Part shown: positions 1 through 43,978 of the stretch, in pieces
Layout: each line of letters starts with the position of its first letter
Numbering within the stretch: position 1 is the first letter of the stretch
Origin: Candidatus Peribacteraceae bacterium
Lineage (GTDB): Bacteria; Patescibacteriota; Gracilibacteria; Peribacterales; Peribacteraceae
DNA length: 43,978 bases
Assembly (NCBI GenBank): GCA_028703835.1
Contig: JAQVMB010000013.1
Coordinates: 1-43,978, forward strand
Direction: 5' to 3'
Translations under genes and position numbers: made by a program
The notes under the pieces: model-generated
Databases searched by the model: none
Told to the model about the DNA's origin: nothing
The model's input: the letters and a program-made list of their open reading frames with translations, nothing else

Positions 1-84
1 AGCTCTCGCGGTCACGCCCGCAACGAAAAGTCTCAAGAGATCCTCCGTCTGTTTTGCTGTGAGCTTGCTCCACTTGAGGCGCAT
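1..84 (-). CDS. IS1595-like transposase, N-terminal fragment (window edge)
   Basis: A minus-strand reading frame starts at ATG 84 and runs off the window edge after 28 codons. It begins MRLKWSKLTAKQTEDLLRLF and continues VAGVTARA. This resembles the N-terminal zinc-ribbon/helical start of IS1595 (ISXO2-like) transposases, which typically read KxSKLSxxKQxxLLexFVAGVTAR. About 40 bp upstream lies a GGGGCTGG-type sequence (near 117-124 on the minus strand) that could be the IS terminal inverted repeat. Only the start is visible, so the family call rests on one short motif and intactness is unknown. Confidence 0.55.
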   Translation of the reverse strand, partial: MRLKWSKLTAKQTEDLLRLFVAGVTARA

Positions 85-168
85 GGAAGAAAGTCTAGAA
101 GAAGAAATCTCCTAGGCCAGCCCCATTGATAATTATGGAAGTGATGATCGGACAGGAATGACTGCCAA

Positions 169-203
169 CATTATCCATTATTCATTATCAATTATCCATT
201 ACC
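169..203. repeat. Heptanucleotide tandem repeat (ATTATCC-type)
   Basis: Five 7-bp units (CATTATC, CATTATT, CATTATC, AATTATC, CATTACC) run head to tail and include the TAA stop of purP at 199-201. The unit matches the tract inside valS at 28452-28486. The design resembles the short tandem heptamer repeats (STRR) known from cyanobacteria. Confidence 0.8.
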
Positions 204-1251
204 CCAGTATCTCGCTCAGCCTCCCTGCCACGATGGCATCCTTAATGTCCCGGGCAAGTCTCCGTCCCGTACTCATCGGCACATCGTATTTCAGGTCCGT
301 GTACGGCGAACCGTTGATGAAGGGATTCGTCCCGGCCACGATGCGCGCGGAAATCTCGAAGACGTAGATCTCCAGCTTGCGCGTGATGATGGCCTCAAGA
401 CAAAAAGGACCGACGAGACCGTTGCCACAGAGCGTCTTGCTGACTTCCACGACCTTCTCCCCCATCGTGAAGAGCTGCGGCAGAAGGGATTCGCGGATGA
501 CGATGGGAATATTCCCGACGATCGTGTAACTCGTGTGGATATTGGCTGCCAATTGGTCTTCCGCACGGATGCGACCGATGGAATCGGCGTTCGATTCGTA
601 CCGCTTGTCCATGCTCATGATCTCCAATTCGCCCGTGATCGGTGAGTGGAAGTAATGGATGTAGAGCGGCGCGCCGACGATGTACTCTTGGATGACAAAA
701 TCATTCTCGTCGGGATACTTGCGGTTCTTCACCTCGTAGAACTGCTCGGCGGATTTGACGACGAAGTAGCCGAACCCGCCGCCGGCGCCGTGGAATTTGA
801 TGATGACGGGCCGGTCGATGTCCTCGGGCTTGTCGAACACGCGCGGCAGCAGGAGGCCGGACTTGAGAAGCCATTCGCGCTCCATGTCGCGGTTCGATTC
901 CCATTCGAGGATTTCTTTCGTCCCGTAGTACATCGCCCGCATGTTCTTCACGCGCTCCGGTCCCAGGTACGACACGAACGACCCGTGCGGGATCACGATG
1001 GCATTGCGCCTGATCAGTTCGTCTTCGAGCCCGCCGTCCCACTCCTTCCAGTCATCCACCAGGATCATGTCGTCGGCGACCGGAAAACTCCTGTACGGCT
1101 GTTCGCAGCCGCGCTTGCAGATGACCAGGTTGCGCATGCCCTCATCACGCGCACCCTTGAGGATTTGGAGCGCGGAGTGGCTGCCCATCGTGGCAATGAC
1201 GAAATCTTTGGGTTTGCGCGAAGCCGTCGCTGCCGTGGACACGGTGGTCAT
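199..1251 (-). CDS. purP: PurP-type formate-dependent FAICAR synthetase (ATP-grasp)
   Basis: This 350-aa protein resembles the archaeal enzyme that converts AICAR plus formate and ATP to FAICAR, the penultimate step of purine synthesis. Visible features are the N-terminal segment FVIATMGSHSALQILKGARD, the ATP-grasp glycine-rich stretch VIIKFHGAGGGFGYFVV, IQEYIVGAPLYIHYFHSP and the family signature EISARIVAGTNPFINGSPY. A longer frame opens at 1359, but its first 36 residues do not look like this family. ATG 1251 gives a normal length and sits 13 nt from a promoter (TTGTGC-17-TAGACT). Most bacteria use PurH for this step, so the gene suggests an archaeal-type purine branch. The exact substrate is inferred from family similarity. 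Confidence 0.8.
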   Translation of the reverse strand: MTTVSTAATASRKPKDFVIATMGSHSALQILKGARDEGMRNLVICKRGCEQPYRSFPVADDMILVDDWKEWDGGLEDELIRRNAIVIPHGSFVSYLGPERVKNMRAMYYGTKEILEWESNRDMEREWLLKSGLLLPRVFDKPEDIDRPVIIKFHGAGGGFGYFVVKSAEQFYEVKNRKYPDENDFVIQEYIVGAPLYIHYFHSPITGELEIMSMDKRYESNADSIGRIRAEDQLAANIHTSYTIVGNIPIVIRESLLPQLFTMGEKVVEVSKTLCGNGLVGPFCLEAIITRKLEIYVFEISARIVAGTNPFINGSPYTDLKYDVPMSTGRRLARDIKDAIVAGRLSEILG

Positions 1252-1264
1252 GGTATTAACGGAA

Positions 1265-1293
1265 AGTCTAACAAAGCCGGCCGGCCGGCACAA
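1265..1293 (-). promoter_or_regulatory. Probable purP promoter
   Basis: TTGTGC (1288-1293), 17-bp spacer, TAGACT (1265-1270). The spacer contains a GGCCGGCCGG palindrome. The predicted transcript would begin only a few bases before the purP ATG. Confidence 0.45.
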
Positions 1294-1386
1294 CCTTATC
1301 CGGAGATTTTCCGCTCCATGAAATGCAAGCAGGAACAAGCCGGCTCCAACAATCGTCATCCCACAAAAGCGCTCAGGCGGAGAACA

Positions 1387-1941
1387 TCATTCATTCGGAT
1401 ACACCCGTCCTCCCTGCTGCTCCGAAAGACAGGTGACATACCGCGCCGTTTGCATCCCGTATTGCTCGCAATGGTTGTCCACGCTCCCGGCGGACGAAAG
1501 CGGCGAAGAGACGGGAGCCTGCGCCGGAACGGGCAAACAGTACAACGCGACATACGCATCGGCGAGGCCGATCAGATCCCTGCGGACGGCGGCATTGCGG
1601 GCGGTATCGATCAGGTGCAGGTCCACGGTATCCACCAGTTCCTGCGCCATGCCCGCGATGGCGGAACAGATGGCGGGAATCTCCTCCGGTTCCTCCGCGA
1701 CGGACGAGGAGGAGGAAGAAAGGGAAGACGAAGCGGCGGAGGCGGCGGGCTGCGCGGACACGGATTCCTGACGCCGAAGCACCTCCCCGCGCGGCAAGAC
1801 CTGCGCGAACATGAGGGAATGGTAGAGAGGACTCAGGTTCGCACTGACGGAAATGCCCTGCATGGAGGACAGGATGGCGCTGCCGGTGATGATGCCGGCG
1901 ACCGCACCGCACACGACGATGCCCACATGACGCGTTTTCAT
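1387..1941 (-). CDS. Small exported or membrane-anchored protein, unknown
   Basis: A 184-aa protein starting MKTRHVGIVVCGAVAGIITG, which reads as a signal peptide or N-terminal anchor of about 25 residues. A low-complexity Ala/Ser linker with seven consecutive serines and an acidic EEPEE patch follows at about residues 60-85. The C-terminal part contains four cysteines (about residues 90, 143, 157 and 170) that could form disulphides outside the cell. ATG 1941 was preferred to the upstream in-frame ATG at 2055 because the signal peptide then begins at residue 1. I recognise no family. Its neighbours purP and leuA lie on the same strand but give no functional hint. Confidence 0.6.
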   Translation of the reverse strand: MKTRHVGIVVCGAVAGIITGSAILSSMQGISVSANLSPLYHSLMFAQVLPRGEVLRRQESVSAQPAASAASSSLSSSSSSVAEEPEEIPAICSAIAGMAQELVDTVDLHLIDTARNAAVRRDLIGLADAYVALYCLPVPAQAPVSSPLSSAGSVDNHCEQYGMQTARYVTCLSEQQGGRVYPNE

Positions 1942-1973
1942 AGGATGGATGGGTATGGATGTTTGACAAAGAT

Positions 1974-2002
1974 AGTATACATCTATTCGTGTTGCAGGAC
2001 AA
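1974..2002 (-). promoter_or_regulatory. Promoter of the 1387-1941 gene
   Basis: TTGTCC (1997-2002), 17-bp spacer, TATACT (1974-1979). This is a good sigma70-type match and implies a leader of about 25 nt, with no Shine-Dalgarno sequence before ATG 1941. Confidence 0.6.
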
Positions 2003-2005
2003 GAA

Positions 2006-3610
2006 TCAGATTGGCAGGGCAATGCGGGCGAGCTGCGCCTTGTTGACCGCATCAAAGAGCGCCCGAACCGTGGTTTCGGTCACATCCGTCCCCTCCGCCA
2101 CCCCCTGATATTCCTGTTTGTCGACCGTGATGGTGATCACCGTCACGCTCCCGCTCTTCTCGCCACGGGAACGGTCGGACTGCTCCCACTGATCCTCGAA
2201 CGCAAAATCGATGCCGGACTTCTCCCGCAAGAGCGCCGCCACGCCTTGCAAAGCGCCCTGCCGTTCCTCCGAACGCGCTTCCCACTGCTCCTGCCCGTTG
2301 CGGCAGTCCACCGTGAGGCCCATCAGCCACTGACCGTTCTTCACGGCATGGAGAAACTGCTGCTTCTCCCCGTTTTTCACGGGAACGCCGATGCCGAAGT
2401 ACTGCGCCAGCAGGGAACGATACTCTTCGGGAGTCACCGTCCGGCAGTCCGTCCCCCGCTTCTGCTCCGCGTAGGCCTTCGCGAACGCCGTGAACGGGAC
2501 GAGATCCGCTTCCGGAATCCGGTAGCCCAAGCGCTGCGCATACAAATCCGCGACGCCCTTGCCCGACGTCGCCCCGAATTCGATCGTGAAACCATCGAAC
2601 CCGACGTCGCGCGGGATGTTGTCACGGTATGCGCCGTTCCCGAGCCCGATGCGACCCTGCGCAGCGACGTGCGTCCCGGTCCCCAGGGCATTGACGCCCG
2701 CACCCACGAACGGCGTATTGCGGGGAATGGCGACGCCGCTGAGCGCGCTCACGACGCGGCTGAGGCGGACGAGCATCTCACTCCGAATGTGGTCGAAGTG
2801 GAAGCCCGAGAATCGGTCCTTCCGGTACCGCGACGTCATGACCGTTTCGGCGAGGGATGAGTTGCCCCCGCGCTCGCCGAGCCCGTTCACCGTCAGCTCC
2901 GCCTGCTTCTTGGCGTCCCGCATGCCATGGAGCGCAAAGAGCGTATTGGCGGTCGCAAGTCCCTGATCATCGTGGTTATGCGTGCTGACGCGCAGCCGCC
3001 GCTCGCGGATCGCCGGAACGTGGTCGTAAAGGTACTCCATCATCCCCTGCATCTCCGTGGGCAGCGCCTGGCCGTAAGTATCCGGCGCGTTGAACGTCGT
3101 CCCCCCCGCCTCGGCCACCCGGCGGGCGATGCGCGCGAGGAATTCCCACGGCGTGTTCGTCGCATCTTCCGCGGAGTACTCCACGTCCGAAGTATACCGC
3201 CGCGCGCGTTCGATATGCCCGGCGATGTCGTCCAAGTACTGCTGCTCCCCCATCCCGTGGAACACGTTCTGCAAGTGCTCCTTCGAGGACGCGCGGTACA
3301 AATGGATGCGGGCGCGTTCGGCACCCTCGAGCACGGAGGCCGCAGCCTCGATGGCCTTGTCGTTGCAAATAGCCAGCGAGCAGATGACCGGGCGGCGGAC
3401 TTCGCGGGAGATCTGCGCGATCGATTGCCGGTCGAACGCGCCGGAGAAGGCATTGCCCGCCTCGATGACATCCACGCCGATCTCGTCGAGACCATGGGCG
3501 ATCAGGATTTTCTGCGGCTGGCTGAAGAGCACGCCCGCCTGATCCCCGTCACGGAGCGTGGTGTCGAGGATGATGGTATCACGATCCGTCTGATGTTCCT
3601 GGAATGTCAT
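2006..3610 (-). CDS. leuA: 2-isopropylmalate synthase (LeuA)
   Basis: A 534-aa HMGL-like aldolase that would condense acetyl-CoA with 2-oxoisovalerate, the first committed step of leucine synthesis. Signatures are DTTLRDGDQAGV near residue 15 (usually DTTLRDGEQ), the metal-binding STHNHDDQGLATAN and the LeuA motif VNGLGERGGN. A C-terminal region of about 130 residues, ending in VTVITITVDKQEYQGVAEG, sits where the leucine-sensing allosteric domain lies in long LeuA enzymes. ATG 3610 was chosen because the motif spacing then fits, and upstream codons overlap the leader terminator. No other leu genes are in the window. Citramalate or homocitrate synthase are alternatives, but the leucine-rich leader peptide upstream strongly favours leucine synthesis. 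Confidence 0.85.
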   Translation of the reverse strand: MTFQEHQTDRDTIILDTTLRDGDQAGVLFSQPQKILIAHGLDEIGVDVIEAGNAFSGAFDRQSIAQISREVRRPVICSLAICNDKAIEAAASVLEGAERARIHLYRASSKEHLQNVFHGMGEQQYLDDIAGHIERARRYTSDVEYSAEDATNTPWEFLARIARRVAEAGGTTFNAPDTYGQALPTEMQGMMEYLYDHVPAIRERRLRVSTHNHDDQGLATANTLFALHGMRDAKKQAELTVNGLGERGGNSSLAETVMTSRYRKDRFSGFHFDHIRSEMLVRLSRVVSALSGVAIPRNTPFVGAGVNALGTGTHVAAQGRIGLGNGAYRDNIPRDVGFDGFTIEFGATSGKGVADLYAQRLGYRIPEADLVPFTAFAKAYAEQKRGTDCRTVTPEEYRSLLAQYFGIGVPVKNGEKQQFLHAVKNGQWLMGLTVDCRNGQEQWEARSEERQGALQGVAALLREKSGIDFAFEDQWEQSDRSRGEKSGSVTVITITVDKQEYQGVAEGTDVTETTVRALFDAVNKAQLARIALPI

Positions 3611-3636
3611 AGGGAAGGAAGAAAAAAGAAAGAATC

Positions 3637-3671
3637 GAAAAAGACGCGCCCCGCTGGGAAGGGGCGGCGCG
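3637..3671 (-). terminator. leuA attenuator terminator
   Basis: On the minus strand a GC-rich hairpin (arms about 3671-3661 and 3653-3645, one bulged base) is followed by a TCTTTTTCG tail. It lies about 27 nt before the leuA ATG and 14 nt after the leader-peptide stop, so it can only act as an attenuator of leuA. Confidence 0.8.
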
Positions 3672-3684
3672 ATGCGTTCTCGTC

Positions 3685-3756
3685 CTACGCGCGCTGCACC
3701 CCTTCCGCCGTAAGCAGGAGGAGTCCGAGCCCGAGGAGGAGCGCGCTGCGTCGCAT
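3685..3756 (-). CDS. leuL: Leucine-rich leader peptide (LeuL-like)
   Basis: A 23-codon frame begins MRRSALLLGLGLLLL and ends AEGVQRA. Eight of residues 6-15 are leucine, mostly CTC codons. It starts 10 nt after a TACAAT -10 box, so its mRNA is nearly leaderless. The last codons contain GGAAGGGG (complement of 3699-3706), which is perfectly complementary to CCCCTTCC (complement of 3657-3664) in the 5' arm of the terminator. A ribosome stalled on the Leu codons would leave this strand free to form an antiterminator, while a ribosome at the stop codon would mask it. This is the standard logic of leu-operon attenuation, read here directly from the sequence. Confidence 0.85.
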   Translation of the reverse strand: MRRSALLLGLGLLLLTAEGVQRA

Positions 3757-3766
3757 GACGCGGGGC

Positions 3767-3793
3767 ATTGTAGGATGAACGCGCATCCGTCAA
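3767..3793 (-). promoter_or_regulatory. leuL-leuA promoter
   Basis: TTGACG (3788-3793) and TACAAT (3767-3772) with a 15-bp spacer, or TTTGAC with 16 bp. The leader-peptide ATG follows after 10 nt. Confidence 0.65.
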
Positions 3794-3877
3794 ACGAAAA
3801 AATCGATCGCTGTTCTGTTCTTCGCTTGGGAATAAGAAGAAATCAATGTTTGGAACGCACCATTTTCTCCGATCCCC

Positions 3878-3906
3878 TTCTTCTCATCCAGGGAAAACCG
3901 TATACT
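3878..3906 (+). promoter_or_regulatory. tRNA-Cys promoter
   Basis: TTCTTC (3878-3883), 17-bp spacer, TATACT (3901-3906). Transcription would start about 8 nt before the mature tRNA 5' end. Confidence 0.55.
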
Positions 3907-3920
3907 GCACTCCGCCTCAG

Positions 3921-3995
3921 GGTGCCGTAGCCAAGTAGTAAGGCAGGGGTCTGCAAAACCCCCATGCGCGGGTGCGATTCCCGCCGGCACCTCCA
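3921..3995 (+). tRNA. tRNA-Cys (anticodon GCA)
   Basis: Acceptor stem GGTGCCG (3921-3927) pairs with CGGCACC (3985-3991). The anticodon loop is CTGCAAA with GCA, the discriminator is T as expected for Cys, and CCA is encoded (3993-3995). The T stem is GCGGG/CCCGC. Two elbow positions are unusual: the D loop reads AGTAGTA where AGTGGTA is normal (G18 replaced by A), and the T loop is TGCGATT (U55 replaced by G). The universal G18-U55 pair thus becomes A18-G55. Confidence 0.93.
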
Positions 3996-3996
3996 T

Positions 3997-4016
3997 GTTC
4001 ACTGCGCGCAGTGAAC
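3997..4016. repeat. 20-bp perfect palindrome after tRNA-Cys
   Basis: GTTCACTGCG followed by its exact reverse complement begins 2 nt after the tRNA CCA. No T-run follows, so it is either a processing/termination hairpin or a protein-binding site. Confidence 0.7.
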
Positions 4017-4125
4017 GGGCAGCTGTTATACATGGGACCTGCCGCAAAGCGGCTTACGTCCCTGCACGCAGACCAATCTGCGCATTTTCCAGCCCCTCGG
4101 CAGCGACGACCCTCGCGCCTATAGC

Positions 4126-4154
4126 TTGTATCATTATTAAAAACTACGTATAAT
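4126..4154 (+). promoter_or_regulatory. Strong promoter giving a leaderless mRNA
   Basis: TTGTAT (4126-4131), 17-bp spacer, perfect TATAAT (4149-4154). The ATG at 4162 is only 7 nt downstream, where transcription should start. Confidence 0.8.
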
Positions 4155-4161
4155 ATACAAT

Positions 4162-4740
4162 ATGGAACAAGTGAAAAATGCGGCGGTTCAAGTACTGGGA
4201 ATGCGTCATTTTTCCCAAGAAGAGCTCGATAGACGCTTGAATGAAATTGCCGCGACAATAACTCCACAAGCGTACAGAGTACTGATGGATAATGTGGATA
4301 CTGCTGGGCAAACGTATGGACTAGATGCGGCAACATGGCTAGAACCCTTCATCAACACGGGACTTGCCATGCGAAGAAGGGATCTGGGAGATGTCTTTGA
4401 TGCTTCCCGTACCTATGCGATGCCAACTGCAAAGTACAAGGATTCCACGGAACGATACAGGACAAATGGAGGAGGCATGACAGATGCGGAATACGAACAG
4501 GTGACTACTGCCACAGCTTCACAAGCCGATGTACTGAGAGCCGGAATGCTTCTTCAAAATGAACGCTTGTATGATGAATACCTGCAAGACGACCTCTTCC
4601 TCGGGACTTTGGCAAAGCTGATTGCCACTTTCAAGCAAAGGGACGGGGCATTTCCTCGAAGACCTGAGTGGTACATCTTCGAAACATTCGCACTGCTGGG
4701 AATGAGAAACAGAAAACTCCAACCGAGGAGTGAAAAATAA
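4162..4740 (+). CDS. Hypothetical protein, AT-richer than its surroundings
   Basis: A 192-aa soluble, mainly helical protein without signal peptide or membrane segment. It starts MEQVKNAAVQVLGMRHFSQE. I recognise no family. Base and codon use is visibly more AT-rich than in neighbouring genes, and it lies directly downstream of tRNA-Cys, a common site for acquired DNA, although no integrase or direct repeat of the tRNA end is visible. It has its own strong promoter with ATG 7 nt after the -10 box, implying a leaderless message. Horizontal acquisition is an inference from composition and position only. Confidence 0.7.
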   Translation: MEQVKNAAVQVLGMRHFSQEELDRRLNEIAATITPQAYRVLMDNVDTAGQTYGLDAATWLEPFINTGLAMRRRDLGDVFDASRTYAMPTAKYKDSTERYRTNGGGMTDAEYEQVTTATASQADVLRAGMLLQNERLYDEYLQDDLFLGTLAKLIATFKQRDGAFPRRPEWYIFETFALLGMRNRKLQPRSEK

Positions 4741-4862
4741 TTCAGTAACTCCGGGGTCTCCAGATTTCGCATGAATGAACGCAGCCCATTCACTCCGCGT
4801 ATCCTCGGAATCCTCGGCTTTCCTTCCTTCGTCAGAACAGGCTTCTACCTCATTCGGAATCC
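4741..4862. other. Intergenic region between convergent genes, with nonamer repeat
   Basis: It separates the 4162-4740 gene from the minus-strand lipoprotein gene. At about 4799-4830 there is a short 9-bp-period tract (ATCCTCGGA, ATCCTCGGC) of the family seen at 9660-9745 and 11118-11175. No good terminator is visible. Confidence 0.5.
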
Positions 4863-5447
4863 TCACTCCTTCGCCGCTTCCGGCTCCGTGAATGTGAGCG
4901 ACGTGACGATGGCGGTCACCTGCTGCTCCAACGCCGGCGTGACGGTGAGGGGCGTGAAGGCCGTGGCGGTGAATCCCGCCCCGCTGCCCGACACCGCGCT
5001 GACCTGGTAGAACCGGCTGCGAGGCTGGTCCGTCACGGGCTGGGCGGAGTAGATATGGAACGTCACCTCCTGCCCGTCCACGGTCGCGGGCCGGCTGTCG
5101 ATGAGTTCATACCCCGGCAACGTGCCGACGGAACGGATGGCCGACTTGCTGTAATCGGCGCCGGTGACCGGCTGCGCCAGCGCTTCACGCGTGACGGTGA
5201 CGTTCGGGAACTGGCCGGACACGGGCTGCGCCGTCTGGAAGGCGGCCACCACTTCCTCCGGCACGCCCATCTGGTCGAGCCGCTCCCGCTCCACCACCGT
5301 CCACCCTTCGGGCAGGCACACGCCCACCGTTCCGTCCCAGTACTGCTGCGTGCAAGCGGTTTCTTGCCGGCCGCCGCAGGAAACGAGGAGCAGGGAAGCG
5401 ACGATGCCGGTCGGGAGCAGGACGGTGCGGAGGAATGATGATGTCAT
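4863..5447 (-). CDS. Putative lipoprotein
   Basis: A 194-aa exported protein. Residues 1-24 form a signal peptide ending in the lipobox LLVSC-GG, so the mature protein should be lipid-anchored at Cys24. The rest is a single domain of about 165 residues with alternating hydrophobic strands (for example VGVCLPEGWTVVERERL and EVTFHIYSAQPV), suggesting a beta-rich fold. I cannot assign a family. Promoter TTGCAG-16-TATGAT ends 6 nt before ATG 5447, so the message is leaderless. The next gene, on the opposite strand, is also an exported surface protein. Confidence 0.75.
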   Translation of the reverse strand: MTSSFLRTVLLPTGIVASLLLVSCGGRQETACTQQYWDGTVGVCLPEGWTVVERERLDQMGVPEEVVAAFQTAQPVSGQFPNVTVTREALAQPVTGADYSKSAIRSVGTLPGYELIDSRPATVDGQEVTFHIYSAQPVTDQPRSRFYQVSAVSGSGAGFTATAFTPLTVTPALEQQVTAIVTSLTFTEPEAAKE

Positions 5448-5453
5448 GTCCCG

Positions 5454-5481
5454 ATCATACCGTTCGCTTCAGGGACTGCAA
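5454..5481 (-). promoter_or_regulatory. Lipoprotein gene promoter (leaderless)
   Basis: TTGCAG (5476-5481), 16-bp spacer, TATGAT (5454-5459), then 6 nt to ATG. Confidence 0.7.
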
Positions 5482-5554
5482 AAACATGGGCTCCTCGGTG
5501 CTTCGAAAAGCGGTGGACAGGAAGGAAAAGCAATGTAAAGCAGGCAAGGAGGGA

Positions 5555-5583
5555 TTGAGATAACAGCCTCGACATGCTAAAAT
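5555..5583 (+). promoter_or_regulatory. Surface protein promoter (leaderless)
   Basis: TTGAGA (5555-5560), 17-bp spacer, TAAAAT (5578-5583). The chosen ATG 5594 is 10 nt downstream. An ATG at 5582 overlaps the -10 box and cannot be in the transcript. Confidence 0.7.
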
Positions 5584-5593
5584 GTACAGATTT

Positions 5594-8002
5594 ATGCGTA
5601 CACACACCCGCCTCGCCGTCTTCCTTCTCTGTCTCGCCCTCCCGCTCTCCGCCTGGGGCATGGGATCGGTGCGCGTGGACGATTCCATCGCCGGCCTGGG
5701 CTTGGAAACCCAAGCCATGGGCTTCATGGCCCACGAGAAGATCGACCTCGTCGTCATTCCCCCGTCCGGCGCCTACGCGGTCTTTCCCCTCACGACGGAC
5801 CCGAAAGGCTCCGTGCGGTTCCACGTGCCCGGCACGGTCGCCGAAGCGGCGGGAACCTACCGGATTTTTGCCGGACAGAACGGCATGCGCGTGACGGGGG
5901 AAACGTCCTGCGTCGTCCTCCCCGACGCGGTGGACGCGAAAGAATCCTCCATGAGCGCCGCATCGGCCGTAGTGCGTGCGGACGGCACGGACACGGTCGC
6001 CGTGACCGTGACGCTCCGTGACCGGTACGGCAACGTCCTGGCCGGCAGGCCGGTGGAACTCGTCGCGGGCAAAGCGCAAGCGCATGCCGAAAGCGAGAGG
6101 AAAGAAACGGATGCGCAGGGCGTGATCCGCTTCTCCGTCACCGCGGACGCCCCCGGTACCTACACCTTCCGCGCCCTCGACCTGCTCAGCAACACGCTCC
6201 TGCTTTCCCTCGCCACCGTCACCGCGACGGCGGATGCGGCGGGCGGCGTCGCCCGAACGAACACTTATGACGGGGGCGGCGCCTACCGTGCGCAACTCAC
6301 GGGAGAACCGTCCGTCACGGCGCCCGGCATCGTGAGCACGTTCGAAATCACCGTGGATCCCAAGGCGCTCGAAACCAATGAAATGGCCAGCCTGACCATC
6401 CGCGCCGTGGACCGGGACGGCAGGACGGTGGAGGACTACACCGGCACCGTCGACATCTACTCCCCCACCGATCCGTCGGCCGTCATCCCGGGCTTCAGCG
6501 AAACGTTGGACCGCGGCCGCGTGACGTTCGCACCGCGCAACTTGGGCGTGAAATACCTGCCCCTCTCCGTCAGTTTCCGGAAAGCCGGCACGCAAGTCCT
6601 GCGCATCGAGGATGTGACGAACCCCGACCTCCCCGTCAGCGGGGAAGCGCGGGTGACCGTTACCGGCAACGACGTGACGGTGCCGGGAGGGTTGACCGTC
6701 ACCGCGCCGGGACCCGACGCGATGGTGCGCGGACAGAGCGTGCTCGTGGAAGGGACCGCGCGGCCGTACGTCGAAATCCTGATCACCGGAGGCACGGCGA
6801 AAGTGAGCGGCGACACGGACGGGGCGGGGCGCTTCTCCATCGACGTTCCCCTGCCGCCCAAGTACGGGGAATACACCCTCCTCATCACGGACGGAGCCGG
6901 CGGCGAGGAGACCCTGCACCTCGTGCGCGACATCGACCCGCCGGAAATCGTCTCCATGTCCTTCTCCCCGGAGAAACCGCAGGAAGGGGCCCGGACCCTC
7001 TTCGTGATCCAGAGCGAACCCGGCCTGCCCGACGTGAAAATGCGCCTGGGAGAACAGGACTTGGCCCTGAAGGAGGACGTGTCGAAGCCGGGCATCTACC
7101 AGCTGCTCTTCACCGCGCCGACCGCCGGCGAGTACCAGCCGGCCCTCCTGGCGCGGGACGATGCGGGCAACGAGACGCGCATGCTCGCGCCGCTCGGCGT
7201 CACCCCGAAAGTGCTCCCCAAAGTCCAGCGCCTGAAAGCGGTGGCGAAGAACGGGGCCGTCGACCTGTCCTGGGACCCCGTCCGCAGCGAACCGGTCGAA
7301 AAGTACCGCGTGTACGTGGGGGAGAAGCCGGAGGAGTTTTCCTACACGCTCGAGACGGAGAACGGCGACCAAACGGCCGTCATCGTGTCGGGTGTCAACG
7401 CAGGCATCCCCTACTACTTCGCCGTCACGGCGGTGAAGGGGGACCGCGAGAGCGAGAAGAGCGAAACGGTCACGGTGCGCCCGCTGGGCATCCAGCTGCG
7501 CGTCACGCCGGAAATCGGCGCGCTCGGCCTGGAGTGGTCGCTGCCCGCGGACATCTCCCTGAAAGGATTTCTGGTCGAGTACGGCGTGGAGGAAGGCACA
7601 TACCCGGAAAAACGGATGATCCCCGGCGGTGACCTGCGTGCGGACGAGAAACGCTCCCTGCTCCTGCGGGACCTGCTTCCGGGCATCACCTACGTCGTGC
7701 GCATCACGCCGCTCGCGGCGACCGGGGACCCCCTGGGCGAGATCGTGGCGCGCGGCGAAGGCACTCCCCTCTCCGCGGACGGGACCCACTTCGCGCCCGC
7801 CGATCCCCCTTCCCTCGTCGACGATGTCCCGGACCTGCCGCAGCCGACGCCGGACAGGGTGGAAACGGGCCTCCCCCCGTGGACCATCGGTGCGGTCGCG
7901 GTCGCGGCCCTCGCCCTCTTCTCCTTCTTCTGGCGGCGGCGGAACGCCGCGCGCGCGACGCAGGATTTCCTCCGAGTGATGGAAACGCGCTATCGTGCCT
8001 GA
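5594..8002 (+). CDS. Large surface protein with Ig-like and fibronectin type III domains
   Basis: An 802-aa protein with signal peptide MRTHTRLAVFLLCLALPLSA and a C-terminal anchor (WTIGAVAVAALALFSFFWRRR, about residues 765-785) ending in a basic cytoplasmic tail. In between lies a chain of beta-sandwich domains. Residues about 125-220 resemble bacterial Ig-like group 1 domains (DGTDTVAVTVTLRDRYGNV). Residues about 365-450 look like a second Ig-like module, and two FN3-like modules follow at about 535-720 (VDLSWDPVRSEPVEKYRVYV). It is probably displayed on the cell surface for adhesion or as an envelope component. No enzymatic domain is seen. Start choice follows the promoter and signal peptide. 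A very long antisense frame across it is a composition artefact. Confidence 0.8.
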   Translation: MRTHTRLAVFLLCLALPLSAWGMGSVRVDDSIAGLGLETQAMGFMAHEKIDLVVIPPSGAYAVFPLTTDPKGSVRFHVPGTVAEAAGTYRIFAGQNGMRVTGETSCVVLPDAVDAKESSMSAASAVVRADGTDTVAVTVTLRDRYGNVLAGRPVELVAGKAQAHAESERKETDAQGVIRFSVTADAPGTYTFRALDLLSNTLLLSLATVTATADAAGGVARTNTYDGGGAYRAQLTGEPSVTAPGIVSTFEITVDPKALETNEMASLTIRAVDRDGRTVEDYTGTVDIYSPTDPSAVIPGFSETLDRGRVTFAPRNLGVKYLPLSVSFRKAGTQVLRIEDVTNPDLPVSGEARVTVTGNDVTVPGGLTVTAPGPDAMVRGQSVLVEGTARPYVEILITGGTAKVSGDTDGAGRFSIDVPLPPKYGEYTLLITDGAGGEETLHLVRDIDPPEIVSMSFSPEKPQEGARTLFVIQSEPGLPDVKMRLGEQDLALKEDVSKPGIYQLLFTAPTAGEYQPALLARDDAGNETRMLAPLGVTPKVLPKVQRLKAVAKNGAVDLSWDPVRSEPVEKYRVYVGEKPEEFSYTLETENGDQTAVIVSGVNAGIPYYFAVTAVKGDRESEKSETVTVRPLGIQLRVTPEIGALGLEWSLPADISLKGFLVEYGVEEGTYPEKRMIPGGDLRADEKRSLLLRDLLPGITYVVRITPLAATGDPLGEIVARGEGTPLSADGTHFAPADPPSLVDDVPDLPQPTPDRVETGLPPWTIGAVAVAALALFSFFWRRRNAARATQDFLRVMETRYRA

Positions 8003-8005
8003 CAC

Positions 8006-9016
8006 ATGACACCCTCTCCCCGCCCGCACCCGCGCACCCTCTCGGTCGGAGGCATCACCTTCGACCTCTTCGTGCGCACGGACGGGAGCCACGTGCGGAT
8101 TGACCGCGAAAACCACGCGCTGGAATTGCCCCTCGGCGCGAAAGTGCGCGTCGATGAAATCATCGAGATGTGCGGCGGGGGCGCTTCGAACACGTCCGTC
8201 GGTTTCGCCCGCCTGGGCTGCGACGCCGGTTTCTGCGGCGTGGTGGGGAGCGACCAGTGGGGCGAACGCCTGCTCGAGAACCTGCAGAGACAGGGCGTGG
8301 ACACGCGCAGCGCGACCGTGGTGGAAGGCGAAAATTCCAGCTCCTCGATCATCCTTTCCGTCTCGAGCGGCGAACGCGTCATCCTCTACAACGCGGGCAC
8401 GAACGCGCACCTGCACCGGACGACGTTCGACCATGAACGGGCGAAACGGAGCGAGTGGATCTACCTGAACCACCTGCAGGAAGACAGCATCGTCATCCAG
8501 GACGACCTCATCGGCATCCTCGAACACACCGTACGGCCCATCGGTTTCACCTGGAACCCCGGCGGCGCGCAAATCGAAGCCGGCATCGCTTCCCCCGACA
8601 ACCACCGCCTCCTGGCGCACACGACCGTCCTCCTCCTGAACAAGGAAGAATCACTGGCGTTCACGGGAGAAGAGACCATGGAAGCGGCGCTGGCGTCCTG
8701 CAGGAAGAAAGGCGCGCGAATCGTCTGCATCACGGACGGAGAGAACGGCGTCCTTGCCGGGGACGCAGCGCACCTCTATCGCTGCCCCGTCTTGGAAGAA
8801 GTGCCGGTGATCGATACGACGGGGGCGGGCGACGGCTTCGGCGTGGGCGTCAGCTGGGCGATTCTGCACGGTTTGGACTTGCCAAATGCGCTGCGCGCGG
8901 GTACCATAAATGCGACCAGTGTCCTCGGTTCCCTCGGCGCGCAAGCTGGTCTCCTCACAGACATCGAGATGCAGAATCGGCTCCGATCGGTGCACCTGGA
9001 TGTCCAAGCGGTGTGA
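8006..9016 (+). CDS. PfkB-family carbohydrate/nucleoside kinase
   Basis: A 336-aa ribokinase-fold kinase. The N-terminal signature GGGASNTSVGFARLGCDAGF and the C-terminal catalytic motif DTTGAGDGFGVG are clear; the second usually reads DTTGAGDAFxxG, so Ala is replaced by Gly next to the catalytic Asp. The family phosphorylates sugars or nucleosides with ATP. The substrate cannot be read from the sequence; ribokinase, adenosine kinase or 2-keto-3-deoxygluconate kinase are all possible. It begins 3 nt after the surface-protein stop, so it is probably co-transcribed with it or reinitiated. Confidence 0.8.
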   Translation: MTPSPRPHPRTLSVGGITFDLFVRTDGSHVRIDRENHALELPLGAKVRVDEIIEMCGGGASNTSVGFARLGCDAGFCGVVGSDQWGERLLENLQRQGVDTRSATVVEGENSSSSIILSVSSGERVILYNAGTNAHLHRTTFDHERAKRSEWIYLNHLQEDSIVIQDDLIGILEHTVRPIGFTWNPGGAQIEAGIASPDNHRLLAHTTVLLLNKEESLAFTGEETMEAALASCRKKGARIVCITDGENGVLAGDAAHLYRCPVLEEVPVIDTTGAGDGFGVGVSWAILHGLDLPNALRAGTINATSVLGSLGAQAGLLTDIEMQNRLRSVHLDVQAV

Positions 9017-9038
9017 GCGCCCAGTACTCCCCTCTCCC

Positions 9039-9653
9039 ATGTCGGACGACACGCTCATACAAATCCAGGAACTCATCGACAACGCCCAAGCGTCGCTCAA
9101 GACCGCCCACGCCCTTCTGCGTGACATGACGGGCGTGACGGACTCCGCGCGCGAACGTCATGCGCTCCGGGCGGGCGTGATGGGAAGCGGCGCCGTCAGC
9201 GGCCGCGTGGTGGAAGGCATCTTCGACGGGCAGAACATGGTGGACGCCAACGGCCAGACGTACCCCGTCCCGGCCAACTACGCCAGCAAGAGCAAGCTCG
9301 TGGAAGGGGACGGCATGAAGCTGACCATCACCGACGAAGGCAAGTTCGTGTACAAGCAGATCGCCCCGATCCCCCGCCGCACCGCGCTCGGCGTCCTCAT
9401 CTCGGAAGACGGACAGTACAAAGTGCTCGCGGAAGGCAAGGCGTTCCGCGTGCTCCTCGCCTCCGTCACGTTCTACCGGGCGGAAGTGGGCGACCAGGTG
9501 ACGGTCCTCCTGCCGAAGGACGGCGACGCCAAGTGGGGCGCCGTCGAAGCCGTGATCCCCAAGCACATCGCCGAAGCCGCCGCGAAGGCGCAGGTGAACG
9601 GCGAGACGAGCCGGGGAGAGGACGGGGAGCTGAGCCCGTCTGTGGGAGAGTAA
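9039..9653 (+). CDS. Conserved-looking hypothetical protein with beta-barrel-like core
   Basis: A 204-aa protein starting MSDDTLIQIQELIDNAQASL. Residues 1-50 form a helical or coiled segment, residues about 55-165 a strand-rich core (GRVVEGIFDGQNMVDANGQTY and FRVLLASVTFYRAEVGDQVTV), and the C-terminal tail is charged and probably disordered. No signal peptide is present. It follows the PfkB gene by 22 nt and probably belongs to the same transcript. I do not recognise the family. Confidence 0.65.
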   Translation: MSDDTLIQIQELIDNAQASLKTAHALLRDMTGVTDSARERHALRAGVMGSGAVSGRVVEGIFDGQNMVDANGQTYPVPANYASKSKLVEGDGMKLTITDEGKFVYKQIAPIPRRTALGVLISEDGQYKVLAEGKAFRVLLASVTFYRAEVGDQVTVLLPKDGDAKWGAVEAVIPKHIAEAAAKAQVNGETSRGEDGELSPSVGE

Positions 9654-9659
9654 GGATCC

Positions 9660-9745
9660 CAACGACGCCAAGGATGCCAACGGATCCAAGGTACATTTTT
9701 CCTTGGAATCTTTGGACTCGTTGGACTCCTTGGCATCCTTCGACC
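9660..9745. repeat. Nonamer tandem repeats in inverted orientation
   Basis: The first half (about 9660-9690) repeats CCAAnGATG-type 9-mers. The second half (about 9703-9745) repeats CCTTGGAnT-type 9-mers on the other strand, separated by TACATTTTT. The halves can pair imperfectly, so this tract may also act as a weak terminator after the 9039-9653 gene. Confidence 0.65.
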
Positions 9746-9789
9746 GGAAGTGGCACTTCGATGCGCCCTGCGGTAGGATCAGCTCCCGC

Positions 9790-11112
9790 ATGCGTCTCTC
9801 CGCCCGCGTCATCGTGCCGATGTTCCTCGCCGTCCTCATCGCGGCGGGGCTGTTGACGTTCCTTTGGCTGCAGCTCCACGCAACGGCGCGCGATCTCCGC
9901 GGCCAGGCGACACCCCTCACGACGGCCGCCGCCGGAACGGATGCGTCGGCAGGCAACATCTTCATGGACGAAGCGGACAAGGCGCTCCTGAGCCTCCGGC
10001 AGGGCGATCTGCTAGCCCTCTCCGGCGATTGGGCCGAAGCGCAGAAGGAGTACGAAGCATCGGTGAAAGCGGGAGGCGGCATCGCCGCGCTGAAGAAGCT
10101 CGTCACGGCGCAGCTGCAACGCCGCGACCTCGACGGCGCACGCGACACCATCGACCTGCTGCGGCGGGAAGGCGCGCGCAGCGAAGATCTGCTGCTCCTG
10201 GACGTACTGGTGGCCCTGCGGTCGGACCGGCAGGACGAGGCCGCCAGTCTCCTGCAGGAAGCGGGTGACTCGCCGCAGAAACACTACGGTGCGCTCCTGC
10301 TTGCGGTCATACAGGGCAACCACGACGCAGCCAAAACGGAGATCCAAGCGGTCATCGGAGGCTGGGAGCCGGTCCTGCGGACCTATGCGCGTACGCTGCA
10401 GGGCGCGTACGACGAATTCTTGCTCTTTCCCGACAGTCCCGATTCCCACCTGCTGACTCTCCTCTCCCGCGCACTCGCCCAAGTGCAGGAATGCGAACTG
10501 GCACTCCCTCTCCTCGCCCGCGCCGTGCGGGAACAGGACGATTACCGCGACGCATGGATCGTGCAGGGATTCTGCCAACTCACCACGGAACGGAGCGCCG
10601 AGGCCCTGACATCCCTGGAACGCGCCTACGCCCTCGATCCCGAGAAGCCGGAAACACAGTACTTCCTCGGCCGCGCCTACGCCGCGCAACAGGACCACCG
10701 GAATGCCATCACATTTTTGGAATATGCGCTCCAGAACGGCTTCCAGCCGGAACGCGACGTCCGCCGCGCCATCGCCTTGGAAGCCCAGGCCGCGGGCGAC
10801 ACCTCCCTCGCCTACCACCAGTACCGCGCCTTGGCGACGGGCTCCGGATCTGACCTGGCAAGCGTGCAGGATTTCGTCTCTCTCGCCCTGCAAATCGACA
10901 AGGAAGAGGATGCGTACGCTGCGGCGCAGGAGGCGGTGCGACAGTGGCCGAATGCGGGCAAGGCCTACGCCATCCTCGGCGACGCAGCCGCGGCGACGGG
11001 AAAGGTCGACGAAGCCCGCACCTCCTACGAAAAAGCCCTGCAACTCGATGCCACGCTGGACGACGTGAAAGAGAAGTTGGTGAATCTCGGCACCGCTTCG
11101 TCTGAAGATTGA
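9790..11112 (+). CDS. Membrane-anchored TPR-repeat protein
   Basis: A 440-aa protein whose first 30 residues (MRLSARVIVPMFLAVLIAAG) form one transmembrane anchor. The rest is all-helical with tetratricopeptide-like repeats, the clearest being QYFLGRAYAAQQDHRNAITF near residue 295 and a C-terminal one, AYAILGDAAAATGKVDEART. Such proteins usually scaffold envelope complexes; no partner is evident here. The start at 9790 puts the anchor at the N-terminus, and a TAGGAT box lies 10 nt upstream. An in-frame start at 9703 would read through the nonamer repeat and is unlikely. Confidence 0.75.
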   Translation: MRLSARVIVPMFLAVLIAAGLLTFLWLQLHATARDLRGQATPLTTAAAGTDASAGNIFMDEADKALLSLRQGDLLALSGDWAEAQKEYEASVKAGGGIAALKKLVTAQLQRRDLDGARDTIDLLRREGARSEDLLLLDVLVALRSDRQDEAASLLQEAGDSPQKHYGALLLAVIQGNHDAAKTEIQAVIGGWEPVLRTYARTLQGAYDEFLLFPDSPDSHLLTLLSRALAQVQECELALPLLARAVREQDDYRDAWIVQGFCQLTTERSAEALTSLERAYALDPEKPETQYFLGRAYAAQQDHRNAITFLEYALQNGFQPERDVRRAIALEAQAAGDTSLAYHQYRALATGSGSDLASVQDFVSLALQIDKEEDAYAAAQEAVRQWPNAGKAYAILGDAAAATGKVDEARTSYEKALQLDATLDDVKEKLVNLGTASSED

Positions 11113-11117
11113 AGGAT

Positions 11118-11175
11118 GAACCATCCTTGGGCTCCTTGGTTTCTTTGGATTCCTCGGATTCTTCGGTTTCCTCCC
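11118..11175. repeat. Nonamer tandem repeat (TTCCTTGGA-type)
   Basis: Six 9-bp units such as ATCCTTGGG, CTCCTTGGT, TTCTTTGGA and TTCCTCGGA directly follow the TPR gene stop. The unit matches the second half of 9660-9745. Confidence 0.75.
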
Positions 11176-11216
11176 CGTACTAGCCGAAAACACCTTCAAT
11201 CCTGTCCCCGATAAAC

Positions 11217-11242
11217 AAAAAGACACCTTTCGGTGCCTTTTT
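11217..11242. terminator. Bidirectional intrinsic terminator
   Basis: AAAAAG-A-CACC, loop TTTC, GGTG-C-CTTTTT. On the plus strand it can end the TPR gene transcript. On the minus strand it would end the long structured RNA from 11974. Confidence 0.8.
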
Positions 11243-11776
11243 GTATTTGTCTTTGCCCTCCTCGACTATCAGCACCGAATCACATGAGTCAAGCGCTGAG
11301 CCGTTCGTAATGAGTGGAGGGTGACGATGAGGGGAGGAGCCCTCTCTCTTCTGCCCTGCTGGGGTTTCTTGTTTCTCCTCGGAACCCTCCGAAGTCCCCG
11401 TACCGGCCCGCCGCGGAGCGCACGAGGGCGCTCGGGGAGCACTGGGGAGAAGAAGAAGCACGCCGCTGGAGCATCCTCGCATCCGCGGCGCGACGTCGCA
11501 GAGCAGAGAGGGGCGTGACCGCATCTTTGTGTTTGTGTGTGCGGTCCATGCATCCCCGGATGCATGGAGGTGTTCGCGCGTGGTGCCGTCTCAGGTCCCC
11601 GTCATGGCTGTGCCAAATGAGCGGGCGATCGGGCGAGCGGAAGCGGTCCGCGTGCGGCCACACCTCTCTCTGCTGTTGCATGAGAGACAAACCTCGGGGT
11701 CCCCATACGGTGCGAAGCAACGGATGGGGTGGCCATGCGGTTTTTCTCTCATGAACTCTCTTTTCCCTCAGTGGTG

Positions 11777-11830
11777 TCGCTCCAGGCAGGCCCTTCGTCA
11801 GGCTCAGGGTAAACTCGCCTGCCTTCGCGA
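11777..11830. repeat. REP-like palindrome B with a second REP nested in its loop
   Basis: Arms TCGC..AGGCAGGC and GCCTGCCT..CGCGA enclose CCCTTCGTCAGGCTCAGGG (11791-11809), itself a palindromic element of the family found at 26840 and 38305. Confidence 0.8.
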
Positions 11831-11980
11831 TTTTTTTCGAGGGATCAAAGAGTGAATAGTGACGGTGATGTGATGGATCGGATACTTGTCTTCTTTTTGT
11901 TTGGTGCCTCCGGAGGCGGTTTGTGTGTGAGAACTGTTTGTGTGATGATTTGCGGCGCGCTGCCAGAGGCAAATCACGAC

Positions 11981-12008
11981 ATAGTACACCCCCTGTTCCG
12001 TTAGGCAA
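11981..12008 (-). promoter_or_regulatory. Promoter of the large structured RNA
   Basis: TTGCCT (12003-12008), 16-bp spacer, TACTAT (11981-11986) on the minus strand. Confidence 0.6.
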
Positions 12009-12084
12009 GATTCTCCCATGGCGCAAACGTATATTTGTTATACGAATACATTTTGTATTCAGGAGACAACGGCAATATTTTCGC

Positions 12085-12090
12085 TACAAT
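12085..12090 (+). promoter_or_regulatory. -10 box for a leaderless gene
   Basis: TACAAT ends 8 nt before ATG 12099. The -35 region is weak. Confidence 0.5.
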
Positions 12091-12098
12091 GACTGAAA

Positions 12099-13496
12099 AT
12101 GACCCGCCTCTCCTCCCCCGTCCGTTTTGCCCTTCTTTCCCTGGGAGGCGTTGCGCTGGCCGCTCTTATTCTTGCCATTATTGCAGTCCGCGCCCTTCGG
12201 CAGGAACCGTCTCCCGCAGACTTTCTGCCGACAGGAAGGACTGTCGCCCTGTTCCACGGGATGGGAGAGAAGGAGCGCACGCATCTCCTGCCTCACTTCC
12301 CCGCCCTTCGGGACCTCCCGACGCTGCCCGTGAGCGGATCGGGCGTGGATGTCGCCGTGCTGCGGACGGACAACGGCGCATTCGGCTGGATCACGTTCCT
12401 GTCCGGAGACATCGCCCGCACCATCAGTTCCCGCGGCCCGCACGACACCGATGTCTTCGTCATCCGCGCGTCCGCCCCGGAGCTGGAAGCCTTCCTCTCC
12501 CCGGCCCCGCACGAAACACTCGGCTCCGACCCGTCCTTCCGGGCATTCCGCCCCGAACGCGCCGAAGCCGCTTCCTGGACGTACCTCGACGCGCGGCTCT
12601 TGGGCACCAATGCGTCGCACACCGACCGGGCGCTCCTCGACCGCCTCCATTCACCCTTCATCCTGATCCGGCGACAGGGTGAAGACACCGCCCTTTCGGT
12701 CCGGTGGAACGGAGCAATGGACGACGTCCTCGCCCCCGCCCCCGCGCCCCTCTCCCCTGCCCCCTCCTTCCTGTTCGCGGCGGGCTCCCTGCGCACGGCA
12801 TACGAAGCATTTGCATCCGTTCTTCCCGAACCGCAGCGCCTGCTCCTCGAAGGCATGTTGCTGCACGCATGGGACGGCACGACGGGGGGAGACGTCAGCC
12901 TGCGGGAAGAACTCCTTCCGCTGCTGTCGGGACCGGGGCTCCTCGCCGGAAGGACGGCGTCGGGAACCGTACGGATCCTGCTGCAGGGCACGGAGATCGG
13001 AGGCGCGCGCCGGGAAGAGGTGCTCGATGCCCTCCACCGAAGCGTCGGGAAGAGCCTTGCGACGAAGGTGGTGTCGCGCCAAGGGCTCGCGCAGGGCTTC
13101 CGCGCCGTGACCGTCGAAGACGATGCGGCGGGCATCCGGAAGGAACAGCTCTCCGAGGACGGCTGGGACATCCGCCGCACGACGGACGCGGAGGGGACCC
13201 GCGGCCTCTACTCGGCCACGTCCGGCCGGTCATTCATCCTCGCCACCGACCCCGGATGGTTCGCCCAGGCGCTGGCAGGCGGGACGCCGGCCGTTTCCCG
13301 GACGCCGGGACGCCCCGTTGCGGCGGGACGTTTCTCGAACGGCTTCGTGCAAGAGCGCGTGAAGGCTAACCTGGACCTGCGCCTGCTCCCCGCCCTTCTG
13401 GCGGCATTTCACGGCGGGACGCCGGCCTCCTGGCCCTGGACACTGGAACGCCGCAGCGACGTCCTCACGATCACGCTGCAGGGAAACGACCGTTGA
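12099..13496 (+). CDS. Membrane-anchored hypothetical protein
   Basis: A 465-aa protein with a single N-terminal transmembrane anchor (residues about 10-32, FALLSLGGVALAALILAIIA) and a large extracytoplasmic part. The soluble region alternates strands and helices, with a Pro/Ala-rich linker near residues 208-222. It loosely resembles DUF3352-type exported proteins, but no motif is decisive. The long antisense frames over it are shadows. The -10 box 8 nt upstream supports this ATG. secF follows 66 nt later with its own promoter. Confidence 0.65.
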   Translation: MTRLSSPVRFALLSLGGVALAALILAIIAVRALRQEPSPADFLPTGRTVALFHGMGEKERTHLLPHFPALRDLPTLPVSGSGVDVAVLRTDNGAFGWITFLSGDIARTISSRGPHDTDVFVIRASAPELEAFLSPAPHETLGSDPSFRAFRPERAEAASWTYLDARLLGTNASHTDRALLDRLHSPFILIRRQGEDTALSVRWNGAMDDVLAPAPAPLSPAPSFLFAAGSLRTAYEAFASVLPEPQRLLLEGMLLHAWDGTTGGDVSLREELLPLLSGPGLLAGRTASGTVRILLQGTEIGGARREEVLDALHRSVGKSLATKVVSRQGLAQGFRAVTVEDDAAGIRKEQLSEDGWDIRRTTDAEGTRGLYSATSGRSFILATDPGWFAQALAGGTPAVSRTPGRPVAAGRFSNGFVQERVKANLDLRLLPALLAAFHGGTPASWPWTLERRSDVLTITLQGNDR

Positions 13497-13524
13497 AACG
13501 GCATCCGAGACCGGGAAAAGTATC

Positions 13525-13554
13525 TTGGCAATACGCCTGTGAACCCGCTACCCT
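13525..13554 (+). promoter_or_regulatory. secF promoter (leaderless)
   Basis: TTGGCA (13525-13530), 18-bp spacer, TACCCT (13549-13554), 8 nt to ATG 13563. Confidence 0.6.
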
Positions 13555-13562
13555 CTCCCCCG

Positions 13563-14462
13563 ATGTCCTTCCTGAAACTCTCCAAGTACGGCTTGTTCCT
13601 CTCGGCGACGCTCCTCATCGTCTCCGCGGTGCTGCTCTTCGTCCCCGGACCGAAGTTCTCGATCGAATTCACCGGCGGGACGCTGATGAGCATCGAACTC
13701 CCCGCAGACGGGACGAAGGAGAGCTTGGCCGATGCCGTCCGCGCCTTCCGGCCGGAGGGCGGCGAACTGGGATCCTTCTCGGTCTCCGCGATCAGGAGCA
13801 TCGGCGGAGGAAGCTCCTATTCCATCCGCATGCGCCCCCTCTCCAACGAAGAACACGTGGCGCTGCTGCAGCATCTTGAGAAAGCGTTCCCGGATATCCG
13901 GGAACTCCAGTTCAACACCATCGGTCCCAGCGTGAGCCAAAGCCTCAAGCAACGCACGTTCGTCGCCCTCGGTCTCGCCTCCGTCGCCATCATCACGTAC
14001 CTGGCCTTCGCCTTCCGCAAGCTCCCCCGCCACCTCAACCCCTGGAAATTCGGCTTGCTCGCGGTGGCCGCCTTCATCCACGACGTCATCATCACCGCGG
14101 GGTTCTTCGTGGTGGTGGGACGGTACACGAGCTTCGAGTTCGATACGCTCTTCGTCACGGCCCTCCTCACCATCCTCGCGTACTCGACCAGCGACACCAT
14201 CGTCATCTTCGACCGTATCCGCGCGAACATGCTCCTGGAAGGGCGATCGGGCGGCTTCCTGGATACGGTGTTGCGGGGACTGAAGCAAAGCATCCCCCGC
14301 ACCCTGGGCACGACGATCTCCACGCTCATCATGCTCGTCGCGCTTTTCCTGCTCGGCGCCGAGAGCATCCGCTGGTTCATCCTTGCCCTCATCTTCGGCA
14401 TCTCCATCGGCACCTACTCCTCGTACTTCGTGGCCTCCGCGCTGCTGCTGCGGTGGAAGTAA
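13563..14462 (+). CDS. secF: Protein-export membrane protein SecF
   Basis: A 299-aa inner-membrane protein that, with SecD, would use the proton motive force to help SecYEG translocation. TM1 at about residues 8-28 is followed by the family motif FSIEFTGGTLMSIEL, then a periplasmic P1 domain and five more membrane spans (about 140-295) with the conserved YSTSDTIVIFDRIRAN stretch. Length is normal for SecF. ATG 13563 was preferred to the ORF start at 13539 because of the promoter 8 nt upstream and because the protein then starts just before TM1. secD is usually adjacent or fused; it is absent from this window. Confidence 0.88.
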   Translation: MSFLKLSKYGLFLSATLLIVSAVLLFVPGPKFSIEFTGGTLMSIELPADGTKESLADAVRAFRPEGGELGSFSVSAIRSIGGGSSYSIRMRPLSNEEHVALLQHLEKAFPDIRELQFNTIGPSVSQSLKQRTFVALGLASVAIITYLAFAFRKLPRHLNPWKFGLLAVAAFIHDVIITAGFFVVVGRYTSFEFDTLFVTALLTILAYSTSDTIVIFDRIRANMLLEGRSGGFLDTVLRGLKQSIPRTLGTTISTLIMLVALFLLGAESIRWFILALIFGISIGTYSSYFVASALLLRWK

Positions 14463-14472
14463 ACACGAGCAA

Positions 14473-14493
14473 TCAGCTCTCAGCTCCCAGCGT
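14473..14493. repeat. Heptamer repeat (CAGCTCT-type)
   Basis: Three 7-bp units (ATCAGCT, CTCAGCT, CCCAGCG) in the secF-tig gap, of the same period as the tracts at 169 and 36157. Confidence 0.55.
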
Positions 14494-14538
14494 ATGCTGA
14501 TAATGGAACGCTGATCCCTTCCTCCTTCGTCCTGATCC

Positions 14539-15798
14539 ATGCCCTCCGTCATCCCCAAGAAACTCCCCCAGCACCGCACGCAGTTCGTCGTCGCTTTCGA
14601 TGCGGCCGAAACGTCCGCGGCGGAAGAAAAGACGCTGCAGAAGATGGGAGCCGCCGCGCGCATCCCCGGCTTCCGGCCCGGCAAGGCCCCGCCGGATGCC
14701 GTCCGTGAACGCGTGGACGCCAAGGACCTGCTGGAAGAGATGGTCCGCGAACTGGTGTCGCCGCTCCTGCAGTCCCTCCCCCGGGAACACGCGCTCAAGC
14801 CCATCCTGCACCCGCGGCTCGCGGTGGAGTCGACGAACCCGGTGAAGGTGACGATCACCTACGTCGAACAACCCGCCGTGACCGTGAAAGGGGCGGACAA
14901 GATCAGCATCCCGAAGAAGGAAAGCAAAGCGGACGAAAAGGACGTGGATCGGATGGTGCGCTACCTGCTCGAACAGGAACGGACCTTCACGGAAGAGGAC
15001 CGGCCCGCGAAAGACGGCGACCGCGTGACGATGGATTTCCACGGCACCGGCGAAGACGGACAGGAGGTGGCGGGCATCCGCTCCCGGAACTACGACGTGG
15101 TCTTGGGCAGCAAGACGCTCCTCCCCGGCTTCGAAGACGCGCTCGTCGGCATGAAGAAAGGAGACGCGAAGGACATCCCTCTCGTCTTCCCCAAGGAATA
15201 CCACGCCGAGCACCTGAGCGGGAAGCCCGTGACGTTCCACGTGAACGTGACGAAGGTGGATGCGGTCCGCATGCCCGAGTTCACCGATGCGTTCGCCAAG
15301 GAACACGGCTTGGGCGAAACCACGGGAGACGTGAAGAAGCGGATCGAAGACTCCATGCGCGCGCAGGAAGAGTCGCTGGACCGCCAGCGCCGCGAACGGG
15401 AACTCTTCGACACCATCACGAAAGCGACGAAAGTGGATCTCGCGCCGGAATTGGTGGAACAGACGGTGCAGGGACTCGTCGAGGATTTGGACGAGAGCCT
15501 CCGCCGCCAGCATTCATCGCTGGAAGAATGGATGAAGAAGACGCAGAAGTCCGCGCAGGACGTGGAGAAGGACATGCGGGAACAGGCGGAGAAGCGGCTG
15601 CGGCTGCGCTTCGGCGTGGAGAAGCTGCTGGAAGACCGGAAGATCGAGGTGACCGACGAAGAAGTGGAGACCGCGGTCGCCGCGATGGGCAACGAACCCG
15701 GCCATGAAGGACACGATCACGGCAAAGGGTCCGGGGAATTCGAACAGATCCGATGGCAGAAGCGGGTGGAAAAATTGGTGGAAGGGATGCTTGCCTGA
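14539..15798 (+). CDS. tig: Trigger factor (ribosome-associated chaperone, PPIase)
   Basis: A 419-aa chaperone that binds the ribosomal exit tunnel and nascent chains. The N-terminal domain carries the ribosome-docking signature IPGFRPGKAPPD (about residues 43-54). The FKBP-like domain is at about 155-245 (DGDRVTMDFHGTGEDGQEV and LLPGFEDALVGMKKGDAKDI). The helical C-terminal domain extends to the end, and a short His-rich segment GHEGHDHGKG lies near residue 390. A GATAAT box is 34 nt upstream, so this gene probably has a short leader, without a Shine-Dalgarno sequence. It is convergent with the rel gene. Confidence 0.9.
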   Translation: MPSVIPKKLPQHRTQFVVAFDAAETSAAEEKTLQKMGAAARIPGFRPGKAPPDAVRERVDAKDLLEEMVRELVSPLLQSLPREHALKPILHPRLAVESTNPVKVTITYVEQPAVTVKGADKISIPKKESKADEKDVDRMVRYLLEQERTFTEEDRPAKDGDRVTMDFHGTGEDGQEVAGIRSRNYDVVLGSKTLLPGFEDALVGMKKGDAKDIPLVFPKEYHAEHLSGKPVTFHVNVTKVDAVRMPEFTDAFAKEHGLGETTGDVKKRIEDSMRAQEESLDRQRRERELFDTITKATKVDLAPELVEQTVQGLVEDLDESLRRQHSSLEEWMKKTQKSAQDVEKDMREQAEKRLRLRFGVEKLLEDRKIEVTDEEVETAVAAMGNEPGHEGHDHGKGSGEFEQIRWQKRVEKLVEGMLA

Positions 15799-15858
15799 GT
15801 ACGGACAAAATACCGATCTGCCGTACATGTCCTGAAACCGGGCACATCGCACGATCGC

Positions 15859-17823
15859 CTACTTCTTCGCCCGCGCCAGCGCCTTACCGCGCTGTCGCAC
15901 CGGGCGCGGGGCAACCTTCGGTTCCTTCGGTTCCTCCTCCCGCCACCACACGCCGATACGCCGCTCGGGATTGCCATGGCGGAGCATGCGGCAGGAAGCG
16001 CAGTGCACGATCACCTCCCCGCGGCGGGTGACGGACCCGACGATCTCGCCACGCTCCCCCGCCTCCGGCTTGCAACACTTCGCATAACGAACGGGCATGG
16101 ACATGCCGCCGTCCACCGCCACGCGCTGGCCCACGGAAGGCAGCCTGCTGATGCGCCGGGGCGCCTGGGCAAGCCGCGCGCCCGCAAGCGCATCGAGGTG
16201 GGTCAGGACGGGACCGACCTTCTCCGATCCCTGCCCCAGTTTCATCAGGACGTCTTCACGCTCGGAGAACGTCAGCGCCTTACCGTCGTACCGGCGCAGG
16301 ACGGCGAGATCGTTGTCGAGCGGAGGCAGGTGCAACCGCCGAAGCTCGTCATTGAGGACCGTCCGCCCCCTGGCCACGAACTCCTCCCGGTGCAACGAGT
16401 ACAAGTAGCGCTTCAGGCGGGAACGGGATGACGCCATCTTCAGGAGCTGCAGCCATTCGAGCGTCGGCTGCGGCACGCGATGCGTGAGCACCTCCACCAC
16501 GTCGCCGTTCTCCATCTGGTAATCCAGCGGCACGATGGCGCCGTTCACGCGGGCGGCCCGGAAGCCGAGACCCAGCTGCGTGTGGATCTGGAACGCGAAG
16601 TCCAGGGGCGTCGCGCCTTCGGGAAGCTCCACGATGTCCCCCTTGGGCGTCAGCACGAAAATGTGGTCCGCGAGCGACGGCGCCAAGCCATCGCCTTCCT
16701 CCAGCGCCTGCTGCTGCGTGAGCACCCGGTGCAGCTGCGCGCGGCGCATCGCCTGTCCGGAAGTGCCGCCTTCCTTGTAGCTCCAATGCGCGGCAATACC
16801 GAATTCCGCCTCACGATGCATGGCGAACGTCCGCACTTGCACCTCCACCAGCACGCCATCGGGGACGCCGGGCAGTTTCGCGACGGTCGTGTGGAGGCTG
16901 CGGTAACCGTTGGGCTTCGGGAACGCGATGTAATCCTTGAAACGATTGGCCATGGGCGTCCCCATCCGATGGAGCAGGCCCAGCGTGCGGTAGCACTCTT
17001 CCTCGGTCTTCACGAGCACGCGCATCCCGAAGAGGTCGGGGAGCTGTTCCGCCTGGGAGAGGGCCTTCAGGCGGAGCTTGTTGAAAATGCTGTAGGGAAA
17101 CTTCTCCCGCCCCTGCACTTCCGCGACAATGGACTGTTCCGCCAACGCGCCCTGCAGGAGCACGGACGCATCGGGGAGGAACGACCCCCGCCGCTGGTGC
17201 AACCGCGACAGCTGCGATGCGATGGATTCCGCATCCGCGGGATAGACCACGGGGAACGCCAAACTCTCGAGCCGCTGCTTGAGGGAGTGGATACCCAGGC
17301 GGGCCGCCACCGGTGCGAAGAGGTTGAGCACGTCGCGGGAAAGGTGTTTCTTGTCGTCGGCGGGGAGCAGGAAGAGGTGTTCCAACGCGTAGCACCGCTC
17401 ACACAGGATGATGAGGATCACGCGAACGTCGTCCGAAACGGAAACGAGCATCACGCGCAAATCTTCGATGGAATTGCGGCGGCCGCGCATGGTGACGTGC
17501 GACAGGAGGTGAATGCCCGCCACGATCCGGCGCACGACGGGCCCGAACTGTTCTTCCAGCTCCGACAAGGTGACCTTCCGCGTTTCCAGTGCATGTTGCA
17601 GGAGACACGCGATCACGGTGTCCTCGTCGGGCTCGAACGGGGCGAGCACTTGCGCCACGCCCAGCGCATGCACGATGAGCGGCACTTCGGTCCAGTGCTC
17701 CTTCCCCTCGTACAGTTGTTCGGCAAGATGGAACGCCTGCCGCAGCCGGTCCTCCCGGAAAGGAGTGCGGGGGCCGTGCAACTTCTGCAGCAAGGGCGCG
17801 ACGGTGGTGATCCAAAGAGACAT
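15859..17823 (-). CDS. rel: RelA/SpoT-type (p)ppGpp synthetase with degenerate HD domain
   Basis: A 654-aa stringent-response enzyme. The synthetase domain is intact: YSIFNKLRLKALS, the Asp in LPDLFGMRVLV, KDYIAFPKPNGYRSLHT, and the Glu in LVEVQVRTFAMHREAEFGIAAHW. A TGS domain (DHIFVLTPKGDIVELPEG) and a Cys-containing zinc-finger-like region (YAKCCKPEAGE, IVHCASC) follow; no ACT domain is seen. The N-terminal hydrolase region has lost its key residues: the LLHDVVEDT motif reads LLQHALETR, and the usual LADRLHNMRT reads LCERCYALEH. It is therefore probably synthetase-only like E. coli RelA, and a separate hydrolase would be needed. The tail contains a 9-bp repeat encoding EPKEPK. Promoter TTGAGC-18-TAGAAT lies 25 nt upstream. 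Confidence 0.88.
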   Translation of the reverse strand: MSLWITTVAPLLQKLHGPRTPFREDRLRQAFHLAEQLYEGKEHWTEVPLIVHALGVAQVLAPFEPDEDTVIACLLQHALETRKVTLSELEEQFGPVVRRIVAGIHLLSHVTMRGRRNSIEDLRVMLVSVSDDVRVILIILCERCYALEHLFLLPADDKKHLSRDVLNLFAPVAARLGIHSLKQRLESLAFPVVYPADAESIASQLSRLHQRRGSFLPDASVLLQGALAEQSIVAEVQGREKFPYSIFNKLRLKALSQAEQLPDLFGMRVLVKTEEECYRTLGLLHRMGTPMANRFKDYIAFPKPNGYRSLHTTVAKLPGVPDGVLVEVQVRTFAMHREAEFGIAAHWSYKEGGTSGQAMRRAQLHRVLTQQQALEEGDGLAPSLADHIFVLTPKGDIVELPEGATPLDFAFQIHTQLGLGFRAARVNGAIVPLDYQMENGDVVEVLTHRVPQPTLEWLQLLKMASSRSRLKRYLYSLHREEFVARGRTVLNDELRRLHLPPLDNDLAVLRRYDGKALTFSEREDVLMKLGQGSEKVGPVLTHLDALAGARLAQAPRRISRLPSVGQRVAVDGGMSMPVRYAKCCKPEAGERGEIVGSVTRRGEVIVHCASCRMLRHGNPERRIGVWWREEEPKEPKVAPRPVRQRGKALARAKK

Positions 17824-17848
17824 ACGCCGGGCGATGAGCCTGAGAAGG

Positions 17849-17878
17849 ATTCTATCCGTTCAGGGCCCATCCGCTCAA
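17849..17878 (-). promoter_or_regulatory. rel promoter
   Basis: TTGAGC (17873-17878), 18-bp spacer, TAGAAT (17849-17854). The leader would be about 18 nt. Confidence 0.6.
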
Positions 17879-17906
17879 TGAAGAACGCCCGTTTCTGCCG
17901 GAGCCA

Positions 17907-18356
17907 TCAGGCAGCCGTATCAAGCAACAAGGTGACCGGGCCGTCGTTGGTGAGGGATACCGCCATCATGGCGCCGAACCGGCCGCTCTCGACGCGAGGA
18001 ACGCCGAGCGATCGCATGTGTTGTATAAAAAATGTATACAATTTCTCCGCCTCCGGGGGAGAAGCGGCGGCCGTATAGTCCGGCCGTCGCCCTTTGCGGA
18101 CGTCTCCCGCAAGCGTGAACTGCGACACGACAAGGACGTCGCCTCCGATATCGAGCAATGAACGATCATTGATTTTTCCTTCGGGAGAATCGAACAGCCG
18201 CAAGCCCGCCGCCTTCTCCGCCAGCCTTTTCGCATCCTCCTCCGTGTCCCCGCGCATGGCGCAGAGGAGGAGAAGGTATCCCTTCCCGATCCGCCCCACC
18301 GTTTCTCCATCGACGTCGACGGATGCCTCACGAACACGCTGGAGAAGAATGCGCAT
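17907..18356 (-). CDS. dtd: D-aminoacyl-tRNA deacylase (Dtd)
   Basis: A 149-aa enzyme that hydrolyses D-amino acids (and glycine from mischarged tRNA-Ala) off tRNA. It starts MRILLQRVREASVDVDGE as in the family, carries the SQFTLAGDVRKGRRPDYTAA active-site loop and ends with NDGPVTLLLDT, where the family has the Gly-cisPro and Thr positions. Length is typical. ATG 18356 lies 6 nt after TAGAAT, a -10 box that overlaps the TAG stop of the upstream gene, so dtd can be expressed from its own leaderless promoter as well as by readthrough. Confidence 0.9.
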   Translation of the reverse strand: MRILLQRVREASVDVDGETVGRIGKGYLLLLCAMRGDTEEDAKRLAEKAAGLRLFDSPEGKINDRSLLDIGGDVLVVSQFTLAGDVRKGRRPDYTAAASPPEAEKLYTFFIQHMRSLGVPRVESGRFGAMMAVSLTNDGPVTLLLDTAA

Positions 18357-18365
18357 GGAGACATT

Positions 18366-18758
18366 CTACACGTCCGACTCCTCGCGAAACTTCCATGCCG
18401 GGAACCAGTCATCCTCCTCCATGATCACCGCGCGGGCGGCCGCGTAGCCGCGCTCGGCAGGATGGAGCGTCCGCTGCATTGTCTCTCCCCTTTCCGATAC
18501 GCGCACGAGGACTTCATCCGGTGTCACACCCGTGAAGGAAACGGTCACGGAACGAGGCCCGGAAAGAGGCGCATCCTTTCCGAACACGGCAAAGAGAGAT
18601 CGGATGGTACGATCTTCCGTTACTGGCACTTCCTCCCCCCTCCGTGCTTGGGCGATAATCGCATCCCTGATCCTCCTCCGACAATCGTACGCCTCCTCTG
18701 CGCTGCGGGGCGTTGCAGGGCCGGGAAGATCGTCTTCATGAGGGGTTTCGAAAGCCAT
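18366..18758 (-). CDS. Hypothetical protein upstream of dtd
   Basis: A 130-aa soluble, acidic protein starting MAFETPHEDDLPGPATPRSA. The N-terminal 20 residues look disordered, a helix follows (EEAYDCRRRIRDAIIAQARR), then strands (SVTVSFTGVTPDEVLVRVSE) and a helical end. No family recognised. It has a good promoter (TTGACG-17-TATGCT) and its stop codon is fused to the -10 box of dtd, so the two genes form a tight pair. Confidence 0.6.
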   Translation of the reverse strand: MAFETPHEDDLPGPATPRSAEEAYDCRRRIRDAIIAQARRGEEVPVTEDRTIRSLFAVFGKDAPLSGPRSVTVSFTGVTPDEVLVRVSERGETMQRTLHPAERGYAAARAVIMEEDDWFPAWKFREESDV

Positions 18759-18778
18759 GACAATGACAGAAAAAGAGA

Positions 18779-18807
18779 AGCATAAGCAAAGTGCGAAACG
18801 ACGTCAA
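18779..18807 (-). promoter_or_regulatory. Promoter of the 18366-18758 / dtd unit
   Basis: TTGACG (18802-18807), 17-bp spacer, TATGCT (18779-18784). The leader is about 13 nt and pyrimidine-rich. Confidence 0.65.
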
Positions 18808-18849
18808 AAAGCGAAACAAAACGATGAAAATGCCGCATGCACGTTCGCC

Positions 18850-18877
18850 TTGACATTCGATCGGGAGGGGGTACACT
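18850..18877 (+). promoter_or_regulatory. rplJ-rplL promoter
   Basis: Perfect TTGACA (18850-18855), 16-bp spacer, TACACT (18872-18877). It starts a leader of about 210 nt. Confidence 0.75.
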
Positions 18878-18884
18878 TCTCGCA

Positions 18885-19058
18885 CGTCCGAAGACCGAGG
18901 GCACAAGGCCGCAGGCCGAAATAAGCCCCTCCGAGGAATACAGCATCGGTCACTCGGCCCCGGCTTGGTGCTTCGTGCCGTGTTCCTCGCTGGTCTCCCG
19001 GACGTACGAAATGTACTCAGGGAGACTTTCGTATGAAACATACCGTTTTCGTCTCCCT
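18885..19058 (+). promoter_or_regulatory. Structured rplJ leader (L10-leader-like) with hairpin
   Basis: The 5' part contains GACCGAGGG, GGCCGCAGGCC and CCTCCGAGG elements in the place where many bacteria carry the L10(L12)4-binding leader that represses rplJL. The 3' part is a long hairpin, AGGGAGAC (19019-19026) with GTCTCCCT (19051-19058), with an inner GTATG/CATAC helix. The match to the L10 leader is by position and general features only. Confidence 0.5.
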
Positions 19059-19092
19059 CCCAACGTCCTAATCCCCAATCCCTAAACCCTCG
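19059..19092. repeat. C-rich heptamer tract before rplJ
   Basis: TAATCCC, CAATCCC, TAAACCC run in tandem just upstream of ATG 19096. Similar tracts lie before rplL (19633-19686) and around 36505-36621. Confidence 0.65.
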
Positions 19093-19095
19093 CAT

Positions 19096-19644
19096 ATGGC
19101 TCTCACCCGCGCACAGAAGACTGAGCAACTCACGGAACTGCAGGACAAGCTCGGCAAGGCTGCCTCCGTCATCTTCACGCACTACATCGGCCTCACCGTC
19201 GGTGAAGTCAGCACATTGCGCCGGCAGTTGCGCGACGCGGGCGCCGAGATGAAGGTCGCCAAGAAGACCCTCATCCGGATCGCCGCGAAGGAAAAGGGAT
19301 TGCCGGAGATCCCCGACCAGGTGATGGACGGCCCCGTCGGATGCATCCTCAGCTACACCGACCCGCTCGCGGGAGCCCAAGTGGCCTTCAAGTTCGGCAA
19401 GGACCACAAGCAGGTGCAGTTCCTGGGAGGGCTCTTCGAAGGAAAAATCCTCTCCCAATCCGACGCCAAGACCCTCGCCCAGATCCCGGGACGCCAGATC
19501 CTGCTCGCGATGTTCGCAGGCATGCTGCAGTCCCCGCTCCGGAGTTTCGCCGGCATCTGCGCCTCCCCCCTCTCCGGCTTCGCCCGCGCCCTCAGTGAGA
19601 TGGCGAAGAAAAAGGAAGCGTCTCCGGCACCTACCAATCCCTAA
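19096..19644 (+). CDS. rplJ: Ribosomal protein L10
   Basis: A 182-aa protein of the large-subunit stalk base that anchors L7/L12 dimers. The N-terminal rRNA-binding domain reads MALTRAQKTEQLTELQDKLG and contains VIFTHYIGLTVGEVSTLRRQ with the KVAKKTLIRIA segment. The C-terminal L12-binding helix is present (FARALSEMAKKKE) but short. It is the first gene of an rplJ-rplL operon with a long structured leader, as in most bacteria. No Shine-Dalgarno sequence precedes the ATG; the leader ends in a C-rich unstructured tract. Confidence 0.95.
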   Translation: MALTRAQKTEQLTELQDKLGKAASVIFTHYIGLTVGEVSTLRRQLRDAGAEMKVAKKTLIRIAAKEKGLPEIPDQVMDGPVGCILSYTDPLAGAQVAFKFGKDHKQVQFLGGLFEGKILSQSDAKTLAQIPGRQILLAMFAGMLQSPLRSFAGICASPLSGFARALSEMAKKKEASPAPTNP

Positions 19645-19686
19645 TCTTCTAATACTCTAATCCCTAACCCCTTCCCCATCCCTATC
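19633..19686. repeat. C-rich heptamer-like tract between rplJ and rplL
   Basis: Repeats of CCAATCC, CCTAATC, TCTAATC, CCTAACC lie in the 42-nt gap and the end of rplJ. It replaces a Shine-Dalgarno region before rplL. Confidence 0.6.
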
Positions 19687-20082
19687 ATGGCCGACGCCGT
19701 CACCCTCGCCTCCGAAGAGCAGGCTGTCATCTCCGCTCTCGAAAAACTGAACGTCATCCAGCTGAATAACGTCGTGAAGTACATGGAGCAGACGTACGGC
19801 ATCTCCGCCGCAGCTCCCGCCGCAGCCGCAGCCGCCCCCGCGGCAGCCGCCGGTGAGGCCGCCGAAGAGAAGGCTTCTTACAACGTCGAACTGACGGATG
19901 CCGGCGCCCAGAAGATCGGCGTCATCAAGGTGATCCGCGAGATCACGGGTCTGCCTCTCGGCGAAGCCAAGGCGATCGTGGACAGCGCCCCCAAGATGAT
20001 CAAGGAAGGCGTGGCCAAGGCCGATGCCGATACGTGGAAGAAGAAACTGGAAGCGGCAGGCGCGAAGGTCGCCTTGAAGTAA
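19687..20082 (+). CDS. rplL: Ribosomal protein L7/L12
   Basis: A 131-aa acidic stalk protein that recruits translational GTPases. The N-terminal dimerisation domain (residues 1-40) is joined by an Ala-rich hinge (SAAAPAAAAAAPAAAAGEAAEE, quoted in part: AAAPAAAAAAPAAAAGEA) to the C-terminal domain with the family sequences VIKVIREITGLPLGEAKAIV and KKLEAAGAKVALK. It follows rplJ by 42 nt and ends 28 nt before an intrinsic terminator. Length and domain order are normal. Confidence 0.96.
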   Translation: MADAVTLASEEQAVISALEKLNVIQLNNVVKYMEQTYGISAAAPAAAAAAPAAAAGEAAEEKASYNVELTDAGAQKIGVIKVIREITGLPLGEAKAIVDSAPKMIKEGVAKADADTWKKKLEAAGAKVALK

Positions 20083-20110
20083 AAAATCCCCCGTCTCCTC
20101 CGTGCGACTC

Positions 20111-20138
20111 AAAACCCCGCGAAAAGCGGGGTTTTTGT
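20111..20138 (+). terminator. rplJL operon terminator
   Basis: AAAACCCCGC, loop GAAAA, GCGGGGTTTT followed by TG. A 10-bp stem with a T-run. Confidence 0.92.
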
Positions 20139-20185
20139 TATGCAGAAGCCATAAAAACATATATCAGCAAAAAAGTGACCGCGCA

Positions 20186-20213
20186 TTGACAAAAAGGCCG
20201 CATTCCCTAGAGT
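20186..20213 (+). promoter_or_regulatory. Promoter of the zinc-protein gene
   Basis: Perfect TTGACA (20186-20191), 16-bp spacer, TAGAGT (20208-20213). The leader is about 80 nt and ends in a pyrimidine-rich stretch before ATG 20300. Confidence 0.7.
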
Positions 20214-20299
20214 GTGCCCAAGCAAGTCCTTCGACCCCGTCATCGGTCACCCCGAACTGGAAGAAGGAACTCTGCGTCTTTACTTCCTTCTTTCTTTTT

Positions 20300-20587
20300 A
20301 TGGCTGATCAGCAGCTACAGTGCCGCGATTGCGGTGGTTCGTTCACATTCACGGACGGCGAACAGGAGTTCTACGCCTCCAAGAACCTGAGCGCCCCCCA
20401 GCGTTGCAAGGATTGCCGCTCGAAGCGGAAATCCGAGCGTCTTGCCACCCGCCAGATGCACCAGGCGGTGTGTGCCAAGTGCGGCGCGCAGTGCGAGGTC
20501 CCGTTCAAGCCGCGCCCCGTCGAGGAGGGCGGCAAACCGGTCCTCTGCAAGGATTGCTTCTTCGCCGAGCGTCAGGCTCAGGCGTAA
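20300..20587 (+). CDS. Small double zinc-ribbon protein (CxxC...CxxC)
   Basis: A 95-aa protein with two zinc-binding modules: CRDCGG near residue 8 with CKDC near residue 37, then CAKCGA near residue 60 with CKDC near residue 86. The motif set DGEQEFYASKNLSAPQRCKD matches small zinc-binding domain proteins (zf-trcl / CxxC-x17-CxxC type) that are common in candidate-phyla genomes. The role is unknown; nucleic-acid or ribosome association is plausible. The start at 20300 follows a T-rich stretch, and the longer frame from 20102 would run through the rplL terminator and is rejected. Confidence 0.85.
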   Translation: MADQQLQCRDCGGSFTFTDGEQEFYASKNLSAPQRCKDCRSKRKSERLATRQMHQAVCAKCGAQCEVPFKPRPVEEGGKPVLCKDCFFAERQAQA

Positions 20588-20603
20588 GCATTTCACGCCA
20601 ATC

Positions 20604-20636
20604 AAAACGCCATCCGGAAACGGGTGGCGTTTTTTG
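20604..20636 (+). terminator. Terminator of the zinc-protein gene
   Basis: AAAACGCCATCCG, loop GAAA, CGGGTGGCGTTTTTT: a 13-bp stem with one G-T pair and a T-run. Confidence 0.92.
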
Positions 20637-20685
20637 TTGCATGAAGGGGGCTTCACCCCCCTCATGAACACCCCCCGCATCGGTG

Positions 20686-20717
20686 TCGCTCCAGGCAGGC
20701 ACAGCCTGCCTTCGCGA
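20686..20717. repeat. REP-like palindrome B
   Basis: TCGCTCC, AGGCAGGC, loop ACA, GCCTGCCT, TCGCGA. Same arms as 11777-11830 and 31430-31461, with a short loop. A GGGGG/CCCCC hairpin lies just upstream (20646-20660). Confidence 0.8.
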
Positions 20718-20754
20718 CGATTTTTTCTGGGCGGCCGTGCGCTGCGGACGGATG

Positions 20755-20787
20755 TTGTAGAGACGCCCCGCCGGGGCGTCTCTACAA
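20755..20787. repeat. 33-bp near-perfect palindrome overlapping a -10 box
   Basis: TTGTAGAGACGCCCCG, one central base, then its exact reverse complement. The right end forms TACAAT (20783-20788), 8 nt before ATG 20797. The sequence resembles dispersed REP-type palindromes seen in other phyla. Confidence 0.85.
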
Positions 20788-20796
20788 TGTCAGGCC

Positions 20797-21528
20797 ATGG
20801 ACCCCCGTTCAAAACGTTATCTGGAAATCGACGTGTTGCGCACGGCCGCCCTCGCGATGATGGTCGCGTACCACGCGGCCTACGACCTGTCGCAATTCCA
20901 CGGCATCGCCATCGACGTACTGACCGGCCCTTGGCACATGCTGCAACTTGCCACCGCCAACCTCTTCCTCCTCCTCGTCGGCGCCAGCTTCGCCATTTCC
21001 CACCATCGAACCTTGATGGCGGGAATATCCGGAAAAGCGCTCTTCAAGAAATACGCCAAACGCGGCATCTTTCTTTTTCTGTGGGGCATGGCCGTCTCCG
21101 CCGTGACCTTCTTGATCTTCGGCGATGCCTACGTCCGTTTCGGCATCCTGCACCTCATCGGCATCGCTTTGCTCCTCCTGCCATTTCTGGCACCGCTCCA
21201 GGAGGGAAATGCCCTCCTCGCGCTGTCGGCATTCTGGCTCGGCGGACGGATGAGATCGATAGAGGGGGCGCCGGCGTTCCTGCTCCCCTTGGGCATCACG
21301 TCACCGGCATTCACCTCGGTCGATTACTACCCTCTCCTCCCCTGGCTCAGCCCGATCCTGCTCGGTTTCGCACTCGGGAACCTCCTCTACAGCCGGGGAA
21401 TCCTGCGTCATCACGTTCCGCAGAACCGCCTGACGGAGCTGCTCGCGCTTCCCGGCCGGCATTCTCTGTTCCTCTACCTCATCCATCAGCCGATCCTCAT
21501 CGCGGTGCTGTGGATAGTGTTCTCATAA
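20797..21528 (+). CDS. DUF1624 / HGSNAT-like membrane acyltransferase
   Basis: A 243-aa integral membrane protein with about seven hydrophobic spans. The N-terminal signature RYLEIDVLRTAALAMMVAYH with the conserved Asp, Arg and His, and the later HSLFLYLIHQPILIAV, match the heparan-alpha-glucosaminide acetyltransferase catalytic family (DUF1624), which moves acyl groups across membranes onto sugars. The substrate here is unknown; a cell-envelope polysaccharide is a fair guess given the neighbouring LytR-type gene. The ATG lies 8 nt after a TACAAT box embedded in a palindrome. Confidence 0.8.
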   Translation: MDPRSKRYLEIDVLRTAALAMMVAYHAAYDLSQFHGIAIDVLTGPWHMLQLATANLFLLLVGASFAISHHRTLMAGISGKALFKKYAKRGIFLFLWGMAVSAVTFLIFGDAYVRFGILHLIGIALLLLPFLAPLQEGNALLALSAFWLGGRMRSIEGAPAFLLPLGITSPAFTSVDYYPLLPWLSPILLGFALGNLLYSRGILRHHVPQNRLTELLALPGRHSLFLYLIHQPILIAVLWIVFS

Positions 21529-21543
21529 GACAACGCCGCGATT

Positions 21544-21568
21544 CGAATCCGCGTCCACGACTCACGTT
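21544..21568 (+). other. tRNA 3'-end-like remnant
   Basis: CGCGATTCGAATCCGCG reads like a T arm with the canonical TTCGAAT loop and one broken closing pair (A-C), followed by TCCACGA, which could be an acceptor 3' strand. No 5' half of a tRNA is present, so it may be an attachment-site remnant or chance. Confidence 0.3.
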
Positions 21569-21596
21569 ATGAATCGCACCCGCGAAAGGGTGCGGC

Positions 21597-21602
21597 TATA
21601 GT
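21597..21602 (+). promoter_or_regulatory. -10 box for a leaderless gene
   Basis: TATAGT ends 6 nt before ATG 21609. A GCACCC/GGGTGC hairpin occupies the spacer region. Confidence 0.5.
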
Positions 21603-21608
21603 CTCGGC

Positions 21609-22151
21609 ATGGATACCACCTTTCTCGTCGGTCTCGTCGGCTCCGTCATCCTCGTCACCGGTGCCGCCTGGCCTGACCGGCACATCACGATCCCCGTACG
21701 CTCCGCCAAGAACTGGCTCTTCGCGGTCGGCGCGTTCCTGATGCTCGCCTTCTCCTTCCTCGGCTACCGCGAAGGCGGCTCCGTCTTCTTCGTCATCCTG
21801 GAAATATTCATCAACTTCTCCAGCATCTTGATGATGGCAAACACGCCCGACCGGTTCGACGCCCCCCTCCTCCTCGGAGGAGCCGCGATCTTCGTCGCAT
21901 GGTCTCTCGCCCTGTTCGAAGGGTACCAAACCGCCGTATTCGTCACGGGTCTCGCATGCATCGGCGTGGGATACGCGATGGACGGCGGCACGCTGCGGCG
22001 CAACGCTTCGCTCATGCTCGGCAGTTTTCTCGTCGCCGTCTTCAGCTACCTCGCCGCGAATTGGGTCTTCTTCTGGCTCAATGCTTTCTTCGCGCTCTTT
22101 TCGCTGCTCCAACTCCGGAACATGCGAACTCCGGCGGCAGCCAAGGCGTGA
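21609..22151 (+). CDS. Multi-pass membrane protein, unknown
   Basis: A 180-aa protein made almost entirely of hydrophobic spans, about six (residues 3-22, 37-55, 58-78, 83-103, 105-125, 140-170). Starting MDTTFLVGLVGSVILVTGAA, it has no signal peptide beyond TM1 and no catalytic motif that I recognise. It lies between the DUF1624 acyltransferase and the LytR-type gene with separate promoters, in a stretch devoted to the cell envelope. Confidence 0.7.
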   Translation: MDTTFLVGLVGSVILVTGAAWPDRHITIPVRSAKNWLFAVGAFLMLAFSFLGYREGGSVFFVILEIFINFSSILMMANTPDRFDAPLLLGGAAIFVAWSLALFEGYQTAVFVTGLACIGVGYAMDGGTLRRNASLMLGSFLVAVFSYLAANWVFFWLNAFFALFSLLQLRNMRTPAAAKA

Positions 22152-22204
22152 TGCATCGTACGGAATGATCCTTATATCCACAGCCGCGAAGGGCTTCCTC
22201 AGGC

Positions 22205-22233
22205 TTCCACAAACGCCATTGATGCCCTACACT
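22205..22233 (+). promoter_or_regulatory. LytR-type gene promoter (leaderless)
   Basis: TTCCAC (22205-22210), 17-bp spacer, TACACT (22228-22233), 8 nt to ATG 22242. Confidence 0.6.
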
Positions 22234-22241
22234 CCCAACCG

Positions 22242-23771
22242 ATGTCTTTCCAAACCCGCCGCCTCCGCGAGGAGAGGCTCCCTCGCGCGTTGCCCGCGCA
22301 AAAAACGGCCGCCACAGCCCTGAAAACGGCCTCCCCGCTCCTCACGATGTTCCGCAAGAAACCGAAGGGAACATCGAAAGGGACGCAGAAGCGGATCACG
22401 CTCCTCAAGCGCACGGCCATCGTCCTCCTGTCGCTCCTCCTGGCGCTCGCCCTGCTGGCGGGCATGGTGCAAATCCTCGCATCACTGAAAATACTCAATC
22501 TCCGCAATGTGCTCGGCGCGACGGCGGCGGAATTGCCGGCCGACGCGAACGGCCACACGAATTTCCTGCTGCTGGGCAAGGGGGACGACGACCATGACGG
22601 CACGGACCTGACGGACACCATCATGGTCGCAAGCCTCGACCCCGGGAAGACGAAGAGCGCCGTCCTCCTCTCGATTCCCCGCGACCTGTACGTCACCGGG
22701 ACGGAGAAGATGGGGAAGGGCCGCGTCAACGAACTCTACCGCGATTACAAACATCAACTGAAACAAGGCGGCATGACGGTCGAACAAGCCTCACAGGAAG
22801 CGATGCGGGAGCTGATGCGCGAACTGAGCGGGAAATTGGGTCTGGAGATCCACCACGGCGTAATGGTGAACTTCTCGGGACTGGTGCAGGCGGTAGACGC
22901 GCTGGGCGGCATCGATGTGGACGTCCCCTACGACATCGTCGACATCGAGTATCCCGGCCCCGATTATACGTACGAGACATTCTCCATCGAAGCGGGGCCG
23001 CGGCACCTGGACGGCGCCACCGCCCTCAAATACGCGCGCAGCCGCCATACGACCAGCGATTTCGGCCGGAGCGCGCGGCAACAGCAGATCATCCAGGCGC
23101 TTGCGGACAATGCGCAGAAAGAAGGCCTCGCGCGCAGCCCGGGAAAGCTGCTCTCCCTCTACCGCATCCTCGCGGAGAACGTGGAAACGACCCTGTCGAC
23201 GAGCGAAATGCTGGGAGCGGCGAAGATGGGGCAGGAACTCGACCGTTCGCAGGTGGTGATGATGCAGGTCAACGACCGCAACGGCCTCTATGGCACCATC
23301 CCCGAAGCCGGCGGCCTGCTCTACAACCCACCGCGGGACCAATTCGGCGGCGCGGCGGTGCTCCTGCCCGTCGGCGATTCGTGGGCGCAGCTCCGCCTCT
23401 TCGCGCAGCTGCTCCTGCAACACCGGTCAGCGTACCTCTCCCCTTCTTCCGTTGCCATCCTGAACGCCGGAGCAAAGGCCGGCTTGGCCAATCGCTTGGG
23501 AGCGGAACTCATCCGTTACGGCTTCTCCGTGGAACGCATCGAGAACGCGGCAGGTGACAAACGGGATACTTCCGCCGTGCTCCCTCTCCATGAGCTCGAC
23601 CAACCCGTCGCTTCCTTCTTCTCCACGCTCCTGAAGCTCCCGCTGGAACCCGCCCCCGCCCCGACGGAACAACTACCGGAAGACCAAGTGCAGCAAGAAC
23701 GCGTCACGATCCTGTTGGGCAAAGATTTTACCTACAGCCCCCTCACGGCCCTCCTCCCGGCTACCCCTTGA
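22242..23771 (+). CDS. LytR-CpsA-Psr family cell-wall glycopolymer transferase
   Basis: A 509-aa protein with a basic cytoplasmic N-terminus, one membrane anchor (about residues 61-88), an LCP domain and a C-terminal LytR_C domain. LCP signatures are the Asp-rich TDTIMVASLDPG, LLSIPRDLYV, GRVNELY, VDALGGIDVDVPYDIVD, and ALKYARSRHTTSDFGRSARQ with the catalytic arginines. The LytR_C domain begins near residue 400 (SSVAILNAGAKAGLANRL). Family members attach lipid-linked polymers to peptidoglycan or other wall components. The -10 box 8 nt upstream supports the 22242 start despite a long N-terminal tail. Confidence 0.88.
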   Translation: MSFQTRRLREERLPRALPAQKTAATALKTASPLLTMFRKKPKGTSKGTQKRITLLKRTAIVLLSLLLALALLAGMVQILASLKILNLRNVLGATAAELPADANGHTNFLLLGKGDDDHDGTDLTDTIMVASLDPGKTKSAVLLSIPRDLYVTGTEKMGKGRVNELYRDYKHQLKQGGMTVEQASQEAMRELMRELSGKLGLEIHHGVMVNFSGLVQAVDALGGIDVDVPYDIVDIEYPGPDYTYETFSIEAGPRHLDGATALKYARSRHTTSDFGRSARQQQIIQALADNAQKEGLARSPGKLLSLYRILAENVETTLSTSEMLGAAKMGQELDRSQVVMMQVNDRNGLYGTIPEAGGLLYNPPRDQFGGAAVLLPVGDSWAQLRLFAQLLLQHRSAYLSPSSVAILNAGAKAGLANRLGAELIRYGFSVERIENAAGDKRDTSAVLPLHELDQPVASFFSTLLKLPLEPAPAPTEQLPEDQVQQERVTILLGKDFTYSPLTALLPATP

Positions 23772-23886
23772 TTTCCTCCGTTCCCGCCCCTGCCGACCAT
23801 TCCCTGGCCGCCGTGAGCCGTTACGGCCTGCCCCCCGGAAAAAACATGGGGACTTGGCACGCGGGATTTGGTACGTTCATGTCCCC

Positions 23887-24792
23887 ATGACCCCCCGCGA
23901 GATCATCGCCGAAGCATGGGCCATCACCGTGCGCGAGCACGTCCTGCGCCGGTGGGGCTTCTTTTCCTCTTTCTTTGAGACGCTTCTCACCGCCAAGCTG
24001 GTCTCCTACCAGGTGTACTTCCTTTGGGAATGGATGCACGGAACCCTTGGCGGCTTCTTCGACGTGGAGATCATGATCTACAACACGCTCCCCCATTGGT
24101 TCTTCTGGACCTTCGTCCTCACTTTCGTCTTCCTGTTCATCATCGAGCTCTTCATCCCCAGCTTCGCCAAAGGCGCCATCATCGGCCTCACGGCAAAGGC
24201 ATACCAAAAGGAAGAAATGAAAGGGGGTCTGGTATTGGCCGTCTATAACTTCTTCCCGATGTTCGCCGTCCACGAGCTCTTCGTGCTCGGCAGCATCGCG
24301 ACAACCATCACCATCTGCTCATTGGTCCTCCGCTACGTCGAAGGGGACGTGAAGTACTACATGATCGGCATCGTGGTGTTCTTCTGGATCCTCAGCAACA
24401 TCCTGGAATTCCTGGCCAGCTTCGCCCAGCCCGCCATCGTGATCAAGCGGGTGAGCATCTTCGAAGGCATCGGACAGAGCTTCAAGCTCATCCTCAGCTT
24501 CCTCGGTCACGTGATGTTCCTGTGGCTACTCCTCTTCGTCATCTCCATCCGCATCGCCTTCAACGCAGCCATCGTGCTCCTCATCCCCGGCATCGCCGTG
24601 GGAATCGGCCTCGCGCTCGCCAACGTGCTCTCCCCCGTCGTCACGTACTCCATTGCCATCGGCGTGGGCGTGCTCCTCATCCTCATCGCCAGCTATTTCT
24701 TCGCCTACCTTCACGTCTTCCGCGACGCCGTGTGGACCATCACCTACTTCGAACTGAAGAAACACAAGGACCTGCTGGTCATCGGGGAGTGA
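23887..24792 (+). CDS. Multi-pass membrane protein, unknown
   Basis: A 301-aa integral membrane protein. After an amphipathic N-terminus (MTPREIIAEAWAITVREHVL) there are about six long hydrophobic segments, some interrupted by short charged loops such as AYQKEEMKGG. It resembles the loosely defined DUF4013/glycerophosphoryl-diester-phosphodiesterase-membrane type of proteins in topology only. ATG 23887 was preferred to TTG 23854. Its stop is 3 nt from the convergent acetyltransferase stop. Confidence 0.7.
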   Translation: MTPREIIAEAWAITVREHVLRRWGFFSSFFETLLTAKLVSYQVYFLWEWMHGTLGGFFDVEIMIYNTLPHWFFWTFVLTFVFLFIIELFIPSFAKGAIIGLTAKAYQKEEMKGGLVLAVYNFFPMFAVHELFVLGSIATTITICSLVLRYVEGDVKYYMIGIVVFFWILSNILEFLASFAQPAIVIKRVSIFEGIGQSFKLILSFLGHVMFLWLLLFVISIRIAFNAAIVLLIPGIAVGIGLALANVLSPVVTYSIAIGVGVLLILIASYFFAYLHVFRDAVWTITYFELKKHKDLLVIGE

Positions 24793-24795
24793 CGG

Positions 24796-25596
24796 TCAGG
24801 CATATTCCGCGAGAAGGTACTTCCCCGTTTCCCGGAACCCCAACTTGCAGTACAGCGCCTGCGCGGCTTCATTGGCTTCCGAAGTGAAGAGGATGACCGA
24901 CTCTTTCCCCTCTGCAAAGACCCGTGCACAGAGGGCGGAGACACATTGGAAGGCATACCCGCGGCGCCGGTATTCTGGATGTGTCACGACCGCTCCCAAT
25001 TGTGCATAGTGTCTCGAACGTGCGGTGATGGCGGCCGTGGAGGCGATCTTGCCATCCTGTCGGATAACCATGGTCGAAGCCAGATTCATACGCGTACGTT
25101 CCGCTGCCGTAACAGGAGGAACAACGTCCCTGCGATGCAGGATTCGATACAACATCGCAAGAGCATCTCTGTCGTCCTCCTCCGCCATTTCCGCCGGGGA
25201 CGGAAGAGAAAAGAAAGAGGTGGCAGACAATTCCAACACCAACGATTCCCACGCACCTCGTGTCGGCGGCATGCCCCGTGACCGCAAGTGATCCACCATG
25301 GAATCTCCCAGCGGACGGAACATGGGAATCGCATCAATGCGGCAATGTGCGGCGAGCAGGACATCCGTCAATCCCGCGACATCTCCTGTACGCCCCGTTG
25401 CCACGACAGACATATGTTTCCCGAACCACGCCACCACGGAGTACAGCCGCTCATCATCGAAACATCCCACGTAACGGTTTTCTTCGAACGCCGCTGGCGA
25501 TTCAAGGTTTCCGATCAGGAACAAATTCTCTCGCTCCCGCTCGTACGCGAGATCGAGGATCGTCTGTCGGTCGGCTTCTCTTAATTCCCTGATCAT
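24796..25596 (-). CDS. GNAT-family N-acetyltransferase
   Basis: A 266-aa protein with a C-terminal GNAT domain (about residues 150-262). The acetyl-CoA-binding motif A is seen as LGAVVTHPEYRRRGYAFQCV, and the end ANEAAQALYCKLGFRETGKY is characteristic. The N-terminal half is probably a second, degenerate GNAT-like domain. The substrate is unknown. ATG 25596 lies 7 nt after TACGAT (25604-25609), implying a leaderless message, and the gene is divergent from lexA across 112 bp. Confidence 0.82.
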   Translation of the reverse strand: MIRELREADRQTILDLAYERERENLFLIGNLESPAAFEENRYVGCFDDERLYSVVAWFGKHMSVVATGRTGDVAGLTDVLLAAHCRIDAIPMFRPLGDSMVDHLRSRGMPPTRGAWESLVLELSATSFFSLPSPAEMAEEDDRDALAMLYRILHRRDVVPPVTAAERTRMNLASTMVIRQDGKIASTAAITARSRHYAQLGAVVTHPEYRRRGYAFQCVSALCARVFAEGKESVILFTSEANEAAQALYCKLGFRETGKYLLAEYA

Positions 25597-25655
25597 GGGA
25601 CACATCGTACAAGAAACCGAAGGGAAGAGGATGCAAGGCAAACACATGTTCCTTC

Positions 25656-25684
25656 TTGACTGTGGACGATCGTACACCTATTCT
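25656..25684 (+). promoter_or_regulatory. lexA promoter
   Basis: TTGACT (25656-25661), 17-bp spacer, TATTCT (25679-25684). One candidate operator copy fills the spacer. Confidence 0.75.
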
Positions 25685-25697
25685 GGTGGACGAACGT
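25664..25697. promoter_or_regulatory. Candidate LexA operators (two GGACGAWCGT sites)
   Basis: GGACGATCGT (25664-25673) and GGACGAACGT (25688-25697) are 24 bp apart, one between -35 and -10 and one downstream of -10. Each has a short ACGAWCGT dyad. LexA autoregulation through them is an inference from position. Confidence 0.5.
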
Positions 25698-25708
25698 CTT
25701 CCCTCCCC

Positions 25709-26317
25709 ATGCCCAACGACCTCACCCCCCACCAACGCACCGTCCTCAGCTATATCCGCGAATTCCAGCTGAAGCGCGGCTACTCCCCTTCCCTGGCCGA
25801 CTTGGCCGTCGCTTTCGGCGTCCGCAGCAAGAACGCCATCGCGAAAGTGGTGAACGTCCTGACAAAAGCGAAACATCTGGAGAAGGACCCGAAAGGACGC
25901 ATCAAAATCCTGGAGCAGGAAGGAAACGAGGAATTCAAGCCCCTCACCCTCCCCCTCTTCGGGCCCATCGCAGCCGGCTTCGCCGCCCCGGTGGAAGAAC
26001 AGGCGGAGGACACCATCACCATCGAGGACTATCTCGTTCGGGATAAGACGTCCACGTTCCTCCTGCGGGTGAAAGGCGACAGCATGATCAACGCAGGCAT
26101 CAATGAAGGAGACATGGTCATTGTGGAACGGGGCAAGGAACCGCGCACGGGCGATATCGTCGTGGGCATTCTGGACGGCGAATTCACGTTGAAACGGCTG
26201 AAGAAGGAGAAGGGGAAATTCTATCTCCAGGCCGAGAACCCCGACTATCCGGACCTCTACGCCATGAATGAGTTGCAGGTGGCGGGCGTGGTGAAAGGGC
26301 TGATTCGGAAATACTGA
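25709..26317 (+). CDS. lexA: LexA repressor
   Basis: A 202-aa SOS repressor. Residues 1-68 form the LexA-type winged helix (LTPHQRTVLSYIREFQLKRG ... SLADLAVAFGVRSKNAIAKV). The self-cleavage bond is Ala89-Gly90 in FGPIAAGFAAP, and the protease dyad is Ser125 (VKGDSMINAGI) and Lys162 (GEFTLKRLKK). All elements for RecA-stimulated autocleavage are present. ATG 25709 starts the HTH domain correctly; the frame upstream covers the promoter. The next gene, 35 nt downstream, is a Y-family polymerase, a UmuDC-like arrangement with a full LexA in place of UmuD. Confidence 0.92.
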   Translation: MPNDLTPHQRTVLSYIREFQLKRGYSPSLADLAVAFGVRSKNAIAKVVNVLTKAKHLEKDPKGRIKILEQEGNEEFKPLTLPLFGPIAAGFAAPVEEQAEDTITIEDYLVRDKTSTFLLRVKGDSMINAGINEGDMVIVERGKEPRTGDIVVGILDGEFTLKRLKKEKGKFYLQAENPDYPDLYAMNELQVAGVVKGLIRKY

Positions 26318-26352
26318 AAGAACACCTGTATCCGCCGTTTCCAAACGCATGC

Positions 26353-27639
26353 ATGATTGCTCACGTTGATGCAGACTCTTTTTTCGCGTCCGTCCTCGTC
26401 CGGAAAGACCCGTCGCTGCGGGGCAAACCTCTCCTCGCCCTCGGGATGGGAGGCGGTTGCGTGATCGCAGCCAGCTACGAAGCAAAAGCAAAAGGCGTGA
26501 AAACGGGCATGACGGTGAAAGACGCCTTGAAACTCGCCCCGGACGCGCTGCGCATCCATTCAGACTTCCAGGAAACGGGACTGGCCTCCGACCAGATCGA
26601 ATCGGTCATCCGCGACGTCTGCCCGCGTATCGAGCAAATGTCGATAGACGAGTGGTTCCTGGACCTGCGGTCGCTCGTCGGCGGCGTTCCCGCAGACCTT
26701 CATGCCTTTGCATCCGCCCTGCGCCAAACAATCTTGGAACGCACGGGCCTCTCGGTCTCCGCAGGCATCGCCCCGACAAAGACATTGGCCAAGATGGCAA
26801 GCGAGTACCGGAAACCGGGGGGAATTACCGTCGTAAAAACAGCGTGTCACCCTGAGCTCGTCGAAGGGCGACACGCTGACGCAAACGTGATGGTTCGACG
26901 AGCTCACCATGACACGTTTGCAACCACCATACTTCCGTTGACGACTTTTCTTACGGACCGTCCCGCCGCAGCCATCCCGGGCATCGGCACCCGGCGCATC
27001 GCGCATTGCGAAGCCGAAGGCTGGAAAACGGCTTGGGACATCGCGAAGACGCATCCCGAGCAACTGAAAACGCTCTTCGGAAAGCCGGGGAGAGAGCTGC
27101 ATGACGAATTGAACGGCATCCCCGTCTACGCCGTCATCGAAGACCTGGAACCGCCGCAATCGATCTCCCGCGCACGCAGCTTCCAACCGTCGAGGGACAC
27201 GGCCCTGCTCTGGGCGCACACGTTGCGCCACTTGGAATACACGATACTGAAAATGCGCCGCTGGCGGCTGGCCTGCAAAGGAATATCCGTCTGGATCCGG
27301 GACGGCGAGTACAAGTATCGCAGCTCCCACTGCTCCCTCCCCCGGCCCCTGGAAACCGAAGAGACGCTCCAGCCCTTTGTACGACGCTGCTTCGGGGAAT
27401 TGCTGCGAAAGAACGAAGCGTATACGCAGGCAGGCTTGGCGCTCTGGAAGCTGGTTCCCGGCGGCACGCGCCAGTTTTCGCTCTTTGAGGAGCCGGGAGC
27501 GGTGCTCAAAGAAGAAAAATTGCAGGACTCCCTCGACACACTCCACGAGAAATTCGGCCGGAATGCCATCACCCGCGGCTCGGCGCTGCCCGTAAAGACG
27601 GGGACGAAGCGGAGCTTCGAGATGCCCGTCTATGAATGA
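26353..27639 (+). CDS. dinB: Y-family DNA polymerase (DinB/UmuC-like) with in-frame REP insertion
   Basis: A 428-aa translesion polymerase. Catalytic acidic residues are in AHVDADSFFASV (start) and MSIDEWFLDLRS near residue 97, and the family motif SVSAGIAPTKTLAKMASEYR is at about residue 135. The helix-hairpin-helix part reads IPGIGTRRIA. The C-terminal little-finger region ends with HEKFGRNAITRGS as in DinB/UmuC. Between GGITVV and LTTFLTDRP the family normally has only a few residues, but here about 28 residues (about 163-190, including CHPELVEGRH) are encoded by a double palindromic repeat. The frame stays open, so the enzyme may be functional with an extra loop. SOS control with lexA is likely. 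Confidence 0.88.
   Translation: MIAHVDADSFFASVLVRKDPSLRGKPLLALGMGGGCVIAASYEAKAKGVKTGMTVKDALKLAPDALRIHSDFQETGLASDQIESVIRDVCPRIEQMSIDEWFLDLRSLVGGVPADLHAFASALRQTILERTGLSVSAGIAPTKTLAKMASEYRKPGGITVVKTACHPELVEGRHADANVMVRRAHHDTFATTILPLTTFLTDRPAAAIPGIGTRRIAHCEAEGWKTAWDIAKTHPEQLKTLFGKPGRELHDELNGIPVYAVIEDLEPPQSISRARSFQPSRDTALLWAHTLRHLEYTILKMRRWRLACKGISVWIRDGEYKYRSSHCSLPRPLETEETLQPFVRRCFGELLRKNEAYTQAGLALWKLVPGGTRQFSLFEEPGAVLKEEKLQDSLDTLHEKFGRNAITRGSALPVKTGTKRSFEMPVYE
26840..26921. repeat. Double-hairpin REP element (REPIN-like) inside dinB
   Basis: Hairpin 1 (26840-26878) has arms CAGCGTGTC/GACACGCTG and inner loop GAGCTCGTCGA. Hairpin 2 (26881-26921) has arms GCAAACGTG/CACGTTTGC, ATGGT/ACCAT and inner loop TCGACGAGCTC, the exact reverse complement of the first loop. 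Two REPs in opposite orientation form a REPIN-like unit. Confidence 0.85.
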
Positions 27640-30444
27640 TCAGAGCGTCTTCAGTCTCTCCCCCACTTTCGCCAGCTTGTCTTTCAACTGCGCCAGCTTT
27701 TCCTTCTCGGCCAGCACCACCTTCTCCGGCGCCCGCGCAACGAAATCCTGATTCGCCAGTTTCGCTTCTCCCGCGGCAATGAATTGTTCCAGCTGCTCCT
27801 TCTCCTTCGCCATGGCTGCCCGCTCCTTCTCTACGTCGACCAGTCCTGCAAGAGGCATATGAATTTCCATTCCGTTCAATATGCGAATAGCCGCTTGCCC
27901 ATGACGAAAACCCGGACCGGCAGGAATACCGACATTCACTTCCAAGGAAGACAGACGTGCAAGACGGAGAACGTGCGCCTCTTGCAGACGAAGGATCTCG
28001 GCAACTTCAGGATAGTCGACATCGATAATGATATGCACTTTCACCTGTGCTTCAACATTTTGCGCCACTCTCAATGCACGGATTTCCTTCACGGTTTGGA
28101 TAACAATCTGCAACTGTGCCTCCACTTCTTCATCCCGCAGTTTCTTCTGCGCCTCCGGCCACGGCTCCTTGATGAGCATCCCCGCCCCGGCAGGTTTCAC
28201 GGAACCCCACAGCTCTTCCGTTACGAACGGACAGTACGGATGCAGAAGGATCAGGATCGTGCGCAACGTGTGAACCAAGACTGCAATGTTCGCCTCCCCC
28301 TTGGTCAATTCCAGGTACCAGTCACAGAAGTAATCCCACACGAACGAGTACAAACGCTCTCCCACATCGCTCAGACGATACTCATCCAACCCCTTCGTGA
28401 CATCCTCGATCAGTTGCTGCAAAGCCGACAGCAACGCTCGATCTGCGAGTGAACAATTATCAATTATCAATTGTCCATTATCAATTTTCTGCGGATCGGC
28501 CCCCGCCTGCTCACATTGGAGAAGAACAAACCGCGACGCATTCCACAGCTTATTGATGAAATTCCTGTACCCTCCGATTTTCTCTTCGTAGAGCCGCGCA
28601 TCCGCTCCGGGGCTCTGGCCGACGATCATGGAAAGACGCAACGCGTCGGCGCCGTACTTGGGGATGATATCGAGCGGATCGATCATCGTTTCGGGATCGC
28701 TCTTGCTCATTTTCTTCCCCTCGCGCGTACGGATGAGGCCGTGGAGATAGACCGTTTCGAACGGGATGTCCCCCGTCGCGTACGTCGTCATCAGGATCAT
28801 GCGCGCCACCCAGAAAAAAATGATGTCATAGCCCGTCTCCATCACCTGCGTAGGATGGAATTTCCGGAAATCGGGACTGCTCTTCAGGAGATCCGGCAAC
28901 GAAAGGGATGTGTCGTCGGCAAGCGCGGGATCCACGAGTGTGCTCCATGTCCAGAGACCGGACGAAAACCATGTGTCGAGCGTGTCGGGATCCTGCGTGA
29001 CCTGCCCCCCGCATACAGGGCATTGCGTGATGGGAGTGACGGAAACGATCATCGCAGCATGCCTGCCGGCTTTAAGCTTTGAGCTTTGAGCTTTGAGCTC
29101 ACCGCTCATCGCTGACCGCTCATCGCTTCTCACCTCTCCCTGCACCGCATCCCCCTCAGAGCAATAGTAAACAGGCACGCGGTGACCCCACCAAATCTGG
29201 CGGGAAACGCACCAGTCCCTCAGGTTATCCACCCAGTTGAAATACACTTTCTCGAACCGTTCCGGAATGATCGCAATGAGCTTCGTGCGCACCGTCTCCT
29301 GCATGATCTGCTTCAGGCTTATCTTCCTCCGCTTCCAGGACACCACTGGCTTGTTCACGTCGATGAACCACTGCTCCTTGATCTGCGGCTCCACCACACC
29401 CTTCCCGCGGTAACTCACGGCCACGCGGTGGACATAGTTCTCGTCCGTCTTCACCAGCAACCCCTTCTCCTTCAACTTCTCGACGATCTTCGGCCGGGCA
29501 TCGGCGATGGGCAGACCTTCGAATTCCCCCGCAATCGACAGCAGTTTGCCGTCAAAGCCGATGATCTGCTCCTTCTGCAGGTCATGCCGCTCCGCGATCT
29601 CGAAGTCGACGGGGTCGTGCCACGGCGTGATGGTCATGACGCCGGTGCCGAACGCCATGTCGATGGCCTTGTCCTTGATCACGGTTGCCGTCACCGGACC
29701 GTTGATCCACTCCGCCACGAACGTATCGCCATGCTTGTACTTGTCATAGCGATCGTCATCCGGGTGCATCACCACGTACTTGTCGCCAAACTTCGTCTCC
29801 GGGCGGGATGTGCTGATCTGGAACGGGCCGTACTGGAACGTATAGAAAGGAGCCTTCTCCTCCCTATATTCGATTTCGTCATCCGAAACCGTCGTCTGCA
29901 TTTTGGGATCCCAATTGACGATGCGATGGCCGCGATAGATGAGCCCGTCCTCATACATCTGCACGAAGACTTCGTTGACGCAGCGGTTGAGGACCGGATC
30001 CATGGTGTAGCGCTCGCGCGACCAGTCGCAGGACGCGCCCATTTTGCGGATCTGGCCGCGAATCGTCGCGCGGCTCTTCTCCACGAACTCCGCGATGCGA
30101 GCAACGAGCTTTTCGCGGCCCAGCTGCGCACGGGGATCGCGCATGCCTTCCTTCTGCAGGTTCTTGATCACCACGCTCTCCGTGGCGATGGCCGCATGGT
30201 CCGTCCCGGGCACCCAGAGGGCCTCCTTCCCCTTCATGCGGTTGAACCGGATGAAGATGTCCTCCAGCGCGAGCATGACGGCATGACCGAGGTGCAGCTG
30301 CCCCGTGGCATTCGGCGGCGGCATGCTGACCGTGAACGACTCCTTCGTACTCTTCGCATCAGCCTTGAAAGCGCCGCTTGATTCCCAGAGCGCATAAATC
30401 CTGTCCTCACAAGCCTTTGGGTCGTACGCTTTCGGAAGAGCCAT
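27640..30444 (-). CDS. valS: Valyl-tRNA synthetase with in-frame heptamer repeats
   Basis: A 934-aa class I synthetase charging tRNA-Val. The HIGH motif is HLGHAV (NATGQLHLGHAVMLALED), KMSKS is intact in GKKMSKSDPE, the editing domain has TSRPETKFGD, and the C-terminal coiled arm is present (EKERAAMAKEKEQLEQF). Two segments are odd: about residues 440-458 (GELKAQSSKLKAGRH) are encoded by heptamer repeats at 29071-29128, and about 653-664 (IDNGQLIIDN) by repeats at 28452-28486. Both keep the frame and lie near variable loops. Its stop abuts the dinB stop with no gap. ATG 30444 gives the normal N-terminus. Confidence 0.95.
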   Translation of the reverse strand: MALPKAYDPKACEDRIYALWESSGAFKADAKSTKESFTVSMPPPNATGQLHLGHAVMLALEDIFIRFNRMKGKEALWVPGTDHAAIATESVVIKNLQKEGMRDPRAQLGREKLVARIAEFVEKSRATIRGQIRKMGASCDWSRERYTMDPVLNRCVNEVFVQMYEDGLIYRGHRIVNWDPKMQTTVSDDEIEYREEKAPFYTFQYGPFQISTSRPETKFGDKYVVMHPDDDRYDKYKHGDTFVAEWINGPVTATVIKDKAIDMAFGTGVMTITPWHDPVDFEIAERHDLQKEQIIGFDGKLLSIAGEFEGLPIADARPKIVEKLKEKGLLVKTDENYVHRVAVSYRGKGVVEPQIKEQWFIDVNKPVVSWKRRKISLKQIMQETVRTKLIAIIPERFEKVYFNWVDNLRDWCVSRQIWWGHRVPVYYCSEGDAVQGEVRSDERSAMSGELKAQSSKLKAGRHAAMIVSVTPITQCPVCGGQVTQDPDTLDTWFSSGLWTWSTLVDPALADDTSLSLPDLLKSSPDFRKFHPTQVMETGYDIIFFWVARMILMTTYATGDIPFETVYLHGLIRTREGKKMSKSDPETMIDPLDIIPKYGADALRLSMIVGQSPGADARLYEEKIGGYRNFINKLWNASRFVLLQCEQAGADPQKIDNGQLIIDNCSLADRALLSALQQLIEDVTKGLDEYRLSDVGERLYSFVWDYFCDWYLELTKGEANIAVLVHTLRTILILLHPYCPFVTEELWGSVKPAGAGMLIKEPWPEAQKKLRDEEVEAQLQIVIQTVKEIRALRVAQNVEAQVKVHIIIDVDYPEVAEILRLQEAHVLRLARLSSLEVNVGIPAGPGFRHGQAAIRILNGMEIHMPLAGLVDVEKERAAMAKEKEQLEQFIAAGEAKLANQDFVARAPEKVVLAEKEKLAQLKDKLAKVGERLKTL
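28452..28486. repeat. Heptamer tandem repeat inside valS (ATCAATT-type)
   Basis: Five units: AACAATT, ATCAATT, ATCAATT, GTCCATT, ATCAATT. They translate to IDNGQLIIDN-like residues. Same unit family as 169-203. Confidence 0.88.
29071..29128. repeat. Two heptamer tandem arrays inside valS
   Basis: TTTAAGC plus three TTTGAGC (29071-29098), then ACCGCTC, ATCGCTG, ACCGCTC, ATCGCTT (29101-29128). The arrays insert about 19 residues between the zinc-like CPVCGG region and the preceding YYC motif. Confidence 0.88.
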
Positions 30445-30496
30445 AGTGGCCGAAGTGTACTACAGAACTGCAATATTCGAATGAATGAATCGGCTA

Positions 30497-30525
30497 TTGA
30501 CAATAATAATGGACATAGGCAAAGT
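30497..30525 (+). promoter_or_regulatory. Promoter of structured RNA 1
   Basis: Perfect TTGACA (30497-30502) and weak CAAAGT (30520-30525), 17-bp spacer. The region is similar to the promoter at 30767. Confidence 0.45.
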
Positions 30526-30531
30526 GCGCGC

Positions 30532-30752
30532 AAGTTGTTTACCGGACGTTCGCCGCATCGGGCGGCTGAGTCCGTTTGTCTCTGTTCGTTCCTTCGAGCC
30601 GCTGGAGTTCCCCATCATGGAAAAGGGTGATCCACCCATCTGACTGACGCGGCCGCAAGGCCGCACAGCCACCCGTTCGAGTGACAACACAGCGACGTTC
30701 GACAACTTCCTATTGTGGCCGCTCCTCTCCGGAGGAGTGGCCCTATTTTTTT
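30532..30752 (+). ncRNA. Candidate structured RNA 1
   Basis: About 220 nt between a TTGACA promoter and an intrinsic terminator, without a plausible protein. Visible helices are GGAC(..)GCCGC/GCGGC(..)GTCC near 30542-30575, GGGTG/CACCC near 30625, a perfect GCGGCC-GCAA-GGCCGC hairpin with GNRA loop near 30648-30663, and the terminator stem. The promoter and 5' end resemble those of the next unit (both TTGACAATA... then GCGCGCA/GCGCATC), so the two may be related RNAs. I see no SRP, RNase P or tmRNA signature. Confidence 0.5.
30717..30752 (+). terminator. Terminator of structured RNA 1
   Basis: GGCC-G-CTCCTC, loop TCCG, GAGGAG-T-GGCC, then CTATTTTTTT. Confidence 0.88.
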
Positions 30753-30766
30753 ACCAAAGCCGCCCG

Positions 30767-30795
30767 TTGACAATAGAACGTGATATGCTCAAAAT
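30767..30795 (+). promoter_or_regulatory. Promoter of structured RNA 2
   Basis: Perfect TTGACA (30767-30772), 17-bp spacer, CAAAAT (30790-30795). Confidence 0.5.
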
Positions 30796-30801
30796 ACGCG
30801 C

Positions 30802-31100
30802 ATCGTTTTTTGGGAGCCAACGTTCCGCATGGTGCGAAACAGCCGGCTTCCGTTGACACCTTTAATAGGAGCCACAACGATGGCTGACCTCTATGCTCGT
30901 GCGGGCCCGCACGAGGTACGTAAGGTCATCGAGATGACCGAGAAGACTTCCGGCTAGCATCCGAAGCGAGGGAAGTCGGCAAACGGCGCAAGGTCACGCC
31001 TAGGGTATGGAAATTGAGCGGCTGCCCTGCTCTCTCCCGTCACCCGAACGGTACTCCAACGAGAGAGGAGATGTCCCGCAGCCGGACATCTCCTATTTTT
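30802..31100 (+). ncRNA. Candidate structured RNA 2
   Basis: About 300 nt from promoter to terminator. Helices include a perfect 20-nt palindromic hairpin CTCGTGCGGG/CCCGCACGAG (30896-30915), GGTCAT-CGAG-ATGACC (30924-30939), GACTTCC/GGAAGTC around 30946-30980, GGCG/CGCC near 30990-31005, a composite CTCTC/GAGAG stem with inner CCGT/ACGG (about 31030-31066), and the terminator. A 25-codon frame (30880-30957) preceded by AGGAG lies across the first two hairpins; it may be translated, but the dense pairing suggests the RNA is the product. No known RNA class recognised. Confidence 0.55.
31067..31100 (+). terminator. Terminator of structured RNA 2
   Basis: GGAGATGTCC, loop CGCAGCC, GGACATCTCC, then TATTTTT. 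A perfect 10-bp stem. Confidence 0.93.
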
Positions 31101-31518
31101 AGGCACCGCTTTCCCCCACCCCCCAACCCCCTCCCCCATTGGGGGAGGGGTGTTCTGAGCGAAGCGATGAACGGGGTGAGGGCAATGACAAAGTCGTCGC
31201 GAAGGCGGGCTACTGTTAAACACGCAAACTGGAAACCGAACTGGGGTTCTTCAATAATCATCGCGAAGCGCTGCTTCCGTGCCACGCGCTTCCATCAAAG
31301 AATATGATAGAAACACATGAGAAGCCGATCCAAAGCTCTTCAAAAAGTCGTCGCGAAGGCGGGCTGCGCCGAATCGCAGTCCTTGATAGTTTAATCAAGA
31401 ATTCGCTTCGATACTCTCTCAAAAATGCATCGCGAAGCGCGGCTCTGCCGCGCTGGAGCGATACCAAACAGGGAAGGGTGGGCTCGTGGGAGGGACACCG
31501 CTAGGTGGCCCTTCCACG
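31101..31518. repeat. Cluster of palindromic intergenic repeats
   Basis: This 400-bp gap holds a CCCCTCCCCC/GGGGGAGGGG hairpin (31128-31150) and several REP B-type pieces: GTCGTCGCGAAGGCGGGCT twice (about 31191 and 31346), ATCGCGAAGCGCTGC (about 31259), and a full copy TCGCGA, AGCGCGGC, TCT, GCCGCGCT, GGAGCGA (31430-31461). No gene is visible. Confidence 0.75.
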
Positions 31519-31548
31519 AAAAAAAACGACCGCCAGCTTACGGCGGTC
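31519..31548 (-). terminator. Intrinsic terminator of the small RNA
   Basis: Minus strand: GACCGCC, loop GTAAGCT, GGCGGTC, then GTTTTTTTT. Confidence 0.92.
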
Positions 31549-31600
31549 ATTTCGAGAGAGAGAAAGAGCAATACTCTCTGCGCCTTGCGGCGCGTAAAGC
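31519..31600 (-). ncRNA. Candidate small RNA (about 80 nt)
   Basis: A complete small transcription unit: promoter TTGCAT-17-TATAAC, then about 80 nt with a GCGCC-GCAA-GGCGC tetraloop hairpin, a pyrimidine-rich single-stranded stretch (CTCTTTCTCTCTCTC) and a strong terminator. No leader peptide or downstream gene on this strand fits. It looks like a trans-acting or housekeeping small RNA. Targets unknown. Confidence 0.6.
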
Positions 31601-31606
31601 GGGAAA

Positions 31607-31635
31607 GTTATACAGAAGTGACTTCTTCAATGCAA
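31607..31635 (-). promoter_or_regulatory. Small RNA promoter
   Basis: TTGCAT (31630-31635), 17-bp spacer, TATAAC (31607-31612). Confidence 0.65.
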
Positions 31636-31716
31636 GAGATTCCTGCACATCGTAGGGGAAAAAGGACGGAAAATGCTCAACGTCAGCATTGCATCACATG
31701 GTAGAATGCATCTTCC

Positions 31717-32160
31717 ATGCAACGCTTGGCTCCATCCTCATCGGCTTCAGCGGAACGCAGGCTCCTGCGCTATAAATCCAATTTCGGCCGACTGGCCGGA
31801 GGAACATACGAGGATTACCTGCACTTACCGAAAGACAAACGGAACGTGCTGGATGGAACGCTCCACGCCGTCGGTGCGGTGGGCAATGTCGCCACCAATA
31901 CCTTCGAAGCGGTTACCGGTGACCTGGCTCGATGGATCGAAGGAAGGAAAGACCCCGTGCCCGCCCTCCGAGGCCACATCGCCCGCACACGCGAAGACGC
32001 GCGGGAGCTGCTCGGCGCTTTCAAGCATCCCCTCTCCGCCGTTGTCACCGTCCTCAAACTGCCGGGCGACCTCGGCATGGACGCCTACGACGCGTTCATA
32101 GGCAACGACCATCGCCGGAGCGCGACCGCCGACAACGCCTCGTATCAAACCGCCGCATAA
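31717..32160 (+). CDS. Hypothetical protein
   Basis: A 147-aa protein starting MQRLAPSSSASAERRLLRYK. The region about residues 25-125 is helical with alternating hydrophobic faces (GTLHAVGAVGNVATNTFEAV, LGAFKHPLSAVVTVLKLPGD). No family recognised. TAGAAT lies 9 nt before the ATG, consistent with leaderless expression. Immediately after its stop, a different frame encodes a hydrophobic C-terminal-looking segment (32161-32312), so the protein may be frameshifted or followed by a tiny membrane gene. Confidence 0.6.
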   Translation: MQRLAPSSSASAERRLLRYKSNFGRLAGGTYEDYLHLPKDKRNVLDGTLHAVGAVGNVATNTFEAVTGDLARWIEGRKDPVPALRGHIARTREDARELLGAFKHPLSAVVTVLKLPGDLGMDAYDAFIGNDHRRSATADNASYQTAA

Positions 32161-32312
32161 TCATCGAAGCACCCGCCGCAGCCGTCTCCGACCTGTTCGC
32201 GTCCGAAATCGCCGGATACTCCGTGCTGCAACTGACCGTCGGCGCCTTCGTCGTGGCAGGCGTGATCGGGGGGCTGCGCTGGGCCTATGGCAAAGCGCAG
32301 GGAAAGCACTGA
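32161..32312 (+). pseudogene. Hydrophobic segment in another frame (possible frameshifted C-terminus)
   Basis: In the -1 frame relative to the gene above, residues EAPAAAVSDLFASEIAGYSV then LQLTVGAFVVAGVIGGLRWA end at TGA 32310-32312. This reads as a helix plus one membrane span and is protein-like, while the frame upstream of it is not. No ATG begins it; GTG inside the segment would truncate it. A single-base deletion or sequencing error joining it to the 31717 gene is the simplest explanation. Confidence 0.4.
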
Positions 32313-32393
32313 CCTTCCTGTCTTTCTTGCACATATTGCCCTTCTTGCCTTCTCTTCAAGCAAAGAATAACGATAGAATGACCTGGTCAACCT

Positions 32394-32678
32394 ATGCCCA
32401 CCTTCGATTTCCAGTGCAAAAAATGCTCGGCAGTCTTCGAGTTCTCGCGCCCCTTCGGGATCGAAACCCGTCCGTCATGCCCCCATTGCAAAAGTGTGCG
32501 TACCGAAAAGCTCCTCTCCCCACCCGCGATCCAGTTCAAAGGAAACGGTTTCTACAAGACGGATTCCGTGAAGAAGCCCGCGGCGAAGACGGAGCAGAAG
32601 ACGGAAGCGACTGTGAAAGAATCGACGGTGAAGCCTGAAACGAAGACGGAACCGAAGCCTGCAGAAAACGGCAAATAG
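32394..32678 (+). CDS. FmdB-type zinc-ribbon protein
   Basis: A 94-aa protein. The N-terminal 45 residues form the FmdB/regulatory zinc ribbon: MPTFDFQCKKCSAVFEFSRP then CPHCKSVRTEKLL, giving two CxxC pairs. SPPAIQFKGNGFYKTDS follows as in the family. The remaining about 35 residues are a Lys/Glu/Thr-rich disordered tail (KTEPKPAENGK). Function is unknown; the family is widespread and often linked to nucleic acids or translation. TAGAAT lies 14 nt before the ATG. Confidence 0.88.
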   Translation: MPTFDFQCKKCSAVFEFSRPFGIETRPSCPHCKSVRTEKLLSPPAIQFKGNGFYKTDSVKKPAAKTEQKTEATVKESTVKPETKTEPKPAENGK

Positions 32679-32716
32679 ATCACAAACATCCAGCAGTTAA
32701 TGGCAGAGCACTCACG

Positions 32717-33162
32717 CCCCTTTCTTTCTCAAGGCGAGAAAGAAAGGGGAAAGAAAGCGCTCGCGCGCCAATGCTCCTCCTCCCGGTCCTGCGCCTTCTC
32801 GCCAACGCCTCCAAGGTTTCGGCGTTGTCTCGTCGGCAACACCGTGCACCTGCTTCGCACGGTGCACGGCAGGACCTTCCCCTTCACCTCCCGGTACGTC
32901 ACTCGCGAGTGACGTACCCCGTGGCGCGCGTCCCCGCCAGTTGTTTGCTGTTCTGTTAAACAGAAACAAGAACAATCAACATGGCGGGGTCCACGCGCCC
33001 GAAGTGGAGGTGAGAAGAAGAAACGGACAGAGGGATCGGGCTATCACCTTTTTCTGCCTCTATCAGGGCATCAGATCAATGGTTGAAAAGAAGATCCGCG
33101 GGCTTCCGTCGGCGCGTGGAGCGTTTCTTTGCTTCTTTCTTTCCGCCCTGGAAAGAAAGAAG
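32717..33162. ncRNA. Highly structured intergenic region, candidate ncRNA (strand unclear)
   Basis: Between the FmdB-type gene and pnp. It is bounded by two look-alike hairpins, CCCCTTTCTTTCTC/GAGAAAGAAAGGGG (32717-32749) and CTTCTTTCTTTCC/GGAAAGAAAGAAG (33132-33162). Inside are GGTCCTGC/GCAGGACC (32785-32792 with 32869-32876) enclosing CAACGCC/GGCGTTG and CCGTGCAC/GTGCACGG hairpins, a perfect 26-bp palindrome (32893-32918), and a 77-nt hairpin whose arms include GGCGCG../..CGCGCC and CCCCGCCA/TGGCGGGG (32923-32999). No credible ORF. A promoter is not obvious on either strand, so orientation is open. Confidence 0.5.
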
Positions 33163-33178
33163 GAACGAATGGCATTCT

Positions 33179-33206
33179 ACAAAACCGCACCCGGGAACGG
33201 GTGCGG
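33179..33206 (-). terminator. pnp terminator
   Basis: Minus strand: CCGCACCCG, loop TTCC, CGGGTGCGG, then TTTTG, 28 nt after the pnp stop. The hairpin resembles the one at 21574-21595. Confidence 0.7.
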
Positions 33207-33233
33207 CTACGTCTCAATTGAAACAAACAATGC

Positions 33234-35465
33234 TCAGCGGCGCGGCGGCCCGCGGAATCCTCCGCTCCTGCCTCCTCCTCCGAACGAACGCGGCGGCGGG
33301 GGAACGAAACCTTCCGGCGGAGCCGTCATCTGCTTGAGGGAGAGGCGCGTCTTGCCTTCGATGGCATCGTACTCGATCACCTTCGCTTCGAGCTCCTGAC
33401 CCATCTTGAGCACGTCCTCCACCTGGTCCGTGCGCTTCCACTGGAGCTCGGAGATGTGGATCATGCCGTCCTTGCCCGGGAGGAATTCCATGATGGCGCC
33501 GACGCCCGCGATGATGCGGATGATCTTGCCCTTGTAGACCTTGCCCACCTCCGGCTTCTCCACGAGACCCGCGATCCACTCCTTGGCCTTCTGCATCGCG
33601 TCACCGTTGACCGAGGTGATGAAGATGAGGCCGGAATCCTCGATATCGATCTCCACGCCCAGCTCTCCGGTGATCTTCTGGATCGTTTCGCCGCCCTTCC
33701 CGATGATGATGCGGATATCTTCCGGATCGATCTGGACCGTCTCGATGCGAGGCGCGTACGGCGACAACTCATTCCGCGGCTTCGCGATGGACTTGAGCAT
33801 CACGGCCAACACCTCCGCGCGGCCCGTGCGGGCGCGCTCCAGGGCCTCCGCGAACACGCTGTCCGGCAAACCCTTGATCTTGATGTCCATCTGGATGGCG
33901 GTGACGCCCTTCTCCGTGCCGCCGACCTTGAAGTCCATGTCTCCGCCGAAGTCCTCCTCGTCCTGCAAGTCCGTCAGGATGACGTACTGGCCCTTCTCCT
34001 CATCGGAGATGAGCCCCAGCGCGATGGCCGAGACGGGGGTGCTGATGGGCACGCCCGCCGCCATGAGGGCCAGCGTGGAGCCGCACGTGGCGGCCATGGA
34101 TGACGAACCGTTGGACGACAGGATCTCCGTGACGGTACGAATGGTGTAGGGGAAATCTTCCTCCTTGGGCAGCACCGGCATGAGCGCGCGCTGCGCCAAG
34201 TTGCCGTGCCCGATCTCGCGGTTGCCCACGAAGAGACGGTTGCTCGTCTCGCCGACGGAAAACGGCGGGAAGTTGTAGTGGTGCATGTAGCGCAGCTTCC
34301 GCTCCCCTTCCATGCCTTCCATGATCTGCTTGTCGCCGGGGGCGCCGAGCGTGCAGGTGGTGAGACCTTGCGTCTCGCCGCGCTCGAAGAGTGCGGAGCC
34401 GTGGACGCGGTTGGGGAGGATGTCGATGAGGGCTGCAAGCGGGCGGATTTGCTCCACTTTCCTGCCGCTCATGCGCGTTCCCTCCTCCAGGACGAGCCTG
34501 CGCATCTCCATTTTGACGATCTTGTCGACGAACTTCGCCCCGTTGGACAGGAGCTCCTGCTGCTCTTTCGTGGGCAGGTCGCCGATGCCGTACTTCTCTT
34601 TGAGCTTCGCCTCCGACTCCTTCATGAGGCCGTTGAACACCGCGCGGCGCTCGTTCTTGGCCATCGGGGTCTTGATCGCCTTCGTGACGGTCGGGAGGGC
34701 CCAGTCCTTCAAGAATTCATACGCTTCCTTGTCCATGAAGGCGGGTGCGATCTCGAACTTCTTCTTCCCGATCTCCTTCTGGACGTCCGCGAAGAAGCGC
34801 GCGATCTTCTGCGCCCACTTCTTGCCGAATTCGATGGCGCGCAGGACCTCGGCCTCCGGCACCTGGTTGGCGCCTGCCTCGATCATCACCACGCGCTCCA
34901 GTGATGCCGTCAGGAACATGTCCAGGTCGCATTTTTCGATCGCTTCGCGGGAAGGGTTCAGCACCAGTTCTCCCCCGATCAATCCCACGCGCACGGTCCC
35001 GAGAGGACCGTCCGACGGGCAGTCGGAGAGGGCGACGGAAAGGTTGGCCGCATTGGCGGACGGAACGGCGTGCTCATGCTCGAAGTCGTACGAGAGCACC
35101 GTGCAGAACACCTGGATGTCGCGGTGCATGTGCTTGGGGAACATCGGACGGAGCCCGCGGTCGATGACGCGCGCCAGCAGGACGTAATCGTCGGACGGAC
35201 GGCCTTCGCGCTTGCGGAACCGGCTGCCGGCGATGTGGCCTCCGGCATAGTACTTTTCCTGGTACACCACTTGGAGCGGCAGGAAATCCACCCCGGCGCG
35301 CTCGTTGGCGCTCACGGTGCAGTTTCCCATGCAGACGGTGTCGCCGAGTTGGCAGAGCACCGAGGCGTTCGCCTGATTGGCGATGGCGCCGGTTTTGACG
35401 ACGAGCTTCTGGTCCCCAAGCTCAAGGGTAAACTCGCGCTGCGGCGAGAGGGTCTGGACGGACAT
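33234..35465 (-). CDS. pnp: Polyribonucleotide nucleotidyltransferase (PNPase)
   Basis: A 743-aa 3'-5' phosphorolytic exoribonuclease of mRNA decay. It contains two RNase PH domains (first about residues 10-220, second about 310-535 with GGDMDFKVGGTEKGVTAIQM), a linking helical domain, a KH domain (IIIGKGGETIQKITGELG) and an S1 domain (GKIIRIIAGVGAIMEFLPGK). The C-terminus is an RGG-like tail (SFGGGGRSGGFRGPPRR) that could bind RNA. MSVQTLS at 35465 is the natural start. A leader of about 230 nt with hairpins and a REP-like repeat precedes it, consistent with the leader-based autoregulation known for pnp in other bacteria. Confidence 0.95.
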   Translation of the reverse strand: MSVQTLSPQREFTLELGDQKLVVKTGAIANQANASVLCQLGDTVCMGNCTVSANERAGVDFLPLQVVYQEKYYAGGHIAGSRFRKREGRPSDDYVLLARVIDRGLRPMFPKHMHRDIQVFCTVLSYDFEHEHAVPSANAANLSVALSDCPSDGPLGTVRVGLIGGELVLNPSREAIEKCDLDMFLTASLERVVMIEAGANQVPEAEVLRAIEFGKKWAQKIARFFADVQKEIGKKKFEIAPAFMDKEAYEFLKDWALPTVTKAIKTPMAKNERRAVFNGLMKESEAKLKEKYGIGDLPTKEQQELLSNGAKFVDKIVKMEMRRLVLEEGTRMSGRKVEQIRPLAALIDILPNRVHGSALFERGETQGLTTCTLGAPGDKQIMEGMEGERKLRYMHHYNFPPFSVGETSNRLFVGNREIGHGNLAQRALMPVLPKEEDFPYTIRTVTEILSSNGSSSMAATCGSTLALMAAGVPISTPVSAIALGLISDEEKGQYVILTDLQDEEDFGGDMDFKVGGTEKGVTAIQMDIKIKGLPDSVFAEALERARTGRAEVLAVMLKSIAKPRNELSPYAPRIETVQIDPEDIRIIIGKGGETIQKITGELGVEIDIEDSGLIFITSVNGDAMQKAKEWIAGLVEKPEVGKVYKGKIIRIIAGVGAIMEFLPGKDGMIHISELQWKRTDQVEDVLKMGQELEAKVIEYDAIEGKTRLSLKQMTAPPEGFVPPPPRSFGGGGRSGGFRGPPRR

Positions 35466-35699
35466 AGAATAGGGAGAAAGGAACGCAACCGCGCACCTGC
35501 AACGGTGCACGAGCGCTCTTCCTCACAACGAGATCACCCGCTTCCTATTGGATTCACCTCCGAACTTTCGCGTAGAGCTTGCCCTGAGGAGCTTATCCTG
35601 AGTGAAGCAAAAGGGCGAAGCGACGAAGGGTCGGACGTAAACCCAATCCGGCACAGAGGTGCCGGCGAGCGGGGGGAGGACGAAGGAGGGAAAGAACGC
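35466..35699 (-). promoter_or_regulatory. Long structured pnp leader
   Basis: The 230-nt leader contains CCGGCA/TGCCGG and GTGCACC/GGTGCGC hairpins and a CCCTGAGGAGC...GAAGGG element related to the REP A family (about 35586-35632). It has no ORF of note. Autoregulation is inferred from the family. Confidence 0.5.
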
Positions 35700-35705
35700 A
35701 GGGAA

Positions 35706-35734
35706 AGTGTACACCCCGGCGCACGCCAGTTGAA
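35706..35734 (-). promoter_or_regulatory. pnp promoter
   Basis: TTCAAC (35729-35734), 17-bp spacer, TACACT (35706-35711). Confidence 0.6.
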
Positions 35735-35788
35735 GGGATTTCCATGACATACGAATGGCATGAGAAAGCCATTCTCACCAATCCTTCG

Positions 35789-36067
35789 TCATTCGAAGGA
35801 CGATCCGCTCTTCCGGAAAAGATGCTCCATGGTGACGACGACCGCCCGGGACGCCGCTGCAATCTCCACTTTGCTTCCGTTCACCGCAGACGCCTCCCGC
35901 AGCAAGCGCTCCGCAAGCTCTTCTCTCTCCCCCCGGCCGATGACCGCACGGAGCCGTTCGCCATACTGATAGCCGAACACCTCCGGAGAGCGCAGGAACT
36001 GCGCCGCTGTCTCGGGCAAATCGGTCTGGAAATCGCCTGCGGGAGTGGCGATGCGGATGCGCGGCAT
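35789..36067 (-). CDS. Small hypothetical protein
   Basis: A 92-aa protein starting MPRIRIATPAGDFQTDLPET. The first half has short strands, the second a basic/acidic helix (REELAERLLREASAVNG). No family recognised. A longer in-frame start at 36193 would translate the CATTCTC heptamer array and is rejected. It lies between the TrpR-like gene and pnp on the same strand. Confidence 0.55.
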   Translation of the reverse strand: MPRIRIATPAGDFQTDLPETAAQFLRSPEVFGYQYGERLRAVIGRGEREELAERLLREASAVNGSKVEIAAASRAVVVTMEHLFRKSGSSFE

Positions 36068-36156
36068 ATTCTTTTGTACCGTTACAACAATACACTGCAG
36101 GAAATGAAAAATCAACAGAAATGCTGAACATTCAATTGAGCAATCAAAACTCCCCT

Positions 36157-36205
36157 CATTCTCCATTCTCCATTCTCCATTCTGCATTCTCAATTCTCCA
36201 TTTCC
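36157..36205. repeat. Heptamer tandem repeat (CATTCTC-type)
   Basis: Seven units: CATTCTC three times, CATTCTG, CATTCTC, AATTCTC, CATTTCC. It lies 13 bp beyond the stop of the TrpR-like gene. Confidence 0.88.
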
Positions 36206-36217
36206 CCGAAGGAATGA

Positions 36218-36502
36218 TCACTTCCCCCCGCGCTTCCCGAGGAACAGTCCGAATCCCCCCGAACCGTACTGCAATTGCCTGGATCCCCGCGTGATCTTGC
36301 TGATACTGAGGTTCAATTTCTCCGCGATCTCCCGCTGCGGCGTCCCTTTGACCAACTCCCGGACCAGTTGCCATCGCTCGGCCACAGACTCCAGCTCCTG
36401 CGGCGTCAGAATGTCGCGCAGAAGCATCTCCGCCTCCTTCGCGTTCGACACGGACGCGAAGAGCTCGAAGACATCGCGGAGGTGTTTGGGAGGAACGGCC
36501 AT
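36218..36502 (-). CDS. TrpR-family (YerC/YecD-like) transcriptional regulator
   Basis: A 94-aa DNA-binding protein of the Trp-repressor fold. The core reads LLRDILTPQELESVAERWQL then VRELVKGTPQREIAEKLNLS and ISKITRGSRQLQYG, which matches the helix-turn-helix of TrpR (TPQREIAxxLxxSxxxITRGS). The typical tryptophan-binding positions are not obviously conserved, so the ligand may differ. In enterics TrpR controls tryptophan genes; no trp genes are here. Near-identical heptamer tracts in inverted orientation flank its promoter region (36505-36621). Confidence 0.88.
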   Translation of the reverse strand: MAVPPKHLRDVFELFASVSNAKEAEMLLRDILTPQELESVAERWQLVRELVKGTPQREIAEKLNLSISKITRGSRQLQYGSGGFGLFLGKRGGK

Positions 36503-36504
36503 AG

Positions 36505-36621
36505 GGAAGGGATTAGGGATTGGAGATTAGTATATTAGGAATCAAAGGGTGGAGCCCACAAGAAAAGTATAGCCTCTCGTCAAAGACCCTAATACACCAA
36601 TATACCAATCCCCAATCCCTT
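36505..36621. repeat. Inverted pair of heptamer tracts upstream of the TrpR-like gene
   Basis: Left tract about 36505-36538 (GGGATTA, GGGATTG, GAGATTA, GTATATTAGG) and right tract about 36588-36621 (CCCTAATACACC, AATATACC, AATCCCC, AATCCC) are imperfect reverse complements around a 50-bp unique core containing promoter-like elements. Confidence 0.7.
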
Positions 36622-36643
36622 CTGCGGACGGGAACGGCCGCGC

Positions 36644-36913
36644 TCACTTCTTCAAACCATGCTTCTCCAAGACCTCCTGGTACTCCTCGGGCTTGTTCAT
36701 CTTCAAGTACATGAGGAGTTTGCGGCGCTGCGCCACCTTGCCCAAGAGCCCTTTGCGCGCGGAGTGGTCCTTCTTGTGCTCCTGCAGGTGCTTCGTCAGC
36801 AGGGCGATCTCTTTGGTAAGGATTGCGATCTGCACTTGAGGGGAGCCGGTATCCTTGGCGTGGAGGCGGTTCTTGGTGATCAGGGTCTTCTTCGCGGTGC
36901 GCTTGAGAGACAT
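36644..36913 (-). CDS. rpsO: Ribosomal protein S15
   Basis: An 89-aa small-subunit protein binding the 16S central domain. The family pattern is complete: DTGSPQVQIAILTKEIALLT, LQEHKKDHSARKGLLGKVAQ and RRKLLMYLK. Length is typical. ATG 36913 starts MSLKRTAKKT; the frame upstream is leader. rpsO and pnp are adjacent in many bacteria; here they keep order and strand but two unrelated small genes lie between. The leader is about 70 nt with a C-rich end, without a Shine-Dalgarno sequence. Confidence 0.96.
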   Translation of the reverse strand: MSLKRTAKKTLITKNRLHAKDTGSPQVQIAILTKEIALLTKHLQEHKKDHSARKGLLGKVAQRRKLLMYLKMNKPEEYQEVLEKHGLKK

Positions 36914-36986
36914 GGGCGGGTACAGGGGAAACAGCTGCCGCGCCGCCGTTGAGACATAGCTCGAACGGAAGCGAGGACGGATGGGA

Positions 36987-37014
36987 ATTGTACGGATGCC
37001 TTGACAAAAAGCAA
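36987..37014 (-). promoter_or_regulatory. rpsO promoter
   Basis: TTGCTT (37009-37014), 16-bp spacer, TACAAT (36987-36992). Confidence 0.6.
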
Positions 37015-37083
37015 GGGGAAATCGTTTTTTGAGCCCTCCCGGCCGAAACACGTTATTTCTCCATCGTTCCGTTCTCCTGCAAA

Positions 37084-37112
37084 GTGAACATTCGTTCACC
37101 GTGGAGTAGGAT
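37084..37112 (+). promoter_or_regulatory. rmuC -10 region with a GTGAAC/GTTCAC dyad
   Basis: TAGGAT (37107-37112) ends 9 nt before ATG 37122. The dyad GTGAAC-ATTC-GTTCAC (37084-37099) covers the -35 area and may be an operator. Confidence 0.45.
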
Positions 37113-37121
37113 TGCGAACCT

Positions 37122-38237
37122 ATGGAAATCGCCACTCTGATCATCGGCCTTCTCATCGGCGTCATCGCGGGCGGAACCGCCGCCGCCTACCATTTCCGCA
37201 AGACCGCCAAGGACGCCGAAGCGACCGCGGAAGCCATTTCCGCCAAGGTTATCACGCAACAGGCGGAACAAATACTCCGCCTGGCGGAGACCAAACTGTC
37301 CGGAAAGAAGGAGCTCATCGACGGCTCGCTCAAGGCCGTGAAAGATGACCTGGAACGCGTGGAGCGCCTGATGCGCGAGATCGGAAGCGGCAATACGAAG
37401 ATCGACACGCGCCTCCAGAGCGCGGCGGAGGTGATCAAGGAACTGTCGGACACCGCGGGCAGCCTGAAGAACGCCCTCTCGAGCAACAGCAACCGCGGGC
37501 AGTGGGGCGAGCGCATGGCGGAGGACGTCCTGCGCCTTTCGGGCCTCATCGAAGGCATCAATTACATCAAGCAGAAGAAGATCGAAGCGGGCGCCTCCAA
37601 GCCGGATTTCACCTTCCTCTTGCCGCAGCAGCTCAAGCTCAACATGGACGTGAAGTTCCCCTTCAATAACTACCAACTCTACGTGGAAGCCAAGACGGAG
37701 AAGGAGCGCGAGGACTGCAAGAAAGCGTTCCTGAAGGACGTGAAGAACCGCATCAAAGAGGTGCAGACGCGGGACTACATCAATCCGCAGGACAACACCG
37801 TGGACTACGTTCTCCTCTTCATCCCCAACGAACAGATCTACGCGTTCATCAACGAGATCGACCGCACCATCATCGACGAAGCGATGAAGGCAAAGACCAT
37901 CCTCTGCTCCCCTCTCAGCCTCTACGCCGTGCTGGCCGTCATCCGGCAATCCATCGACAATTTCTCCATCGCGAGCAAGTCGCAGGAAATGCTCACGCTC
38001 TTCGGCGGTTTCAAGCAGCAGTGGGAGAAATTCAAGGACCAGATGGAGACGGTGCAGACCCGCTTCGAACTGGTGCACAAGGGATACGAAGAACTCACCG
38101 GCACGCGCGAGCGCCAGCTCGACCGACAGCTCCAGAAGCTGGAAGAGCTGCGCCTGGACACCGCCGTCACGCCCGCGCTCATCGAAGAGACTTTTGATCG
38201 TGTGGCTGCGAAGAAAACGATGAAGGCCGTCGCCTGA
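37122..38237 (+). CDS. rmuC: RmuC-family DNA recombination protein
   Basis: A 371-aa protein with an N-terminal membrane anchor (MEIATLIIGLLIGVIAGGTA), a long coiled coil (about residues 25-125) and a PD-(D/E)xK nuclease-like domain. Family sequences are NSNRGQWGERMAEDVLRLSG, KPDFTFLLPQ and NMDVKFPFNNY, where the Asp and Lys are the presumed catalytic residues. RmuC limits recombination at inverted repeats, which is of interest in a genome so rich in palindromes. The link is speculative. The ATG is 9 nt after TAGGAT. Confidence 0.88.
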   Translation: MEIATLIIGLLIGVIAGGTAAAYHFRKTAKDAEATAEAISAKVITQQAEQILRLAETKLSGKKELIDGSLKAVKDDLERVERLMREIGSGNTKIDTRLQSAAEVIKELSDTAGSLKNALSSNSNRGQWGERMAEDVLRLSGLIEGINYIKQKKIEAGASKPDFTFLLPQQLKLNMDVKFPFNNYQLYVEAKTEKEREDCKKAFLKDVKNRIKEVQTRDYINPQDNTVDYVLLFIPNEQIYAFINEIDRTIIDEAMKAKTILCSPLSLYAVLAVIRQSIDNFSIASKSQEMLTLFGGFKQQWEKFKDQMETVQTRFELVHKGYEELTGTRERQLDRQLQKLEELRLDTAVTPALIEETFDRVAAKKTMKAVA

Positions 38238-38238
38238 A

Positions 38239-38266
38239 TTGGCAGAACGGTCTCCTCGATTATCCT
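38239..38266 (+). promoter_or_regulatory. Promoter of leader peptide 38276
   Basis: TTGGCA (38239-38244), 16-bp spacer, TATCCT (38261-38266), directly after the rmuC stop; 9 nt to ATG 38276. Confidence 0.6.
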
Positions 38267-38275
38267 GCCCGCGTC

Positions 38276-38344
38276 ATGCATCGCACGATCGTCAACATCG
38301 CCTGCCCTGAGCTCGTCGAAGGGGTCGTCCTCCTTGCCCCCTAG
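38276..38344 (+). CDS. Candidate leader peptide (branched-chain-rich), contains a REP
   Basis: A 22-codon leaderless frame, starting MHRTIVNI and ending ACPELVEGVVLLAP. The CPELVEG part is the translation of a REP A palindrome (38305-38323), as in dinB. A terminator follows 30 nt after the stop, and the next gene begins 19 nt after that. GCGCGGGAT (about 38346-38354) can pair with ATCCCCGCGC (38372-38381), overlapping the terminator arm. Val/Leu codons lie just before it. The arrangement matches the leuA attenuator, but the peptide composition is less extreme and the REP clouds the case. Confidence 0.45.
   Translation: MHRTIVNIACPELVEGVVLLAP
38305..38323. repeat. REP A palindrome
   Basis: CCCTGAGCTCGTCGAAGGG, the same core as in the dinB hairpin 1 at 26850-26868. 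Confidence 0.8.
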
Positions 38345-38373
38345 GGCGCGGGATTGCTGCTGACTCCTAGCAT

Positions 38374-38397
38374 CCCCGCGCGAAGCGGGGTTTTTGT
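38374..38397 (+). terminator. Intrinsic terminator / possible attenuator
   Basis: CCCCGC, loop GCGAA, GCGGGG, then TTTTTG. It ends rmuC or leader-peptide transcripts 19 nt before the next ATG. Confidence 0.9.
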
Positions 38398-38415
38398 TTC
38401 TCTCACCTTTCTCTC

Positions 38416-38820
38416 ATGGCCATCGCCGAACTGGACCCGCCAAGCACCTCAATCATTTCCGACGAGCAGAACCCGCCTCTCCATGAGGGAAGCACGCCCC
38501 CTTCGCCGGGTCCGCGTGAGAGCAAACCGTCTCCGAAGAGTGAAGAACGTTGGTACGCGCTTCCCAACGGTTCGGAAACAAACCGATTTTTCCGGCACCG
38601 ATTCTTCCGCATCATTCATGGCGACAACACCGCCGACTACGCCATGATGAGCAACGCTCCCGAAAAGAACCACAACACTTCCGGTACGCAGTTGCTGCTC
38701 GCGACGGGCATCAACAAGCGTCACGAACGATCCTGGACTTCTTTGACTTCAGAAAAAGGCATTGATCGCGCGCAGGGACGCCTGCTGGCGCGCTACCTCG
38801 CCATCATGCGGGAAAGATGA
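38416..38820 (+). CDS. Hypothetical protein, possibly attenuator-controlled
   Basis: A 134-aa hydrophilic protein starting MAIAELDPPSTSIISDEQNP. Residues 1-45 are Pro/Ser-rich and probably disordered. The middle is basic and aromatic (SETNRFFRHRFFRIIHGDNT), and the end is helical (RAQGRLLARYLAIMRER). No family recognised. There is no promoter between the terminator at 38374-38397 and its ATG, so expression seems to depend on readthrough. uvrD begins 35 nt downstream with its own -10 box. Confidence 0.6.
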   Translation: MAIAELDPPSTSIISDEQNPPLHEGSTPPSPGPRESKPSPKSEERWYALPNGSETNRFFRHRFFRIIHGDNTADYAMMSNAPEKNHNTSGTQLLLATGINKRHERSWTSLTSEKGIDRAQGRLLARYLAIMRER

Positions 38821-38841
38821 GACAGCGAAAGAGCCAGCCGC

Positions 38842-38847
38842 TAGAAT
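38842..38847 (+). promoter_or_regulatory. -10 box for leaderless uvrD
   Basis: TAGAAT ends 8 nt before ATG 38856; GAGACA (38819-38824) lies 17 bp upstream as a possible -35. Confidence 0.55.
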
Positions 38848-38855
38848 GGACGCCC

Positions 38856-41150
38856 ATGTCACGAAGCAATGCGAAGAAAACCGGCGCGGACCCCATCCTC
38901 GACGCACTCAACGAACCGCAGCGCGAAGCCGTCATCAACATGAAAGGCCCTTCGCTGATCCTCGCGGGCGCGGGCAGCGGAAAGACGAAGGCGCTGACGC
39001 ACCGCATCGCCTACATGATCAGCCGGGACGTGGAGCCGTGGCAGATCCTTGCCGTGACATTCACGAACAAAGCGGCGGCGGAAATGAAGGAGCGCATCAA
39101 GAACCTGCTGGAAATCACACAGGGGACGGAGAACGTGCCGTTCGGCGAGCGTGCGGGACGCATGCCCGTCATGGGCACGTTCCACTCCATCTGCGCGCGC
39201 ATCCTCCGTCGTGACATCGATAAGCTCGGCCGCGACCGCAACTTCATCATCTACGACACCGACGACCAGGAGAAACTGATGAAGGAAGTGCTGCGCGAGA
39301 TGCACATCGACGAGAAGGAACTGAAACCGCGCGCGGTGCTGGGTTATATCGGGCGCTTCAAGTCCGAAGCCATTTCGCCCAAAGCGGCGCAGCCGCAGGC
39401 GACGACGGCGCGCATGCACCACGTCATCACCGCCTACGTTCGCTACCAAAACGCCCTGAAAGCGGCCAACGCCCTCGACTTCGACGACATCATCCTGGAA
39501 ACAGTCCGTCTCTTCCAGGAAGTGCCCGCAGTCCTGGACCGCTACCAGGAGACCTGGCGCTTCCTGCACGTGGACGAGTACCAAGACACCAACCACGCGC
39601 AGTACCTCTTCATCTCGCTGCTCGCGCAGAAGTACCGCAACCTGTGCGTCATCGGCGACCCGGACCAGTCCATCTACGCCTTCCGCGGCGCGGACATCCG
39701 CAACATCATGGAATTCGAGCATGAGTATCCGGACGCCGTGCGCATCAAGCTGGAGCAGAACTACCGCTCCACGCAGGTCGTCCTCACGGCGGCCAACGGC
39801 GTGATCAAAGCCAACCCGAACCGCCCGGAGAAGGAGATGTGGAGCAGCCGCAAAGAAGGCCCGAACGTCATTATCCAGGAAGTGCGCGACGAGCGCGGCG
39901 AGGCTTCGGAAGCCGTGAAAGCGGCGGAACAGCTGAAATCGGAAGGCATCCCGTTCAACGAGCAGGTGATCCTGTACCGCACGAACGCGCAATCACGCCT
40001 CTTTGAAGAAGCCTGCATGCGCCGGGGCGTCCCCTACCGCATCGTCGGCGGGGTGAAGTTCTACGCGCGCAAGGAGGTGAAGGACGTGATGGCGTACCTG
40101 CACGTGTTCCTGAACCCCCTCGACACCGTCGCGCTGCTGCGCATCATCAACGTCCCTTCTCGCAAGATCGGGCAGACGAGCATCGGGCACCTGCAGGCAT
40201 ACGCATCGGCGCAGCGGACGTCACTGTGGAACACATTGAAAGCGACGGATGACATCCCGGAACTGAACGGCGGCGTGAAGGAGCGCATGAAGAACTTCTG
40301 CGCGCTCATCGAACGTTTCGCGGACATGACCCGGACGCACACCGTGTCGCTCCTGATGCAGCGCCTCCTCGAAGACGTCGGCATGGAACGCTGGCTCAAG
40401 GACGATTCGGAGGAGGGTGAAGACCGGTGGCAGAACGTGCAGGAACTCCTCTCCGTGACGCACAAGTACGACCACCTGGACCCGCTGACTTCCCTCACGA
40501 GCTTCCTCGAAGAAGTGGCCCTCGTCTCCGAGGTGGACAAGCTGACGGACGTGAAGGACGACGCCCTCACGCTCATGACGCTGCACCTCTGCAAAGGCCT
40601 GGAGTTCGAACACGTGATGGTGACCGGCTGCGAGGAAGGCATCTTTCCCCACGCCTCCAGCGCCTTCGAGAAGGAGCAGCTGGAAGAGGAACGCCGCCTG
40701 ATGTACGTGGGCATGACGCGTGCGAAAACGCACCTGCGACTCCTCCTGGCCCGCAGCCGCATGCTCTACGGCGAGACGCACACGAACGCCCCCAGCCGCT
40801 TCCTGGACGACCTGCCGCCGCAGGTGATCGAGCGACGCAGCGACGAACTCCTCTCGGCTTTCGCCTGGGCCACCGAGAGCGGCCGGATGAAGGCCGCGAC
40901 GATGACGTCGAAGGGGAAATGGAAGGTGGAACCGTACCGGCAGCAGGAGGTGGCGATCGAATTCAACCAGGACACCGTGGGCGAAGATGTGAACCAGGAC
41001 GCCTTCGGGGAGGGAACGCGTGTCTGCCACCCGGCCTTCGGCGAGGGGAAGATCGTCCGCAAGAGCGGCGACGTGGTGACGATCCTGTTCGATTCCGGGA
41101 AGCGCAAGGACTTCGCCCTCAGCATCGCGCCATTGACCATCGTGGGATGA
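38856..41150 (+). CDS. uvrD: UvrD/PcrA-type superfamily 1 DNA helicase
   Basis: A 764-aa 3'-5' helicase of repair and replication restart. Motifs in order: LNEPQREAVIN (Q-like), ILAGAGSGKT (Walker A, about residue 40), VTFTNKAAAEMKERI (Ia), VDEYQDTN (Walker B), VIGDPDQSIYAFRGAD (III), LEQNYRST (IV), LMTLHLCKGLEFEHVMVTGC (V; most relatives have TLHSAKGLEF), and RRLMYVGMTRAKTHL (VI). The C-terminal Tudor-like end (CHPAFGEGKIVRKSGDVVTI) is as in PcrA/UvrD. ATG 38856 is supported by the TAGAAT box 8 nt upstream; the longer frame from 38817 overlaps the previous gene. Confidence 0.95.
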   Translation: MSRSNAKKTGADPILDALNEPQREAVINMKGPSLILAGAGSGKTKALTHRIAYMISRDVEPWQILAVTFTNKAAAEMKERIKNLLEITQGTENVPFGERAGRMPVMGTFHSICARILRRDIDKLGRDRNFIIYDTDDQEKLMKEVLREMHIDEKELKPRAVLGYIGRFKSEAISPKAAQPQATTARMHHVITAYVRYQNALKAANALDFDDIILETVRLFQEVPAVLDRYQETWRFLHVDEYQDTNHAQYLFISLLAQKYRNLCVIGDPDQSIYAFRGADIRNIMEFEHEYPDAVRIKLEQNYRSTQVVLTAANGVIKANPNRPEKEMWSSRKEGPNVIIQEVRDERGEASEAVKAAEQLKSEGIPFNEQVILYRTNAQSRLFEEACMRRGVPYRIVGGVKFYARKEVKDVMAYLHVFLNPLDTVALLRIINVPSRKIGQTSIGHLQAYASAQRTSLWNTLKATDDIPELNGGVKERMKNFCALIERFADMTRTHTVSLLMQRLLEDVGMERWLKDDSEEGEDRWQNVQELLSVTHKYDHLDPLTSLTSFLEEVALVSEVDKLTDVKDDALTLMTLHLCKGLEFEHVMVTGCEEGIFPHASSAFEKEQLEEERRLMYVGMTRAKTHLRLLLARSRMLYGETHTNAPSRFLDDLPPQVIERRSDELLSAFAWATESGRMKAATMTSKGKWKVEPYRQQEVAIEFNQDTVGEDVNQDAFGEGTRVCHPAFGEGKIVRKSGDVVTILFDSGKRKDFALSIAPLTIVG

Positions 41151-41154
41151 ACGA

Positions 41155-41442
41155 TCAAAAGGTCATATCCCTGTCCTGCATACCCAGATCCACTTGGCTG
41201 GTGCGAAGGAGAACACTGAGACGCTCGACAGTCGTTTGCCGTTCCCGTTCCGGCAAAGCACGAATGATGCTCTCTGCAACGATCACATCCGTACGATAAC
41301 AACCCGCCAACGCAGGCCCCAACACTTTCACCCCCTCCGTCACATCGCGAGTGATACGACGCAACGCATCACCGAGCGAGAGGCGTGAAAGCGCGGACGG
41401 GCTGACCGGATTACCTTCTGAAGAATCGACGGGATGGGACAT
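41155..41442 (-). CDS. Small cassette protein G, unknown
   Basis: A 95-aa protein starting MSHPVDSSEGNPVSPSALSR. A short disordered N-terminus is followed by a helical domain (LGDALRRITRDVTEGVKVLG, then VAESIIRALPERERQTTVER). No family recognised. It is the last of seven consecutive minus-strand small genes and is convergent with uvrD, 4 nt from its stop. An in-frame upstream start at 41667 would overlap gene F and is rejected. Confidence 0.6.
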   Translation of the reverse strand: MSHPVDSSEGNPVSPSALSRLSLGDALRRITRDVTEGVKVLGPALAGCYRTDVIVAESIIRALPERERQTTVERLSVLLRTSQVDLGMQDRDMTF

Positions 41443-41458
41443 GTCAGGGGAGGAAAAA

Positions 41459-41767
41459 TCAGGAGAGAATTTGCTGCTGCCGGACTCGCACAACGTCGGC
41501 CATGGCGGCGCGCACGTCGTCTTTGTCGCCTTCGAGTAGCCGGTACGCATCCAAGGCAAACGCAAGGTCGCCGGTCCTTGGCAACCGCATGGCCGCATTG
41601 AGATCGGGAGGCATGACGCCCTCGGAACGTTCGACGATCTGCAGAAGGGCCCCGTGAAATGCATCATTGGTCATCGCCGTGGCCGGAGCGGCAGCCGCAG
41701 ATGCGGCAGAATCGAGCACGACGCTTTCGGGAATGGCCGAAGCTTGTTCAGCAGGAACGGAGGACAT
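41459..41767 (-). CDS. Small cassette protein F, unknown
   Basis: A 102-aa protein starting MSSVPAEQASAIPESVVLDS. The first 30 residues are Ala/Ser-rich, and the rest is helical (TNDAFHGALLQIVERSEG, FALDAYRLLEGDKDDVRAAM). The upstream sequence is T/C-rich without a Shine-Dalgarno sequence. It starts 30 nt after gene E ends and stops 16 nt before gene G begins, so it is probably in one operon with them. Confidence 0.6.
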   Translation of the reverse strand: MSSVPAEQASAIPESVVLDSAASAAAAPATAMTNDAFHGALLQIVERSEGVMPPDLNAAMRLPRTGDLAFALDAYRLLEGDKDDVRAAMADVVRVRQQQILS

Positions 41768-41797
41768 GGGAAAGATGAGAAAAAAATCAAAAGAACA

Positions 41798-42127
41798 TCA
41801 GGATCTGTCGCCCGGTTTCGGGCCGCGGAAGAACACTTGCCGCAGCTGGAAACGGAGATCGTGCATGGCATGGATCGCCTGCACGCGGTCGGACGGCTCC
41901 AGGTCGCGAAGGCCGTCCAGGACGGCGGGAGCATCCGCGGAACCGTTGAGACCGAGCAAGCGATGCAGTTGTGCCGTCATCGGCTGGCCTGCCTCACGGA
42001 GCGTCAACGCGAGCGCCTCGGCTTCGCGGGCAAGGAACGTTTCATCATCGACGGAATGGCCGCCAACCGTCCGTTCTCCGGAGGATGCGGAAGCGTTTTC
42101 GACGAGAGAGAATGATGCGGTGGACAT
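41798..42127 (-). CDS. Small cassette protein E, unknown
   Basis: A 109-aa protein starting MSTASFSLVENASASSGERT. After a polar N-terminus come several amphipathic helices (FLAREAEALALTLREAGQPM, APAVLDGLRDLEPSDRVQAI). A repeated theme of this cassette is a polar 20-30 residue tail followed by a domain of about 70 residues with Leu-rich helices. No family recognised. It starts 20 nt after gene D ends. Confidence 0.6.
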   Translation of the reverse strand: MSTASFSLVENASASSGERTVGGHSVDDETFLAREAEALALTLREAGQPMTAQLHRLLGLNGSADAPAVLDGLRDLEPSDRVQAIHAMHDLRFQLRQVFFRGPKPGDRS

Positions 42128-42147
42128 GGGAATGGGGGGGAAAGAAA

Positions 42148-42414
42148 TCAGGAAGGGACGATATCGCGGGGCGCGAGCGTCGGGTTGGCCGCGGCGGGGA
42201 ACAGGTTGCGGACGTTCAGGAGCGCGGACGTGGACAGCGTTTCCAATTGCGCGCGGCAGGAATCGGCGTCCGTGACGGGCAAGGGAACACCCGGCATGTG
42301 GAGCACCGCGCCCCGTTCGCGCAGGGAGATGGTGACGTACGCCAGCGTCTGATCGATGAGAGCGTTGCGCGCTTCCATGACGGAAGCGATGTCGGAAGGA
42401 CCAGGTGTTTCCAT
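42148..42414 (-). CDS. Small cassette protein D, unknown
   Basis: An 88-aa protein starting METPGPSDIASVMEARNALI. It is mainly helical with a short strand-like part (LAYVTISLRERGAVLHMPGV). No family recognised. It starts 19 nt after gene C ends. The upstream C/T-rich sequence lacks a Shine-Dalgarno sequence, as for the whole cassette. Confidence 0.6.
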   Translation of the reverse strand: METPGPSDIASVMEARNALIDQTLAYVTISLRERGAVLHMPGVPLPVTDADSCRAQLETLSTSALLNVRNLFPAAANPTLAPRDIVPS

Positions 42415-42433
42415 GATAAAAATGGGGTAAGAA

Positions 42434-42781
42434 TTAAGGACGTTGAAAGGCGGCATTGGCGCGGATGACGGCAATGAGGACACCGCGGCGATCCTCGACA
42501 GCGAGTGACAACAGGGCATGTTCCATCGCGGGCGCCGTCCAGTGCCGGGCATCGAGCCCGAGAGGAAGCGCGATCGTGTCGGAGAGAGGACATTCTTCCA
42601 TCACGCATCCGTGGAGAAGCGCGCGCACCGCATCGGAAATGAAAGAAACATTCTCGACGAACTGTCTCATGAAGTACTCCTCCGCCTCCTGTTCTTCGAG
42701 AACGGGAAGGCGTCCCGGTCGGGAAAGCGGGACATCCGGAACGACGGAGCCGACGGGCGGTTCTTCGATGGCGGAAATCAT
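42434..42781 (-). CDS. Small cassette protein C, attenuator-controlled, unknown
   Basis: A 115-aa protein starting MISAIEEPPVGSVVPDVPLS. A Pro-rich N-terminus is followed by acidic and hydrophobic helices (EEQEAEEYFMRQFVENVSFI, APAMEHALLSLAVEDRRGVL). ATG 42781 was chosen because the next in-frame ATG upstream (42802) lies in the T-run of the terminator at 42803-42831. No promoter lies between that terminator and the gene. It is the first gene of the stretch C-D-E-F-G under the Phe/Tyr leader peptide at 42854-42934. Function unknown. Confidence 0.6.
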   Translation of the reverse strand: MISAIEEPPVGSVVPDVPLSRPGRLPVLEEQEAEEYFMRQFVENVSFISDAVRALLHGCVMEECPLSDTIALPLGLDARHWTAPAMEHALLSLAVEDRRGVLIAVIRANAAFQRP

Positions 42782-42802
42782 GGGAGAAGAGGGGAAATGC
42801 AT

Positions 42803-42831
42803 ACAAAAACGCCTTCCGGTCGGGGGAAGGC
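42803..42831 (-). terminator. Attenuator terminator before gene C
   Basis: Minus strand: GCCTTCC, loop CCCGACC, GGAAGGC, then GTTTTTG. A perfect 7-bp GC-rich stem 23 nt after the leader-peptide stop and about 22 nt before ATG 42781. Confidence 0.9.
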
Positions 42832-42853
42832 TCCTGTGCGATCAGATGTCGGT

Positions 42854-42934
42854 CTACTTCTGATACGACGGCTCCTTCCCCGCGCTAAACGCGAAGTAAT
42901 AGAAGCCGAAGGAGGAGGATGGGCGCAAAGCCAT
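42854..42934 (-). CDS. Phe/Tyr-rich leader peptide 2
   Basis: A 26-codon frame containing SSSFGFYYFAFSAGK: four Phe and two Tyr codons within residues 9-16. It starts 10 nt after TACAAT. Right after the aromatic codons, GGGGAAGG (complement of 42874-42881) is perfectly complementary to CCTTCCCC (complement of 42823-42830), which includes the terminator 5' arm. A ribosome stalled at Phe/Tyr codons would leave it free to form an antiterminator. The geometry is the same as at leuL-leuA, which argues that this is amino-acid attenuation and not a random small ORF. Confidence 0.75.
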   Translation of the reverse strand: MALRPSSSFGFYYFAFSAGKEPSYQK

Positions 42935-42944
42935 GAGAGACCGC

Positions 42945-42972
42945 ATTGTACTCAATCGGAACCGTTCGTCAA
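42945..42972 (-). promoter_or_regulatory. Promoter of leader peptide 2
   Basis: TTGACG (42967-42972), 16-bp spacer, TACAAT (42945-42950). The -35 lies in the last codons of gene B. Confidence 0.75.
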
Positions 42973-43221
42973 CCGAAACGGCCAGCTCTTCGGATCCTGC
43001 ACGCCCATATGCTTTCCCAGCCGTTCCCGGACAGCCGCGCAAATGGCCCGCACAACCGTGGGCCGCATGCGGCGCGTGCCGTTCACGAAGAGAATGCGTT
43101 CCACCTCCTGTAACGTATCCACTTGCCGGTCTTGCAATCTTAAACCAGGCAAAAGATGGGACACGGCATCCTGCAAATCAGGAAGATAATACGTGGGAAC
43201 ATCGGGAGCATCGGATTCCAT
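42952..43221 (-). CDS. Small cassette protein B, attenuator-controlled, unknown
   Basis: An 89-aa protein starting MESDAPDVPTYYLPDLQDAV. A short acidic N-terminus precedes helices (LQDRQVDTLQEVERILFVNG, PTVVRAICAAVRERLGKHMG). No family recognised. No promoter is visible between the terminator at 43244-43271 and the ATG, so it depends on readthrough from the leader peptide 1 promoter. The next promoter (for leader 2) begins inside its final codons. Confidence 0.6.
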   Translation of the reverse strand: MESDAPDVPTYYLPDLQDAVSHLLPGLRLQDRQVDTLQEVERILFVNGTRRMRPTVVRAICAAVRERLGKHMGVQDPKSWPFRLTNGSD

Positions 43222-43243
43222 GATGGGAAAAAGGGAAACAAAC

Positions 43244-43271
43244 AAAAACGCCTCCGCTTCTGGGGGAGGTG
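43244..43271 (-). terminator. Attenuator terminator before gene B
   Basis: Minus strand: CACCTCC, loop CCCAGAAGC, GGAGGCG, then TTTTTG. One A-C mismatch in a 7-bp stem. It is 22 nt before ATG 43221. Confidence 0.72.
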
Positions 43272-43292
43272 CCATACGTGAGGAGTGTCAGA

Positions 43293-43364
43293 TCACGCGT
43301 AGGACGCCGCCCCCTTCGTAAAGAAGGAAGCAAAGGCGCCGGCAAACGCGCGGGACAGGGACAT
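43293..43364 (-). CDS. Phe-rich leader peptide 1
   Basis: A 23-codon leaderless frame beginning MSLSRAFAGAFASFFTKG and ending ASYA. Four Phe codons (7, 11, 14, 15) precede GGGGGCGG (complement of 43307-43314), which can pair with CCTCCCCC (complement of 43262-43269, one mismatch) in the terminator 5' arm. It starts 8 nt after TACACT. Layout and spacing match leader peptide 2 and leuL. The peptide itself resembles leader 2 in its late S-Y residues, which may reflect common origin. Confidence 0.72.
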   Translation of the reverse strand: MSLSRAFAGAFASFFTKGAASYA

Positions 43365-43372
43365 GTGCGCGA

Positions 43373-43400
43373 AGTGTATACCTGACGTTGTCGGGGTCAA
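43373..43400 (-). promoter_or_regulatory. Promoter of leader peptide 1
   Basis: TTGACC (43395-43400), 16-bp spacer, TACACT (43373-43378). It overlaps the gene A stop codon. Confidence 0.75.
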
Positions 43401-43795
43401 GAAATGGCCTCAACACTCTCCATGCCGGATGCCCTCCGGCTCTGATAATTGGCCAAGTGGGCATCGAGAACCGATCCGCCGTTCACCTGTCGCAGCGCCT
43501 CGTTCACCGCCTCTTCCACCCTGCCGCGCACGCGTTTGTGGAAACCCTCGATCCATATCGTCCTGAACCGGTCAGGATCGTCCACTGCTTCCACCAGCAA
43601 CGTGATATCCGCGCCCCGGACTGCCGGAGAACGGCCGGCCGCCAGCAATCGCCGCAATTTCCCGCGCATCTGATCGCCCCTCGCTGACAATTGCTCCAAC
43701 GCCTGTTTGCCAGATACGTCCGTCGACAGGATTGCCCTTGCATCGTCTCCAGCGCTTTCGCCTTCCGGAAAGCGTGCTTGATCAAGTGTATTCAT
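43397..43795 (-). CDS. Small cassette protein A, unknown
   Basis: A 132-aa protein starting MNTLDQARFPEGESAGDDAR. It is helical and basic in the middle (LSARGDQMRGKLRRLLAAGR, HKRVRGRVEEAVNEALRQVN). No family recognised. ATG 43795 was preferred to 43819, which abuts the -10 box (TTGTTT-17-TATACC, 43820-43848) and could not be in the transcript. It is the first gene of the cassette and has a conventional short leader. Confidence 0.6.
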   Translation of the reverse strand: MNTLDQARFPEGESAGDDARAILSTDVSGKQALEQLSARGDQMRGKLRRLLAAGRSPAVRGADITLLVEAVDDPDRFRTIWIEGFHKRVRGRVEEAVNEALRQVNGGSVLDAHLANYQSRRASGMESVEAIS

Positions 43796-43819
43796 AAAAT
43801 GGTTGTGAACAGGTGACAT

Positions 43820-43848
43820 GGTATATGGCTTATTGACGCTTAAAACAA
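43820..43848 (-). promoter_or_regulatory. Promoter of cassette gene A
   Basis: TTGTTT (43843-43848), 17-bp spacer, TATACC (43820-43825). Confidence 0.5.
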
Positions 43849-43869
43849 TAACAAGGGGAATATATAGAA

Positions 43870-43952
43870 TCTGCCACCAACGACTGACGTTTTCTCTCTT
43901 TGAGAAGCCATAAACCTAGAGTGTTTGGCGAATATTTACTTTCTGCCACCAA
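43870..43952. repeat. Direct repeat TCTGCCACCAA
   Basis: TCTGCCACCAA occurs at 43870-43880 and 43942-43952 in the intergenic region between the cassette and the next plus-strand gene. A TAGAGT box (43917-43922) lies between them. Confidence 0.6.
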
Positions 43953-43957
43953 ACACC

Positions 43958-43978
43958 ATGGCTTCTACTCCCGTTTGC
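43958..43978 (+). CDS. Start of a plus-strand gene cut by the window edge
   Basis: ATG at 43958 followed by seven open codons (MASTPVC). It is divergent from the small-protein cassette. Too short to identify. Confidence 0.35.

Follow-up and report, generated by a model that had tools for sequence, protein, structure and literature searches.

The pheA and pheST leaders of enterobacteria are attenuators, and Rfam holds a Phe leader family. Similar features were noted on the minus strand of a 43,978-nt stretch of DNA (the window) from a Candidatus Peribacteraceae genome, namely a Phe-rich peptide and a mutually exclusive antiterminator and terminator, and in relatives of this organism the genes controlled are likewise those of Phe biosynthesis. 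The Peribacteria leader differs from pheA and pheST in that the leader ORF is apparently leaderless, with its start codon 7–12 nt after the -10 box, in the placement of its stop codon beyond region 2, in the admixture of Tyr and Trp codons according to operon slot and, within the window, in the control of small unknown proteins only. It also lacks an Rfam counterpart; thus, comparison of the window leader with the families of Rfam 15 (Phe leader, T-box and other leaders) gave no score above the gathering threshold, and a match to RsmY on the opposite strand (E 1.7) was rejected. The host is a tiny symbiotic-type bacterium of Ca. Peribacteria, the family Ca. Peribacteraceae lying within the CPR. 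Outside the proteobacteria and Firmicutes, amino-acid attenuators have been predicted in Actinobacteria, where leader peptides ahead of amino-acid genes were likewise predicted by comparative analysis but differ from the Peribacteria leader in phylum and leader sequence (PMC1262725). Genomes of Ca. Peribacter riflensis, which belongs to the same family of organisms, were inferred to lack most amino-acid synthesis, and the text of that study does not mention aromatic, shikimate, chorismate, attenuat- or leucine (PMC4736985). No amino-acid attenuator in the CPR was found in the literature searched, and the leader described here, a conserved RNA family absent from Rfam in which the leader peptide is itself leaderless, is likely the first case of classical attenuation in these bacteria. 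Judged from sequence comparison, it is probably a genuine conserved attenuator family of known mechanism with unusual controlled genes, not described in the sources searched.

The site ahead of gene C is very probably a ribosome-mediated transcription attenuator of the trp/phe type. The order on the minus strand is promoter, leader 2, mutually exclusive antiterminator and terminator, and then gene C followed by D-E-F-G. The sigma70-type promoter (42945-42972; TTGACG, 16-nt spacer, TACAAT) precedes leader peptide 2 (42854-42934; 26 codons, MALRPSSSFGFYYFAFSAGKEPSYQK), which contains Phe and Tyr codons and is conserved across genera. The ATG of this leader at 42934 is 10 nt past the -10 box, so that the transcript would be leaderless or nearly so, and the stop codon is at 42854. 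Region 1, which contains CGGCUUC and was placed at approximately 42898-42910 from the fold, pairing counts and an own-partner test, is able in the fold to pair with GGAGCCG of region 2, i.e., the usual third pairing. Region 2 (42869-42881; GGGGAAGGAGCCG) is the 5' strand of the antiterminator, and within it GGGGAAGG (42881-42874) is complementary to CCTTCCCC (42830-42823). The latter constitutes region 3 (42823-42830), the partner of either region 2 in the antiterminator or region 4 in an intrinsic terminator (42806-42831) formed by a 7-pair stem, GCCTTCC/GGAAGGC (42831-42811), and a following GTTTTT. The promoter, near-leaderless peptide, complementarity, terminator and gene order listed in a first-pass annotation were thus all confirmed, with correct coordinates and sequence.

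The RNA switch appears to sense shortage of Phe and Tyr. When charged tRNA-Phe/Tyr is scarce, a ribosome would stall on the run of Phe and Tyr codons upstream of region 2, leaving region 2 free to pair with region 3; no terminator would form and C-D-E-F-G would be transcribed. When Phe and Tyr are plentiful, the ribosome would translate through region 2 and reach the stop codon. With region 2 either covered or, once the ribosome had passed, paired again with region 1, the 3:4 terminator would end transcription. In folding, which had been recommended for the alternative states as a check in the first-pass annotation, the antiterminator came out as the most favourable structure for the 3' part (z -3.3) and was preferred in the minimum-energy fold, and the 1:2 helix also appeared, but the textbook states are not always reproduced by single-sequence folding. 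When 237 kb of the genome, approximately 190 kb of it on contigs other than the window, were scanned for an amino-acid-rich leader with antiterminator and terminator, the C-operon site, a leucine site and one Val-rich repeat artefact were returned, the last (ORF 26999-26904) being rejected as an attenuator since it adjoins a long inverted repeat.

The attenuator claimed for the C operon stands, but the first-pass annotation overlooked gene B, a second attenuated unit with a Phe leader and terminator of its own. The B unit begins with a promoter at 43373-43400 (TTGACC, 16 nt, TACACT), followed on the same minus strand by Phe-rich leader peptide 1 (43293-43364; MSLSRAFAGAFASFFTKGAASYA), a terminator at 43243-43266 and gene B (42952-43221; 89 aa). 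In relatives, this slot belongs to a prephenate-dehydratase-like gene or to another small protein. Leader 1 matched the covariance model described below weakly (43245-43349; 20 bits, E=0.0017), and its 2:3 pairing was no better than that with swapped partners. Under Phe/Tyr shortage this leader would likewise let B be transcribed.

Conservation of the leader was evident from searches of related genomes. When a DNA pattern based on the antiterminator was used, the leader turned up in about nine genera. From 17 of the leaders so found a covariance model was constructed, which detected it in 46 of 74 family genomes with E values down to 1e-25. In a sample of the class, matches at E<=0.001 were present in 41 of 353 genomes, just two of which lay outside the family, both with weak matches. 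A Phe/Tyr leader, MASRAFNGFFFYPFSEGKELTCA, with a TTGACA and TACAAT promoter was also noted in a MAG labelled Uhrbacteria (L105:191-262), ahead of two unknown proteins and an enolase-superfamily gene; it could possibly stem from misbinning.

The search of relatives for an aromatic-rich leader, as had been advised, yielded leaders before homologues of gene C and, in other genera, before enzymes of aromatic amino-acid synthesis. Genes downstream of the leader in relatives encoded a DAHP synthase, a prephenate-dehydratase-like, TyrA-like or chorismate-mutase-like protein, or C homologues and small proteins, and the leader amino acid matched the enzymes among these. Tandem units were present in several genera (L119-L128) and comprised a leader, a dehydratase-like gene or small B-slot protein, a second leader, and then a C homologue, a DAHP synthase or both. 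The window shows this tandem arrangement too, with B first and then C-G. All C homologues found (L106/L133, L107/L126, L108/L123, L104/L128, L110/L120, L111/L122, L113/L124, L121 and L125) have stayed behind a Phe/Tyr-rich leader, with no drift to non-aromatic codons, most of these loci having been selected by leader. The residue rule appears finer than the Phe/Tyr control originally proposed. Thus, leaders of the first slot (dehydratase or B) are almost pure Phe, those of the second (DAHP synthase or C) mix Phe, Tyr and Trp, and both window leaders obey; the combined share of Tyr and Trp was 6% in the former as opposed to 40% in the latter (Fisher p=1.7e-7, for a grouping into slots drawn up after the leaders had been inspected and with partly related rows).

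The enzymes behind these leaders in relatives were identified by profile matches, i.e., PF00800 for the dehydratase (E 1.7e-36 and 8.9e-28) and PF00793 for DAHP synthase I (E 2e-42). On alignment to Tyr-sensitive DAHP synthase chains, the DAHP synthase retains KPRTT, GAR, GxKN, ILRG, SH, ES and TD. The TRF motif of active dehydratases is missing from the dehydratase, NITQ standing in the one protein aligned for the NITR/NVTR of solved enzymes, and NITQF was likewise seen in the L130 and L131 proteins. In the prephenate-dehydratase-like protein at L123:2637-3518, TRF is altered to TQL. Short Phe leaders were also noted before chorismate-mutase-like proteins (L144:5764-6431 and L151:2382-2990) in which a wide gap separates the two matching parts, as though an insertion lay between them. 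A weak leader-like match precedes an amino-acid exporter of RhtB/LysE type (L158:2520-3303).

The aromatic pathways to which these enzymes belong were largely undetected. The genome of the window (98.5% complete) gave no match for DAHP synthase I, prephenate dehydratase, DHQ synthase or chorismate synthase, and no leader was seen ahead of its weak chorismate-mutase match (contig C11). Among 30 genomes with a strong leader, 18 carry a DAHP synthase or dehydratase-like gene and none was found to have chorismate synthase, so that the guarded enzymes look like diverged orphans. The single-contig genome G030, for example, has a DAHP synthase and no match for DHQ synthase, chorismate synthase, dehydratase or chorismate mutase. 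This orphan-enzyme pattern appears to recur across genomes, absence from a draft genome never being proof, and prompts one to ask what benefit auxotrophic symbionts draw from parts of a pathway kept under starvation control. Strong leaders and chorismate synthase appeared to exclude each other (0/30 compared with 18/44, p=1.6e-5), but this was rejected as a separate result because it is confounded by phylogeny; pathway-bearing genomes, e.g., G041 and G025, can show weaker leader matches.

Such losses would be expected if the attenuators were relics, the aromatic genes having disappeared and B-G being remnants or fast-drifting genes without a role in Phe or Tyr metabolism, and in keeping with this, no relatives of B, D, F or G could be detected among the sequences fetched, other than marginal matches of D. 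This explanation is nevertheless considered unlikely. The C-operon leader scored 96 bits (E 2e-20), on a par with leaders ahead of intact enzymes, the C family has been kept between genera behind the same leader, and the leader persists in the twelve strong-leader genomes that lack both DAHP synthase and the dehydratase. A maintained attenuator remains the preferred reading. In this lineage, the switch would have been applied to aromatic amino-acid genes and companion small proteins and, in the genome of the window, where known aromatic enzymes were not found, it would have been retained twice for small proteins alone. B-G would therefore most likely act in answer to a shortage of Phe/Tyr.

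The pairings on which attenuation depends were themselves conserved. Pairing with the own partner was better than with partners swapped from other genera for both 2:3 (p=7e-4) and 1:2 (p=8e-8), although base composition may account for part of the pairing energies, including this own-partner advantage. The register of the 1:2 pairing was evident from 86.6% paired positions as opposed to 32-67% when the strands were slid, and the 3:4 stem varied too little to give a covariation signal. The family thus combines a short ORF with a run of cognate codons, conserved and mutually exclusive 2:3 and 3:4 pairings, and the 1:2 pairing, all of which are features of a ribosome-mediated attenuator. The leucine site in the window, cited in the first-pass annotation as having the same geometry and returned by the same scan, served as a positive control. 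It consists of a Leu leader (3685-3756, minus strand; MRRSALLLGLGLLLLTAEGVQRA) and a terminator at about 3671-3637, followed on that strand by a gene for a 534-aa 2-isopropylmalate synthase-like protein (2006-3610). This LeuA homologue is diverged, as indicated by a score of 307 bits compared with an NCBIfam cut-off of 532. That the Leu leader stands ahead of its cognate enzyme is an indication that the architecture, in the genome of the window, reads its own codons.

A nascent peptide that itself arrests the ribosome, with some ligand rather than tRNA charging as the cue, could also give rise to a conserved leader peptide (FxYGFxxFxxFxAGKEP), and the AGK(E) residues and central Gly are indeed well conserved. 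The AGK residues are, however, accounted for by the antiterminator strand GCGGGGAAG and the Gly by GGC of region 1, while Phe, Tyr and Trp interchange among the peptides, and the architecture also occurs in a Leu-rich version before leuA and in Pro-rich versions before proB-like genes. Peptide arrest is therefore regarded as very improbable in comparison with attenuation by codon reading.

Codon reading by attenuation was further indicated by the composition of the leaders. In the core of 49 Phe/Tyr leaders, Phe, Tyr and Trp accounted for 51% of codons in frame as opposed to 3% and 12% in the other frames, and both synonymous Phe codons were present (TTC 142, TTT 75); the covariance model might favour TTC-like sequence, yet it also recovered Leu-, Ile- and Pro-rich leaders. 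Of 53 leaders of the Phe/Tyr, Leu and Ile types, 48 carried TTGAC no more than 45 nt from the start codon, compared with a background of 1.6%, in a promoter region that lay outside the covariance model. Given this placement and a distance of 7–12 nt between -10 box and start codon across the family, leader mRNAs probably begin at the start codon or a few bases before it. A chance Phe/Tyr-rich ORF ahead of an ordinary terminator has a negligible probability since, although short ORFs and terminator-like sites are common (3.7 of the latter expected in shuffles), short ORFs with at least six Phe, Tyr or Trp per 12 codons numbered two in the window (two starts of one leader) compared with 0-1 in 15 dinucleotide shuffles, and chance is refuted by conservation across genera as well as by frame bias and promoter placement.

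The proteins encoded behind the window leaders are small. Gene C (42434-42781; 115 aa, predicted to be helical) has its true start at 42781 (MISAIEEPPV...), the N-terminus matching those of C homologues, and is followed on the minus strand, with gaps of 16-30 nt, by D (42148-42414; 88 aa), E (41798-42127; 109 aa), F (41459-41767; 102 aa) and G (41155-41442; 95 aa), the last being convergent with a UvrD-type helicase gene. No convincing match for B-G, including D, F and G, was found among families in Pfam, PADLOC or PHROGs, and a match of C to DpdH in PADLOC (E 0.015, 22 residues) was rejected as chance. The predicted fold of C is a five-helix domain (residues 30-113 helical, mean pLDDT 77.9), for which a search of solved structures gave no Foldseek match at E<=0.001 and, among the families listed, a best VIA Z of 4.5, which is in the range of common helical arrangements, so that no fold was assigned. 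Membership of B, C, D, E, F and G in a single paralogous family was rejected; modest profile support was seen for two pairs, C with E (hhalign E 1.8e-4) and C with the D family of relatives (5.8e-4), and for no others. Apparently, the only functional clue to B-G is how they are controlled. The claim that C-G are under Phe/Tyr attenuator control gains from the leader family standing before aromatic enzymes in relatives, but the proteins themselves would be tied to Phe and Tyr solely by this control and by position in the aromatic operons of relatives. The leader codons name the starvation answered and thereby provide a testable condition for proteins that family and fold searches left unexplained.

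Versions of the architecture for other amino acids follow a similar pattern. Pro-rich leaders were noted before proB-like kinases (L136:4208-4296, L142:3475-3590 and L154:4298-4407), and ProA was not detected in the genomes with these ProB-like genes (G014, G055 and G098; identity examined for two of the three, with scores below the NCBIfam cut-off). Similarly, aconitase/LeuC (PF00330) was not detected in the genome of the window and is present in G003 of the same genus. One speculative generalization, with little more than a slim chance of being correct, is that the Phe, Phe/Tyr, Leu and Pro attenuators of Peribacteria control either small proteins or single, diverged homologues of enzymes at pathway control points (DAHP synthase, prephenate-dehydratase-like, LeuA and ProB), the rest of the pathways being absent, and that the products would answer starvation other than by making the amino acid in the cell, e.g., by acting on or with the pathway of a host or partner cell. 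Leu- and Ile-rich leaders were also noted before small uncharacterised proteins (L137:3226-3342, L152:2373-2483, L153:5335-5445 and L141:4844-4958), indicating that the small-protein pattern is not limited to Phe and Tyr.
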